Part shown: positions 1 to 42,643 of the stretch, piece by piece
How the letters are laid out: the number at the start of each line of letters is the position of its first letter
How positions within the stretch are numbered: the stretch's first letter is position 1
Assembly: GCA_946490195.1 (NCBI GenBank)
Contig: CAMLWN010000006.1
Span: 1-42,643, forward strand
DNA from: an uncultured Mycoplasmatota bacterium
GTDB lineage: Bacteria > Bacillota_I > Bacilli_A > RF39 > UBA660
Length of the DNA stretch: 42,643 bases
Direction: 5' to 3'
Notes under the pieces: generated by a model
The model's input: only the letters and a program-made list of their open reading frames with translations
Database searches by the model: none
What the model was told of the DNA's origin: nothing
Position numbers and translations under genes: made by a program

Positions 1-243
1 TATTGAAATAATCAAAACATGATTTTTTCAAAATTTCACTTTTGTGAAATCTTTTGGCATGGGTTTCTTTCCAATTTATAACAACTATTAAAATTTATAA
101 AATTACTATTGACTTTTAATAGTTAGTCTCCTTTCACACCAATATTTTATAATGCAAAAGTTTTTTATTACAGGAAACATTTCGAGGGTACACAAAATAA
201 TTCCTAAAACTTTTTAAAAGCTTTTATTGTTTTTTTTGATTAT
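1..243. other. AT-rich intergenic stretch at window edge
   Basis: No convincing coding sequence is visible on either strand. It holds a 7-bp hairpin (arms 33-39 and 44-50) with only a weak T tract, and an 11-bp inverted repeat (83-93 and 114-124, 20-nt spacer). In DNA this AT-rich such repeats are expected a few times by chance, so neither is assigned a role. A gene may begin just left of the window. Confidence 0.4.
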
Positions 244-289
244 ACAAAAAAAAGAGATTATAAATCCCATTGCCAATTTATAACCTCTT
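244..289 (-). terminator. Intrinsic terminator of xfp, overlapping the CDS end
   Basis: On the minus strand a 14-bp stem (arms 276-289 and 252-265, one G:U pair) with a 10-nt loop is followed by a run of T. The TAA stop of the phosphoketolase gene (258-260) lies inside the 3' arm, so the last codons of the gene form the hairpin. Confidence 0.85.
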
Positions 290-2609
290 CCATATCGATT
301 CCATTTTCTATTATATATTTTTGATGTTTTTTTAGCATAGAGATGCAGTATTGTTTTACTTCTTTTGTATCAAATTGTGGTAAATATTCTGTTGCTAATA
401 AAACTAAATGAAATCGGTCTAATTTGTTTTGTACTCGCATATCAAATGGAGTTGTAATTGTTCCTTCTTCAATATAGCCTCGAACATGCATGTTTTGATT
501 TTTTCTTTTATATGTAAGTTCATGGATGACGTTTGGATAACCGTGGAATGCAAATACAATTGGTTTATTTGTTGTAAATATATAATCGTATTCTTGGTCG
601 CTTAAGCCATGTGGATGAGCACTACTTGGGATAAGTTTCATTAAATCCACAACATTAACAACTCTTATTTTTAAATTTGGAATGTATTTTCTTAAAATAC
701 TTGTCGCGGCCATAATTTCTAGTGTTGGAGTATCTCCTGCGCATGCCATGACTAAATCTGGATTATTGTCTAAATCGTTACTAGCAAATCCCCATATGCC
801 TAGTCCTTTTTTGCAATGTCTAATAGCTTGATTCATAGTAAGCCATTGTGGTCTTGGATGTTTACTTGCAACAATGACATTTATATAGTTTTTTGTGCCT
901 AATACATCATGCATCACACTGATTAATGTATTGGTATCACATGGAAGATATATTCTTGAAATCTCAGCTTTTTTTGTTAAAACATGGTTAATTATTCCTG
1001 GGTCTTGATGCGTATATCCATTGTGGTCTTGTTGCCAACAATGACTTGAAACCACTAAATTCAAAGAAGATATTGGAGCTCTCCAATCCAGTTCTTTGCT
1101 TACTTTTATCCACTTGGCATGTTGACTAATCATGGAATCAACAATTCGAATGAAGGATTCATAACTGTGAAAAAAGCCATGTCTTCCAGTAAGCAAATAT
1201 CCTTCTAACATTCCTTCACACATATGCTCTGATAAAAAGGAATCAATTACACGTCCTTCATAGGATAAAAATTCATCTTCTTTTTCTCTTTTGTTGTCCC
1301 ATTGACGATTTGTAACTTCAAAAACAGCATTTAATCGATTTGATAGGGTTTCATCTGGTCCAAAAACACGAAAGTTATCTGGATTTTTTTCTATAATATC
1401 TCTGATGAAAGGGCCTAAAGCTCGCATGTCCTCACTTAGCACACTTCCAGGATAAGGTACATCTATGCCATATTTTTTGCAATCTGGAATTTTTAAATCT
1501 TTTAATATTTTTCCACCATTTGCATGAACGTTATGACCCATAGTTTTAGATAATTCAGGAATGAATAAACGGTATTCTTTTTTTAAAGAACCTTGTTCAT
1601 CAAACAATTCTTCTGGATGATAGCTTCTTAACCAACTTTCTAATCTTTTTAAGCTTTCTGGATGACTATCATTTACTTCGATAGGGACTTGATGAGCTCT
1701 GAAACTTCCTTCAATTTTTTTGCCATCAATTTCTTTAGGCCCTGTCCATCCTTTTGGTGTTCTCAAAATAATCATCGGCCATAAAGGTCGTTCTGTCACA
1801 TGATTTTGTCTTGCCATTTTCCAGATTTCTTTAATTCTTAATATGACTTCGTCCATTACTTTAGCCATTTGTTGATGAAGCTCTATTTCCTCACTTCCTT
1901 CTACATAGTAAGGAACCCATCCATATCCTTTAAATAAAGAATCTAACTCTTCTTTACTAATTCGCGAAAGGATAGTTGGATTGGCTATTTTAAAGCCGTT
2001 TAAGTGAAGAACTGGAATGACCGCGCCATCTTTTTCTGGATTAATAAATTTATTACCATGCCAACTCGTCGCGAGTGGTCCTGTTTCGGCTTCCCCATCT
2101 CCAACAATAACCGTTGCGATTAAATCAGGATTATCTAAAACTGCTCCAAAAGCATGAGCTAAACTATATCCTAACTCTCCACCTTCATTGATACTTCCTG
2201 GGACTTCTGGAGCAACATGACTTGATGTTCCTCCTGGAAAGCTAAAATGTTTCATAAATTTTTTTAGGCCTTCTTCATCTTGAGTAAATTCTTTATAAAC
2301 TTCTCCATAAGAACCTTCAAAATATGTATTACACATTGTAGCTTGACCGGCATGTCCTGGACCACTAATCCACATCATATTTACATCATATTTTTTTATT
2401 ACACGGTTGCAATGAGCATAAACAAAATTCTGTCCGGGAGCACTTCCCCAATGTCCAACTAATTTTGATTTAATATCCTTAAATTCTAAAGGTCTTTTTA
2501 ATAAAGGATTATCTTTTAAATAAAGTGAAGCTGCAGATACATAATTTGCTGCTCTGAAATACCCATCTATTGCTTTTAATTCTTTTTCATCCAAAATTTT
2601 TGTATTCAT
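258..2609 (-). CDS. xfp: Phosphoketolase (xylulose-5-phosphate/fructose-6-phosphate)
   Basis: Thiamine-diphosphate enzyme that cleaves xylulose 5-phosphate (and often fructose 6-phosphate) with inorganic phosphate, giving acetyl phosphate plus glyceraldehyde 3-phosphate (or erythrose 4-phosphate); cytosolic, central step of heterofermentative sugar use. The 783-residue product has the usual family length. Signatures seen: SHVAPEVPGSINEGGELGY near residues 130-148, GDGEAETGP at 170-178, and QQDHNGYTHQDPG in the second half. I place the start at ATG 2609, eleven codons inside the longest open frame, because GAGGGTG sits just upstream. It is a single-gene unit with its own promoter and terminator, downstream of gatD. 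Its presence suggests a fermentative organism that makes acetyl phosphate by this route. Confidence 0.97.
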   Translation of the reverse strand: MNTKILDEKELKAIDGYFRAANYVSAASLYLKDNPLLKRPLEFKDIKSKLVGHWGSAPGQNFVYAHCNRVIKKYDVNMMWISGPGHAGQATMCNTYFEGSYGEVYKEFTQDEEGLKKFMKHFSFPGGTSSHVAPEVPGSINEGGELGYSLAHAFGAVLDNPDLIATVIVGDGEAETGPLATSWHGNKFINPEKDGAVIPVLHLNGFKIANPTILSRISKEELDSLFKGYGWVPYYVEGSEEIELHQQMAKVMDEVILRIKEIWKMARQNHVTERPLWPMIILRTPKGWTGPKEIDGKKIEGSFRAHQVPIEVNDSHPESLKRLESWLRSYHPEELFDEQGSLKKEYRLFIPELSKTMGHNVHANGGKILKDLKIPDCKKYGIDVPYPGSVLSEDMRALGPFIRDIIEKNPDNFRVFGPDETLSNRLNAVFEVTNRQWDNKREKEDEFLSYEGRVIDSFLSEHMCEGMLEGYLLTGRHGFFHSYESFIRIVDSMISQHAKWIKVSKELDWRAPISSLNLVVSSHCWQQDHNGYTHQDPGIINHVLTKKAEISRIYLPCDTNTLISVMHDVLGTKNYINVIVASKHPRPQWLTMNQAIRHCKKGLGIWGFASNDLDNNPDLVMACAGDTPTLEIMAATSILRKYIPNLKIRVVNVVDLMKLIPSSAHPHGLSDQEYDYIFTTNKPIVFAFHGYPNVIHELTYKRKNQNMHVRGYIEEGTITTPFDMRVQNKLDRFHLVLLATEYLPQFDTKEVKQYCISMLKKHQKYIIENGIDMEEVINWQWDL

Positions 2610-2633
2610 ACTAGCACCCTCAATTCTAAAAAT

Positions 2634-2662
2634 AGTATACACTATTCATATAAAAAAAGCAA
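2634..2662 (-). promoter_or_regulatory. Promoter of xfp (TTGCTT-17-TATACT)
   Basis: On the minus strand TTGCTT (2657-2662) and TATACT (2634-2639) are separated by 17 nt, upstream of the ATG at 2609. The same -35 variant recurs at three other promoters in this window. Confidence 0.6.
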
Positions 2663-2703
2663 AAGATTTGTATAAAAAAAGAAAGAGCTCTTTAGCTGAT
2701 TTT

Positions 2704-3399
2704 TCAGTATTTTATTTCAGCATTTTGATATTCTTTTACTCTTTCTTCATATGCTTCAATCAGTTCTTTTTCTAAATAAAGTTTCTTTTTATATCCCAAT
2801 AAGGAAAATAAATATTTTGTGAAATACGGATTCAATATTAATATGGGGCCTAATAAGTTTGTTCCGAAAAAATTGTTTTTTAAAACGCCTTCTTGTTTTT
2901 CGTTATTTTTTTCTTTTATGACTGTAAATAATGGAGACTCTGAAGACTTAAATTCACTACTTTGACTTTTATATCCAACTATTGGATGACTTTCAAAGGA
3001 GAAACTTCCTAAAAATAAACTATTATAACGTGTTGCTAAATTATTTGTTGAAGTTAATTCTAAAATGTCTAATCCTTTTATTTCGTTTCCATCATTTGTC
3101 TTAATTTTTTCTCCCATGATATCCACAGCATTTCCAACAAATAGAAATATCACTTTTTCATCTAGTAATTTTTTTATCCTTTCTTTATAAGGAAGAAGTT
3201 TTTGGCATACTTTTATACTATTTTTTTCCGTCATAGGTCCCATGTAAATAAAATTTACTTTGTTATTTGCAAAATAAGGCTCTTCATTTAATTTTGTTTT
3301 TATAATTTGAGCATTGGGAAAATTTTTTTCAATAAATAAAACATTTCCACTGTCGCCATATAAATTACATATTTCTGGAAATAAAATTTCTATTGTCAT
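2704..3399 (-). CDS. gatD: GatD-like subunit with both catalytic residues lost
   Basis: Homologue of GatD, the class-I glutaminase that feeds ammonia to MurT for amidating D-isoglutamate in lipid II. It follows the MurT-like gene with an ATGA overlap. The GatD scaffold is readable: NLYGDSGN near residue 12, the GEKIKTNDG...GLDILE segment after the nucleophile elbow, and FGTNLLGPIL near 178. However, the nucleophile Cys of the elbow (family form CGGYQFLG) is Gly89 here (GNAVDIMG), and the catalytic His of the family form GTYLHGPIL is Leu183. The ENH element is also changed. From known chemistry it cannot hydrolyse glutamine as GatD does. It may be a structural partner, a channel for free ammonia, or repurposed. 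Family assignment is secure; the function is open. Confidence 0.85.
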   Translation of the reverse strand: MTIEILFPEICNLYGDSGNVLFIEKNFPNAQIIKTKLNEEPYFANNKVNFIYMGPMTEKNSIKVCQKLLPYKERIKKLLDEKVIFLFVGNAVDIMGEKIKTNDGNEIKGLDILELTSTNNLATRYNSLFLGSFSFESHPIVGYKSQSSEFKSSESPLFTVIKEKNNEKQEGVLKNNFFGTNLLGPILILNPYFTKYLFSLLGYKKKLYLEKELIEAYEERVKEYQNAEIKY

Positions 3400-4724
3400 T
3401 TTGAAAACTCCCTTTTAATTTTCTCTTCTATTACCATTGATTGCTCATAAGAGGTAATATCATGAAGAAGAAATATCTTGGTTATATTTTGAAAATTTAT
3501 TTTTGAAGGCATATCATACTCATTATCCACTCGAACAATTTTTTCTTTTGAAACATTTGCTAGTAAAAGAGCTACGTATAAATCTTTACTTCTTTTGCCT
3601 CCTATAATTACTTCTTTTATGCTAGAATCATTTAAGCAATCAAAATCTGTATCGTAGTACCAAGCAATGGTTTCTGAAGAATAACGATTATCCGTTACAT
3701 CATCAAGCATTAATAAAACACACTTGCTTCCAGGCTCTTCTTTTACATATTTTAAAACACTTGAACAAGCTACTGGATTTTGGCCTTTTGCCATGTGATT
3801 AATTATTGTTAAATTATTTAGTTTTGTTTCATGAAAACGAGAATCTGTAATTTTACTGTTTTCCACTACCTTTTGAATTTCTGAGGCTTTAAATCCAAGT
3901 TCTAAAAGCAAACTAATCACGGCTATATAATTATAGATATTAAATATACTTGTTACTTTTAAAGGAAATTCATGGTCATTGACTTTTAGAATTTTCTTTT
4001 GTTCATCTATTGTTGCATTGTAATCTCGTTTCGGATTTGTTAAACCACATTTTGGGCATTTCACATTACCTATATGATAATACTTACGGTCTAAAAATTG
4101 TAATTCTGCTCCACATTTTGGGCAATAAATCAAATCGCAAAAACGATGACGACTATCCTCTTTACCACTTTGTTTTTCCATTCCAAAATAAATATTTTCT
4201 CTTCCTAGACCTAATTCTACGGTAAATAAATCATCGGCATTTAAAATAAGTTTAGTTTCTTTCGGAATTCCTTTTTGAATTAGGGATAGGACATAATCAA
4301 TGCTACTATTCGTCTTCATGGAATCTCTGAAAAGATTCGTACATAATAAATAGTTAGGCATAACACTTTCAAAAATTTCTCCTGAGGTTTTTTCATCAAC
4401 TTCTAAAATCGCTACATCACTATTTTTCTTTTGTTTCAAAAACATTGCAGCTATTCCGGTATCAATATTAAATCCATTGTTGTTTATTACTTTTAATCCT
4501 AAATTTTCTAAACTATCTTTAAGTAATGAACATATTGTCGATTTGCCATTTGTTCCAGTAACAGCAATGATTAATTTAGGTTTTTTTACCATTTTTAAGA
4601 AATCTGGACAAATTTTTAAAGCAACATACCCTGGATAATATGGGATATTGCGTTTTAAAATTTTTAAACCAATAGCGCTTAATTTTCCAAAAAATACTGC
4701 TAAAAAATATTTACTTCTCTTCAT
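3396..4724 (-). CDS. murT: MurT-like Mur ligase (lipid II isoglutaminyl synthase family)
   Basis: ATP-dependent Mur-ligase-family subunit; MurT with GatD normally amidates the D-Glu of lipid II at the inner face of the membrane. Seen in the 442-residue product: P-loop VTGTNGKST at 55-63, the family zinc ribbon with Cys pairs 201/204 and 223/226, and a C-terminal DUF1727-type domain containing DNRYSSETIAWYYDTDF. It is divergent: the motif usually close to NFFRDQMDRFGE reads NLFRDSMKTNSS near residue 130. I choose ATG 4724 because GGTGAT precedes it and it overlaps the end of the upstream ATP-grasp gene by 14 nt; an ATG four codons earlier lacks such a site. Its GatD partner lacks catalytic residues, so classical glutamine-dependent amidation is doubtful. 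Confidence 0.88.
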   Translation of the reverse strand: MKRSKYFLAVFFGKLSAIGLKILKRNIPYYPGYVALKICPDFLKMVKKPKLIIAVTGTNGKSTICSLLKDSLENLGLKVINNNGFNIDTGIAAMFLKQKKNSDVAILEVDEKTSGEIFESVMPNYLLCTNLFRDSMKTNSSIDYVLSLIQKGIPKETKLILNADDLFTVELGLGRENIYFGMEKQSGKEDSRHRFCDLIYCPKCGAELQFLDRKYYHIGNVKCPKCGLTNPKRDYNATIDEQKKILKVNDHEFPLKVTSIFNIYNYIAVISLLLELGFKASEIQKVVENSKITDSRFHETKLNNLTIINHMAKGQNPVACSSVLKYVKEEPGSKCVLLMLDDVTDNRYSSETIAWYYDTDFDCLNDSSIKEVIIGGKRSKDLYVALLLANVSKEKIVRVDNEYDMPSKINFQNITKIFLLHDITSYEQSMVIEEKIKREFSK

Positions 4725-5736
4725 TCGTATCACCATATATTACTTTATCAAAAAATGGTTTTAACCCTTCTTTTGTTTCTGATAAATGAATTTTTGATTG
4801 ATAGATATCATATCCAGGAAGTTCGTTTCCTTCAATTAAAACTGGTCCTTTGTCGGTTATTGCAATGTCCCAACCTACTAAGCCAACTTGAGGAATTTTT
4901 TGACTAGCTTTCATCGCCATATCAATAGCCTCTTCATAGTATGGAATTTTGAATCCTTTTATTGGAACATTAGAAACTGGATGAACTTCATACAACTTTC
5001 CTTCACGATCCATAGCTGGTTTCGTAATTACCCCAGACTCATCAAATAACGTGTACATTCCTCCACTATGGAAGTTATCTACATCACGAATACCATTTCC
5101 TATTCTTATCGCACGAAGCATTACTGTTGTTTTATTATTTTTTCTAACTGTGACGATTCGAAGGGTATTCACTGAGGCCTTACAAAGACGATTCATTTCT
5201 TTATGCTGTCTTACATAATCTTCTACTAAATATTGCTGGGTATTTTTTAATACTTCATATAATTTTTCGACATTGGTTTTAGAGTCAATAACAATTTTGG
5301 CAACATCTGCTCCACCTGATTGGTCAACTGGTTTAACCATAATAATCGAATGCCTTCCAACAAATTTAGCAAATTTAGCTTCACTCGCTTTTCTTAAATC
5401 TAAAAATTCTCTTTTAACAAATTCTTTAAATTTTTGATTGAATTCTACTTTATTTCTAAAATAGTGATAATATGAACTATCGTTTAAAGTTTTTAAGTAT
5501 CCGTTGTTCACACCTCTTGTAATATACGTTTTTCGTTGTTCATTAGTTAGGTCTTCAAAATAAAATAAAAAGTAATCTGTATATCCGGCTAAATATTTAT
5601 AAGAACAGTAAATCATATCAAAAAAAAGATAAATTCTATTTTTACCGCTCCGCTCGTGTATTTTGTTTATTGTTTTAAACATTTCTTTAAAATCCATTTT
5701 GAAAATACGTTTTATATAGTAAACGAGTTTTTTCAC
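4711..5736 (-). CDS. ATP-grasp protein of the sugar-transfer-associated type
   Basis: 341 residues with an ATP-grasp core: KPVDQSGGADVAKIV near residue 135, acidic QYLVEDYVRQHKEM, and a terminal metal/ATP motif VLIEGNELPGYD. It resembles the 'sugar-transfer associated ATP-grasp' family often found beside envelope genes. Such enzymes join a carboxylate to an amine via an acyl phosphate; the substrate cannot be read from sequence. It is the first gene of an operon with murT and gatD and overlaps murT by 14 nt, suggesting a role in peptidoglycan or another surface polymer. The start is GTG at 5736, 7 nt after GAGGTG. No signal peptide, so cytosolic. Confidence 0.75.
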   Translation of the reverse strand: MKKLVYYIKRIFKMDFKEMFKTINKIHERSGKNRIYLFFDMIYCSYKYLAGYTDYFLFYFEDLTNEQRKTYITRGVNNGYLKTLNDSSYYHYFRNKVEFNQKFKEFVKREFLDLRKASEAKFAKFVGRHSIIMVKPVDQSGGADVAKIVIDSKTNVEKLYEVLKNTQQYLVEDYVRQHKEMNRLCKASVNTLRIVTVRKNNKTTVMLRAIRIGNGIRDVDNFHSGGMYTLFDESGVITKPAMDREGKLYEVHPVSNVPIKGFKIPYYEEAIDMAMKASQKIPQVGLVGWDIAITDKGPVLIEGNELPGYDIYQSKIHLSETKEGLKPFFDKVIYGDTNEEK

Positions 5737-5784
5737 TGCTTACACCTCAAATCTTGACTCCATTATATCCTTTTTTTCTTAAGA

Positions 5785-5814
5785 AATCTACCTTTCTAAA
5801 GCTTTTATGTCAAT
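5785..5814 (-). promoter_or_regulatory. Putative promoter of the ATP-grasp/murT/gatD operon
   Basis: Minus strand TTGACA (5809-5814), 18-nt spacer, TAGATT (5785-5790). A TATAAT closer to the gene (5762-5767) is an alternative -10 but has no clear -35. Confidence 0.45.
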
Positions 5815-5835
5815 ATTTATTTTAGGATTTACTTA

Positions 5836-5844
5836 TGGTATACT
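5836..5844 (+). promoter_or_regulatory. Extended -10 element before the NlpC/P60 gene
   Basis: TGG followed by TATACT (5839-5844) is an extended -10 element. Transcription would start near 5851, right at the AAGAGG ribosome-binding site (5851-5856), giving a leader of only about 12 nt. Confidence 0.5.
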
Positions 5845-5862
5845 TAACTCAAGAGGTTTTTT

Positions 5863-7215
5863 ATGAAAAAGAAGTTGTGGAGAGTTTTTATCTTTATTTT
5901 TATTCTTCTTCTAAATGCAGGTGTTTTCTGTTACCTATCTTATATGAACCGTAGTTTGAATATAGAAAAAATTGCCTTGCAAGCATATAATGCTGAGGAA
6001 GAAAGCTATACTATTCAAATTACAAAGCAAAAGGATTTTTTTGACTTTTTACAAGAAGATATTTCCTGTGTAGCTGTTTTTGGTCAAGAGCAAGTTACTT
6101 CTGCTTTGCATGATGGACAATGCCTGCTTACTCTCCCTACAAACAAAAATTATCAAATTTCTCTTAAAAGTCCTAGTAAAGAAAGTTCAAGTTACAACCT
6201 TTTGGATTATTTGAATAATATTTTAGATTTTGAATTCACTTATCCTAAAATTTATTTAATTGTTGATGAAGAAACGGAGATTGAATTCTCTGATGTTTTA
6301 ATTAATCCAGATGAAGTTGACTATCAGTTTGCTAGTTCTGATTCATCAGTTGTAAGTATTGAAAATGGAATCATTAAAGGAATAAGTCCTGGAAATGCAT
6401 TTATTACTTCGCCTCTTGTGGACGACAAATTAGAAGTTGTCGTTACAGACCTTATTACTTTTCCTACTTATCAAAAAAAATATAAAAAACATCTTCCTTG
6501 CAATTACTATACTGAAGAACAAGCTAACTTGTTAGATGAAATTTTAGCTTATCGAATTAATAAAGCTGGTTATCAAACGAGAGCCGCTGCAATAGAAGCT
6601 GCTAGATTCTTAACTCTATCTTTTCCTTATCGGATTCCTTATTTTTATGAAAATGGACGAGTTCATGAATCTGGAGTCAATTATGCTGATGGTGAAGGGC
6701 GCTATTACAAACAAGGATTATATTTACATGAATCAAAATTTTCTGATATAAAGGCAAGTTTTAATGGTCCTGCTATTTGGGGATGCCCATTAACAAATTG
6801 GGAAACTGATGAACAATTCGGTTATTATCCTGGTATGAAAAAACCTAACGGTTTAGATTGTTCTGGATTTGTATCTTGGGTCTTAAAAAATGCTGGATTT
6901 GACCCAGGAGATATTGGAGCTGGGGAAACAGAATATCCTCATCAATTAACAGATTTAGGAAAGTATACTCCTCTTACTGTTTCTTTGATTGATAATGGTA
7001 CGGTTAAAACAGGAGATTTAGTAAACTATTGGGGACATATTGGCATTATTGTTGGTATTGATGGTGAGAACATTTATGTTGCTGAATCCTTACAAAATTT
7101 TGGCGGTGTGGTTACTCGATTGTATTCAAAATATACAATAAGTGAGACTTTTAATCATGTAGTTTTAATGGATGAATATTATAAAAATGATGGAAACTAT
7201 TCTGTTATGTGGTAG
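5863..7215 (+). CDS. Membrane-anchored NlpC/P60 cell-wall hydrolase with Ig-like domain
   Basis: Predicted extracytoplasmic cysteine peptidase acting on peptidoglycan stem peptides. Order of parts: short positive N-terminus and one membrane segment (about residues 8-28) acting as signal anchor; a region of unknown type; a bacterial Ig-like (Big_2 type) segment around 135-190 with 'FASSDSSVVSIENGIIKGIS'; then a C-terminal NlpC/P60-like domain with Cys333 in GLDCSGFVSW and His392 in YWGHIGIIVGI. It stands alone between the divergent cell-wall operon and the restriction-gene remnant. AAGAGG lies 6 nt before the ATG. The substrate bond is not determinable here. Confidence 0.85.
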   Translation: MKKKLWRVFIFIFILLLNAGVFCYLSYMNRSLNIEKIALQAYNAEEESYTIQITKQKDFFDFLQEDISCVAVFGQEQVTSALHDGQCLLTLPTNKNYQISLKSPSKESSSYNLLDYLNNILDFEFTYPKIYLIVDEETEIEFSDVLINPDEVDYQFASSDSSVVSIENGIIKGISPGNAFITSPLVDDKLEVVVTDLITFPTYQKKYKKHLPCNYYTEEQANLLDEILAYRINKAGYQTRAAAIEAARFLTLSFPYRIPYFYENGRVHESGVNYADGEGRYYKQGLYLHESKFSDIKASFNGPAIWGCPLTNWETDEQFGYYPGMKKPNGLDCSGFVSWVLKNAGFDPGDIGAGETEYPHQLTDLGKYTPLTVSLIDNGTVKTGDLVNYWGHIGIIVGIDGENIYVAESLQNFGGVVTRLYSKYTISETFNHVVLMDEYYKNDGNYSVMW

Positions 7216-7253
7216 TTTCCTCTTTTTTCGACATTTTTTATTTTTTTCATGTG

Positions 7254-7259
7254 TATAAT
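7254..7259 (+). promoter_or_regulatory. -10 box (TATAAT) 8 nt before the MvaI-like start
   Basis: TATAAT ends only 8 nt before the ATG at 7268 and no ribosome-binding site lies between, so transcription would begin at or within two nucleotides of the start codon. No good -35 at 17 nt is visible; TCGACA lies 20 nt upstream. Confidence 0.45.
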
Positions 7260-7267
7260 AGCTTTTT

Positions 7268-8042
7268 ATGAACCAAGAAATTTTAAAAAAAATGCAAGAT
7301 TTATTAAAACAGTTTTACCGAATTCAATCTATGAACTGGATAGCTACTAAAGCAAATGGATATGGAGGTGCTGGTCAAACATTAGAAATATTGCTCAAAA
7401 AAGCTATAGACAGAGACATTTTGCCAGATTATCATGGAATTGAAATCAAAACAAAACAAATAAACAGTGAACCATATATTGGGTTATTTTCTATGGCATT
7501 GGATAATGAGCCCTTACGAATGAAATATATTTATGATAATTATGGTTGGCCAAGCAGAGATAATCCAAAATATAAAGTCTTTTTATGCGAGAATTAATTC
7601 CAGTATTTGTAGATGTACAAGAAAATATTCTTTTCAATTATATGTCAATTACGAAAAGGAAGCTGTTGAACTAAAGATTTATCATAATTCTACTGGTAAA
7701 CTTGTAAACGAGGAGTTATCCTGGTCTTTTAAGCATTTAAAATTAAGATTGGAAAGTAAATTATCTTACTTAGCTTATGTCACAGTAGAACGTTATTATG
7801 AACGAGCAACTAAGACCCTTTATTACAAATATCAAGATATTCAATTTTTTCAATTAAGCAGTTTTGAACAGTTTTTAAAATTAATTGAAACTGGTTATGT
7901 GTATGTAAATATAAAACTTACTTATTTCAAAAAAGGTCCTCGAGAAGGAGGAATTGACGACAAAGGAACCACATTTGAAATTCATCAGGAAAATTTACAG
8001 AAATTATTTCATGAAGTGGATGTTCAAATGGATTTTTCTTAA
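7268..8042 (+). pseudogene. MvaI/BcnI-family restriction endonuclease, frameshifted
   Basis: Type II restriction endonuclease of the MvaI/BcnI (MutH-like fold) family, broken by a single frame change. The first frame (7268-7597) holds the catalytic half: GYGGAGQTLE ends in Glu40, then Asp54, Glu59 and Lys61 in DYHGIEIKTK, the same spacing as I recall for the MvaI active site. The remainder is in the next frame and ends at 8042. The switch falls near a run of five T at about 7580-7586, where one extra base would explain it. Rejoined length is about 258 residues, close to MvaI (about 246). No methyltransferase gene lies nearby. It could be a true decayed gene or an assembly error; the sequence alone cannot tell. 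Confidence 0.8.
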
Positions 8043-8054
8043 AGAAAGGTTTTA

Positions 8055-8076
8055 TATGGGCTCAAGGGGTTGCAGG
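8055..8076 (+). repeat. Inverted partial copy of the neighbouring tRNA-Pro
   Basis: These 22 nt match the anticodon loop to T-stem part of tRNA-Pro(UGG) at 19 of 22 positions, with 14 identical in a row (8063-8076), but lie on the opposite strand to the intact gene at 8122-8198. Such a GC-rich match is very unlikely by chance in this AT-rich DNA. It begins 13 nt after the restriction-gene stop. Confidence 0.7.
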
Positions 8077-8080
8077 CATA

Positions 8081-8105
8081 AAAAAACTCTTAAAATTTAA
8101 GAGTT
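8081..8105 (-). terminator. Intrinsic terminator after tRNA-Pro
   Basis: Minus-strand stem AACTCTTAAA / TTTAAGAGTT (arms 8096-8105 and 8085-8094) followed by a run of T, 17 nt after the CCA end of tRNA-Pro. Confidence 0.75.
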
Positions 8106-8121
8106 ATTATAGATAAAAAAA

Positions 8122-8198
8122 TGGTCGAGAAGACAGGATTTGAACCTGCAACCCCTTGGTCCCAAACCAAGTGCACTACCAAATTGTGCTACTTCTCG
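8122..8198 (-). tRNA. tRNA-Pro (anticodon UGG)
   Basis: 77 nt including encoded CCA. Acceptor CGAGAAG pairs with CTTCTCG; anticodon loop TTTGGGA carries TGG; T-loop GGTTCAAATCC is intact. Probably co-transcribed with tRNA-Arg upstream. Partial copies of it occur at 8055-8076 and 21956-21981. Confidence 0.96.
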
Positions 8199-8249
8199 AT
8201 TTCCTATAAGTATTATACTCCAAAAAAATGAAAATGTGAATAATAAAAA

Positions 8250-8326
8250 TGGTGCACCCAAAGGGAGTCGAACCCCTAACCTTTAGATCCGTAGTCTAAC
8301 GCTCTATCCAATTGCGCTATGGACGC
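8250..8326 (-). tRNA. tRNA-Arg (anticodon ACG)
   Basis: 77 nt including encoded CCA. Anticodon loop CTACGGA gives ACG (read as ICG after deamination). Acceptor stem GCGTCCA pairs with TGGGTGC. First gene of a two-tRNA unit with tRNA-Pro. Confidence 0.96.
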
Positions 8327-8351
8327 GAATTCAAATTCAAAATGCAATATG

Positions 8352-8380
8352 ATTATATAATAATAATGGGCAAAAAGCAA
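8352..8380 (-). promoter_or_regulatory. Promoter of tRNA-Arg/tRNA-Pro (TTGCTT-17-TATAAT)
   Basis: Minus strand TTGCTT (8375-8380), 17 nt, TATAAT (8352-8357), about 26 nt before the tRNA-Arg 5' end. Confidence 0.7.
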
Positions 8381-8391
8381 GATAAAAGTTG

Positions 8392-8625
8392 TTATTTTCC
8401 TTTTTTTCTTGCTTTTTTTTGGTTATATTGTTTTAATTTTTCTAATTGTTCTTGTTCTATGCTTATATCTTTAATTTTTGACGATGAGACTTCATCTACT
8501 AATAAACATCCATTTACACATTCGATTTTTATCGTTACTGGATTTCTTTTTAGTGTTTTTACATTTATGCTGTCATTGTTATCTAAAAATATCGTCTTTA
8601 TGTTATTTTCTTCTATGATTTTCAT
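8392..8625 (-). CDS. Small hypothetical protein paired with an XRE regulator
   Basis: 77 residues, no recognised domain. It alternates short beta-like stretches (IKTIFLDNN, VTIKIECVNGCLLVDEV) with a basic, probably helical C-terminus rich in Lys and Arg. Its ATG overlaps the TAA of the upstream regulator (TAATG) and GGGAAG precedes it, so the two are translationally coupled. A regulator-plus-small-partner layout resembles toxin-antitoxin or phage-derived gene pairs, but no toxin family is recognised. The 3' end overlaps nothing, and the tRNA-Arg promoter lies just inside or next to it. Confidence 0.6.
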   Translation of the reverse strand: MKIIEENNIKTIFLDNNDSINVKTLKRNPVTIKIECVNGCLLVDEVSSSKIKDISIEQEQLEKLKQYNQKKARKKGK

Positions 8626-8864
8626 TAATCTTCCCTTTCAATTTTTTCAAAAAGTTCATCATCAAAAAAGTCTTTCAAGGGCATATTTAATCCTTCGCAT
8701 ATACGAATAATAGTTAATAATTTTGGATTTTTGGATTTTCCTATAATTAAATTTTGAACTGTACTTTGTGTCAGGCAGCAAATAGTGGCTAACTTATTTG
8801 GTGTGATATTTTCTTCGGCACAAATATTTTTTATTTTTAATGATATAGCTTTAGATAGTTTCAC
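8625..8864 (-). CDS. XRE-family helix-turn-helix regulator
   Basis: Small single-domain DNA-binding protein (79 residues). The Cro/C1-type HTH is clear: ITPNKLATICCLTQSTVQNLI, then GKSKNPKLLTIIRICEGLNMPLKDFF, the usual second half of the fold. I choose GTG at 8864 because AGGGTGG lies 5 nt before it; the GTG three codons upstream overlaps that site. It sits between tRNA genes with a small partner gene, as in accessory insertions. It likely autoregulates its own promoter. Confidence 0.8.
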   Translation of the reverse strand: MKLSKAISLKIKNICAEENITPNKLATICCLTQSTVQNLIIGKSKNPKLLTIIRICEGLNMPLKDFFDDELFEKIERED

Positions 8865-8970
8865 TTTTACCACCCTACAAAAAGTATATCAACATCCCAC
8901 GAAAACTATTAACCACACAAGGTTAAAATGGCCAAAATATGTGACTTTTTTGTAGAAACCTTTCTTTTAC

Positions 8971-8985
8971 TGGTAAATTATACCA
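8971..8985 (-). promoter_or_regulatory. Extended -10 with overlapping dyad upstream of the XRE gene
   Basis: The minus strand shows TGG followed by TATAAT (8977-8982) inside the short dyad TGGTA-N5-TACCA. It could be the promoter and operator of the XRE pair, with a leader of about 100 nt. A second TATACT lies nearer the gene. Weak on its own. Confidence 0.3.
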
Positions 8986-9039
8986 ATATCTAAAAGAAAA
9001 AATTGTCGTATTAAGAGAAAAGTTTTTTGTATTTTGCAT

Positions 9040-9065
9040 AAAAAAACTCCCATCAAAAATAGGAG
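9040..9065 (-). terminator. Second terminator behind the five-tRNA operon
   Basis: Minus-strand stem CTCCTAT / ATGGGAG (7 bp, one G:U, TTTTG loop) followed by seven T. It stands just after the terminator at 9072-9103. Confidence 0.65.
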
Positions 9066-9071
9066 ATAAAT

Positions 9072-9103
9072 AAAAAAGCCTTTATATAGATTCATATAAA
9101 GAC
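9072..9103 (-). terminator. Terminator of the five-tRNA operon
   Basis: Minus-strand 10-bp stem (arms 9094-9103 and 9078-9087, GAATCT loop) followed by six T, 15 nt after the tRNA-Lys CCA. Confidence 0.8.
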
Positions 9104-9117
9104 TTTGACTTTCATTT

Positions 9118-9193
9118 TGGTGGCTCGTTTGGGATTCGAACCCAAGACCCTTTGATTAAAAGTCAAATGCTCTACCTACTGAGCTAACGAACC
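9118..9193 (-). tRNA. tRNA-Lys (anticodon UUU)
   Basis: 76 nt with encoded CCA; anticodon loop CTTTTAA gives TTT. Last of the five-gene tRNA operon. Confidence 0.96.
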
Positions 9194-9203
9194 TTAATAA
9201 GAA

Positions 9204-9279
9204 TGGCTGCCTCGGGTGGGCTCGAACCACCGAAATGTCAGAGTCAAAGTCTGATGCCTTACCACTTGGCTACGAGGCA
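9204..9279 (-). tRNA. tRNA-Gln (anticodon UUG)
   Basis: 76 nt with encoded CCA; anticodon loop CTTTGAC gives TTG; acceptor TGCCTCG pairs with CGAGGCA. Confidence 0.95.
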
Positions 9280-9313
9280 ATATTTGTTATATCCTCTTTC
9301 GGACAATTTTTAA

Positions 9314-9397
9314 TGGTGGAGGAACATAGATTCGAACTATGGAACCCGAAGGAACAGATTTACAGTCTGCCGCGTTTGACCACTTCGCTATTCCTCC
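9314..9397 (-). tRNA. tRNA-Tyr (anticodon GUA)
   Basis: 84 nt with encoded CCA and the long variable arm of a class II tRNA; anticodon loop CTGTAAA gives GTA. Confidence 0.96.
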
Positions 9398-9405
9398 ACT
9401 AAAAA

Positions 9406-9481
9406 TGGTGCCGAAAGAGGGACTCGAACCCCCAACCCATTGATTACAAGTCAATTGCGCTACCAATTACGCTATTTCGGC
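9406..9481 (-). tRNA. tRNA-Thr (anticodon UGU)
   Basis: 76 nt with encoded CCA; anticodon loop CTTGTAA gives TGT; acceptor GCCGAAA pairs with TTTCGGC. Confidence 0.96.
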
Positions 9482-9492
9482 AAAAAAAATAA

Positions 9493-9569
9493 TGGTGGGC
9501 GTTTACGGACTCGAACCGCAGACCCTCTGCTTGTAAGGCAGATGCTCTAACCAACTGAGCTAAACGCCC
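9493..9569 (-). tRNA. tRNA-Val (anticodon UAC)
   Basis: 77 nt with encoded CCA; anticodon loop CTTACAA gives TAC; first gene of the five-tRNA operon. Confidence 0.96.
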
Positions 9570-9591
9570 GTTTCTCTTTAAGACACTTTAA

Positions 9592-9620
9592 ATATTACCA
9601 AAAACAGGTGGTAATGTCAA
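9592..9620 (-). promoter_or_regulatory. Promoter of the five-tRNA operon (TTGACA-17-TAATAT)
   Basis: Minus strand TTGACA (9615-9620), 17 nt, TAATAT (9592-9597), about 22 nt upstream of tRNA-Val. Confidence 0.75.
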
Positions 9621-9663
9621 CATCAAATTTCTTTTTTTTCACAAAAAACACACATTTTTAAGC

Positions 9664-9691
9664 CAGAAAAAGGAAAATATTCCTTCTTCTG
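9664..9691 (-). terminator. Strong hairpin after the asnB-like gene
   Basis: 12-bp stem (arms 9680-9691 and 9664-9675, one G:U) with a 4-nt loop, 7 nt after the asnB stop. It lacks a good T tract directly after the stem, so it may be a 3' stabiliser rather than a full terminator. Confidence 0.5.
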
Positions 9692-9698
9692 ATTTATT

Positions 9699-11528
9699 TT
9701 ATGCAAAATATTGGTCATACCACACTAAAAAACAATAAATATTGTAAATTTTTCGACCGTTGTTTTGAGTTCCCTTATAATGTTCTTCTAATAGTTTATT
9801 AATATAAGGCTGATCAAAATACTTTGAAACATAACCTTTATTAAACTCCTCTTTAACCATATTGTAAAACTTTTCTTCTCGAATCCATTTAGAAAATGGA
9901 ACTGGAAAACCACATTTTCGACGTTTACTCCACTCTTCTGGAATTTTTTTAGATGCAACATCTCTAAATAAATATTTTGTTTGCTTATTTTTTAATAAGT
10001 ATTTATTTGGAATAGTTCTTGCAAATCTAAAAACATCAATATCCATTAAAGGCGTTCTTAATTCAATAGAATGGGACATACTCATTTTATCTGCTTTAAG
10101 AAGGATGTCTTGAGGTAGCCAAAAATAAAAATCAATAAACATCTTTTTCGTGAGTTCATCTTCATTTTTTACTTTTTTATAAACCGGTTCAAGAATATCA
10201 GCTATGGTTTCATTATTTTTTAGTTTATCAGCTAAAATTTTGTTTGCTTCTTCACTTTCCATATAAGTACCATGACCTATATAGCGTTCGTTAAATGGAA
10301 GCCCATATTTTATTAAAGTATTTCTACCAGGAAAATGTGGTAAATGTTTACAAATATTACGCATTCCTTTTCGGATAACTAATGGCAAATGAATATATAT
10401 TCGGAGCAATAAAGGGTCATTGTATTCATTATAGCCTCCAAACATTTCATCGCTACCCTCGCCAGCTAAAGCTACCTTGACTTGCTTACTTGTTAAATCA
10501 GATAAAAAGTATAGTGGTACAGTTGATAAATTAGCGTGAGGCTCATCTGTATGCCATTCTACTTTTGGCAATGCTTCAAAGAAATCTTCAGCACTAATTT
10601 TTTTTCTAGTATTTTGAATTCCTAATAACTTAGATAAATCCTGAGCATAATCTGTCTCATCAAATCCTTCATAAGAAAATCCTACTGAAAAAGTTTTTTC
10701 AGGTTTGCCTACGCTCACAACATATGATGAATCTACTCCTCCTGATAAGTATGCTCCTACTTCAACATCGCTGGTAGTTTGATGATAATAAATAGAACTT
10801 TCTAAAACTTTTTCTAAGTCATTATACATCTTTTCGTATGGTTCATCTTTTTTGTTAAAACTTACTTCAAAATAAGAGTCTATTTTTAACTTACCATCTT
10901 TATAATGAAAAAAATGTCCTGGTTTTAATTTAAATACATTTTTGAAAAATGTTTCTTCTTTTACTGAATATTGAAATATTAAATACATTTTTAAAGCATC
11001 TGTATTTAATTCTTTTTGAAATTCTGGATGTACTAAAAAAGATTTTATTTCAGAGCCAAACATAAATTCATTATCTTTATAATAGTAATAAAACGGCTTT
11101 ATCCCAAAGTGGTCTCTAGCGCCTATTATTTCTTTATTTTTTTTATCATAAATCACAAAGGCAAACATTCCTCTTAGTTTTTCATACAATTCGTCTTTCC
11201 ATTCACTATACCCATGGAGAATTACTTCTGTATCCGTTTTTGTCTGAAAAACATATCCTTTACTTTCTAATTCTTCTTTAAGTTCTTGATAATTGTAAAT
11301 TTCTCCATTAAAAATTATGGCTAAAGTTTTATCTTCATTATATATTGGTTGGCCACCGCCTTTAACATCAATTATTGAAAGTCTTCTATGCCCTAAAGCA
11401 ACTAAATCATCTGTATAGTATCCTTCTCCATCTGGACCACGGTGAATAATTTGGTCTGCCATATTTTTAATGATTGCTTCTTTTTCCTTTTTCTTTTTTT
11501 TGTCTACAAAACCAACAATTCCACACAT
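9699..11528 (-). CDS. asnB: Glutamine-hydrolysing asparagine synthase family amidotransferase
   Basis: Two-domain AsnB-type enzyme, 609 residues. The N-terminal class-II glutaminase starts MCGIVGF with the catalytic Cys2, and holds HRGPDGEG (29-36) and FNGEIYNY (73-80). The C-terminal synthetase domain has the ATP-pyrophosphatase loop SGGVDSS at 262-268. Start ATG 11528 is fixed by the need for Cys at position 2 and by GGGAGG upstream; the longer open frame is wrong. Family members make L-asparagine, but relatives (AsnH of lactococci and lactobacilli) amidate D-Asp or diaminopimelate in peptidoglycan precursors. Directly behind a D-aspartate-ligase-like gene (2-nt gap), I favour amidation of a cell-wall D-Asp, though plain asparagine synthesis cannot be excluded. 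Confidence 0.9.
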   Translation of the reverse strand: MCGIVGFVDKKKKKEKEAIIKNMADQIIHRGPDGEGYYTDDLVALGHRRLSIIDVKGGGQPIYNEDKTLAIIFNGEIYNYQELKEELESKGYVFQTKTDTEVILHGYSEWKDELYEKLRGMFAFVIYDKKNKEIIGARDHFGIKPFYYYYKDNEFMFGSEIKSFLVHPEFQKELNTDALKMYLIFQYSVKEETFFKNVFKLKPGHFFHYKDGKLKIDSYFEVSFNKKDEPYEKMYNDLEKVLESSIYYHQTTSDVEVGAYLSGGVDSSYVVSVGKPEKTFSVGFSYEGFDETDYAQDLSKLLGIQNTRKKISAEDFFEALPKVEWHTDEPHANLSTVPLYFLSDLTSKQVKVALAGEGSDEMFGGYNEYNDPLLLRIYIHLPLVIRKGMRNICKHLPHFPGRNTLIKYGLPFNERYIGHGTYMESEEANKILADKLKNNETIADILEPVYKKVKNEDELTKKMFIDFYFWLPQDILLKADKMSMSHSIELRTPLMDIDVFRFARTIPNKYLLKNKQTKYLFRDVASKKIPEEWSKRRKCGFPVPFSKWIREEKFYNMVKEEFNKGYVSKYFDQPYINKLLEEHYKGTQNNGRKIYNIYCFLVWYDQYFA

Positions 11529-11530
11529 AT

Positions 11531-12739
11531 TTATTCCTCCCAATCACTATTTTGGTATTCTTTTTTATAATGCCATAGTCTTTTTTTCATCATTAAAAAG
11601 CGTTTCACATTTTTATCCAAGGAACATTCCATCGGACTCACTCTTTTTCTCCAAAGTTTTATAGCTTCCTTTTTAAAAGTTTCATTTGATGTAAATTTTT
11701 TTAAAACATTCTTTGGAATAAAAGATAACAAAATTTTTTCTTTTAAATCTCTAAAAGGCAAATCTTTATGATAAAGTAAATCATCAACCATAATTTGAAC
11801 TAAATTTGCTCCTAAGGGAACTAAATAGTAACTGCTTCTTCCTTGACGAGCATTGATTTCCAATACTTTGAATTTTTTATCTCTTGCATCATATTTCATA
11901 TCGATTTCAAAAAATCCGTTCATACCAAGTTGTTCCATAAATTCGATAATATTTTTTTTAGCTTTTTCTACATCTCCATCAAAGGTATTTAAACCGTTAA
12001 TTAAAGCCGCGGCATTGCCAATCATACTTTTTTTTCTTTCTTGAATTCCTATTTGGGCGAAGCTGATTACTTTTACTTTGCCTTTTGTATCCACGTATAC
12101 AACACTATCGAATAAATATGAATCATTTCCAGGAATAAATTCTTGCAGAATCATTCGGTCATTATATCCGGACTCTTTGATTGTATATAAAGTTTCTTTT
12201 AGCTCTTCTTCAGAAACAATTTTATAAATTTTCTTTTTTCCTGCAAAGTCTAAATGGTTATATAAAACAACATTTGCTGGTTTTAGGATAACTGGATATT
12301 TCATTGTTGGGATTAATGTATCTTTTACTACATCAATATAGTATGTTTCAGGAAATGGTAAACAAGAATTTTTGTATGTTTTGTAAAAAACTTCTTTGTT
12401 TATTAAACTTTTAATAATTTTTTCATCTTGTTCAAAGCAAACCAAATTTTTTCTTAGTTTACTATGATTTCTTGCTAAAAAAAGTGAATAGGTTTCATTA
12501 GTACTGATGATTAGAATTTGTTCTTTATTTTTTGAGGCATATTCGTTTATGATTTTTATAAAAGATTCTTCATCCCAAAGATTTTGATGATATTCAATTG
12601 TTAAAATATTGGAATATTTAGTAAAAGCTAATCTTTCTTTGGCAATTAAGTGTGCTTTTTTATGATAGGCTTCAAAACAGGCTCTAGCCATATAGTAAGC
12701 ATTTGCATCACTTCCGATTATAAGTACTTTAAAATCCAT
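11531..12739 (-). CDS. ATP-grasp carboxylate-amine ligase, D-aspartate ligase-like
   Basis: 402 residues. It resembles the Enterococcus faecium D-aspartate ligase (Asl), which joins the beta-carboxylate of D-Asp to the side-chain amine of residue 3 in the peptidoglycan precursor. Seen: an opening LIIGSDANAYYMARACFEAY, ATP-grasp lid region KYPVILKPAN, EFIPGNDSYLFDS, and near residue 298 the metal/ATP motif FKVLEINARQGRSSYY. These match my memory of Asl at the same places; I could not run a search. No signal peptide, so cytosolic. It lies 11 nt after the racemase-like gene and 2 nt before asnB, which fits a D-Asx cross-bridge pathway. The exact amino acid added is an inference. Confidence 0.78.
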   Translation of the reverse strand: MDFKVLIIGSDANAYYMARACFEAYHKKAHLIAKERLAFTKYSNILTIEYHQNLWDEESFIKIINEYASKNKEQILIISTNETYSLFLARNHSKLRKNLVCFEQDEKIIKSLINKEVFYKTYKNSCLPFPETYYIDVVKDTLIPTMKYPVILKPANVVLYNHLDFAGKKKIYKIVSEEELKETLYTIKESGYNDRMILQEFIPGNDSYLFDSVVYVDTKGKVKVISFAQIGIQERKKSMIGNAAALINGLNTFDGDVEKAKKNIIEFMEQLGMNGFFEIDMKYDARDKKFKVLEINARQGRSSYYLVPLGANLVQIMVDDLLYHKDLPFRDLKEKILLSFIPKNVLKKFTSNETFKKEAIKLWRKRVSPMECSLDKNVKRFLMMKKRLWHYKKEYQNSDWEE

Positions 12740-12750
12740 TCTATACCTCC

Positions 12751-13929
12751 TTAATATGTAATTTCTTCCTCTTCATTTTCATGAATATGAACTCTTACAA
12801 CTCGATTACTTATTTGATTAAATAAGTGATATGCATTGATACCTAACACTTTGCATACACTAGAAATTGGAATATGAGAGCCAAAAATTTCCACTTTTGT
12901 TCCAACTGGAATTTTTTTCGGACTAAATATTAAAAGCATGTCCATGCAGTCTCCAACAATTTTTAGATATTCTCCATTAATATACACATATTTAAAATTT
13001 TTATTTACTCCATCAGCATAACCAATTGGTAAGGTTAGAATGTAGCCGTCTTCTTCTATTTTATGCGTGTTATAACCAACTACTTCATTTTTATGCACGG
13101 GTCTTACACTCATCACTTCTGTATACAGCTCCATTGCTGTTTTTAACGATAAGTCGTTTTCTAAAATGGTTTTGCTACACTTATATTTTTTTTGAAGCCA
13201 GCTTCGTTTTAGTTTGCGAAGTTTACTTTGAAGCGATTTGCCATCTTTACGACTTTGAGAAAATCCATAAAGAATTATTCCTAAGCGAATGCCGTTGCAA
13301 AAAGAAAGTTTTGGATGATTTACTAAAGTCAAACTTCTTCCCATATGAACGATTGGTATATCTTTTAAAGGAATACTTTTGGTAATTTCTAAGAAGGTAT
13401 TCACTTGTTTATCAAAATATGGGTCCATTACACCTGATGTAGCAAAATGACTAAAAACTCCTTCTATTAAAATATGAGAGTTTTCTTTTAGAAGTTCATA
13501 TGCTTCTTTTAGTTCTTTGGAATCAAAGAAGCCTAATCGATGCATTCCAGTATCAATTGCTAAGTGTATCTTTAAGGTATCATATAAATCCATTTTAAGA
13601 AGTTCTTTGGTATATTCTAAAGATTCGATGGTTAATGTAATGTTGTTATTAATGGCATCCATTATGTAATCTAAGTGAATAGGTTCTAGACAAAGAATTG
13701 GCGTGTCTGATGTGTATTTACGAACTTTTATTGCTTCTTCTAATGAGGAAACTGCTAGATAGTTTACTCCTCCTTTAATTAAATCTAGAACGCTTTTTGT
13801 TCCATGATGGTAGGCATTGTTTTTAACCACACCAAAATAGTATTCATAGTCTGGATACTTGTTAATTATTTCTTTTACGTTTTCAGTAAGAATATCTCCA
13901 TTTATAGTTGCATAGGTTTTTCTTTGCAT
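12751..13929 (-). CDS. Alanine racemase-family PLP enzyme
   Basis: Fold-type III PLP enzyme, 392 residues, N-terminal barrel plus C-terminal beta domain. PLP lysine is Lys36 in VVKNNAYHHG (usual form VVKANAYGHG). Also seen: DTGMHRLGF, RLGIILYG (Arg facing the cofactor), the active-site Tyr in VVGYNTHKI, LPIGYADG and CMDM. Between LYGF and the Tyr region it carries a basic insertion of some 25-30 residues (KSLQSKLRKLKRSWLQKKYK) not typical of Alr. It may be the cell's alanine racemase, or a racemase of another amino acid (Ser, Asp) serving the D-aspartate-ligase-like gene it heads in an operon. GGTGAT precedes the ATG and a TATAAT (13953-13958) lies 24 nt upstream. Confidence 0.82.
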   Translation of the reverse strand: MQRKTYATINGDILTENVKEIINKYPDYEYYFGVVKNNAYHHGTKSVLDLIKGGVNYLAVSSLEEAIKVRKYTSDTPILCLEPIHLDYIMDAINNNITLTIESLEYTKELLKMDLYDTLKIHLAIDTGMHRLGFFDSKELKEAYELLKENSHILIEGVFSHFATSGVMDPYFDKQVNTFLEITKSIPLKDIPIVHMGRSLTLVNHPKLSFCNGIRLGIILYGFSQSRKDGKSLQSKLRKLKRSWLQKKYKCSKTILENDLSLKTAMELYTEVMSVRPVHKNEVVGYNTHKIEEDGYILTLPIGYADGVNKNFKYVYINGEYLKIVGDCMDMLLIFSPKKIPVGTKVEIFGSHIPISSVCKVLGINAYHLFNQISNRVVRVHIHENEEEEITY

Positions 13930-13952
13930 GTTATCACCTTCATATGTCTTTT

Positions 13953-13958
13953 ATTATA
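13953..13958 (-). promoter_or_regulatory. -10 box of the racemase/ligase/asnB operon
   Basis: Minus-strand TATAAT 24 nt before the racemase ATG. No strong -35 at the usual distance. Confidence 0.5.
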
Positions 13959-14082
13959 GCAAAAAAGAGCTCTTCTTAACAGGTAAACACCAAAATTTGA
14001 CAATTCTAAACAAAAAAATCAGATTATCTTTCTCTAATTTTCCCCTTTTACTTTTCTACGATTTCTTCGCTTATCTAGTAAA

Positions 14083-14112
14083 TTGACAAACGGACTACAA
14101 GTTTTTTATAAT
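14083..14112 (+). promoter_or_regulatory. Promoter of uvrD-like gene, placing +1 on the start codon
   Basis: TTGACA (14083-14088), 18-nt spacer, TATAAT (14107-14112), then six nt to the ATG at 14119. The usual start site falls on the A of ATG, so the mRNA should be leaderless. The longest open frame begins inside this promoter (TTG 14083) and is rejected. Confidence 0.75.
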
Positions 14113-14118
14113 ATTTTT

Positions 14119-15603
14119 ATGACCAAAATTACTGTAAATAATTATGACCTTGATGAAGAACAATTAAAACCTGTTTTAGAAAATGCAAAATATTCTTTAA
14201 TTATTGCTGGAGCTGGTTCTGGGAAAACTTTAACTTTAATTGGCAAGATTAAATACATGTTAGAAAATCAACTGATTAAGCCTGAAGAAATTTGTATGAT
14301 TTCTTTTACCAATGAAGCTACGAATAATTTAAAGAAAAATATTTTAAAAAATTGTCATGTAGAAGTTCCTACTTTTACTTTTCATAAATTAGCTTTGGAT
14401 ATTTTGAAAAAAGAACATGTTTCTTATAAAATTGCTCGACCTGATTTATTAGAATTTACTATTCAAGAGTTTTTTGAAACAAAATGTTTTGGCAATACTT
14501 TTTTGATAAAAAAATGTTATAAAATTTTTGATATTCCTTTCTTTTTCTCATGGAAAAAAGTTTTAGAGTCAGCGAAATTTCCAGAATACAAAAAACAAAT
14601 TCTTACTTTTGTTAACTTATTTAAAGCTAATGGATATTTTGAAAAAAATTTAAAAGATATTTTAAGAAAAGCTAAAAAAGAGCCTTTGCTTTATGTTATC
14701 TATGCTATTTATTTACTTTATGAAAACGATAAGGAAAGTTCTGGAACATTAGATTTTGATGATATTATTTTAAAAACAACCCTTTATTTAAAAGAACATG
14801 CTTGTACTCTTCCTTATAAACTTCTTATTATTGATGAATTTCAAGATACTTCTTTATGTCGGTTTCAATTTGTACAGGAAATTTTAAAAAAAACGGACGC
14901 TTCTTTGTGTGTAGTTGGAGATGATTACCAATCTATCTATCATTTTTCTGGTTGTGATTTAACGATTTTTTTGAATTTTGCTTCTTATTTTCCGAATGTT
15001 AAAACATATAAGTTAGAAACCACTTATCGAAATAGTGATGAACTTGTAAAAACTGCTGGACGATTTATTCAGAAAAATCCTAATCAAGTAAAAAAGGAAC
15101 TTAAAAGTTCTAAACATATTGAAAAACCTATAAAGTTGATTTACTATAAAAATCTAGATTCTATTTTAGAAAGAGTTTTAGAAATGATTCCTGAAGATAA
15201 AGAAATTTTTATTTTAGGTAGAAATCATTTTGACTTAAAAAAATATACTAAAAATTTAACTTATTCTATGAAAGAAAATAATGAAATAACTTTCTTTAAA
15301 TTTCCTAATCGAAAAATTCGATTTTTAACGGTTCATGCTGCAAAAGGACTAGAAAGTGATGTTGTTATTTTGCTTAATTTAGAGAATACTTTGTATGGAT
15401 TTCCTACACTACTTAAAGATGAAAAAATTCTTTCTTATATTAAAAATCAACAACCCTATCCTTTTGAGGAAGAACGAAGGCTATTTTATGTAGGTCTTAC
15501 TAGAACAAAATCACTTATTTATGTCCTTATCCCTAAATTTAATCCATCTTGTTTTATTAAAGAAATTAAAAAAGACAAGAATGTAGAAAATTTATTCTTG
15601 TGA
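14119..15603 (+). CDS. Compact UvrD/Rep-family superfamily 1 helicase
   Basis: ATP-driven 3'-5' DNA helicase family. All core motifs are present in 494 residues: Walker A AGAGSGKT (30-37), motif Ia ISFTNEAT, Walker B LLIIDEFQDTS, motif III VVGDDYQSIYHFSG, motif IV TTYRNSDEL, motif V LTVHAAKGLESDVV, motif VI EERRLFYVGLTRTK. It is much shorter than PcrA/UvrD (about 720), so the accessory 1B/2B regions and the C-terminal tail must be cut down. Probable role in repair or conflict resolution, cytosolic. It overlaps the convergent VanZ-RDD gene by 12 nt. No ribosome-binding site precedes the ATG, in keeping with the leaderless promoter. Confidence 0.9.
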   Translation: MTKITVNNYDLDEEQLKPVLENAKYSLIIAGAGSGKTLTLIGKIKYMLENQLIKPEEICMISFTNEATNNLKKNILKNCHVEVPTFTFHKLALDILKKEHVSYKIARPDLLEFTIQEFFETKCFGNTFLIKKCYKIFDIPFFFSWKKVLESAKFPEYKKQILTFVNLFKANGYFEKNLKDILRKAKKEPLLYVIYAIYLLYENDKESSGTLDFDDIILKTTLYLKEHACTLPYKLLIIDEFQDTSLCRFQFVQEILKKTDASLCVVGDDYQSIYHFSGCDLTIFLNFASYFPNVKTYKLETTYRNSDELVKTAGRFIQKNPNQVKKELKSSKHIEKPIKLIYYKNLDSILERVLEMIPEDKEIFILGRNHFDLKKYTKNLTYSMKENNEITFFKFPNRKIRFLTVHAAKGLESDVVILLNLENTLYGFPTLLKDEKILSYIKNQQPYPFEEERRLFYVGLTRTKSLIYVLIPKFNPSCFIKEIKKDKNVENLFL

Positions 15604-16734
15604 TTTTTCGGTATATTCCATATTACTTATTAACGTGACATGACTAATTTTTTCGTAGGATAAAGGCATTCCAAAAATTTTTTTTAGTAAAGCGATTAAG
15701 AACATCATTAAGGTTAAAGCAGCCACGACAATTCCGTAATACTCAAAGAAATTTGTAGATATATACTTGTTTCTCCATAGAATGTAACCACTAAATAAAA
15801 GAAAAATAGGTATAAACACATAAATGAATAGTTTCCAAAAATAATAATTTACTATTCGATACCAAGCAATTTTTTTGTCTGAATAAAATCTTAAATGAAA
15901 AAATTTCATACCCAGAGTTCTTCCTTTAAGAATGTTTGGTAAGATAAGATAATAAAAAATTGTCCAAATGATGCCTATTCCAATTTTTAATAATAATGAA
16001 TCATTTATATAATTATGAACTAAATATATAATTGCGATTAAAAACACACTATAAAGAAGAAAATCTATTAGAAAAGTCATGCTTCTTTTTAGAATACTAA
16101 CACTTTTCGCTTTTTCTTTTGATTCTTCATCAATTTCTTTTCTAGTTGGGAGAAATTTTATTGGAATAAATGCGAGAAAGTAACCAATTATTCCACCTAA
16201 AGTATTTAATATTAAATCATCTACATCAAAAACTCGGTAGCCTCTTGGATAAATAAAATATAGCCCACTTAGCTGTGTTATTTCAAAAAATAGAGTTAGA
16301 CAGAAAGTGTAAAAAACTGTTTTTTTAAAATCAAATTCAAAGTAATAATGTAAATAAATTCCAAAAGGAACTGTTAAAATAATATTGAATAAGGATTCAT
16401 AAACCGTTGGATTTTGTAGAGTTGGAAAATAGGTTGCAAAATCGCTTGCTGAAAATGAAGATAAGGATAAAATTTCAGAAATAAAATGAAAGGGAATTAA
16501 ATTATAACTCGGTGTGGTCATTTGTGAAACTGTTTCGATACTTGGTAAAGGTAAAATCACTAAGAAGTAAGCCGACATTAGATATAATAAAAATGAATAA
16601 ACAATGATTGAACGATAGGAACTAATTGAACCATATTTATGATACTGATAAATGATATATGGAATCGTAAAGATTAATGCGACTATAGGGAACAAAATAA
16701 TCGCCATTTTAATCGCATATGAGAATGTTGACAT
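15592..16734 (-). CDS. VanZ-RDD fusion membrane protein
   Basis: 380 residues, strongly hydrophobic. The N-terminal half (about 1-200) has the VanZ-like arrangement: several membrane segments, the region NLIPFHFIS, a short FFEITQL segment and FDVDDLILNTLGGIIGY, the most telling VanZ motif. The C-terminal half (about 210-370) looks like an RDD domain, with RSMTFLIDFLLYS and GRTLGMKFFHLR. VanZ family proteins affect teicoplanin or lipopeptide tolerance in some species; the molecular role is poorly known. Last gene of a long leftward operon, 12 nt after rluB, preceded by AAGGAT. Confidence 0.82.
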   Translation of the reverse strand: MSTFSYAIKMAIILFPIVALIFTIPYIIYQYHKYGSISSYRSIIVYSFLLYLMSAYFLVILPLPSIETVSQMTTPSYNLIPFHFISEILSLSSFSASDFATYFPTLQNPTVYESLFNIILTVPFGIYLHYYFEFDFKKTVFYTFCLTLFFEITQLSGLYFIYPRGYRVFDVDDLILNTLGGIIGYFLAFIPIKFLPTRKEIDEESKEKAKSVSILKRSMTFLIDFLLYSVFLIAIIYLVHNYINDSLLLKIGIGIIWTIFYYLILPNILKGRTLGMKFFHLRFYSDKKIAWYRIVNYYFWKLFIYVFIPIFLLFSGYILWRNKYISTNFFEYYGIVVAALTLMMFLIALLKKIFGMPLSYEKISHVTLISNMEYTEKSQE

Positions 16735-16746
16735 AGATATCCTTTT

Positions 16747-17460
16747 TTATTTTAAAGAATATAATTTTTTTACTTCTTTGATTGTTAAAGGACGATAGTC
16801 GCCTTTTTTTAAACCATCTAAAGTTAAAAATGCTACTCTTTCTCTTTTTAATTCTATAACTTTATGCCCTAAAGCTGACATGATTTTTTTTACAATATGG
16901 TTTCTTCCTTCATTTATTCCTAAATAGATTATGGTTGTTTGTGTTTCCTGATTTACTTTTTTTACTTTTACATATGTTGGAATAGTTTTTCTTCCTTCAA
17001 TTTCTATTCCTTTTTTGATTTTCATTACTTCTTCTCTCGTTACTACTCCAGTAACTTTTGCTCGATAAAATTTTTCAATTTTATTTTTTGGATGAGTTAA
17101 AATGTTTGTTAACTCTCCATCATTTGTTAAAAGTAATACTCCTGTTGTATCATAGTCTAACCGTCCTACTGGATAGATTCTTCCTTTAGATGGAATAAGC
17201 TCTGTTACTGTTTTCCTTCCTTTTTCATCTTTGACACTCGATATCGTTTTTTCTGGTTTATAAAGTAGATAATATTCTTTTTCTTCTTTTAAAGGAAGCA
17301 GAGTACCATTAATTTCTATTCTGTCATCATTTGATACTTTTGTTCCTTGTTCTGTTACAATTTGATTATTTACTTTTACTTTTCCCTGACTTATTAATTC
17401 TTCTGCTTTTCTCCTTGAACAGAATCCAAAATTTGCTATGACTTTTTGTAATCGTTCCAT
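16747..17460 (-). CDS. rluB: RsuA/RluB-family pseudouridine synthase
   Basis: rRNA pseudouridine synthase with an N-terminal S4 RNA-binding domain (ERLQKVIANFGFCSRRKAEELI) and the catalytic motif GRLDYDTTGVLLLTNDG, where the Asp is the nucleophile. 237 residues. By analogy with RluB it modifies 23S rRNA near the peptidyl-transferase centre; RsuA-type 16S targeting cannot be excluded. I choose ATG 17460 because AAAGGAG lies just before it, and the earlier ATG contains that site. Confidence 0.93.
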   Translation of the reverse strand: MERLQKVIANFGFCSRRKAEELISQGKVKVNNQIVTEQGTKVSNDDRIEINGTLLPLKEEKEYYLLYKPEKTISSVKDEKGRKTVTELIPSKGRIYPVGRLDYDTTGVLLLTNDGELTNILTHPKNKIEKFYRAKVTGVVTREEVMKIKKGIEIEGRKTIPTYVKVKKVNQETQTTIIYLGINEGRNHIVKKIMSALGHKVIELKRERVAFLTLDGLKKGDYRPLTIKEVKKLYSLK

Positions 17461-17519
17461 TTCTATTCTCCTTTCCATTAAATTATTTTATTAATTTATT
17501 TATTCTTTCAAACATACTA

Positions 17520-18206
17520 TCAATCATTACTCTTTTTTTCATTTGCTGCACTACCAAATACTTGATAGAATTCTTTGGGTGCAGGACATTCTATTTTTAA
17601 AATATTTCCTTTGGAGATTTCTAATTCTAAATAAGTTGCATGGAGTCCTAATCGTCCAAGAGGATTTTTCGTGGCACCGTATTTTTTATCGCCAATTATG
17701 GGATAACCTAGTCCTTTTAAGTGAACTCGAATTTGATTTTTCTTGCCAGTTTCAATTATAATTTTTACTAAGGAATATTTGTTGCTTTGTTGCAAAACTT
17801 GATAATGTGTAATAGCAAGTTCTCCTTTTTTGGGGTTATTGTTTTCATGAACATAAAGTGTCTTATCTTCATATAAATAGTTTTTTCTTGTTCCTTCTTT
17901 TTTCTTCATCTTTCCTTCAACAATAGCTATGTATTCCCGAACTTTGGCTTTTTCTTTCCAGTCTTTTTGTAAATTTTGTTTTGTTTGTTCATTTTTAGCA
18001 AAAACGACTATTCCAGAGGTATCTTTGTCTAACCTATTTACAATGAAGATCTTATTTTTTGGATATTGCTTTTTTACATAGGCACTTACTTCTTGATATA
18101 AAGTATGTTCTTTTTCTTTTGAAGTCGCTACAGTTAAGACTTTAGCAGGTTTATTTATTATTAAGATATTTTTATCTTCGTATAGAATGTTCAGTCTCTT
18201 TTTCAT
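17520..18206 (-). CDS. RluA-family pseudouridine synthase without S4 domain
   Basis: 228 residues, only the catalytic domain: LYEDKNILIINKPAKVLT at the N-terminus, the nucleophile motif VNRLDKDTSGIVVFAKN (usual form HRLDKDTSG), GKKNQIRVHLKGLGYPIIGDKKYG and LHATYLEL. It therefore resembles the single-domain RluA/RluC-like or YhcT-type enzymes, which modify rRNA or tRNA uridines; the site is not predictable. Its ATG lies 35 nt inside the end of the transglycosylase-like gene, and GAAGG precedes it, so coupling is likely. Confidence 0.9.
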   Translation of the reverse strand: MKKRLNILYEDKNILIINKPAKVLTVATSKEKEHTLYQEVSAYVKKQYPKNKIFIVNRLDKDTSGIVVFAKNEQTKQNLQKDWKEKAKVREYIAIVEGKMKKKEGTRKNYLYEDKTLYVHENNNPKKGELAITHYQVLQQSNKYSLVKIIIETGKKNQIRVHLKGLGYPIIGDKKYGATKNPLGRLGLHATYLELEISKGNILKIECPAPKEFYQVFGSAANEKKSND

Positions 18207-19353
18207 AATCCATGCCTTCTATTTGATAGTGAACGACTTCCCCACTTTCATATTGAATTGTAAACCCTTTTTCAAGTTCTTCTTTTGTTAAATATCGAAA
18301 GATGTTATTCAAATAATTTGGGTCATCGGCTTCGGTTACTTGTCCTCTTAAAATTTCTTCTTCACTTACTTTTTCATTTATTCTAGTATATCCCATATTA
18401 TAAGAAGCAAGGCCTTTTACTAAATTTTGCTGTTTATTAATTAAATAAGAAAGATATGCACAAGAAATTTTAATGTTTAATGATACTTCATTTTTAACAT
18501 CTGTTAATCTATAAATTTCATATCCTTCTTTTTTTAATTTTATTGCTTCTTGAATTTTTTGCTGTTCTTCTTTTGTAAATGCAGGAAAATTTCCCATGGT
18601 TTCCAAATCTTTTAACGGATAATTGTCATAACATCCTGGCAGCACATATATTTTATCGTATGATATTAAAGTATTTTTTTCAAAGACTGGAGCACTTATT
18701 TTTTCGCCACATATTGCTTTAGTGATTTGACCAATATTATTATAAGAAGGATCGTTTATATCTGTTGCTCGCTCTTGCGTTAGTAGCGCTACTGTTAGAT
18801 TAAAGTCTAACCCATATCTTTTTGAATATTCTTCAATAAAATCACCAAATTCTTGAATTGTTTCTTGTTTTTTCTCATAACCAAAAACATCGGTATAATT
18901 TATTTCTTGAAAGATGTTAATTGTTCGATTTTCGATTTTGTCTTCTTTTGGTTTTTCTTGTTCAATTACCACTGTATGTGGAATTGTTTGTTTCTCTGGT
19001 ACTTCTGATGTATATTCTGTTGGAACTTGAGAGACAGTATCCTTTTCATTTAAAGAAGATGTTAGATGAACTGCAGCTCCAATTCCAGCAACGGTTGCTA
19101 TCATTGCTATTTTAGTTAAAATTCTTTTTGAATTTTTTGAACGTAACTTTCCTTTTTTTGATTTCATTTGAATTTTTTTCAGATTTATTTTTTTATAATC
19201 TAAATTGGTTGTAATTGAAAACCGATACATTTGGCCATCGAGCATAATCAATTTGTTTTTGGCATCTACTTTTATTCTACTCGTTGGATATTCTGCTAAC
19301 AAAAGTTGTTTGATAGACTCATTTATAGCTTGAAAATCTTTTTCTCTAGACAT
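18172..19353 (-). CDS. Single-pass membrane protein with lytic-transglycosylase-like domain
   Basis: 393 residues. An N-terminal cytosolic part (1-78, basic towards its end) precedes one membrane segment (79-98) and a charged, Pro-rich linker. The extracytoplasmic part resembles lysozyme-like transglycosylases: LDFNLTVALLTQERATD with Glu194 in the catalytic position, NNIGQI in place of the G-LMQ element, and LASYNMGY for the AYN-G motif. It would cleave glycan strands outside the cell. The match is motif-level only; I could not test it by fold search. It follows the DUF1292 gene with a 1-nt gap and overlaps the next gene by 35 nt. Confidence 0.65.
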   Translation of the reverse strand: MSREKDFQAINESIKQLLLAEYPTSRIKVDAKNKLIMLDGQMYRFSITTNLDYKKINLKKIQMKSKKGKLRSKNSKRILTKIAMIATVAGIGAAVHLTSSLNEKDTVSQVPTEYTSEVPEKQTIPHTVVIEQEKPKEDKIENRTINIFQEINYTDVFGYEKKQETIQEFGDFIEEYSKRYGLDFNLTVALLTQERATDINDPSYNNIGQITKAICGEKISAPVFEKNTLISYDKIYVLPGCYDNYPLKDLETMGNFPAFTKEEQQKIQEAIKLKKEGYEIYRLTDVKNEVSLNIKISCAYLSYLINKQQNLVKGLASYNMGYTRINEKVSEEEILRGQVTEADDPNYLNNIFRYLTKEELEKGFTIQYESGEVVHYQIEGMDYEKETEHSIRR

Positions 19354-19354
19354 A

Positions 19355-19591
19355 TCACATCATACTTTCAAAAAGTTCAGTTACTTCTTTTAATTCATCA
19401 GAGTCACTTACATCATTTAATGTATTTGTTTCATCTTCTGGATCATATGAAGAAACATATAAGTCATCGTTTTTTTCATCGACATACTCATAAACTAAAT
19501 AATGTTTTTTTCGCTTTTCAGAATATAAATTCGTTATTACTCGGCATTCAATACTCCCTTCAGTGGTATCTAAAAAAAATGTATCTTCCAT
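19355..19591 (-). CDS. DUF1292-family small protein
   Basis: 78 acidic residues with the DUF1292 (YrzB-like) pattern: a short beta-rich opening, HYLVYEYVDEKNDDLYVSSYDP and an acidic helical tail. The family is widespread in Bacillota and has no established function. It is preceded by AAAGGAT and lies 5 nt after the PLP lyase gene in the long leftward operon. Confidence 0.8.
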   Translation of the reverse strand: MEDTFFLDTTEGSIECRVITNLYSEKRKKHYLVYEYVDEKNDDLYVSSYDPEDETNTLNDVSDSDELKEVTELFESMM

Positions 19592-19596
19592 ATTAC

Positions 19597-20856
19597 TTAT
19601 CCTTTCTTCTTTTTTATTACTTCGTTAACTGCCTTTAATACTCCAATCATCCCAGATTCATAAGTAAGTCCACCTTGTTGATAGGCAAGATAAGGTTCTC
19701 TAAGTGGTCCATCACAGGAAAGTTCAATACTCGATCCTTGGATGAATGCTCCAGCAGCCATGATTACTTCATCTTTATATCCTGGCATATCAATAGGGAT
19801 AGGTTTAACATAGGAATCAATTGGACTTCCACTTTGGATTCCCTCACAATAAGAAATTAAATCTGTGGGATTACCAAAAGCAATAGTTTGTACAATATCT
19901 ACTCTTTCTTCTAAAGGTTCTGGGTCGACAATGTATCCTAGCTCTTTTAATAACGCACTTGCTAAAATACTTGTTTTTAGGGCACTACTTACTACTTGTG
20001 GTGCAAGAAAAATTCCTTGTAAGAATTGTCTATTAACGCCTAGGCTCGGTCCCACTTCTTTTCCTTCACCTGGCAACGTTAATGCTTCAGCAACTAATTT
20101 AATGAGTTCCTTTTTTCCGACAACATATCCACCGTTTGGAGCAAGTCCTCCGCCTAAGTTTTTGATTAAAGAACCTACGACAATATCTGCTCCAACTTGA
20201 GTAGGTTCTTTAGTACTCACAAATTCACAATAGCAATTATCAATCATGACTATAGTGTTTGGACTAATTTCTTTGATTTTTTTAATAATTTTCTCACATT
20301 TTTCTAAAGATAAACTTTTTCTGCTAGAATAGCCTCGACTACGCTGGATTTCCACTACTTTTACTTGATGTTGTTTTAAAAATTCGAGAATTTTTTCTTC
20401 ATCAAAATCATTATCTTTTAAATCGATTTCAGCATAGTTCACTCCAAAACTTTTTAACGAACTTGAATTTTCTTCGATGCCAATTACTTCATGCAAAGTA
20501 TCATATGGCCTGCCACTTATAGATAGAAGTAAATCTCCTGGTCTTAATAGTCCAAAAAGTGTTTTAGCTAGAGCATGGGAACCTGAAATAAATTGATTCC
20601 TTACTAAAGCATCTTCTGTTTCAAAAACCGTACTATATACTTTTTCTATTGTATCTCTGCCTAAATCATCATATCCATATCCAGTTGTACTGGTAAAATG
20701 AGATTCACTCACATGATTTTCCCAAAATGCATGTAATACTTTAGCTGTATTTGATTCACAAATTTCATCTATTTTAGAAAATTGTTCTTTTAAAGTTGGC
20801 AAGACTTTTTCATATAATTCCCATGTTTCTTGTTCTAATTCTATATATTCTTTCAT
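19597..20856 (-). CDS. PLP-dependent lyase, methionine gamma-lyase/YnbB family
   Basis: 419 residues; Cys/Met-metabolism-type aminotransferase fold of the group annotated 'methionine gamma-lyase family' or 'aluminium resistance protein' (B. subtilis YnbB). Seen: FISGSHALAKTLFGLLRPGD, IDNCYCEFV with the PLP-contacting Asp, and GSLIKNLGGGLAPNGGYVVG containing the Schiff-base Lys. Natural substrate is not settled for this group. GGAGG precedes the ATG, which overlaps the TGA of the SDR gene by 4 nt. Confidence 0.88.
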   Translation of the reverse strand: MKEYIELEQETWELYEKVLPTLKEQFSKIDEICESNTAKVLHAFWENHVSESHFTSTTGYGYDDLGRDTIEKVYSTVFETEDALVRNQFISGSHALAKTLFGLLRPGDLLLSISGRPYDTLHEVIGIEENSSSLKSFGVNYAEIDLKDNDFDEEKILEFLKQHQVKVVEIQRSRGYSSRKSLSLEKCEKIIKKIKEISPNTIVMIDNCYCEFVSTKEPTQVGADIVVGSLIKNLGGGLAPNGGYVVGKKELIKLVAEALTLPGEGKEVGPSLGVNRQFLQGIFLAPQVVSSALKTSILASALLKELGYIVDPEPLEERVDIVQTIAFGNPTDLISYCEGIQSGSPIDSYVKPIPIDMPGYKDEVIMAAGAFIQGSSIELSCDGPLREPYLAYQQGGLTYESGMIGVLKAVNEVIKKKKG

Positions 20857-21524
20857 TCACTTACCTCCTTAATTATTCCCGTTTCTTTTGAATCTAAAAA
20901 TGTAAGAATTTCTTTTGTTGCTTTTTCTAAAGGAACAAATTTTATATATTTTTTGATATCCTCTGGTATATCATTCATTTTCGTATCTAACCATCCAAAA
21001 GCAATTGCATTTACATGAGCATGGGGTAATTCTAAAGCAAAATCCTTTGTTAGCATATTTAATCCTGCTTTTGAAACATCATACTCCATAGTTCGTGGAT
21101 CATTTTTTCCCAAAGTATTATCTGATGATATGTTAATGATTGAACCATAATTTTGATTGATTTCTTTTCCAAACATTTTCATTAACAGAAAAGGCGCGAG
21201 TGTATTTAAAGAAAAAACTTTTAAAAATGTTTCTGTATTTTTTTCTTCTAATTCACTATTAAAATCAATGGCTGCATTATTAATTAAAATGTCTAAAGAA
21301 ATCTTTTTTTCTTCCAAAAATGTTTTTATACGTAAAATGTCATTTTCTTTTGTTAAATCAGCTTGTATTACAAATGAAGTGTTTGGATATTGTTCGTGTA
21401 GGGTTACTATTTCTTTTGAATTTTGATTATAATGTAAAATCACAAAATATTTCTTTTCTAAAAGCGTTTTTGCTAGAACTATCCCTAGGCCGCTTGATGC
21501 TCCTGTTAACAAAACATATTTCAT
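20853..21524 (-). CDS. Short-chain dehydrogenase/reductase
   Basis: NAD(P)H-dependent oxidoreductase, 223 residues. Rossmann motif TGASSGLG near the N-terminus, NNAA, the catalytic Ser in INISSDN and the Tyr/Lys pair in MEYDVSKAGL. Closest in layout to 3-oxoacyl-ACP-reductase-like SDRs, but somewhat short and with no substrate signature. ATGA overlap with both neighbours: its start with the ArsC/Spx gene and its stop with the PLP lyase, so all three are coupled. Confidence 0.9.
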   Translation of the reverse strand: MKYVLLTGASSGLGIVLAKTLLEKKYFVILHYNQNSKEIVTLHEQYPNTSFVIQADLTKENDILRIKTFLEEKKISLDILINNAAIDFNSELEEKNTETFLKVFSLNTLAPFLLMKMFGKEINQNYGSIINISSDNTLGKNDPRTMEYDVSKAGLNMLTKDFALELPHAHVNAIAFGWLDTKMNDIPEDIKKYIKFVPLEKATKEILTFLDSKETGIIKEVSE

Positions 21525-21868
21525 ACTAACTTCCTGTATTCCTCTTCTTTAAATCCAAAGATAATTTGATTAGATGTAATAAATATTGGGCGTTTTACCA
21601 GCATTCCATCTGAACTTAGTAATTTTAATTGTTCTTCTACAGACATGTTTGGAAGTTTATCTTTTAACTTCATTTCTTTGTATAACATTCCACTTGTATT
21701 AAACATCTTTTTCAAAGGAACTCCTTTTTCGTACCAACTCTTCAATTCTTCATAGGTTGGATTTTCACTTTTAATATCTCTTTCCTGATAAGATATATTT
21801 TCTTTATCTAAAAAAGATTTTGCTTTCTTACAAGTGCTACATTTTGCATAACAAATAAAAAGATTCAT
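21521..21868 (-). CDS. ArsC/Spx-family thioredoxin-fold protein
   Basis: 115 residues. Thioredoxin-like N-terminus with CSTCKKA (CxxC), then the ArsC/Spx family features KSENPTYEELKSWYEKG, MFNTSGMLYKEM and a DGMLVKRPIFI strand followed by GFKEEEY. It is either a YffB/Spx-like regulator or a reductase; the MLVKRP element is shared by both. I choose ATG 21868 because AGGAG lies 8 nt before it, rather than the GTG three codons upstream. First gene of the long leftward operon. A 10-bp inverted repeat covers its ribosome-binding site and start. Confidence 0.85.
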   Translation of the reverse strand: MNLFICYAKCSTCKKAKSFLDKENISYQERDIKSENPTYEELKSWYEKGVPLKKMFNTSGMLYKEMKLKDKLPNMSVEEQLKLLSSDGMLVKRPIFITSNQIIFGFKEEEYRKLV

Positions 21869-21889
21869 AGTAATCACTCCTATGAATCT
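21861..21889 (-). promoter_or_regulatory. 10-bp inverted repeat across start codon and RBS of the ArsC/Spx gene
   Basis: AGATTCATAG (21861-21870) and its exact complement (21880-21889) flank 9 nt that hold most of the ribosome-binding site; the ATG is in one arm. It also lies just behind the -10 box. It could be an operator. Repeats of this length occur by chance in such DNA, so only the position makes it notable. Confidence 0.4.
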
Positions 21890-21919
21890 ATTATAAAGGA
21901 AAAAGTAATTTAAAGCAAA
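21890..21919 (-). promoter_or_regulatory. Promoter of the ArsC/Spx-led operon (TTGCTT-18-TATAAT)
   Basis: Minus strand TTGCTT (21914-21919), 18 nt, TATAAT (21890-21895), about 22 nt before the ATG. Confidence 0.65.
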
Positions 21920-21955
21920 TTTACAAAGCCTTTAAAGATTTCACTTGATTTATTA

Positions 21956-21981
21956 GGTTCAAATCCTATCTTCTCGACCAT
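21956..21981 (+). repeat. tRNA-Pro 3'-end fragment (T-loop, acceptor, CCA)
   Basis: 26 nt matching the 3' end of the tRNA-Pro gene of this window with a single mismatch, including acceptor CTTCTCG and CCA, followed by a T run as in the parent. The rest of the tRNA is absent upstream. This is the form left by tRNA-targeting integration or by a rearrangement. Confidence 0.8.
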
Positions 21982-22115
21982 TTTTCTCTAAAATCCAATC
22001 ATACACGAATTTGTAAATATCATTCTTACTAATTATCTACAGCAATTTTACAATAAAAATTTAAATCTTCTTCACTACCTAATAACGTTCTAAAACATAG
22101 CACATTTTTTATTTT
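21960..22115 (-). pseudogene. Possible decayed gene remnant ending in the tRNA fragment
   Basis: On the minus strand an open stretch of 28 codons (about 22115-22032), containing FRTLLGSEEDLNFYCKIAVDN, is cut by stop codons. Protein-like sequence then resumes (YKFVYDWILEKNG) and ends within the tRNA-Pro fragment. No family is recognised. Integrase or cargo genes often end at such sites, but this remnant is too short to name, and could be noncoding. Confidence 0.3.
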
Positions 22116-22272
22116 TCAAAAGAACTTTACATCTTGATAAGCACTATTTATACGGTAAAATAATCAATTAAGATTACGAGTCTCACAATATCATCATTTA
22201 TATAAATCTTATTTAACAAAAAAGTAGCTTAGATATATATTGTTTTTTTCATAAACTAATTTTACTTCATAA
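22116..22272. other. AT-rich intergenic remainder without a visible gene
   Basis: Together with the scar to its left this forms a stretch of about 400 nt without an intact gene. I see no further terminator, RNA or open frame of note here; a few protein-like codons continue on the minus strand above 22119 but are interrupted. Confidence 0.4.
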
Positions 22273-22524
22273 TTATGAATTATAATAATCATACTCAGCT
22301 ATTTCTCTTGCCACATTTTCTAACTCATCATACTCTTCATCATCAATTATATCTGAAAGCAAAAACAAAAGTTCTTTGGAATTTTGACAATTTTGATATG
22401 GAATATGATATTCTTCTAATATTTGTTTTTGGTATTTTGTTAAATAAAGATTTTTATTCACTGATTCATAAGTATTTGATTCTAAAACTTTACTTATGTT
22501 TTCTTCGATTTCTTCTCTTTTCAT
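22273..22524 (-). CDS. Small acidic hypothetical protein
   Basis: 83 residues, not recognised. Largely helical and acidic, with no signal or membrane segment; the C-terminus is Tyr- and Glu-rich (EYDELENVAREIAEYDYYN). Codon use resembles the neighbours. Start ATG 22524 follows GGGAG by a few nt; a GTG four codons earlier overlaps that site. It stands alone, divergent from tspO and next to the tRNA-fragment scar. Confidence 0.65.
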   Translation of the reverse strand: MKREEIEENISKVLESNTYESVNKNLYLTKYQKQILEEYHIPYQNCQNSKELLFLLSDIIDDEEYDELENVAREIAEYDYYNS

Positions 22525-22591
22525 ATCTTCTCCCACTTCATTTTAGCATAAAAAGTTATTATAAATCTATATTAATACTAGGAGTGATTTC

Positions 22592-23044
22592 ATGAAAGAA
22601 AAGATTTTTCATTTTTTCCAAATATTTAGTCCTTTAATTCTTGGTAGTCTTGTGGGTTTTGTGATTAAAGATTTTATGGATTATTCTTCTTTAAATCAGC
22701 CGCCTTTTGCCCCGCCTGGTATTGTTTTTCCCATTGCTTGGACTGCTCTTTATTTACTTATGGGCATTAGTTATTATTTCTATCGAAAAACTGATAAAAA
22801 CTCTACATTAATTACTCTTTATTATATTCAATTATTTTTAAATCTCACATGGACTTTTATTTTCTTTGTTTTTAAAGTGCGCTTTTTAGCTATTGTTTGG
22901 ATTCTTGTCATTATTCTTCTTGTTTTCTATTTAATTAAACAATTTTGGAATATAAAAAAAGAATCCGCTTATTTGCTGATTCCTTATTTACTGTGGTTAC
23001 TCTTTGCTATGTATTTAACTATTGGAATTTTTCTTTTAAATTAA
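22592..23044 (+). CDS. tspO: TspO/MBR-family membrane protein
   Basis: 150 residues with five membrane segments. The family hallmark is present: QPPFAPPGIVFPIAWTALYLLMG, followed by NLTWTFIFF. TspO proteins bind tetrapyrroles and cholesterol-like ligands and affect stress responses; the role in Bacillota is uncertain. AGGAGTGAT precedes the ATG. Convergent with the SNF2 gene, 10 nt apart. Confidence 0.92.
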   Translation: MKEKIFHFFQIFSPLILGSLVGFVIKDFMDYSSLNQPPFAPPGIVFPIAWTALYLLMGISYYFYRKTDKNSTLITLYYIQLFLNLTWTFIFFVFKVRFLAIVWILVIILLVFYLIKQFWNIKKESAYLLIPYLLWLLFAMYLTIGIFLLN

Positions 23045-23054
23045 AATTCCTTTT

Positions 23055-26000
23055 TTATTCTTTATTTTCATAAGCAAGTAAATTTCGAATATCTTTTTCG
23101 GTTAAGCCTTTTAAGTAATCTGAGTCACTCATACCTTCTTCAATCATCTTGTCGCTTAACAGTTTTTTCTTTTGTTGTAAATCTAAGATTTTTTCTTCAA
23201 TAGTTCCCTTACATATTAATTTAATGACTTCTACAGTTTTTGTTTGACCGATACGATGAGTTCTATCTGTTGCTTGATTTTCTGCTTGAGGATTCCACCA
23301 TAAATCTAGATGAATAACTACATCAGCACTGGTTAAATTTAATCCTGTTCCACCACTTTTTAACATGATTAGAAATACATTGGTATTATCTTTATTAAAA
23401 GCATCTACTAACATTTTTCTTTTTTGAGCGCTTACATCTCCAGCTATTGTATAATTTGAAATGTTTTCTTCATCTAAAGACTCTTTGACAAGTTCCAAAG
23501 CGGTTTTAAAACTGGTAAACAAAAGAATTTTATGACCATTCATTACTTGTTCTTTGATGATTTTTAATAAGTTTTCGATTTTACTACTTCCTCCATGATA
23601 ATCTTTTAAGGTTATTTCCGGACTAATACATATTTGTCTTAGTTTGGTAAGTAAACTTAAGATCATCATTTTGTTTTTCGTAAAACCTCCACTTTGAACT
23701 AATTTAGTCATTTCATCATTTGCATATTTTACTTCAGCAGCATAGATTTTCTTTTGTTCTTCATTTAAATCAATATAAATATTGTTTTCAATTTTGGGTG
23801 GCAAATCTTTAATCACTTCATTTTTCTTTCTTCGTAAAATAAATGGCTTTACTTGCAACCGTAAATTTTCTAAAAGTTGATTGGTTTCTTCATCAAAATC
23901 TTTTACTTTATATTTTTTTTGAAATTTCATTAAATTTGATAAAAATCCTGGCATGATAAAATCAAAGATGCTCCATAGTTCGACTATTGAGTTTTCTATC
24001 GGCGTTCCTGTTAAAGCCATCTTAGTTTCTGACTTAATACTTTTTACCGCTTTTGTTATCCCAGCTGTTGGATTTTTAATGTTTTGGGCTTCATCAATAA
24101 CAAAGACTTTAAAATTCTTTTCTTGATACATTTCTAAATCTTCTCGTAAAAGACCATAGCTTGTAATATAAACGTTTCCTTCAAAACTCTGTAGAGCTTC
24201 GTGTCTTTTTTCTTTTTGTTCGGCAAAAACATGATAAGAAATTTCTGGAGCAAATTTTAAAAACTCGCTTTCCCAGTTATAAACTAAAGATGTTGGACAT
24301 ACAATCAAAAATTTTGCATTTTTATCTTCTTTTAGAATTTTACGCATAAAATAAATAGTTTGTAAAGATTTTCCTAAGCCCATTTCATCTGCTAAAATTC
24401 CTCCAAAACCACATTTATGTATCATATATAGCCATTTTACCCCTAGAAGTTGATAATCTCTTAAAGTCTTTTTTTCTTCTTTGGTAAACTTTACTTCTAC
24501 ATTTTGAAACTCTTTAAATTGTTTTATAAATTCTTGGAATAAAGAATTTGTTTTGATAATTTTATATTTTGAATTTTTTAAAGAATCTAAATATAAAGCT
24601 CGATACTTAGGAATCTCACCTTCGGCATTATTCAAATCATTTTTTGATAATTCTAGTTCTTCTGTTAAATCATTTAATTCTTGTAATGCTTGATCTTCTA
24701 GAGATACAATATTTCCATTTTTTAAACGATAATATTTCTTTTTAGCCTTTAATGAAGCCATAACTTTATCTAATTCATCATTTGGAATATCTCCTAAATC
24801 AAATTCATAATGTAAAATATTGTCTTGACCGATACTAAATGTTGACGTAACATTACTTTTTTTCATAATTTTTGTGTTTTTGATTTTTTCGGAAGTATAT
24901 ACTGGATATTTTTCAGCTAATTCATCTATACCAGCTTCTAAAAAATCTCCTATATCTGTCAAATCTTCTATATAAAAGAAATTTTTTCCTTTTTGAAAAT
25001 GATATTTTGATAATTCTTCTACCACTTCGTTTTCATAATCTTTGTCTCGTAAAATTTCTCTAGGTTTTGTATCAAAATAAGAAATTTCTTCTTCTTTATA
25101 TAAAAATACTGGATTACAAAGAATGTCTATTTCATTAATATCTATATAAAGTTTTACTTCTGGATTATTAACAATCACTAAATCTTTTACAGATTCATCT
25201 AAGGAAATATGATCTTTAAGAAACCGAATAACATGATTTTGCAGTTCTGGAAATTCTTTTTCTGGAACAATTAACTCTTCTAAATTAGAATTTAAGCACT
25301 CTTTTAAAAAATATATTTGATCTTTCGTTAATTGATAAATATTGTCATTATAATACACATATTCATAATCTTCAGTTAAAGCCTCTACTTTTTCTAATTG
25401 TTCTAAAACAATGTGGTATTCTTTATCCTTTTTTGAAAGTTTAGAAAGTATAGGAAATTCTTTTTTTATTTGTACTTTACGTTCAGGATTTTCCATGTGA
25501 ATATCCTCTGGAAAAAGATTTATGATTTGTTTAAATAATGCACTGTCAAGATATATGGAGTTTCCACTTGTTTGATAAAATTTACGCATAATTTTTAAAA
25601 GATTTAAGAGTTCACTACTCTTTTTTCCTAAAAAATGTTTTTGAGGATCAAACGTAAAGTTTGTACCAAATTTAAAGCTTCTATTAGCTTCTATATCTTG
25701 TAAAAATGAGGAAAGTTTTCCAATAAGCGAATATTTTTTTTCCTGACCAATCTTTACTTTTAAAGTCAAATAATTTCGATAATAGCTCGTTTCCAAACTA
25801 ATATATGGCACAAGAAATACTTCTTCTTTTTTTGTAGGCTCTTTTGTGAATGCTTTGCTTAATTTTTTTAAAAAAGCGGTTGACTTTTTTTCGATCGTCT
25901 CTTTTGGTGGTGAAAAAAGTTTATCTGAATAAATAAGCAAGCAGGCGGCAACGTGTTTACAACTGTGATGTGCTTGAAATTGTTCACAAGTACAAAGAGT

Positions 26001-26207
26001 TTTCATAATATTTGAATTTTGCATCTCTATTTGAACCATATATTTACGGTAACTTGTTTCTGATTCAACTAAAAATTGGTATCGTTTGGAATTAGAAAAA
26101 TATGTACAATTTATATATTCTACATAATCTTCTTCATAATTCATTCCTTTTTGATAATCTCGTGTTGTTACGGCTTTCAGTATTTCTTTTTTTATATCTT
26201 CAAACAT
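23055..26207 (-). CDS. SWI2/SNF2-family ATPase with N-terminal SWIM zinc finger
   Basis: 1050 residues. The SWIM domain lies near residues 70-90 (CTCEQFQAHHSCKH, form CxCxnCxH). A long middle region (bacterial SNF2-associated type) follows, then a complete SNF2 helicase: Walker A ADEMGLGKS near 605, DEAQNIKNP, LTGTPIENS, and the C-terminal RecA lobe with MLKSGGTGLNLTSADVVIHLDLWWNPQAENQATDR broken into its usual motifs, ending in RTHRIGQTKTVEV. Such proteins translocate on double-stranded DNA and remodel protein-DNA or RNA polymerase complexes; the bacterial target is unknown. AAAGGAG precedes the ATG, and its own promoter lies at 26237-26265. Confidence 0.93.
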   Translation of the reverse strand: MFEDIKKEILKAVTTRDYQKGMNYEEDYVEYINCTYFSNSKRYQFLVESETSYRKYMVQIEMQNSNIMKTLCTCEQFQAHHSCKHVAACLLIYSDKLFSPPKETIEKKSTAFLKKLSKAFTKEPTKKEEVFLVPYISLETSYYRNYLTLKVKIGQEKKYSLIGKLSSFLQDIEANRSFKFGTNFTFDPQKHFLGKKSSELLNLLKIMRKFYQTSGNSIYLDSALFKQIINLFPEDIHMENPERKVQIKKEFPILSKLSKKDKEYHIVLEQLEKVEALTEDYEYVYYNDNIYQLTKDQIYFLKECLNSNLEELIVPEKEFPELQNHVIRFLKDHISLDESVKDLVIVNNPEVKLYIDINEIDILCNPVFLYKEEEISYFDTKPREILRDKDYENEVVEELSKYHFQKGKNFFYIEDLTDIGDFLEAGIDELAEKYPVYTSEKIKNTKIMKKSNVTSTFSIGQDNILHYEFDLGDIPNDELDKVMASLKAKKKYYRLKNGNIVSLEDQALQELNDLTEELELSKNDLNNAEGEIPKYRALYLDSLKNSKYKIIKTNSLFQEFIKQFKEFQNVEVKFTKEEKKTLRDYQLLGVKWLYMIHKCGFGGILADEMGLGKSLQTIYFMRKILKEDKNAKFLIVCPTSLVYNWESEFLKFAPEISYHVFAEQKEKRHEALQSFEGNVYITSYGLLREDLEMYQEKNFKVFVIDEAQNIKNPTAGITKAVKSIKSETKMALTGTPIENSIVELWSIFDFIMPGFLSNLMKFQKKYKVKDFDEETNQLLENLRLQVKPFILRRKKNEVIKDLPPKIENNIYIDLNEEQKKIYAAEVKYANDEMTKLVQSGGFTKNKMMILSLLTKLRQICISPEITLKDYHGGSSKIENLLKIIKEQVMNGHKILLFTSFKTALELVKESLDEENISNYTIAGDVSAQKRKMLVDAFNKDNTNVFLIMLKSGGTGLNLTSADVVIHLDLWWNPQAENQATDRTHRIGQTKTVEVIKLICKGTIEEKILDLQQKKKLLSDKMIEEGMSDSDYLKGLTEKDIRNLLAYENKE

Positions 26208-26236
26208 ATTCTATAACTCCTTTTTTTACGAAGTTT

Positions 26237-26265
26237 ATTATATATGATTTTTCTTTTTAAAGCAA
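26237..26265 (-). promoter_or_regulatory. Promoter of the SNF2 gene (TTGCTT-17-TATAAT)
   Basis: Minus strand TTGCTT (26260-26265), 17 nt, TATAAT (26237-26242), 30 nt before the ATG. Confidence 0.7.
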
Positions 26266-26321
26266 GCGTTTGTTTGTTTACGAATGTTTACATTTTTTCT
26301 TAAAAACTTTTCACATTTTTG

Positions 26322-26350
26322 TTGAATACATGCGTAAATGATTGTACAAT
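26322..26350 (+). promoter_or_regulatory. Promoter of the TasA-like gene (TTGAAT-17-TACAAT)
   Basis: TTGAAT (26322-26327), 17 nt, TACAAT (26345-26350), then AGGAGG 13-8 nt before the ATG at 26378. Confidence 0.65.
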
Positions 26351-26377
26351 AATAGTGTAAAACTAGGAGGAGTAAGT

Positions 26378-27019
26378 ATGAAAAGGAAATGTAAAATTTT
26401 ATTCATAATCGCTTCATTAGCTTTAACATTGAGTTTAATGAGTAATACTTACTCGAGGTATGTCGCGAATACCACTGGAAACTTAGATATGTTATTTGCT
26501 AATTGGCAGATTCTTGTTAATGAAAATGATATTCTAGATGAGACATCCTCTTCTATTCAAATTACTCCTGTTATACTTGAAAACGAACATATATCTCAAA
26601 ATAAAGTGGCTCCATCTACTCAAGGATATTTTGATATTAATATTGACCCGACAAATGTAGATGTATCTTTTTCTTATCAAATTGATATTGAAGTTTTAAA
26701 TGAAAATCTTCCAGATTTGATGATTACAAAATATGCTATTTTAGATAGTGATTATACTGAAGGCGATGAAATTATTACAAATACATTAGAAAATAATCGT
26801 TTAAATGGTTCTTTAATTTATCAAAATGATATAGAAGATTATTCTTTTGAACCTTTTACTATTCGAATTTATTTTGAATGGTACGATGGTGATGATGGAA
26901 TTATGGATGATACTGCAGATAGTGAAATAGGAAGAGATGCTGCAGCAAATGACACTACTTTACAAATTGCCGCGACTGTTCAATTTGAACAACAATTAGA
27001 AGAAAAAGAAAATATTTAA
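26378..27019 (+). CDS. TasA/camelysin-like secreted protein (SipW-type signal)
   Basis: 213 residues. A basic N-terminus and hydrophobic stretch (about 6-22) end in SNTYSRYV, similar to the region where SipW-processed TasA/CalY-type proteins carry a short aromatic motif. The mature part is acidic and beta-rich: FDINIDPTNVDVSFSYQIDIEVLNE is the kind of strand pattern seen in TasA-like fibre proteins (shown here as two adjacent strands). A very acidic loop (DGDDGIMDDTADSE) could bind calcium. I read it as a substrate of the SipW-type peptidases encoded by the convergent operon; that pairing is inferred from position. AGGAGG precedes the ATG and a terminator follows, so it is a one-gene unit. 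Confidence 0.75.
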   Translation: MKRKCKILFIIASLALTLSLMSNTYSRYVANTTGNLDMLFANWQILVNENDILDETSSSIQITPVILENEHISQNKVAPSTQGYFDINIDPTNVDVSFSYQIDIEVLNENLPDLMITKYAILDSDYTEGDEIITNTLENNRLNGSLIYQNDIEDYSFEPFTIRIYFEWYDGDDGIMDDTADSEIGRDAAANDTTLQIAATVQFEQQLEEKENI

Positions 27020-27044
27020 AAAACAAATATTTAATCTAAACCAT

Positions 27045-27085
27045 AAACCTCGTTTCTATTTTTGTCTAAAGAAACGAGGTTTTAA
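27045..27085 (+). terminator. Intrinsic terminator of the TasA-like gene
   Basis: 13-bp stem AAACCTCGTTTCT (27045-27057) with its complement (27070-27082), 12-nt loop, followed by a short T-rich tail. Confidence 0.85.
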
Positions 27086-27280
27086 TTAAAAAAATAAAGC
27101 TAAATTTATTTTAAGAGAAATTCTAAATTTTTTAGTTTAATAAATTAAAAAACATTCTCAATATTTTACAAGAATTTATTTCTACAAACTTTTTTTATGT
27201 ATTTTATAAAAAATTCTTTTGTTATTTATATGTTTTAAAGAGAAGTATAGTTTATAAAAGATCAATTTTTAAGATATGTA
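27086..27280. other. AT-rich gap between two terminators
   Basis: Between the terminators of the TasA-like gene and of the SipW operon there are about 195 nt of very AT-rich DNA with no open frame, promoter or structure that I can support. Confidence 0.4.
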
Positions 27281-27321
27281 AAAAAACAAATTCCATTTTA
27301 TTATTTGGAATTTGTTTTTTT
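27281..27321. terminator. Bidirectional terminator ending the SipW/AAA operon
   Basis: 11-bp stem (AACAAATTCCA at 27285-27295 and complement at 27306-27316) with T runs outward on both strands. The TAA stop of the last operon gene (27320-27322) touches its edge. Confidence 0.85.
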
Positions 27322-28534
27322 ATACTGTTAAATTTGCTTTGTCAACTACAATTACAGGAACGACACTGCAAGAAGTGTTCTTGTCATTTCCATAAATAGT
27401 TGTTGTTGTATCATCTTGTCTATGAAACGCATAGGCTTTATCTGTACTATATTCAGTTTTTAACCAATAACATTTATTAGAAGATAGATAAGGGAATTTT
27501 TCATTAGAAAATGAAAATAATCCATTGTATTCTTTGCTTTTTTCAATAACTTTTGAAAGTCGATCTTGGTATTCTAAATTTCCAATAATCACATCGGATA
27601 ATCCATCTCTTTTTAAGTAAGAGTTTTGATTATCTGTAGCAATTACCTTTAAAATATCTTCTAATGTAAGTGCTCTTGTGGTAACACCCCAAGAATTTGA
27701 AGTTGCACTTAATAAAGTATCATAGTTTGCATATGTTCCACTTGAATAATCATTATATAAATCTGGTAGTAATGTTACTGTTGAATCTCCAATGGTATTA
27801 TTTGTATCCAAAACATAATTTTTTAAACATGTGCTACTTAAAGTTTCACATTTTTGATTATTCACTACATCATACAAAATTAAGTCTCCAACATTGTAAT
27901 TAATATCTGGAGCTGCTTCCGTATCTATAAATTGTTCTGCTTTAACACTTATTACAATTTTTAAAGATTTTTTAGGAGTGTAACTTGGGTCTTGGGCTTG
28001 TTTAGCTTGTTCTTCTTGTTGAAATTTATATGCTTCATTCCCCCACTTACTATCTCTTTCATCATTTAAAGAATCTAAAGGCCAGGAAATAGATACTGAA
28101 AAATCACTTACTCCATTTTGAGCTTCAATAAAACGATCTTCTAAATTAATATTAATATGAAATGGTAAATCATGAGATAGCAAATCTACTAAATATCCTT
28201 CTTCTTCATTTTCTAAATTGGTATTTAATACTCTTGCTGAAGCAACTTGATAACTTAGCATAGCATTTGAATCGCCCCGATTGTGAATGCTTACTTTTTC
28301 AACTATAGGATCCATTCCTGGAGAAATATCATTTACATCAATTACGATTTCATTAGTTACCACTTCAGAATCTTTCATAAACTCAATATTCCAAGCCTTA
28401 ACATCAACTTCAGTTTTAACTGTGCTTATTCCACTATAAGCAAACCAAGCTAAAGTTATAGATATGAACGAAACTCCGATGCAAAACAAAGAAAGTAAAT
28501 TCAATTTTAAATATACCTTATGCCTGCGCTTCAT
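27320..28534 (-). CDS. SipW-type secreted protein with C-terminal lectin-like domain
   Basis: 404 residues. Basic start, hydrophobic segment 14-32 ending ITLAWFAYSGISTV, the kind of signal seen in SipW-dependent proteins. An N-terminal beta-rich domain (about 40-215) resembles TasA/camelysin-like folds (VDVKAWNIEF, SIHNRGDSNAMLSYQV). After NYNVGDLILYDVVN comes a different domain with paired Cys and the end pattern CYWLKTEYSTDKAYAF...CSVVPVIVVDKANL, which looks like DUF6273-type lectin-like domains that end in VRPVI. It is the last gene of the SipW/AAA operon, 8 nt after the small sipW. Likely exported and attached to, or part of, a surface structure. Confidence 0.72.
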   Translation of the reverse strand: MKRRHKVYLKLNLLSLFCIGVSFISITLAWFAYSGISTVKTEVDVKAWNIEFMKDSEVVTNEIVIDVNDISPGMDPIVEKVSIHNRGDSNAMLSYQVASARVLNTNLENEEEGYLVDLLSHDLPFHININLEDRFIEAQNGVSDFSVSISWPLDSLNDERDSKWGNEAYKFQQEEQAKQAQDPSYTPKKSLKIVISVKAEQFIDTEAAPDINYNVGDLILYDVVNNQKCETLSSTCLKNYVLDTNNTIGDSTVTLLPDLYNDYSSGTYANYDTLLSATSNSWGVTTRALTLEDILKVIATDNQNSYLKRDGLSDVIIGNLEYQDRLSKVIEKSKEYNGLFSFSNEKFPYLSSNKCYWLKTEYSTDKAYAFHRQDDTTTTIYGNDKNTSCSVVPVIVVDKANLTV

Positions 28535-28542
28535 TTTATTCC

Positions 28543-29109
28543 CTACTCTCTATTTCTTCTTTTTTCCTCACGAGATAGTAAACCTGTTAACATTTCTGAA
28601 CCAATAATGTAAAATACTGGAATGATTATTAAAACAATTAACCCTACTGGTGTCCTGATTGTTTTTGAAATAAAGGATAAAACCGTTGATTTATGGATTA
28701 CTTTGCCATAAATTTGGTCAGCATGAACAATTGGGTCTTCAATTATGTTCGCAATCCCTTTAGTATGAAATATTTTTTCTCCATTTTCAGCTGTTTCAAT
28801 TTCAACAACTTCATGTGTTACAACTTTATCTTTTACATCGCCACTTTCTCCTAAATAACTAATTGCATCTCCGACTTTTATATCATCTGGGTCTATAGAT
28901 TTTGAAAATAATACGTCCCCAACATTATACTTCGGTTCCATACTTCCTGTTAAAACCGTGAACATTCGGAATCCAAAAAGAGAAAGATTGTTATCGGTAA
29001 ATCGTTGTAAACAAACAACTAATAAAAATAAGACAATAAATATTCCAATAACTACATTTAATACAGTTTTTATGATTCTTAATATTTTTTTTAATGTTTC
29101 CTTTTTCAT
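28543..29109 (-). CDS. sipW: SipW-type (ER-like) signal peptidase I
   Basis: 188 residues; membrane segments near 15-34 and 151-170, so the catalytic part is outside. Nucleophile Ser56 in LTGSMEPKYNVGD and His99 in VVTHEVVEI replace the usual Ser/Lys pair of bacterial leader peptidases, as in SipW and eukaryotic SEC11. The common GDAN motif reads GIAN (Ile119); Asp125 follows nearby. Family role: cleaves signal peptides of TasA- and camelysin-like proteins. One nt separates it from the DUF2357-like gene and I see no ribosome-binding site, so translation is probably coupled. The gene after it is the likely substrate. Confidence 0.88.
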   Translation of the reverse strand: MKKETLKKILRIIKTVLNVVIGIFIVLFLLVVCLQRFTDNNLSLFGFRMFTVLTGSMEPKYNVGDVLFSKSIDPDDIKVGDAISYLGESGDVKDKVVTHEVVEIETAENGEKIFHTKGIANIIEDPIVHADQIYGKVIHKSTVLSFISKTIRTPVGLIVLIIIPVFYIIGSEMLTGLLSREEKRRNRE

Positions 29110-29110
29110 A

Positions 29111-30238
29111 CTACAAGTTTTTTTGCATCCTTTCTAAGTATTCGTCCATGGCTGTTTGAAATTTTTTCTTAACGTCATCGGAACCTACTAGCCGTTCTTT
29201 TTTCTCCGCTTTTATTTCTTTGGCAATCAACGCGAGTAACTCTTCATCAGTAATCTTTACTCCACTACTTAAAAGAAGAGAAACAATTCGATGAACTTCT
29301 TCAGTCAATATTACTAAAGCGTATTCGGTCATTGTTTTCTTTTGCATCCTTTTTTGCGTATTCATTGAATTTAAAACGCTGTAATCAATAAAAAAGCTAT
29401 GATCTAGAAATCCTTTTAAAAGTTCAATGCTATCATTTAAATTTGTATTATTTTGATTATTTTCTTTTTCATCAAGATCATATGCCCTTATAAAATCCCA
29501 TAGCCGAGCTGCAATTCTAAAATTTGGATTTTTTAAAGTTATATTCGTTTTTTTAAGCGGTGGTTTAATAGGCTTTACATGTTCTCTTTCTAATTGTTTC
29601 ATCATAGGGCTATGATACCAACTAGAAATGTAATCCTTTATTCTTTTTAAACGTTTTTTAACTTTTTTTATTTCCTCTTCTAGTTTTTTATCAATTTTTT
29701 GATTTGGTAAAGATTCAGAGGAAATCGCCACTTCAATGTGGATTTTCTCACCTGCTGCTTTGGTCGTCGCAGCATACTCCATTCTTTTGTTTTCAATTAA
29801 TTCAAAATGATTTAAAATTTGCTCTTTATCTCTTATAAATCTTGCCATATCATCAATAAGGGTATAAAGAAACCTATTTTCATAAATATTAAATGTTTCT
29901 TCATTACGAACTTCTAAGATTTTTTTTGGTTCTACTGATTGATCATCTTTAATTTTATTTATATAGTGAGTGTTTTTTGCAAGATTTTTCACACTATCCA
30001 CATTAACTCGTTTTGCTCTTTCTACTTTTACTACATTTTTTTCTTGAATTAATGTTAGTTTTGGATTTCTGACAATTATATCTATATAAGGACAAGCAAA
30101 TTCCATTTCATCAACCCAGTCAAAAACAAGGAGATCGCTTTGAAATAAAGAACGATAATCCATTTCAGAGTCTACGTTTTTTAAAAAATCGTCACGAGTA
30201 TCTTTAATTTCTTTATTTACTTTTAATGAACGTCCCAT
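29111..30238 (-). CDS. DUF2357-like partner of the McrB-like ATPase
   Basis: 375 residues, cytosolic, no signal. The motif NEETFNIYENRFLYTLIDDM near residue 130 matches the hallmark of DUF2357-type proteins (form 'T-ENRFVKYFL'), which are encoded beside McrB-like AAA ATPases in restriction-type defence loci. A long charged helical region follows (about 185-225), then NPNFRIAARLWDFIRAYDL. I see no PD-(D/E)XK nuclease motif, which some family members carry at the C-terminus; it may lack cleavage activity. Start ATG 30238 is set by GAGGGG 8 nt upstream; the GTG three codons earlier abuts that site. It lies 15 nt after the ATPase gene and 1 nt before sipW. Confidence 0.7.
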   Translation of the reverse strand: MGRSLKVNKEIKDTRDDFLKNVDSEMDYRSLFQSDLLVFDWVDEMEFACPYIDIIVRNPKLTLIQEKNVVKVERAKRVNVDSVKNLAKNTHYINKIKDDQSVEPKKILEVRNEETFNIYENRFLYTLIDDMARFIRDKEQILNHFELIENKRMEYAATTKAAGEKIHIEVAISSESLPNQKIDKKLEEEIKKVKKRLKRIKDYISSWYHSPMMKQLEREHVKPIKPPLKKTNITLKNPNFRIAARLWDFIRAYDLDEKENNQNNTNLNDSIELLKGFLDHSFFIDYSVLNSMNTQKRMQKKTMTEYALVILTEEVHRIVSLLLSSGVKITDEELLALIAKEIKAEKKERLVGSDDVKKKFQTAMDEYLERMQKNL

Positions 30239-30253
30239 GTTTTTCACCCCTCA

Positions 30254-31786
30254 CTAAATACTCTTTTTCAAATTTTCTAGATAAGAAATACATTCAACCA
30301 TTACACCTTTACCATACTTTTTATTTAGGTAAGAAATGAATGGGTCAATTTCATCACGAATAAATGCGACACTTAATTGGTCAAATTTTCTTAATATTTT
30401 CTTAGCAATAAAGTAATCAATTGCTGCAACTTCTGTTCCACCACATGCTACATAAACAGCAACAAATGTATTTAATTGTTTCATAATACGATTACCAAAT
30501 GCAATTCTAAAATGGTCAATTACATATCTATCCATTTCTTTTACGCCATCTAAACCTTCTTGACTTACTGGATATTGTTTTAATGCATCTTCAAAAAGTT
30601 TATCTAAGTAACTAGCATTAATTTGAATTGCTTCTTGGCTACGACATTTAAATGGTTCTACTTTGGTATTGATGTCAAGAGGCATTGCACGGTCGTATAC
30701 TTTATCGGTTACCATAAATGTTGAGTCATCGTTGTTGATTGTTCCGATATACCAGATATTTCCAGGAATTTTGATTCGACCATTTACAATTTTCTTTGGG
30801 TCATTTGGCCATGAACTAGGTACTAAATCAATAATCCACTCTTCACGATTTGGCATTTCAAGAGTAGATAAGAAATCAGCAAAATAATATTCTACACGAG
30901 CTAAGTTCATTTCATCCAAAATGATTGTATGAACATCATCATCGAAAGTTGCACGATATATTTCACCTAAAGCTTTTGTTTCATTAAATTTCTTTGTAAA
31001 TTCATTAAAGTATCCTAAAAAGTCGGATTTATCACGCCATGATGGTTCAACAGCTGCAACGCATGAATCATTGCTTACAAATTTTCCCCAAGCATACGCT
31101 AAAGATGTTTTACCAGTACCAGAAATACCTTGTAGGATAATTAATTTACCACAGGCAAGTCCAGCAAAGAAAGGTCTTAATATCGTTTCATCATAATACA
31201 ATTTTAATTGACTTGCAGCAAAGCACTTAAAGTCATCTGTTAATTCAGCTAATGTAAAACCATTTTCATAGGTTTTCATATGGAAATTTTGCATTTCACG
31301 GTCAATACCCACAAGTTTTGGAAAACGAATACTTGGATCTCCAGATTCTTCTGGTTCTTCTCCTTCTTTCGCTTCTTCACCTGTTTGTTCTTCCTCATTA
31401 GGATTTAATCCTAATTGAGAAACCTTCATTGCCATTAATTCATCTTTTTCTTTCATTAGCTTTCTTACTTGTTCATTTAACGAACCAATTTCTTCTAATA
31501 ATTCTTCTTTGTTTAAATCATTTTTTGCTTTTCTTATAAATCTTTTAACAATAAAGAACACTAATAATCCTATTAAAGCAAGAACTGCTAATAAAAATAT
31601 TACAGCTACAACAACCATTAGCCATTCTGCTCCATTAAATTGTCCTTTATAACTATCAATAACTTTTGTATATTCTCCAACGTTGAACATTTTGATAATT
31701 CCATCAAATAAGCCACGGAAAATCATTAAAAATCCGTCAAAGAAAACAGATATGAATTCATAAAAGAATCGTAAAAAGGTATTCAT
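30254..31786 (-). CDS. Membrane-anchored McrB-like AAA+ ATPase
   Basis: 510 residues. Hydrophobic/amphipathic N-terminus (1-33), a clear membrane segment (56-80), a coiled coil (about 88-120), an acidic linker (130-150), then an AAA_5/McrB-type ATPase: Walker A QGISGTGKTS (219-228), Walker B TIILDEMN (287-293 region), sensor GTINNDDS (348-355) and a DRA arginine motif (365-367). This set is that of McrB-like ATPases paired with DUF2357. McrB itself is soluble and lacks a membrane segment, so the anchor is unusual. Its ATG overlaps the TAA of the upstream SipW fusion by 1 nt. Probable role: energising or remodelling a membrane complex formed with the neighbouring products; nucleotide preference (ATP or GTP) is unknown. 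Confidence 0.85.
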   Translation of the reverse strand: MNTFLRFFYEFISVFFDGFLMIFRGLFDGIIKMFNVGEYTKVIDSYKGQFNGAEWLMVVVAVIFLLAVLALIGLLVFFIVKRFIRKAKNDLNKEELLEEIGSLNEQVRKLMKEKDELMAMKVSQLGLNPNEEEQTGEEAKEGEEPEESGDPSIRFPKLVGIDREMQNFHMKTYENGFTLAELTDDFKCFAASQLKLYYDETILRPFFAGLACGKLIILQGISGTGKTSLAYAWGKFVSNDSCVAAVEPSWRDKSDFLGYFNEFTKKFNETKALGEIYRATFDDDVHTIILDEMNLARVEYYFADFLSTLEMPNREEWIIDLVPSSWPNDPKKIVNGRIKIPGNIWYIGTINNDDSTFMVTDKVYDRAMPLDINTKVEPFKCRSQEAIQINASYLDKLFEDALKQYPVSQEGLDGVKEMDRYVIDHFRIAFGNRIMKQLNTFVAVYVACGGTEVAAIDYFIAKKILRKFDQLSVAFIRDEIDPFISYLNKKYGKGVMVECISYLENLKKSI

Positions 31787-33834
31787 TATTCTTCTCCTTT
31801 CTTAGCAATTTTCGTTGCAATGTCATCAAATAAGCAGTTATCTTTTAAATCTTTTGGAAGAGTTTTCAAAATTTTGCTTGTTTCTTTCTTTTCATTAATA
31901 ATGATTTTGTCCATTAAATAGATGAATTTCACATCTTTTTCTTTTATTATTTCGTGATTATCTACAGAAAGAACAAATTGAAATCCTTCTTTCATCAAAT
32001 TTTTGATTATTGTTTTGTTTCCATCAATTTCATCATATTTTACTAAAATGCGTACAGCATACTTAACATATTCATCATTTAATAAATCAAATAATTGATT
32101 TAATTTAACTTCTTTTTCATATAAACTTTCTGGAATGTATAAAAGATATTTTTTAGAAAAATCACTTTCTAACATATCGTTTGCAATTTCAATTAAAAGC
32201 ATGTTTGCTAGAACAAAAACTTTATCTTCAGCAACAATTCCTTCTTGGTAGGTTTTATCTACTATATAGTCACTATAAATTTTACTAAAATTAATATTAT
32301 GGTCAAGGTCTACCCCATACATTTTTTCTTCTTTTACTTTTGTGTATTTTATTTTAAAAGTATTGGTATCTAGTTTTTCTAATAAATATTTACGAGCATT
32401 TATATAAGTTTTTTGAGTTTTTACTATCTCCTCTGCTACTTTTGTAGCCTCTGCTTCGCTCATATATTCTTTTTTAAAACTCTGATAAATTTTCTTTTTA
32501 AAAGTTTCTCTTTTTGTTCTTAATTCAGAACTAGCATTTTTTTCTAAGAATGGTAATAATGAAAATATTTTGATAAATTTATCTACTTTTTCAGCAAATT
32601 TGGTATCTTTTCCCTTGTAATTTTTCTTTAAATATTCGCCTGTTTGCTCCATCAATTCTTCAATTTTGCTTATCATATTTCGATTATCATAGGCAACATT
32701 TACATTTCCACAGAAATTATAATATTTTCCATCGATATAAATTTTCAAAAAATATTCTTTAATACTTGGTTCATTTGTTTTATATTCTTGATGAAGATTT
32801 AATTCTTTAATGATTTCTTCTAATTCATCTGTTTTTAATAGCATAATTTTTTCAATGATATTTTTACATTTTTTTCTTTTTTTATTCAACATTTCTAATT
32901 TTGTTTTTGCTTCTTCTTCAAGATTTTCATCCGTATCTATTTCCTTTTTTACTGTTTTAGTAGGTTTAATTTCTTCTTCCTCTTCTTCTGGTTGCTCATC
33001 ATTTATATCTGATTTAAAATCTGACTCTAAATCTTTTTTGTCTACTGAAACCATTCTAAAGAAAATTGTTTTATCTAAATCTTCTGGAGAACTATTTTCT
33101 AATATTTCTTTAGCATCTTTGGCAAGAAGTGGTTCTTCTTCGATTTCTGGCTCTCTATTTTGAACTTCTTTTATAGATATGTCTTCTACCACTTCATTTT
33201 TTAAAATAATAGGTTCTTTATCAGTTTGAGTCAATGTTGCTTTTTGTTCTTTCTTATTTCCTTCCTCACTTGATTCTAATTTTTCTTTAATTTTGTTAAT
33301 CATTTTTAATAAAAATTCTTTTACTTTCATATTCTTACCTCTTCTAAACATTGAACTTATTAAATATAGAGTAATTATTAAAGCAATTAAGACAAATGGA
33401 TTAAACAGTATTCTTCTAATAATTCCAAAACCTGGTAATATTTTTACCACTTTCCCAACAACCTGGCTTTTGGTAATTGGTTTATCTTTCGTGTTGTTTG
33501 CATCACCTTGAGTTACATAGGTTTCATTGTATACTTCAATAACCCGATGGGTAATGAATTCATTCCCCTCTTTATAGGTTATAATGTCATTTAATTTGAT
33601 ATCTGGTTCATTTTTAACTACAATCATATCTCCAGGATTTATTGCATCTTTCATGCTTCCTGTCTGCACTTCAAACATGGAATATCCAAAAAAGCTAGAA
33701 TAATCATTTTCCAAAATATTGATTTGAATATTGTTATAAATTGAAATTAATAAAAATACTCCAAAAATAAAAATCAATATGTTTAAAAAAATGTTTATGA
33801 GCTTTTCTAGAAGTCGTTTTTTCTTACTAGTCAC
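31786..33834 (-). CDS. SipW-type signal peptidase fused to a large cytosolic domain
   Basis: 682 residues, over three times the usual SipW length. The peptidase occupies 1-165: membrane segment 12-33, nucleophile Ser60 in VQTGSMKDAINPGD, His96 in FITHRVIEV, QGDANNTKD (Asp111) and a second membrane segment 142-162. The tail therefore lies in the cytosol: an acidic, low-complexity linker (about 180-320) and a helical domain (about 330-682) of no recognised family. First gene of the operon with the McrB-like ATPase, so the tail is a natural docking site for it (inference). Start is GTG 33834, with only a weak ribosome-binding site. Confidence 0.82.
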   Translation of the reverse strand: MTSKKKRLLEKLINIFLNILIFIFGVFLLISIYNNIQINILENDYSSFFGYSMFEVQTGSMKDAINPGDMIVVKNEPDIKLNDIITYKEGNEFITHRVIEVYNETYVTQGDANNTKDKPITKSQVVGKVVKILPGFGIIRRILFNPFVLIALIITLYLISSMFRRGKNMKVKEFLLKMINKIKEKLESSEEGNKKEQKATLTQTDKEPIILKNEVVEDISIKEVQNREPEIEEEPLLAKDAKEILENSSPEDLDKTIFFRMVSVDKKDLESDFKSDINDEQPEEEEEEIKPTKTVKKEIDTDENLEEEAKTKLEMLNKKRKKCKNIIEKIMLLKTDELEEIIKELNLHQEYKTNEPSIKEYFLKIYIDGKYYNFCGNVNVAYDNRNMISKIEELMEQTGEYLKKNYKGKDTKFAEKVDKFIKIFSLLPFLEKNASSELRTKRETFKKKIYQSFKKEYMSEAEATKVAEEIVKTQKTYINARKYLLEKLDTNTFKIKYTKVKEEKMYGVDLDHNINFSKIYSDYIVDKTYQEGIVAEDKVFVLANMLLIEIANDMLESDFSKKYLLYIPESLYEKEVKLNQLFDLLNDEYVKYAVRILVKYDEIDGNKTIIKNLMKEGFQFVLSVDNHEIIKEKDVKFIYLMDKIIINEKKETSKILKTLPKDLKDNCLFDDIATKIAKKGEE

Positions 33835-33858
33835 ACCATCACATCCATTTTTACCACT

Positions 33859-33895
33859 CTACTCTATATGAAATTTTAACATATTCGACATTTTT
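33859..33895 (-). promoter_or_regulatory. Putative promoter of the SipW/AAA/DUF2357 operon
   Basis: The minus strand shows TTGTAA, 17 nt, TAAAAT in the short gap upstream of the GTG at 33834, leaving a leader of roughly 35-45 nt. The match to consensus is moderate. Confidence 0.45.
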
Positions 33896-33912
33896 TTACA
33901 ATATTTTGCAGT

Positions 33913-33943
33913 CAAAAAAAAGAAAGAATTGTTACTCTTCCTT
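33913..33943 (-). terminator. Terminator overlapping the stop of the 139-residue gene
   Basis: Minus-strand 10-bp stem (arms 33934-33943 and 33920-33929, two G:U pairs), 4-nt loop, then a T run. The TAA stop (33942-33944) is in the 5' arm. Confidence 0.7.
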
Positions 33944-34361
33944 AATTTTCATTTTTTTTCTTTTCTTTTAAACAATTTTTTTCATCTACAATAAGCTTTT
34001 TTAAAGCAAAATAATCGGGAACAATTATATCCGCTTCTCCAACTCCTACGATGATTTGTTCATATTTTTTATAGTTTAGTAAACAAGCTCTTTTAAATCC
34101 ATGTAAAGCAATTTCCATTAGTTCATCTAAAGATAACTCATATTTTTCTAACCAATAGTTTTTTGTAGTAATACTTTGCAAATTTATTTCTTTGCCAACA
34201 AATATTTTTTTTGTTTCTCTTTTATTTTCAATTTTTGCTCCTGTAATTAAGGGAATAGATAAGGAAAGTTGCTTATTCATGATTTCAATATTTTCTGAAT
34301 CTTCAATATCTATTTTTTTTGTATAAGAAGATTTCCCTATAACATAAGAAATTTGTTTCAA
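33942..34361 (-). CDS. Hypothetical protein, TTG start
   Basis: 139 residues, no family recognised. The N-terminal half is beta-like (KQISYVIGKSSYTKKIDI), the C-terminal half mixed, with IIVGVGEADIIVPDYFALKKLI near residue 105 and a Lys-rich end. I place the start at TTG 34361: AGAGGTGAT lies just before it, and the longer frame reads through that site. It is the last gene of the rightward-to-leftward group ylbD-ylbE before the SipW operon and has its own terminator. No membrane segment. Confidence 0.65.
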   Translation of the reverse strand: MKQISYVIGKSSYTKKIDIEDSENIEIMNKQLSLSIPLITGAKIENKRETKKIFVGKEINLQSITTKNYWLEKYELSLDELMEIALHGFKRACLLNYKKYEQIIVGVGEADIIVPDYFALKKLIVDEKNCLKEKKKNEN

Positions 34362-34416
34362 GTTTATCACCTCTTGGTAAATATTTATTGTAAAAACTTT
34401 TTCTTTATTTGTCAAT

Positions 34417-34638
34417 TTATTTTAAAGACATTAACACTCCATTTATTAAATCTATGTTATCAATCATTTCACTTATTTTATCGGTTGGTCTTTCTTTATA
34501 TAATTCCTTCATTTTACTTTCGAATTCTTTATAGATATTTGCATCTCGATTTAAATATTTAAACCAATAGGAGTTTTCTTTTAAATATTGATACATTTTG
34601 GGATTTTCCAAAAATTTTTTTTGAAGCGCTAATTCCAT
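34417..34638 (-). CDS. YlbE-like small protein
   Basis: 73 residues with the YlbE-like layout: an opening on 'NPKMYQYLKENSYWFKYLNRD' (hallmark H/N-P-x-W-F/Y-R-x-L pattern, given here as positions 13-33), then a helical region ending in INGVLMSLK. Function unknown; in Bacillus the gene lies next to ylbD, as here. GAGGAT precedes the ATG and spans the stop of the ylbD-like gene. Confidence 0.72.
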   Translation of the reverse strand: MELALQKKFLENPKMYQYLKENSYWFKYLNRDANIYKEFESKMKELYKERPTDKISEMIDNIDLINGVLMSLK

Positions 34639-34641
34639 AGG

Positions 34642-35004
34642 CTAATCCTCAAAAAATTTATTAATTGGGCGTGGCACTTTAGGAACTGTTGCAGTTAAAG
34701 GCGTAGTGGTATCAGACTTTCCTGTTAGTTCACTTACAATGCTTAACGCTTTCTGCGCTGTTTTAATATGTTCTTGAATGGAGTTCATATCTATAGTTTT
34801 TAGCTTCTCTGTTATAACGTTTACCGTATCTTTTGAACTTACTGTACTTCCTGAGTGTAAATATTTTGACCAAGCATTTTCATCTGAACCATAGATATCG
34901 TAAATTTCATAAAAGTTTTGCCATGTCATTTCTTTATTTTTGATATAATCTAATAACTCTGGATGAAGACGCGCGAAGTTTTTAAATTCTTCCTTTTTTT
35001 CCAT
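34642..35004 (-). CDS. YlbD-like protein
   Basis: 120 residues resembling YlbD (annotated in Bacillus as a putative coat protein): EFKNFARLHPELLDYIKN near the start, TWQNFYEIYDIYGSDENAWSKYL, and a helical C-terminal half. There is no sign of other sporulation genes in the window, so a coat role should not be assumed. It is followed 3 nt later by the YlbE-like gene, the same order as in Bacillus. The ribosome-binding site AGGTGAT is inside the hairpin behind parC. Confidence 0.72.
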   Translation of the reverse strand: MEKKEEFKNFARLHPELLDYIKNKEMTWQNFYEIYDIYGSDENAWSKYLHSGSTVSSKDTVNVITEKLKTIDMNSIQEHIKTAQKALSIVSELTGKSDTTTPLTATVPKVPRPINKFFED

Positions 35005-35047
35005 AAAAAAATCACCTATTACATTCTATGTGATAAGTGATTTTTTT
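35004..35047 (-). terminator. Terminator/attenuator between parC and the ylbD-like gene
   Basis: Minus-strand 11-bp stem (arms 35033-35043 and 35009-35019, one G:U) with an inner ACAT/ATGT helix, followed by a T run that leads straight into the ylbD ATG. The 3' arm contains the ylbD ribosome-binding site, so the hairpin may both end parC transcripts and limit ylbD translation. Confidence 0.7.
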
Positions 35048-35068
35048 ATTTTTTTAACTCCATTAGTT

Positions 35069-37537
35069 TTATAATTTAAAATCATTTAATTCAAATGTTT
35101 GTTGTTCTTCTTTAGGACTTGCTTTTATTTTTTTTTCTATTTCTACTGTTTTTAATGAAGCTAAAACTTCTTTTTTTGAAATAGTCGAACCTGTACTTTG
35201 TAAGTCCATAATTGGTATCTCACTATTTTTTAGTTCTTTTTTGCCATCTTCTGTTATTAAAGTTACATCGGTCTTAGAGGAAGTCGTTAAAACATTCGTT
35301 ATTTCATATGGAGAACTTTTTATTTTTTTTATTAAAGAATTTCCTCTTTTTGCTCTTCCTGTTTCTTCTAATTCAGTTGTTTTCACTCTTTTAGCTGTAT
35401 TTTTATTTGTAAATACTGTGATGTATTCTTCATCTGTAATTCCTTCAATAGCAACTATTTCATCATCTTTTAGATTCATAGCTTTTACTCCTGAACCTCT
35501 TACTCCTACTAAAGGAACTTCAATTTTATTAAATTTACAATAGTATCCATTTTTAGAAACTAATAAAATATTTTGAGTTGCGACTAAAGCCTTTACTACT
35601 TCATCTTGGTCTTTTAATTTCATAGAAGTCATAGCTTTTGAAATTCTCGATGCTTCATATTCACTCGCTTTTGTTCTTTTTATCATACCATTTTTTGTTA
35701 CTGAAATGATTTCTTCTTCTGGATTATATATACAAGAAGAAACAACTTTTTCTTCTGGACTTAAGCTAACAATATTATTAATATGTTTTCCCAACTCTTT
35801 CCATTTTGTTTCAGGAATTTTATGAACTGGTAAGAACAAATAGTTTCCTAAATTTGTAAAGAATAAAATATGGTCTAGTGTTGTTACATCAAACATATTG
35901 GTAATAAAATCTCCCGGTTTCATAGCAGGCTCTTCAGTATTTGCTTGATATACTTTTGTACTTACTCGTTTTACATAACCTTCTTTAGTTACAATAACTA
36001 CAACATTTTCTTTTGGAATCATACTTTTTAAATCAATTTTTATTTCGGTTACTTCATCTTTGATTTCTGTACGTCTTGCACTAGCATATTCTTTTTTGAT
36101 TTGTTTTAATTCAGTTTTCATTACATATTTTAAAGCTTCCTCTTGTTCTAGAATCTGTGTCCATATATGCATATTTTTGGCAAGTTCTTTCATTCTTTCT
36201 TCAATATCTAAAATATCCGTATTCGTTAAACGATATAATTGTAATTCAACAATTGCTTTTGCTTGTTCAAAAGTGAAAGCATATTGTTCTACTAAATTAT
36301 CGATTGCATTGCTTTTATTTTTACTCGCTCTGATTGTCGCGATTACTTCATCTAAAATGGAAATCGCTTTAATTAATCCTTCTAGAATATGATAATCTTT
36401 TTTCGCTGCTTCTAAATCAAATTTAGTTCTTCTTGTAATTACTTCTTTTTGATGTGCGATAAAAGCATCTAATATTTCTAAAATTCCCACTAATTTTGGT
36501 CTTCTATTTACAATGGCAACCATATTGAAATTGTAATTAATTTGTAAATCGGTATTTTTTAGTAAATAATTTAGTACCAATTCGGCGTTTGCTTCTTTTT
36601 TTAAATCAATGACTAATCTCGCCATATTTTGAGTGTCTGATTCATCGATGATATCATTTATTCCTTCAACCTTTTTATCTAATTTAATATCGGTTATCTT
36701 TTTAATTAATTGTTCTTTAACTACTTCATAAGGAATAGAATGAACAATGATTTGTTTTTTATTACCATTTTGAACAATTTCTGTTTTGGCTTTTAATACA
36801 ACTTTTCCCTTTCCTTTGGAATAGGCATCAATTAACCCTTGTTTTCCTTCAATAACCCCTGCTGTTGGAAAATCTGGTCCAGGAAGAATATCCATAATTG
36901 TTTCTAATTTACAATTTGGAGAATCAATTCTTTTAATAGTCGCATCAATGACCTCTCCTAGATTATGAGTAGGAATATTTGTTGCATAACCAGCTGAAAT
37001 ACCTGTAGAACCATTAACCAATAGATTAGGAAACCCAGCAGGTAAAACTGTAGGCTCTAAAGTTGTATCATCAAAATTATAAGCCATTTCGACAGTATTC
37101 TTTTTAATCGAACTTAACATTACACCAGCAAATTTTGAAAGTCTTGCTTCTGTATAACGCATTGCTGCTGGACCGTCCCCATCAATTGAACCATTATTTC
37201 CATGTACATCAATTAGTTTTTCCCGCATTTTCCAGGCTTGGGACATACGTATTAAGGCATCATATATTGAAGAATCACCATGTGGGTGGAAATTACCCAT
37301 AATTTCTCCAACTGCTTTGGCACTTTTTCGGTAAGGCTTATCATAGGTATACCCAGATAAATACATACCGTATAAAATTCTTCGTTGAACAGGTTTTAAT
37401 CCGTCTCGTACATCCGGTAGTGCTCTTTCTTGAATGATTTCTTTGGCATATTTTCCAAAACAATCGCCCATGATTTCTTCTAAACTGTATTCATAAATTT
37501 TTTCAACAATTGTTTTTTCTTCTTTCTTCTTGGCCAT
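35069..37537 (-). CDS. parC: DNA topoisomerase IV subunit A
   Basis: Type IIA topoisomerase cleavage subunit, 822 residues; with ParE it decatenates daughter chromosomes. Seen: QERALPDVRDGLKPVQRRILY, HPHGDSSIYDALIRMSQ (the quinolone region, with the Ser residues retained), catalytic Tyr128 in AAMRYTEARLSKFA, and a C-terminal beta-pinwheel region of repeated strands. Assignment as ParC rather than GyrA rests on the pairing with parE and the lack of a canonical GyrA box. Start ATG 37537 is fixed by GGGAAG upstream; the longer frame starts within that site. Confidence 0.93.
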   Translation of the reverse strand: MAKKKEEKTIVEKIYEYSLEEIMGDCFGKYAKEIIQERALPDVRDGLKPVQRRILYGMYLSGYTYDKPYRKSAKAVGEIMGNFHPHGDSSIYDALIRMSQAWKMREKLIDVHGNNGSIDGDGPAAMRYTEARLSKFAGVMLSSIKKNTVEMAYNFDDTTLEPTVLPAGFPNLLVNGSTGISAGYATNIPTHNLGEVIDATIKRIDSPNCKLETIMDILPGPDFPTAGVIEGKQGLIDAYSKGKGKVVLKAKTEIVQNGNKKQIIVHSIPYEVVKEQLIKKITDIKLDKKVEGINDIIDESDTQNMARLVIDLKKEANAELVLNYLLKNTDLQINYNFNMVAIVNRRPKLVGILEILDAFIAHQKEVITRRTKFDLEAAKKDYHILEGLIKAISILDEVIATIRASKNKSNAIDNLVEQYAFTFEQAKAIVELQLYRLTNTDILDIEERMKELAKNMHIWTQILEQEEALKYVMKTELKQIKKEYASARRTEIKDEVTEIKIDLKSMIPKENVVVIVTKEGYVKRVSTKVYQANTEEPAMKPGDFITNMFDVTTLDHILFFTNLGNYLFLPVHKIPETKWKELGKHINNIVSLSPEEKVVSSCIYNPEEEIISVTKNGMIKRTKASEYEASRISKAMTSMKLKDQDEVVKALVATQNILLVSKNGYYCKFNKIEVPLVGVRGSGVKAMNLKDDEIVAIEGITDEEYITVFTNKNTAKRVKTTELEETGRAKRGNSLIKKIKSSPYEITNVLTTSSKTDVTLITEDGKKELKNSEIPIMDLQSTGSTISKKEVLASLKTVEIEKKIKASPKEEQQTFELNDFKL

Positions 37538-37606
37538 TTTTTCACTTCCCAACTATAAAAATTGCATTTCTATTTATTTAATATTATTTTTTGGTAACTT
37601 ATCTTT

Positions 37607-39520
37607 CTATTTTCGAAAATCATCTTCTAAAGTAAAGTCGACATTTTCATTTATCCATTCTTTTCTTGGTGCTACTTCATCACCCATCAACACATGAATT
37701 CTTTTTTCTGCTAAAGCAGCATCGGTAATGGAAACTCGCATGAGTCTTCGATTGGCTGGATCCATCGTCGTTTCATAAAGTTCATCTGGATCCATTTCTC
37801 CTAAACCTTTAAATCTTTGAACTTTATAATTTCCTTTTAACGTTTTTTTCTTTTCTTCTAATTCTTCATCTGTGGCAATGTACTCTTTTCCTTTACTCGT
37901 TTCAATTGCGTATAAAGGAGGAGTTGCTACATAAAGCATTCCTTGTTCAATTAAAGGGCGCATGAAACGATAGAAGAATGTAATCAGAAGAATTTGAATG
38001 TGCGAACCGTCTACATCAGCATCTGTCATGATAATTACTTTGCCATAATTTGATTCTGTATAATCAAAGCTTTGTCCAAGACCAGCTCCAATTGCATATT
38101 CAATTTGTCTTAGCTCGGCATTTGCTTCAATTTCATGCTGACTTGCTTTTTCACAATTTAGAACCTTTCCTCTTAATGGCAGAATTGCTTGAGTTTCTCT
38201 ATTACGAACTGGTTTTGCTGAACCTCCAGCAGAATCTCCCTCGACTAAAAAAAGTTCATTTTTCATATAATCTTTGCCCGTTGCTTTAGCCAGCTTCTCA
38301 CTTAATACTCTTTCTTTGTTATTTTTTCCTGTTCCTTTTCTTACTTGTTCACGAGCTTTTCTTGCAGCTTCTCTGGCTTCTTTGCTCTTTTGAGCTTTTT
38401 CTAAAATACTTAAAGCGATTTCTTTATTTTCTTCTAAAAAGAATTTTAAATTCTCATAAGTTATACTTTCAACAACGCTTCTAGCTTCTGGAGTTCCTAG
38501 TTTTCCTTTTGTTTGTCCTTCGAATTGAAGTAAATCTTCAGGAATCTTAACTGCAATAATAGCACTTAATCCTTCTCTTACGTCCCCACCATCTAAATTT
38601 GCATCTTTGCCTTTTAAAATATTATTGGATTTAGCATAGTCATTAAAAGCTTTGGTGATTCCTGTTTTAAATCCCACTTCATGAGATCCTCCATCTCCTG
38701 TTTTTACATTATTTACAAAAGAAAGAATTTGTTCATTATAAGAATCTGTATACTGCATGGCAATATCTACTTCAATTTTATTTTTTGTATTCGTAAAATG
38801 AATCGGTTTATGCAAAACATTTTTGTTTTCATTAATATATTCAACAAAAGAAACTATTCCATTTTCATAATGATATTTGGCATTTAGGTTGTCTTCTTCA
38901 TCCATTACTTCAATAGTTACATTAGAAAGTAAAAATGCACTTTCTTGCATTCTTTCGCATATTGTTGTAAAAGAAAAATTGCAGTTTTTAAAAATTTCTT
39001 TATCTGGTAAGAATGTGACAATGGTTCCTGTTTTTTTAGATTCTCCAATAGTTTTTAAAGGACTTAAAACTTTTCCACCATCATGAAATTTAATTTGACT
39101 GATTTTTCCTTCTCGATAGATAGTTACTTCCATATATGTAGATAAGGCGTTTACAACTGAACCACCGACACCATGAAGTCCGCCAGAAACTTTATATCCA
39201 GCCTCTTCAAATTTTCCACCAGCATGCAAAATTGTATAAATAACTTCTGGAGTACTTTTTCCACTTTCATGTTTACCTATAGGTACTCCTCTTCCGTTAT
39301 CAGCTACGGTTATTGACCCGTCTTTATGAAGAATAATTTTAATGTAATCTCCAAATCCATTAATAATTTCATCAATGGAATTATCGACAATTTCCCAGAC
39401 TAAATGATGCATACCTCGTTTATCTGTTGAGCCTATATACATTCCTGGGCGTTTTCTAACTGCTTCTAATCCTTCTAATATTTTTATAGAGTGTTCATCA
39501 TACGTATTTTTGTTTGCCAT
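37607..39520 (-). CDS. parE: DNA topoisomerase IV subunit B
   Basis: ATPase subunit of topoisomerase IV, 637 residues. GHKL ATPase features: EIVDNSIDE, DNGRGVPIG, GGLHGVGGSVVNALS. Toprim region: EGDSAGGSAK and DADVDGSHIQILLITFFYRFM. The segment EGQTKGKLGTPEAR favours ParE over GyrB. AGGTGAG precedes ATG 39520; the open frame extends three codons further without a better site. It lies 69 nt ahead of parC, with an extended -10 promoter at 39537-39545. Confidence 0.94.
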   Translation of the reverse strand: MANKNTYDEHSIKILEGLEAVRKRPGMYIGSTDKRGMHHLVWEIVDNSIDEIINGFGDYIKIILHKDGSITVADNGRGVPIGKHESGKSTPEVIYTILHAGGKFEEAGYKVSGGLHGVGGSVVNALSTYMEVTIYREGKISQIKFHDGGKVLSPLKTIGESKKTGTIVTFLPDKEIFKNCNFSFTTICERMQESAFLLSNVTIEVMDEEDNLNAKYHYENGIVSFVEYINENKNVLHKPIHFTNTKNKIEVDIAMQYTDSYNEQILSFVNNVKTGDGGSHEVGFKTGITKAFNDYAKSNNILKGKDANLDGGDVREGLSAIIAVKIPEDLLQFEGQTKGKLGTPEARSVVESITYENLKFFLEENKEIALSILEKAQKSKEAREAARKAREQVRKGTGKNNKERVLSEKLAKATGKDYMKNELFLVEGDSAGGSAKPVRNRETQAILPLRGKVLNCEKASQHEIEANAELRQIEYAIGAGLGQSFDYTESNYGKVIIMTDADVDGSHIQILLITFFYRFMRPLIEQGMLYVATPPLYAIETSKGKEYIATDEELEEKKKTLKGNYKVQRFKGLGEMDPDELYETTMDPANRRLMRVSITDAALAEKRIHVLMGDEVAPRKEWINENVDFTLEDDFRK

Positions 39521-39536
39521 ACTACTCACCTAAGAC

Positions 39537-39545
39537 AGTATAACA
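39537..39545 (-). promoter_or_regulatory. Extended -10 promoter of parE-parC
   Basis: Minus strand TGT followed by TATACT (39537-39542), 17 nt before the ATG; no strong -35. Confidence 0.5.
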
Positions 39546-39608
39546 TAAAACTTTCTTTTACGTAAAGTTGTAAAAGTCAAAAAAATGTCTAAAAATCGGC
39601 ATTTTTCT

Positions 39609-39636
39609 TTGGAGTGTATCCATTCTATGGTAAAAT
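39609..39636 (+). promoter_or_regulatory. Promoter of the 487-residue helical protein gene
   Basis: TTGGAG (39609-39614), 16 nt, TAAAAT (39631-39636) preceded by TGG (extended -10). GGAGATG at 39649-39654 is the ribosome-binding site. Confidence 0.5.
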
Positions 39637-39660
39637 AATTGAACTATTGGAGATGCTTTT

Positions 39661-41118
39661 ATGAAAATTAATCACTTATTTGATGACTATCTTAAATTTG
39701 TTCAATATGTAGAGGAAGAATCTTGTATTAAGAATATGGAAGCTCAAATGCTTAATCCTGGTATTTTAGACGATAATAGAATTTTACATTATAAAATGGA
39801 TATTTTACTTTCTCTTCTTTTACATATTCAACAAAAAACTGAAATTCCTTTTGATGCTTTTACTGCTTTTTTAGATTTTCATTTTATTGAAACTTCATTA
39901 ATCCATTTTTCTTTGTATGAAAGATTTCAAATTTTTGAAATTGTTTTAAAAACATATATCACTTCTTTAAAAAATATTGATGAAAGAACTTTTTTATATG
40001 CTTATGAAATCAAAAATTTATCTCAGGTTTTACATAAAAACTTTTTTAAAACTCTAGAAGGACAAAAAGAGTATCAATTTCGAAAAGAACAACTTCCTTT
40101 TTTGGAAAACATATTTTCTAAAAAAGAATTATCTTTTCAAAGTGCTAAAAACGCTTTAATTCAACTTGGTATCAATGAACATTTTGCTCATTTCTTCCTT
40201 TTATATATGCAAGAAAAATACCAAAAAAGGGCCATAATTGCTAAGAATCTTATTGATTACTATTTTACAGGAAATACTCAGTTTGTCTATCAAGAAAAAG
40301 ACAATAAAGAAGTTGGTAAAGAATTAGAAAAAAATTATTTTGAAAATACACGGAGCAATTCTTTCAACGAAGATGAAAGTAAACAACTACATTATTATCT
40401 ATTAAATTTATTAGAAGAAAATTATGGTAATTATTTTATAGGATTTTATTCTTGTATCTATAGTGAAATGAAATATATAAAGGAAAACGATTCTACTATT
40501 TATGCAATTTTATTAAAAGCCTTGTTAAATGATTTGATTTATTTAAAAAGAAAAAAGACAATTTATGATATTTCAACATATAAAGATGTTGAAAATACTT
40601 TAGCTCGTAATTTTTCTTTACTTTCTTTTAAACAACCAAATCAAGAAGAAGTAAAACAAGCTCTGCAAAAATTGGATATTCCTAGTTCTTTCCTTGATTT
40701 TTTTGTACAGAAGCTTGTATCTTCATATGAATCTTTTATGAATGTAAAACGAATTCCTGTATACAAAAAAGAAAAAAAATCTATAGTTCTTGAAAATAAA
40801 GAGACTATAGATCCTTTTGTGGAAACAGAGTTAAATGAAAAAAGAATTGAAGAGGTTTTATTAACTTTGTTATCTACCGAAGAAAAAGAAAAATATTTTC
40901 AAGCTTTGCATTATTCATCTTTGAATCATTCTGGAATTAAAGGGTATTGTGAACAGTTGAATCTTTGTATTTCTAGTTTAAAAGATATTGCTGAAGGCGT
41001 TTTAAATGAGCCTTTAGAAAAAGACTTATATCTGGCTTTATTGCAGGATGAGATAAATAAGATAGATGAAATTTTTTATCAAATAAATATGGTTATTCCT
41101 TATAAATTGGTTCAAAAA

Positions 41119-41124
<6 letters not shown>
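39661..41124 (+). CDS. Hypothetical all-helical cytosolic protein
   Basis: 487 residues, not recognised. Almost wholly predicted helical, rich in Lys, Glu, Phe and Tyr, with no membrane segment, signal or catalytic motif that I can see. Two similar-looking blocks (about 150-200 and 330-370), each pairing a 'x-AL-x-L-x-I' helix with a hydrophobic helix, hint at an internal repeat: NALIQLGINEHFAHFFLLYM and QALQKLDIPSSFLDFFVQKL. This duplication is visible by eye but weak. It stands alone between divergent parE and convergent enolase and shares a terminator with the latter. Confidence 0.75.
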
Positions 41125-42455
<1,331 letters not shown>

Positions 42456-42461
42456 TTAATT

Positions 42462-42470
42462 ATTGTATCA
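42462..42470 (-). promoter_or_regulatory. Extended -10 promoter of enolase
   Basis: Minus strand TGA followed by TACAAT (42462-42467), 25 nt before the ATG; no good -35 at 17 nt. Confidence 0.45.
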
Positions 42471-42489
42471 TAAATTTTAAGCAACGATT

Positions 42490-42517
42490 AAAAAAAGAAA
42501 GTCTATTTTAAACTTTC
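42490..42517 (-). terminator. Terminator of the Rpn-like gene
   Basis: Minus-strand stem GAAAGT / ACTTTC (arms 42512-42517 and 42497-42502) followed by a T run. The TAG stop (42503-42505) is in the loop. Confidence 0.6.
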
Positions 42518-42643
42518 AATTTCTTCTTTGCTTAAACCTGTTGCTTTAACAATCTTATCGATTGAAAGATCAAGTTCTTTTAATCTCTTAGCAATTTCAA
42601 TGGAATTTTGTTTGCTTCCTTGTTCCATACCATGTTCTACACC
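42503..42643 (-). CDS. C-terminus of an Rpn/PD-(D/E)XK transposase-like protein (partial)
   Basis: The last 46 codons run in from the right edge; the start is outside the window. GVEHGMEQGSKQNSIEIAKR followed by LKELDLSIDKIVKATGLSKE is the typical tail of the Rpn family (recombination-promoting nuclease / PD-(D/E)XK nuclease transposase family), which end in a G/E/Q-rich helix and a short 'M-x-I-E-x-I-A-x-x-T-G-L' helix pair. The nuclease domain itself cannot be seen, so the call is by tail only. Confidence 0.72.
   Translation of the reverse strand, partial: GVEHGMEQGSKQNSIEIAKRLKELDLSIDKIVKATGLSKEEIESLK

Follow-up and report, generated by a model that had tools for sequence, protein, structure and literature searches.

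A five-gene unit of an uncultured gut Mycoplasmatota (27320-33834 on the minus strand of the window, i.e., of the whole 42,643-nucleotide stretch that was analysed) combines a McrB-like ATPase carrying a predicted membrane anchor and its DUF2357 partner with two SipW-type signal peptidases and an exported protein. We consider it probable that a McrBC-derived membrane motor drives or gates the processing and assembly of SipW-type surface fibres in this bacterium.

Genetic organisation of the unit

A check of the open reading frames recovered all five linked genes of the sequence-only reading, in the order sipT-aaa-duf-sipW-sub. The first gene (31786..33834) encodes SipT, a SipW/ER-type signal peptidase I continued by a cytosolic linker and a tail of ~350 residues. 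It is followed by genes for a McrB-like AAA+ NTPase with an N-terminal transmembrane (TM) segment and a coiled-coil-like stretch (30254..31786), a DUF2357/McrC-like protein without a nuclease domain (29111..30238, alternative GTG start at 30247), a SipW-type signal peptidase I (28543..29109), and a SipW-type exported protein (27320..28534), hereafter the substrate. The spacing is as tight as had been claimed: gaps and overlaps are -1, 6, 1, and 8 nt, and the second becomes 15 nt if the DUF2357 gene starts at the ATG at 30238, which is preceded by GAGGGGTG, rather than at the GTG. Convergently downstream of the operon, on the plus strand, an open reading frame (26342-27019; better start, ATG 26378) encodes a probable second SipW-type exported protein (26378..27019), recognised by its N-terminal hydrophobic segment and by homologues in the same convergent position.

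A weak candidate for the operon promoter (TTGTAA-17-TAAAAT with a TG ahead of the second hexamer; 33873..33901, minus strand) came from a consensus scan that, for this promoter and for terminators, scored no higher than shuffled sequence. The operon's upstream neighbours are an uncharacterised gene, ylbD, parC, and parE. The 157-aa gene adjoining the operon (33942-34415), with no function assigned, is present in the nearest relatives only. The ylbD homologue (34417-35004; PF14071) is followed by an ORF of ~73 aa resembling ylbE, an arrangement as in Bacillus. Elsewhere in the window, seven tRNA genes are clustered on the minus strand (8125-9569).

A McrB-like ATPase with a membrane segment and a nuclease-less partner

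The ATPase matches Escherichia coli McrB (PDB 6hz4; E 9e-5 by sequence, 7e-5 by profile) and is strongly hydrophobic over a segment starting near residue 62 (mean Kyte-Doolittle value 3.41), which bears out the earlier view of it as a membrane-anchored McrB-like protein. Its motifs GISGTGKT, ILDEMN, and TINNDD(STF) are conserved among relatives and, judged by this conservation, Walker A, Walker B, and sensor motifs are intact. The NxD signature reads N351-N352-D353-D354; across 38 sequences N, N, and D are invariant and D354 nearly so. The Pfam search returned no modified-base reader domain on the protein, whose N-terminus consists of the TM segment and a linker, and no FtsB/DivIC match, though a TM segment and a coiled-coil-like stretch are present.

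A TM segment precedes the AAA core in all tested members of the window's clade and was not found in three plasmid CoCoNuT-type relatives. In our own AAA tree, the 53 envelope-linked rows cluster (94/94) apart from these plasmid relatives. The segment alone is insufficient to define the clade because relatives of ~900 aa carry one too. This group (L142, L143, L144:106-4451, and L145), which is another uncharacterised McrBC type, combines the ~900-aa AAA protein and its hydrophobic segment with a DUF2357-like partner of ~515 aa; no signal peptidase directly adjoins. In three further loci (L136, L137, and L138) tandem pairs of McrB-like AAA genes flank the DUF2357 gene near large surface-type proteins, e.g., a BspA-type LRR protein in L136 and a transglutaminase-domain protein in L137.

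The DUF2357 protein matches PF09823 in Pfam (E=1.2e-9), and its alignment of 53 sequences has YEN, P, TN, LKN, and NF as invariants. The sequence-only reading had seen no nuclease motif in it, and the alignment agrees: no conserved (D/E)xK occurs after residue 150. We modelled this protein and the substrate with AlphaFold2. The DUF2357 model (pLDDT 82, pTM 0.54) is helical after residue 184, with long helices in the second half, where a nuclease would be. With Foldseek neither model had a match below E 0.001; among its top chains, which were the rows compared with the structural aligner VIA, the best match of the DUF2357 model was Thermococcus McrC (6ut5; Z 7.5 over 139 residues), in agreement with the PF09823 match. 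As modelled, the partner is thus a McrC-like protein without a nuclease.

Signal peptidases and the cytosolic tail

That the operon encodes two SipW-type peptidases is borne out by the profile searches: SipT (66.8 bits) and SipW (88.7 bits) score above the cut-off of TIGR02228, the archaeal/ER-type signal peptidase model, and the Bacillus SipW equivalog NF046067 was matched with a score under its cut-off. The source assembly has just two TIGR02228 matches, as many as SipT and SipW by themselves would account for. The peptidase part of SipT spans residues ~1-170, with the Ser, His, and Asp residues present and two hydrophobic segments (TM windows at 12 and 142); the Ser and His motifs are retained in all 52 fused SipT homologues. 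Small signal-peptidase-like proteins in which these two motifs are not recognisable also occur, 56 of them in the 80 related loci (e.g., L032:7360-7890, L058:5415-5954, and L010:5373-5900), usually right behind an exported protein of 300 aa and near SipT; the window has none.

The tail is fused to the peptidase in 49 loci and is a separate gene of ~325 aa directly upstream of the ATPase gene in 23, about a third. Because the tail elsewhere is a gene of its own adjoining the ATPase, the SipT of the window joins peptidase and motor by fusion, and this is the best evidence that motor and signal peptidase may act together. Searches of Pfam and of PDB sequences with a tail profile matched no known family. 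A diverged version of the tail was detected in the g13 group (hhalign E 2e-15). Loci L128-L133 form a diverged group with tail, AAA, and DUF2357; L128 has as neighbours a LepB-like signal peptidase, a membrane protein whose repeats are DxDxDG-like, and genes resembling mraZ, mraW, and a PBP.

Exported substrates

The substrate has a signal/anchor helix whose AWFAYSG region is conserved in an alignment of 43 sequences. Its model (pLDDT 89) consists of an N-terminal helix, a predicted Ig/PapD-like beta-sandwich, and a C-type-lectin-like second domain. With VIA, the substrate model matches the fimbrial protein 4eps at Z 6.8. Its sandwich resembles PapD-like domains (Z 5-6), Ig-like folds, and, with a weak Z of 4.8, an archaeal bundling pilin, and its second domain is closest to C-type-lectin-like folds, among them the C-terminal domain of Legionella Lcl (Z 7.8); these matches are middling (Z 4.8-7.8, all below 8), may mirror common arrangements, and come from rows among which TasA did not figure. 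Sequence searches gave no Pfam match of the substrates to a TasA/CalY-type family, the sandwich matches being generic, and nothing credible in the PDB with the substrate profile. The predicted architecture suggests an adhesin- or pilus-like protein. In the group with the split tail, the substrate homologue is a ~210-aa protein that lacks the lectin-like domain.

In many relatives the unit sits inside a larger surface cluster, with extra AWF-type exported proteins, a surface protein of 1,000-1,700 aa, a 500-aa protein without visible signal peptide, and a signal-peptidase-like protein without the Ser/His motifs. The window carries the minimal unit only. A convergent homologue of the 26378 protein lies beside the substrate gene in 35 of 64 loci.

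Conservation and distribution

In a scan of 84,980 species genomes the ATPase had 246 relatives, the best 80 of which were kept as loci from distinct genomes, reaching down to 55% AAA identity. Gene order is retained in nearly all of them. Counting only loci in which a contig end does not cut off the neighbour, the tail-bearing gene is directly upstream of the ATPase gene in 72/74, DUF2357 directly downstream in 75/76, SipW next in 72/73, and the substrate after it in 69/71; the exceptions come from a broken AAA frame (L004, L052) or from ORF calling (L076). Median intergenic gaps in this set are 3-14 nt. Other families of the phylum contributed 21 further loci; immediately upstream of the ATPase gene, 17 of these have a gene for a SipW-type peptidase and 4 have one for an AWF-type substrate. 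The sequence-only reading had proposed looking for the five-gene order in other Bacillota: it is kept, with a variant form in the other families, and because nearly all 80 loci retain it, the idea that close relatives lack it fails.

The distribution is patchy: the AAA profile matches 73 of the 288 genomes of the order, 3 of the 10 of the genus, and 79 of 392 in a sample of the phylum. SipW-type peptidases occur in 257 of the 288 genomes of the order, so the peptidase is found more frequently without the motor than with it. The AAA tree does not agree with that of enolase, the one marker used (Mantel r 0.13, 323/2000 permutations). Patchiness and this single-marker conflict suggest transfer or loss and disfavour a vertically inherited core gene.

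Comparison with known systems

Loci of this kind were named CoCoPALM by Bell et al. (eLife 2024; PMC11090510), which overturns the earlier statement that no such unit had been described; the main text gives them one paragraph, offers no mechanism, and leaves them uncharacterised. The traits listed there are a McrB-like AAA with NxD (usually then D or E), fused to an FtsB-like TM and coiled-coil region, an association with signal peptidases, and a DUF2357/McrC homologue with a coiled coil and often without active nuclease (PMC11090510). By sequence, the window locus fits a CoCoPALM-type unit, with FtsB homology unconfirmed. Its N-N-D followed by D matches the NxD signature, which Bell et al. 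apply to CoCoNuT and CoCoPALM alike, and it shares the McrB-like AAA, here with a TM segment and a coiled-coil-like stretch, the nuclease-less DUF2357 partner, and the linked signal peptidases. It differs from the published description in the fusion of a peptidase to a cytosolic tail and in the identification of substrates. TasA, SipW, EAL, and GGDEF go unmentioned in the main text (PMC11090510); judged by that text, what would be new is the fusion of peptidase and tail, the architecture of the substrate, the form with a split tail, and the EAL linkage described below.

The unit shares the AAA core and the McrC N-terminal domain with McrBC type IV restriction but appears to be membrane anchored, and neither a nuclease, a modified-base reader, nor restriction neighbours were seen. 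With the SipW-TasA/CalY matrix fibres of Bacillus it has in common a SipW-type peptidase and linked exported beta-sandwich substrates, although the window's substrates matched no Pfam family; we know of no AAA/DUF2357 pair in those operons. CoCoNuT systems have related AAA cores and DUF2357 partners, but the plasmid relatives examined adjoin a large AAA-domain gene and have neither TM segment nor signal peptidase. Finally, PcdA of Staphylococcus aureus is likewise a McrB homologue recruited to a cellular role other than restriction, but it carries EVE domains, its Walker A is degraded, and it lacks a McrC-type partner (PMC10602043).

Switch or motor

The AAA/DUF2357 pair could be a regulatory switch that merely gates the signal peptidase, e.g., by c-di-GMP-type signals, without mechanical work. 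Two features of the loci point this way: the SipT fusion places a cytosolic domain on the peptidase, and, among 27 genomes sampled from seven other families, 23 have an EAL-domain gene no more than 8 kb away from a CoCoPALM-type AAA, with 1.9 expected (P 1e-24, a value that presumes independent genomes and random placement, both violated by kinship). This linkage is present in six of the seven families (GGDEF/EAL neighbours are seen, e.g., in L146, L188-L193, L198-L201, L204, L205, and L207). PcdA, a McrB homologue turned low-activity cellular factor, would be a precedent (PMC10602043). However, the AAA protein here, unlike PcdA, has kept its Walker A, Walker B, and sensor motifs, and the six probed genomes of the window's own family contain no EAL gene. 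We therefore regard a mere switch as unlikely.

A second type of locus has a degenerate GGDEF/EAL-like protein directly upstream of the AAA gene, in the slot that the tail holds in the window's family. This and the linkage give rise to a bolder reading, in which CoCoPALM units would be c-di-GMP-gated McrBC-derived motors assembling SipW-type fibres in Bacilli, with GGDEF/EAL proteins as receptor subunits and the SipT tail as a highly decayed fused EAL. We find it quite doubtful. As a degenerate EAL the tail was not accepted: Pfam EAL reached E=0.023 in one of 32 members, and hhalign against sets of 2, 6, 13, and 19 EALs and 11 EAL-like upstream proteins gave a register mostly as expected at a probability of 0.7-2.3% (P 0.02-0.09; DUF control 21.8 vs 21.2; shuffled columns up to 20.5).

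Envelope or defence

The pair could instead belong to a membrane-coupled anti-phage system, in which McrB/DUF2357 would detect either invading nucleic acid or damage to the envelope, with the SipW-processed surface proteins as effector or receptor-masking layer. The AAA core is of the McrB family, with CoCoNuT-type relatives on plasmids; it matches the PADLOC model PDC-M26A, as do likewise all AAA relatives tested, of every type, and the patchy distribution and gene-tree conflict are also expected of mobile defence genes. Against this, PADLOC matched no unit gene besides the AAA, no nuclease, reader domain, or toxin was found in the unit, and signal peptidases and substrates accompany the pair consistently from family to family. 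The flanks do not support a defence island either: among 118 flanking proteins scanned with PADLOC, the strong matches were one AbiD and a few such as HerA-type ATPases, which are also common housekeeping proteins, and the Pfam families listed for the flanks (25 of 114) are mostly housekeeping and include no restriction genes. No AAA relative was confirmed on viral contigs, and phage records gave one partial match, without TM segment. The sequence-only reading had considered that the ATPase and DUF2357 genes might be consistently found with restriction genes and without SipW; SipW proved constant, no restriction neighbours were seen, and the unit is better placed with the envelope than in a defence locus. 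A role in defence thus strikes us as rather improbable. Operon drift, i.e., unrelated genes side by side with no joint function, has only the patchy distribution in its favour and is barely credible given the order and short spacing kept in nearly all 80 loci and the variant form in other families.

A proposed motor for surface-fibre biogenesis

We thus return to the McrBC-derived membrane motor as the preferred reading. A McrB/McrC-derived motor would have left nucleic-acid restriction for a place on the cytoplasmic side of the membrane, where it would work together with SipW-type signal peptidases; their targets would be surface subunits of beta-sandwich type that are exported by Sec. The AAA+ protein would form a hexamer anchored via its N-terminal TM helix and coiled coil. 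McrC activates hydrolysis by McrB; by analogy, the nuclease-less McrC-like protein may dock in the ring and activate hydrolysis, and the SipT tail would tether the ring to the signal peptidase. Hydrolysis could then pull, hold, or release the 27320 and 26378 proteins while these are still precursors anchored in the membrane. This would put their cleavage by SipT/SipW and the joining of subunits outside in order and yield an adhesive surface fibre or layer. Both powered secretion and fibre assembly are steps that we infer.

No motor is known to be required for SipW-TasA assembly. If the proposed reading is true, the motor of a restriction system would have become a membrane machine for surface-fibre biogenesis, and a nucleotide-driven step would stand beside signal peptidases in Gram-positive bacteria. 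Handles on how this machine is coupled and controlled, and on how uncultured gut Bacilli adhere, would then come from the tail fusion and the EAL linkage.
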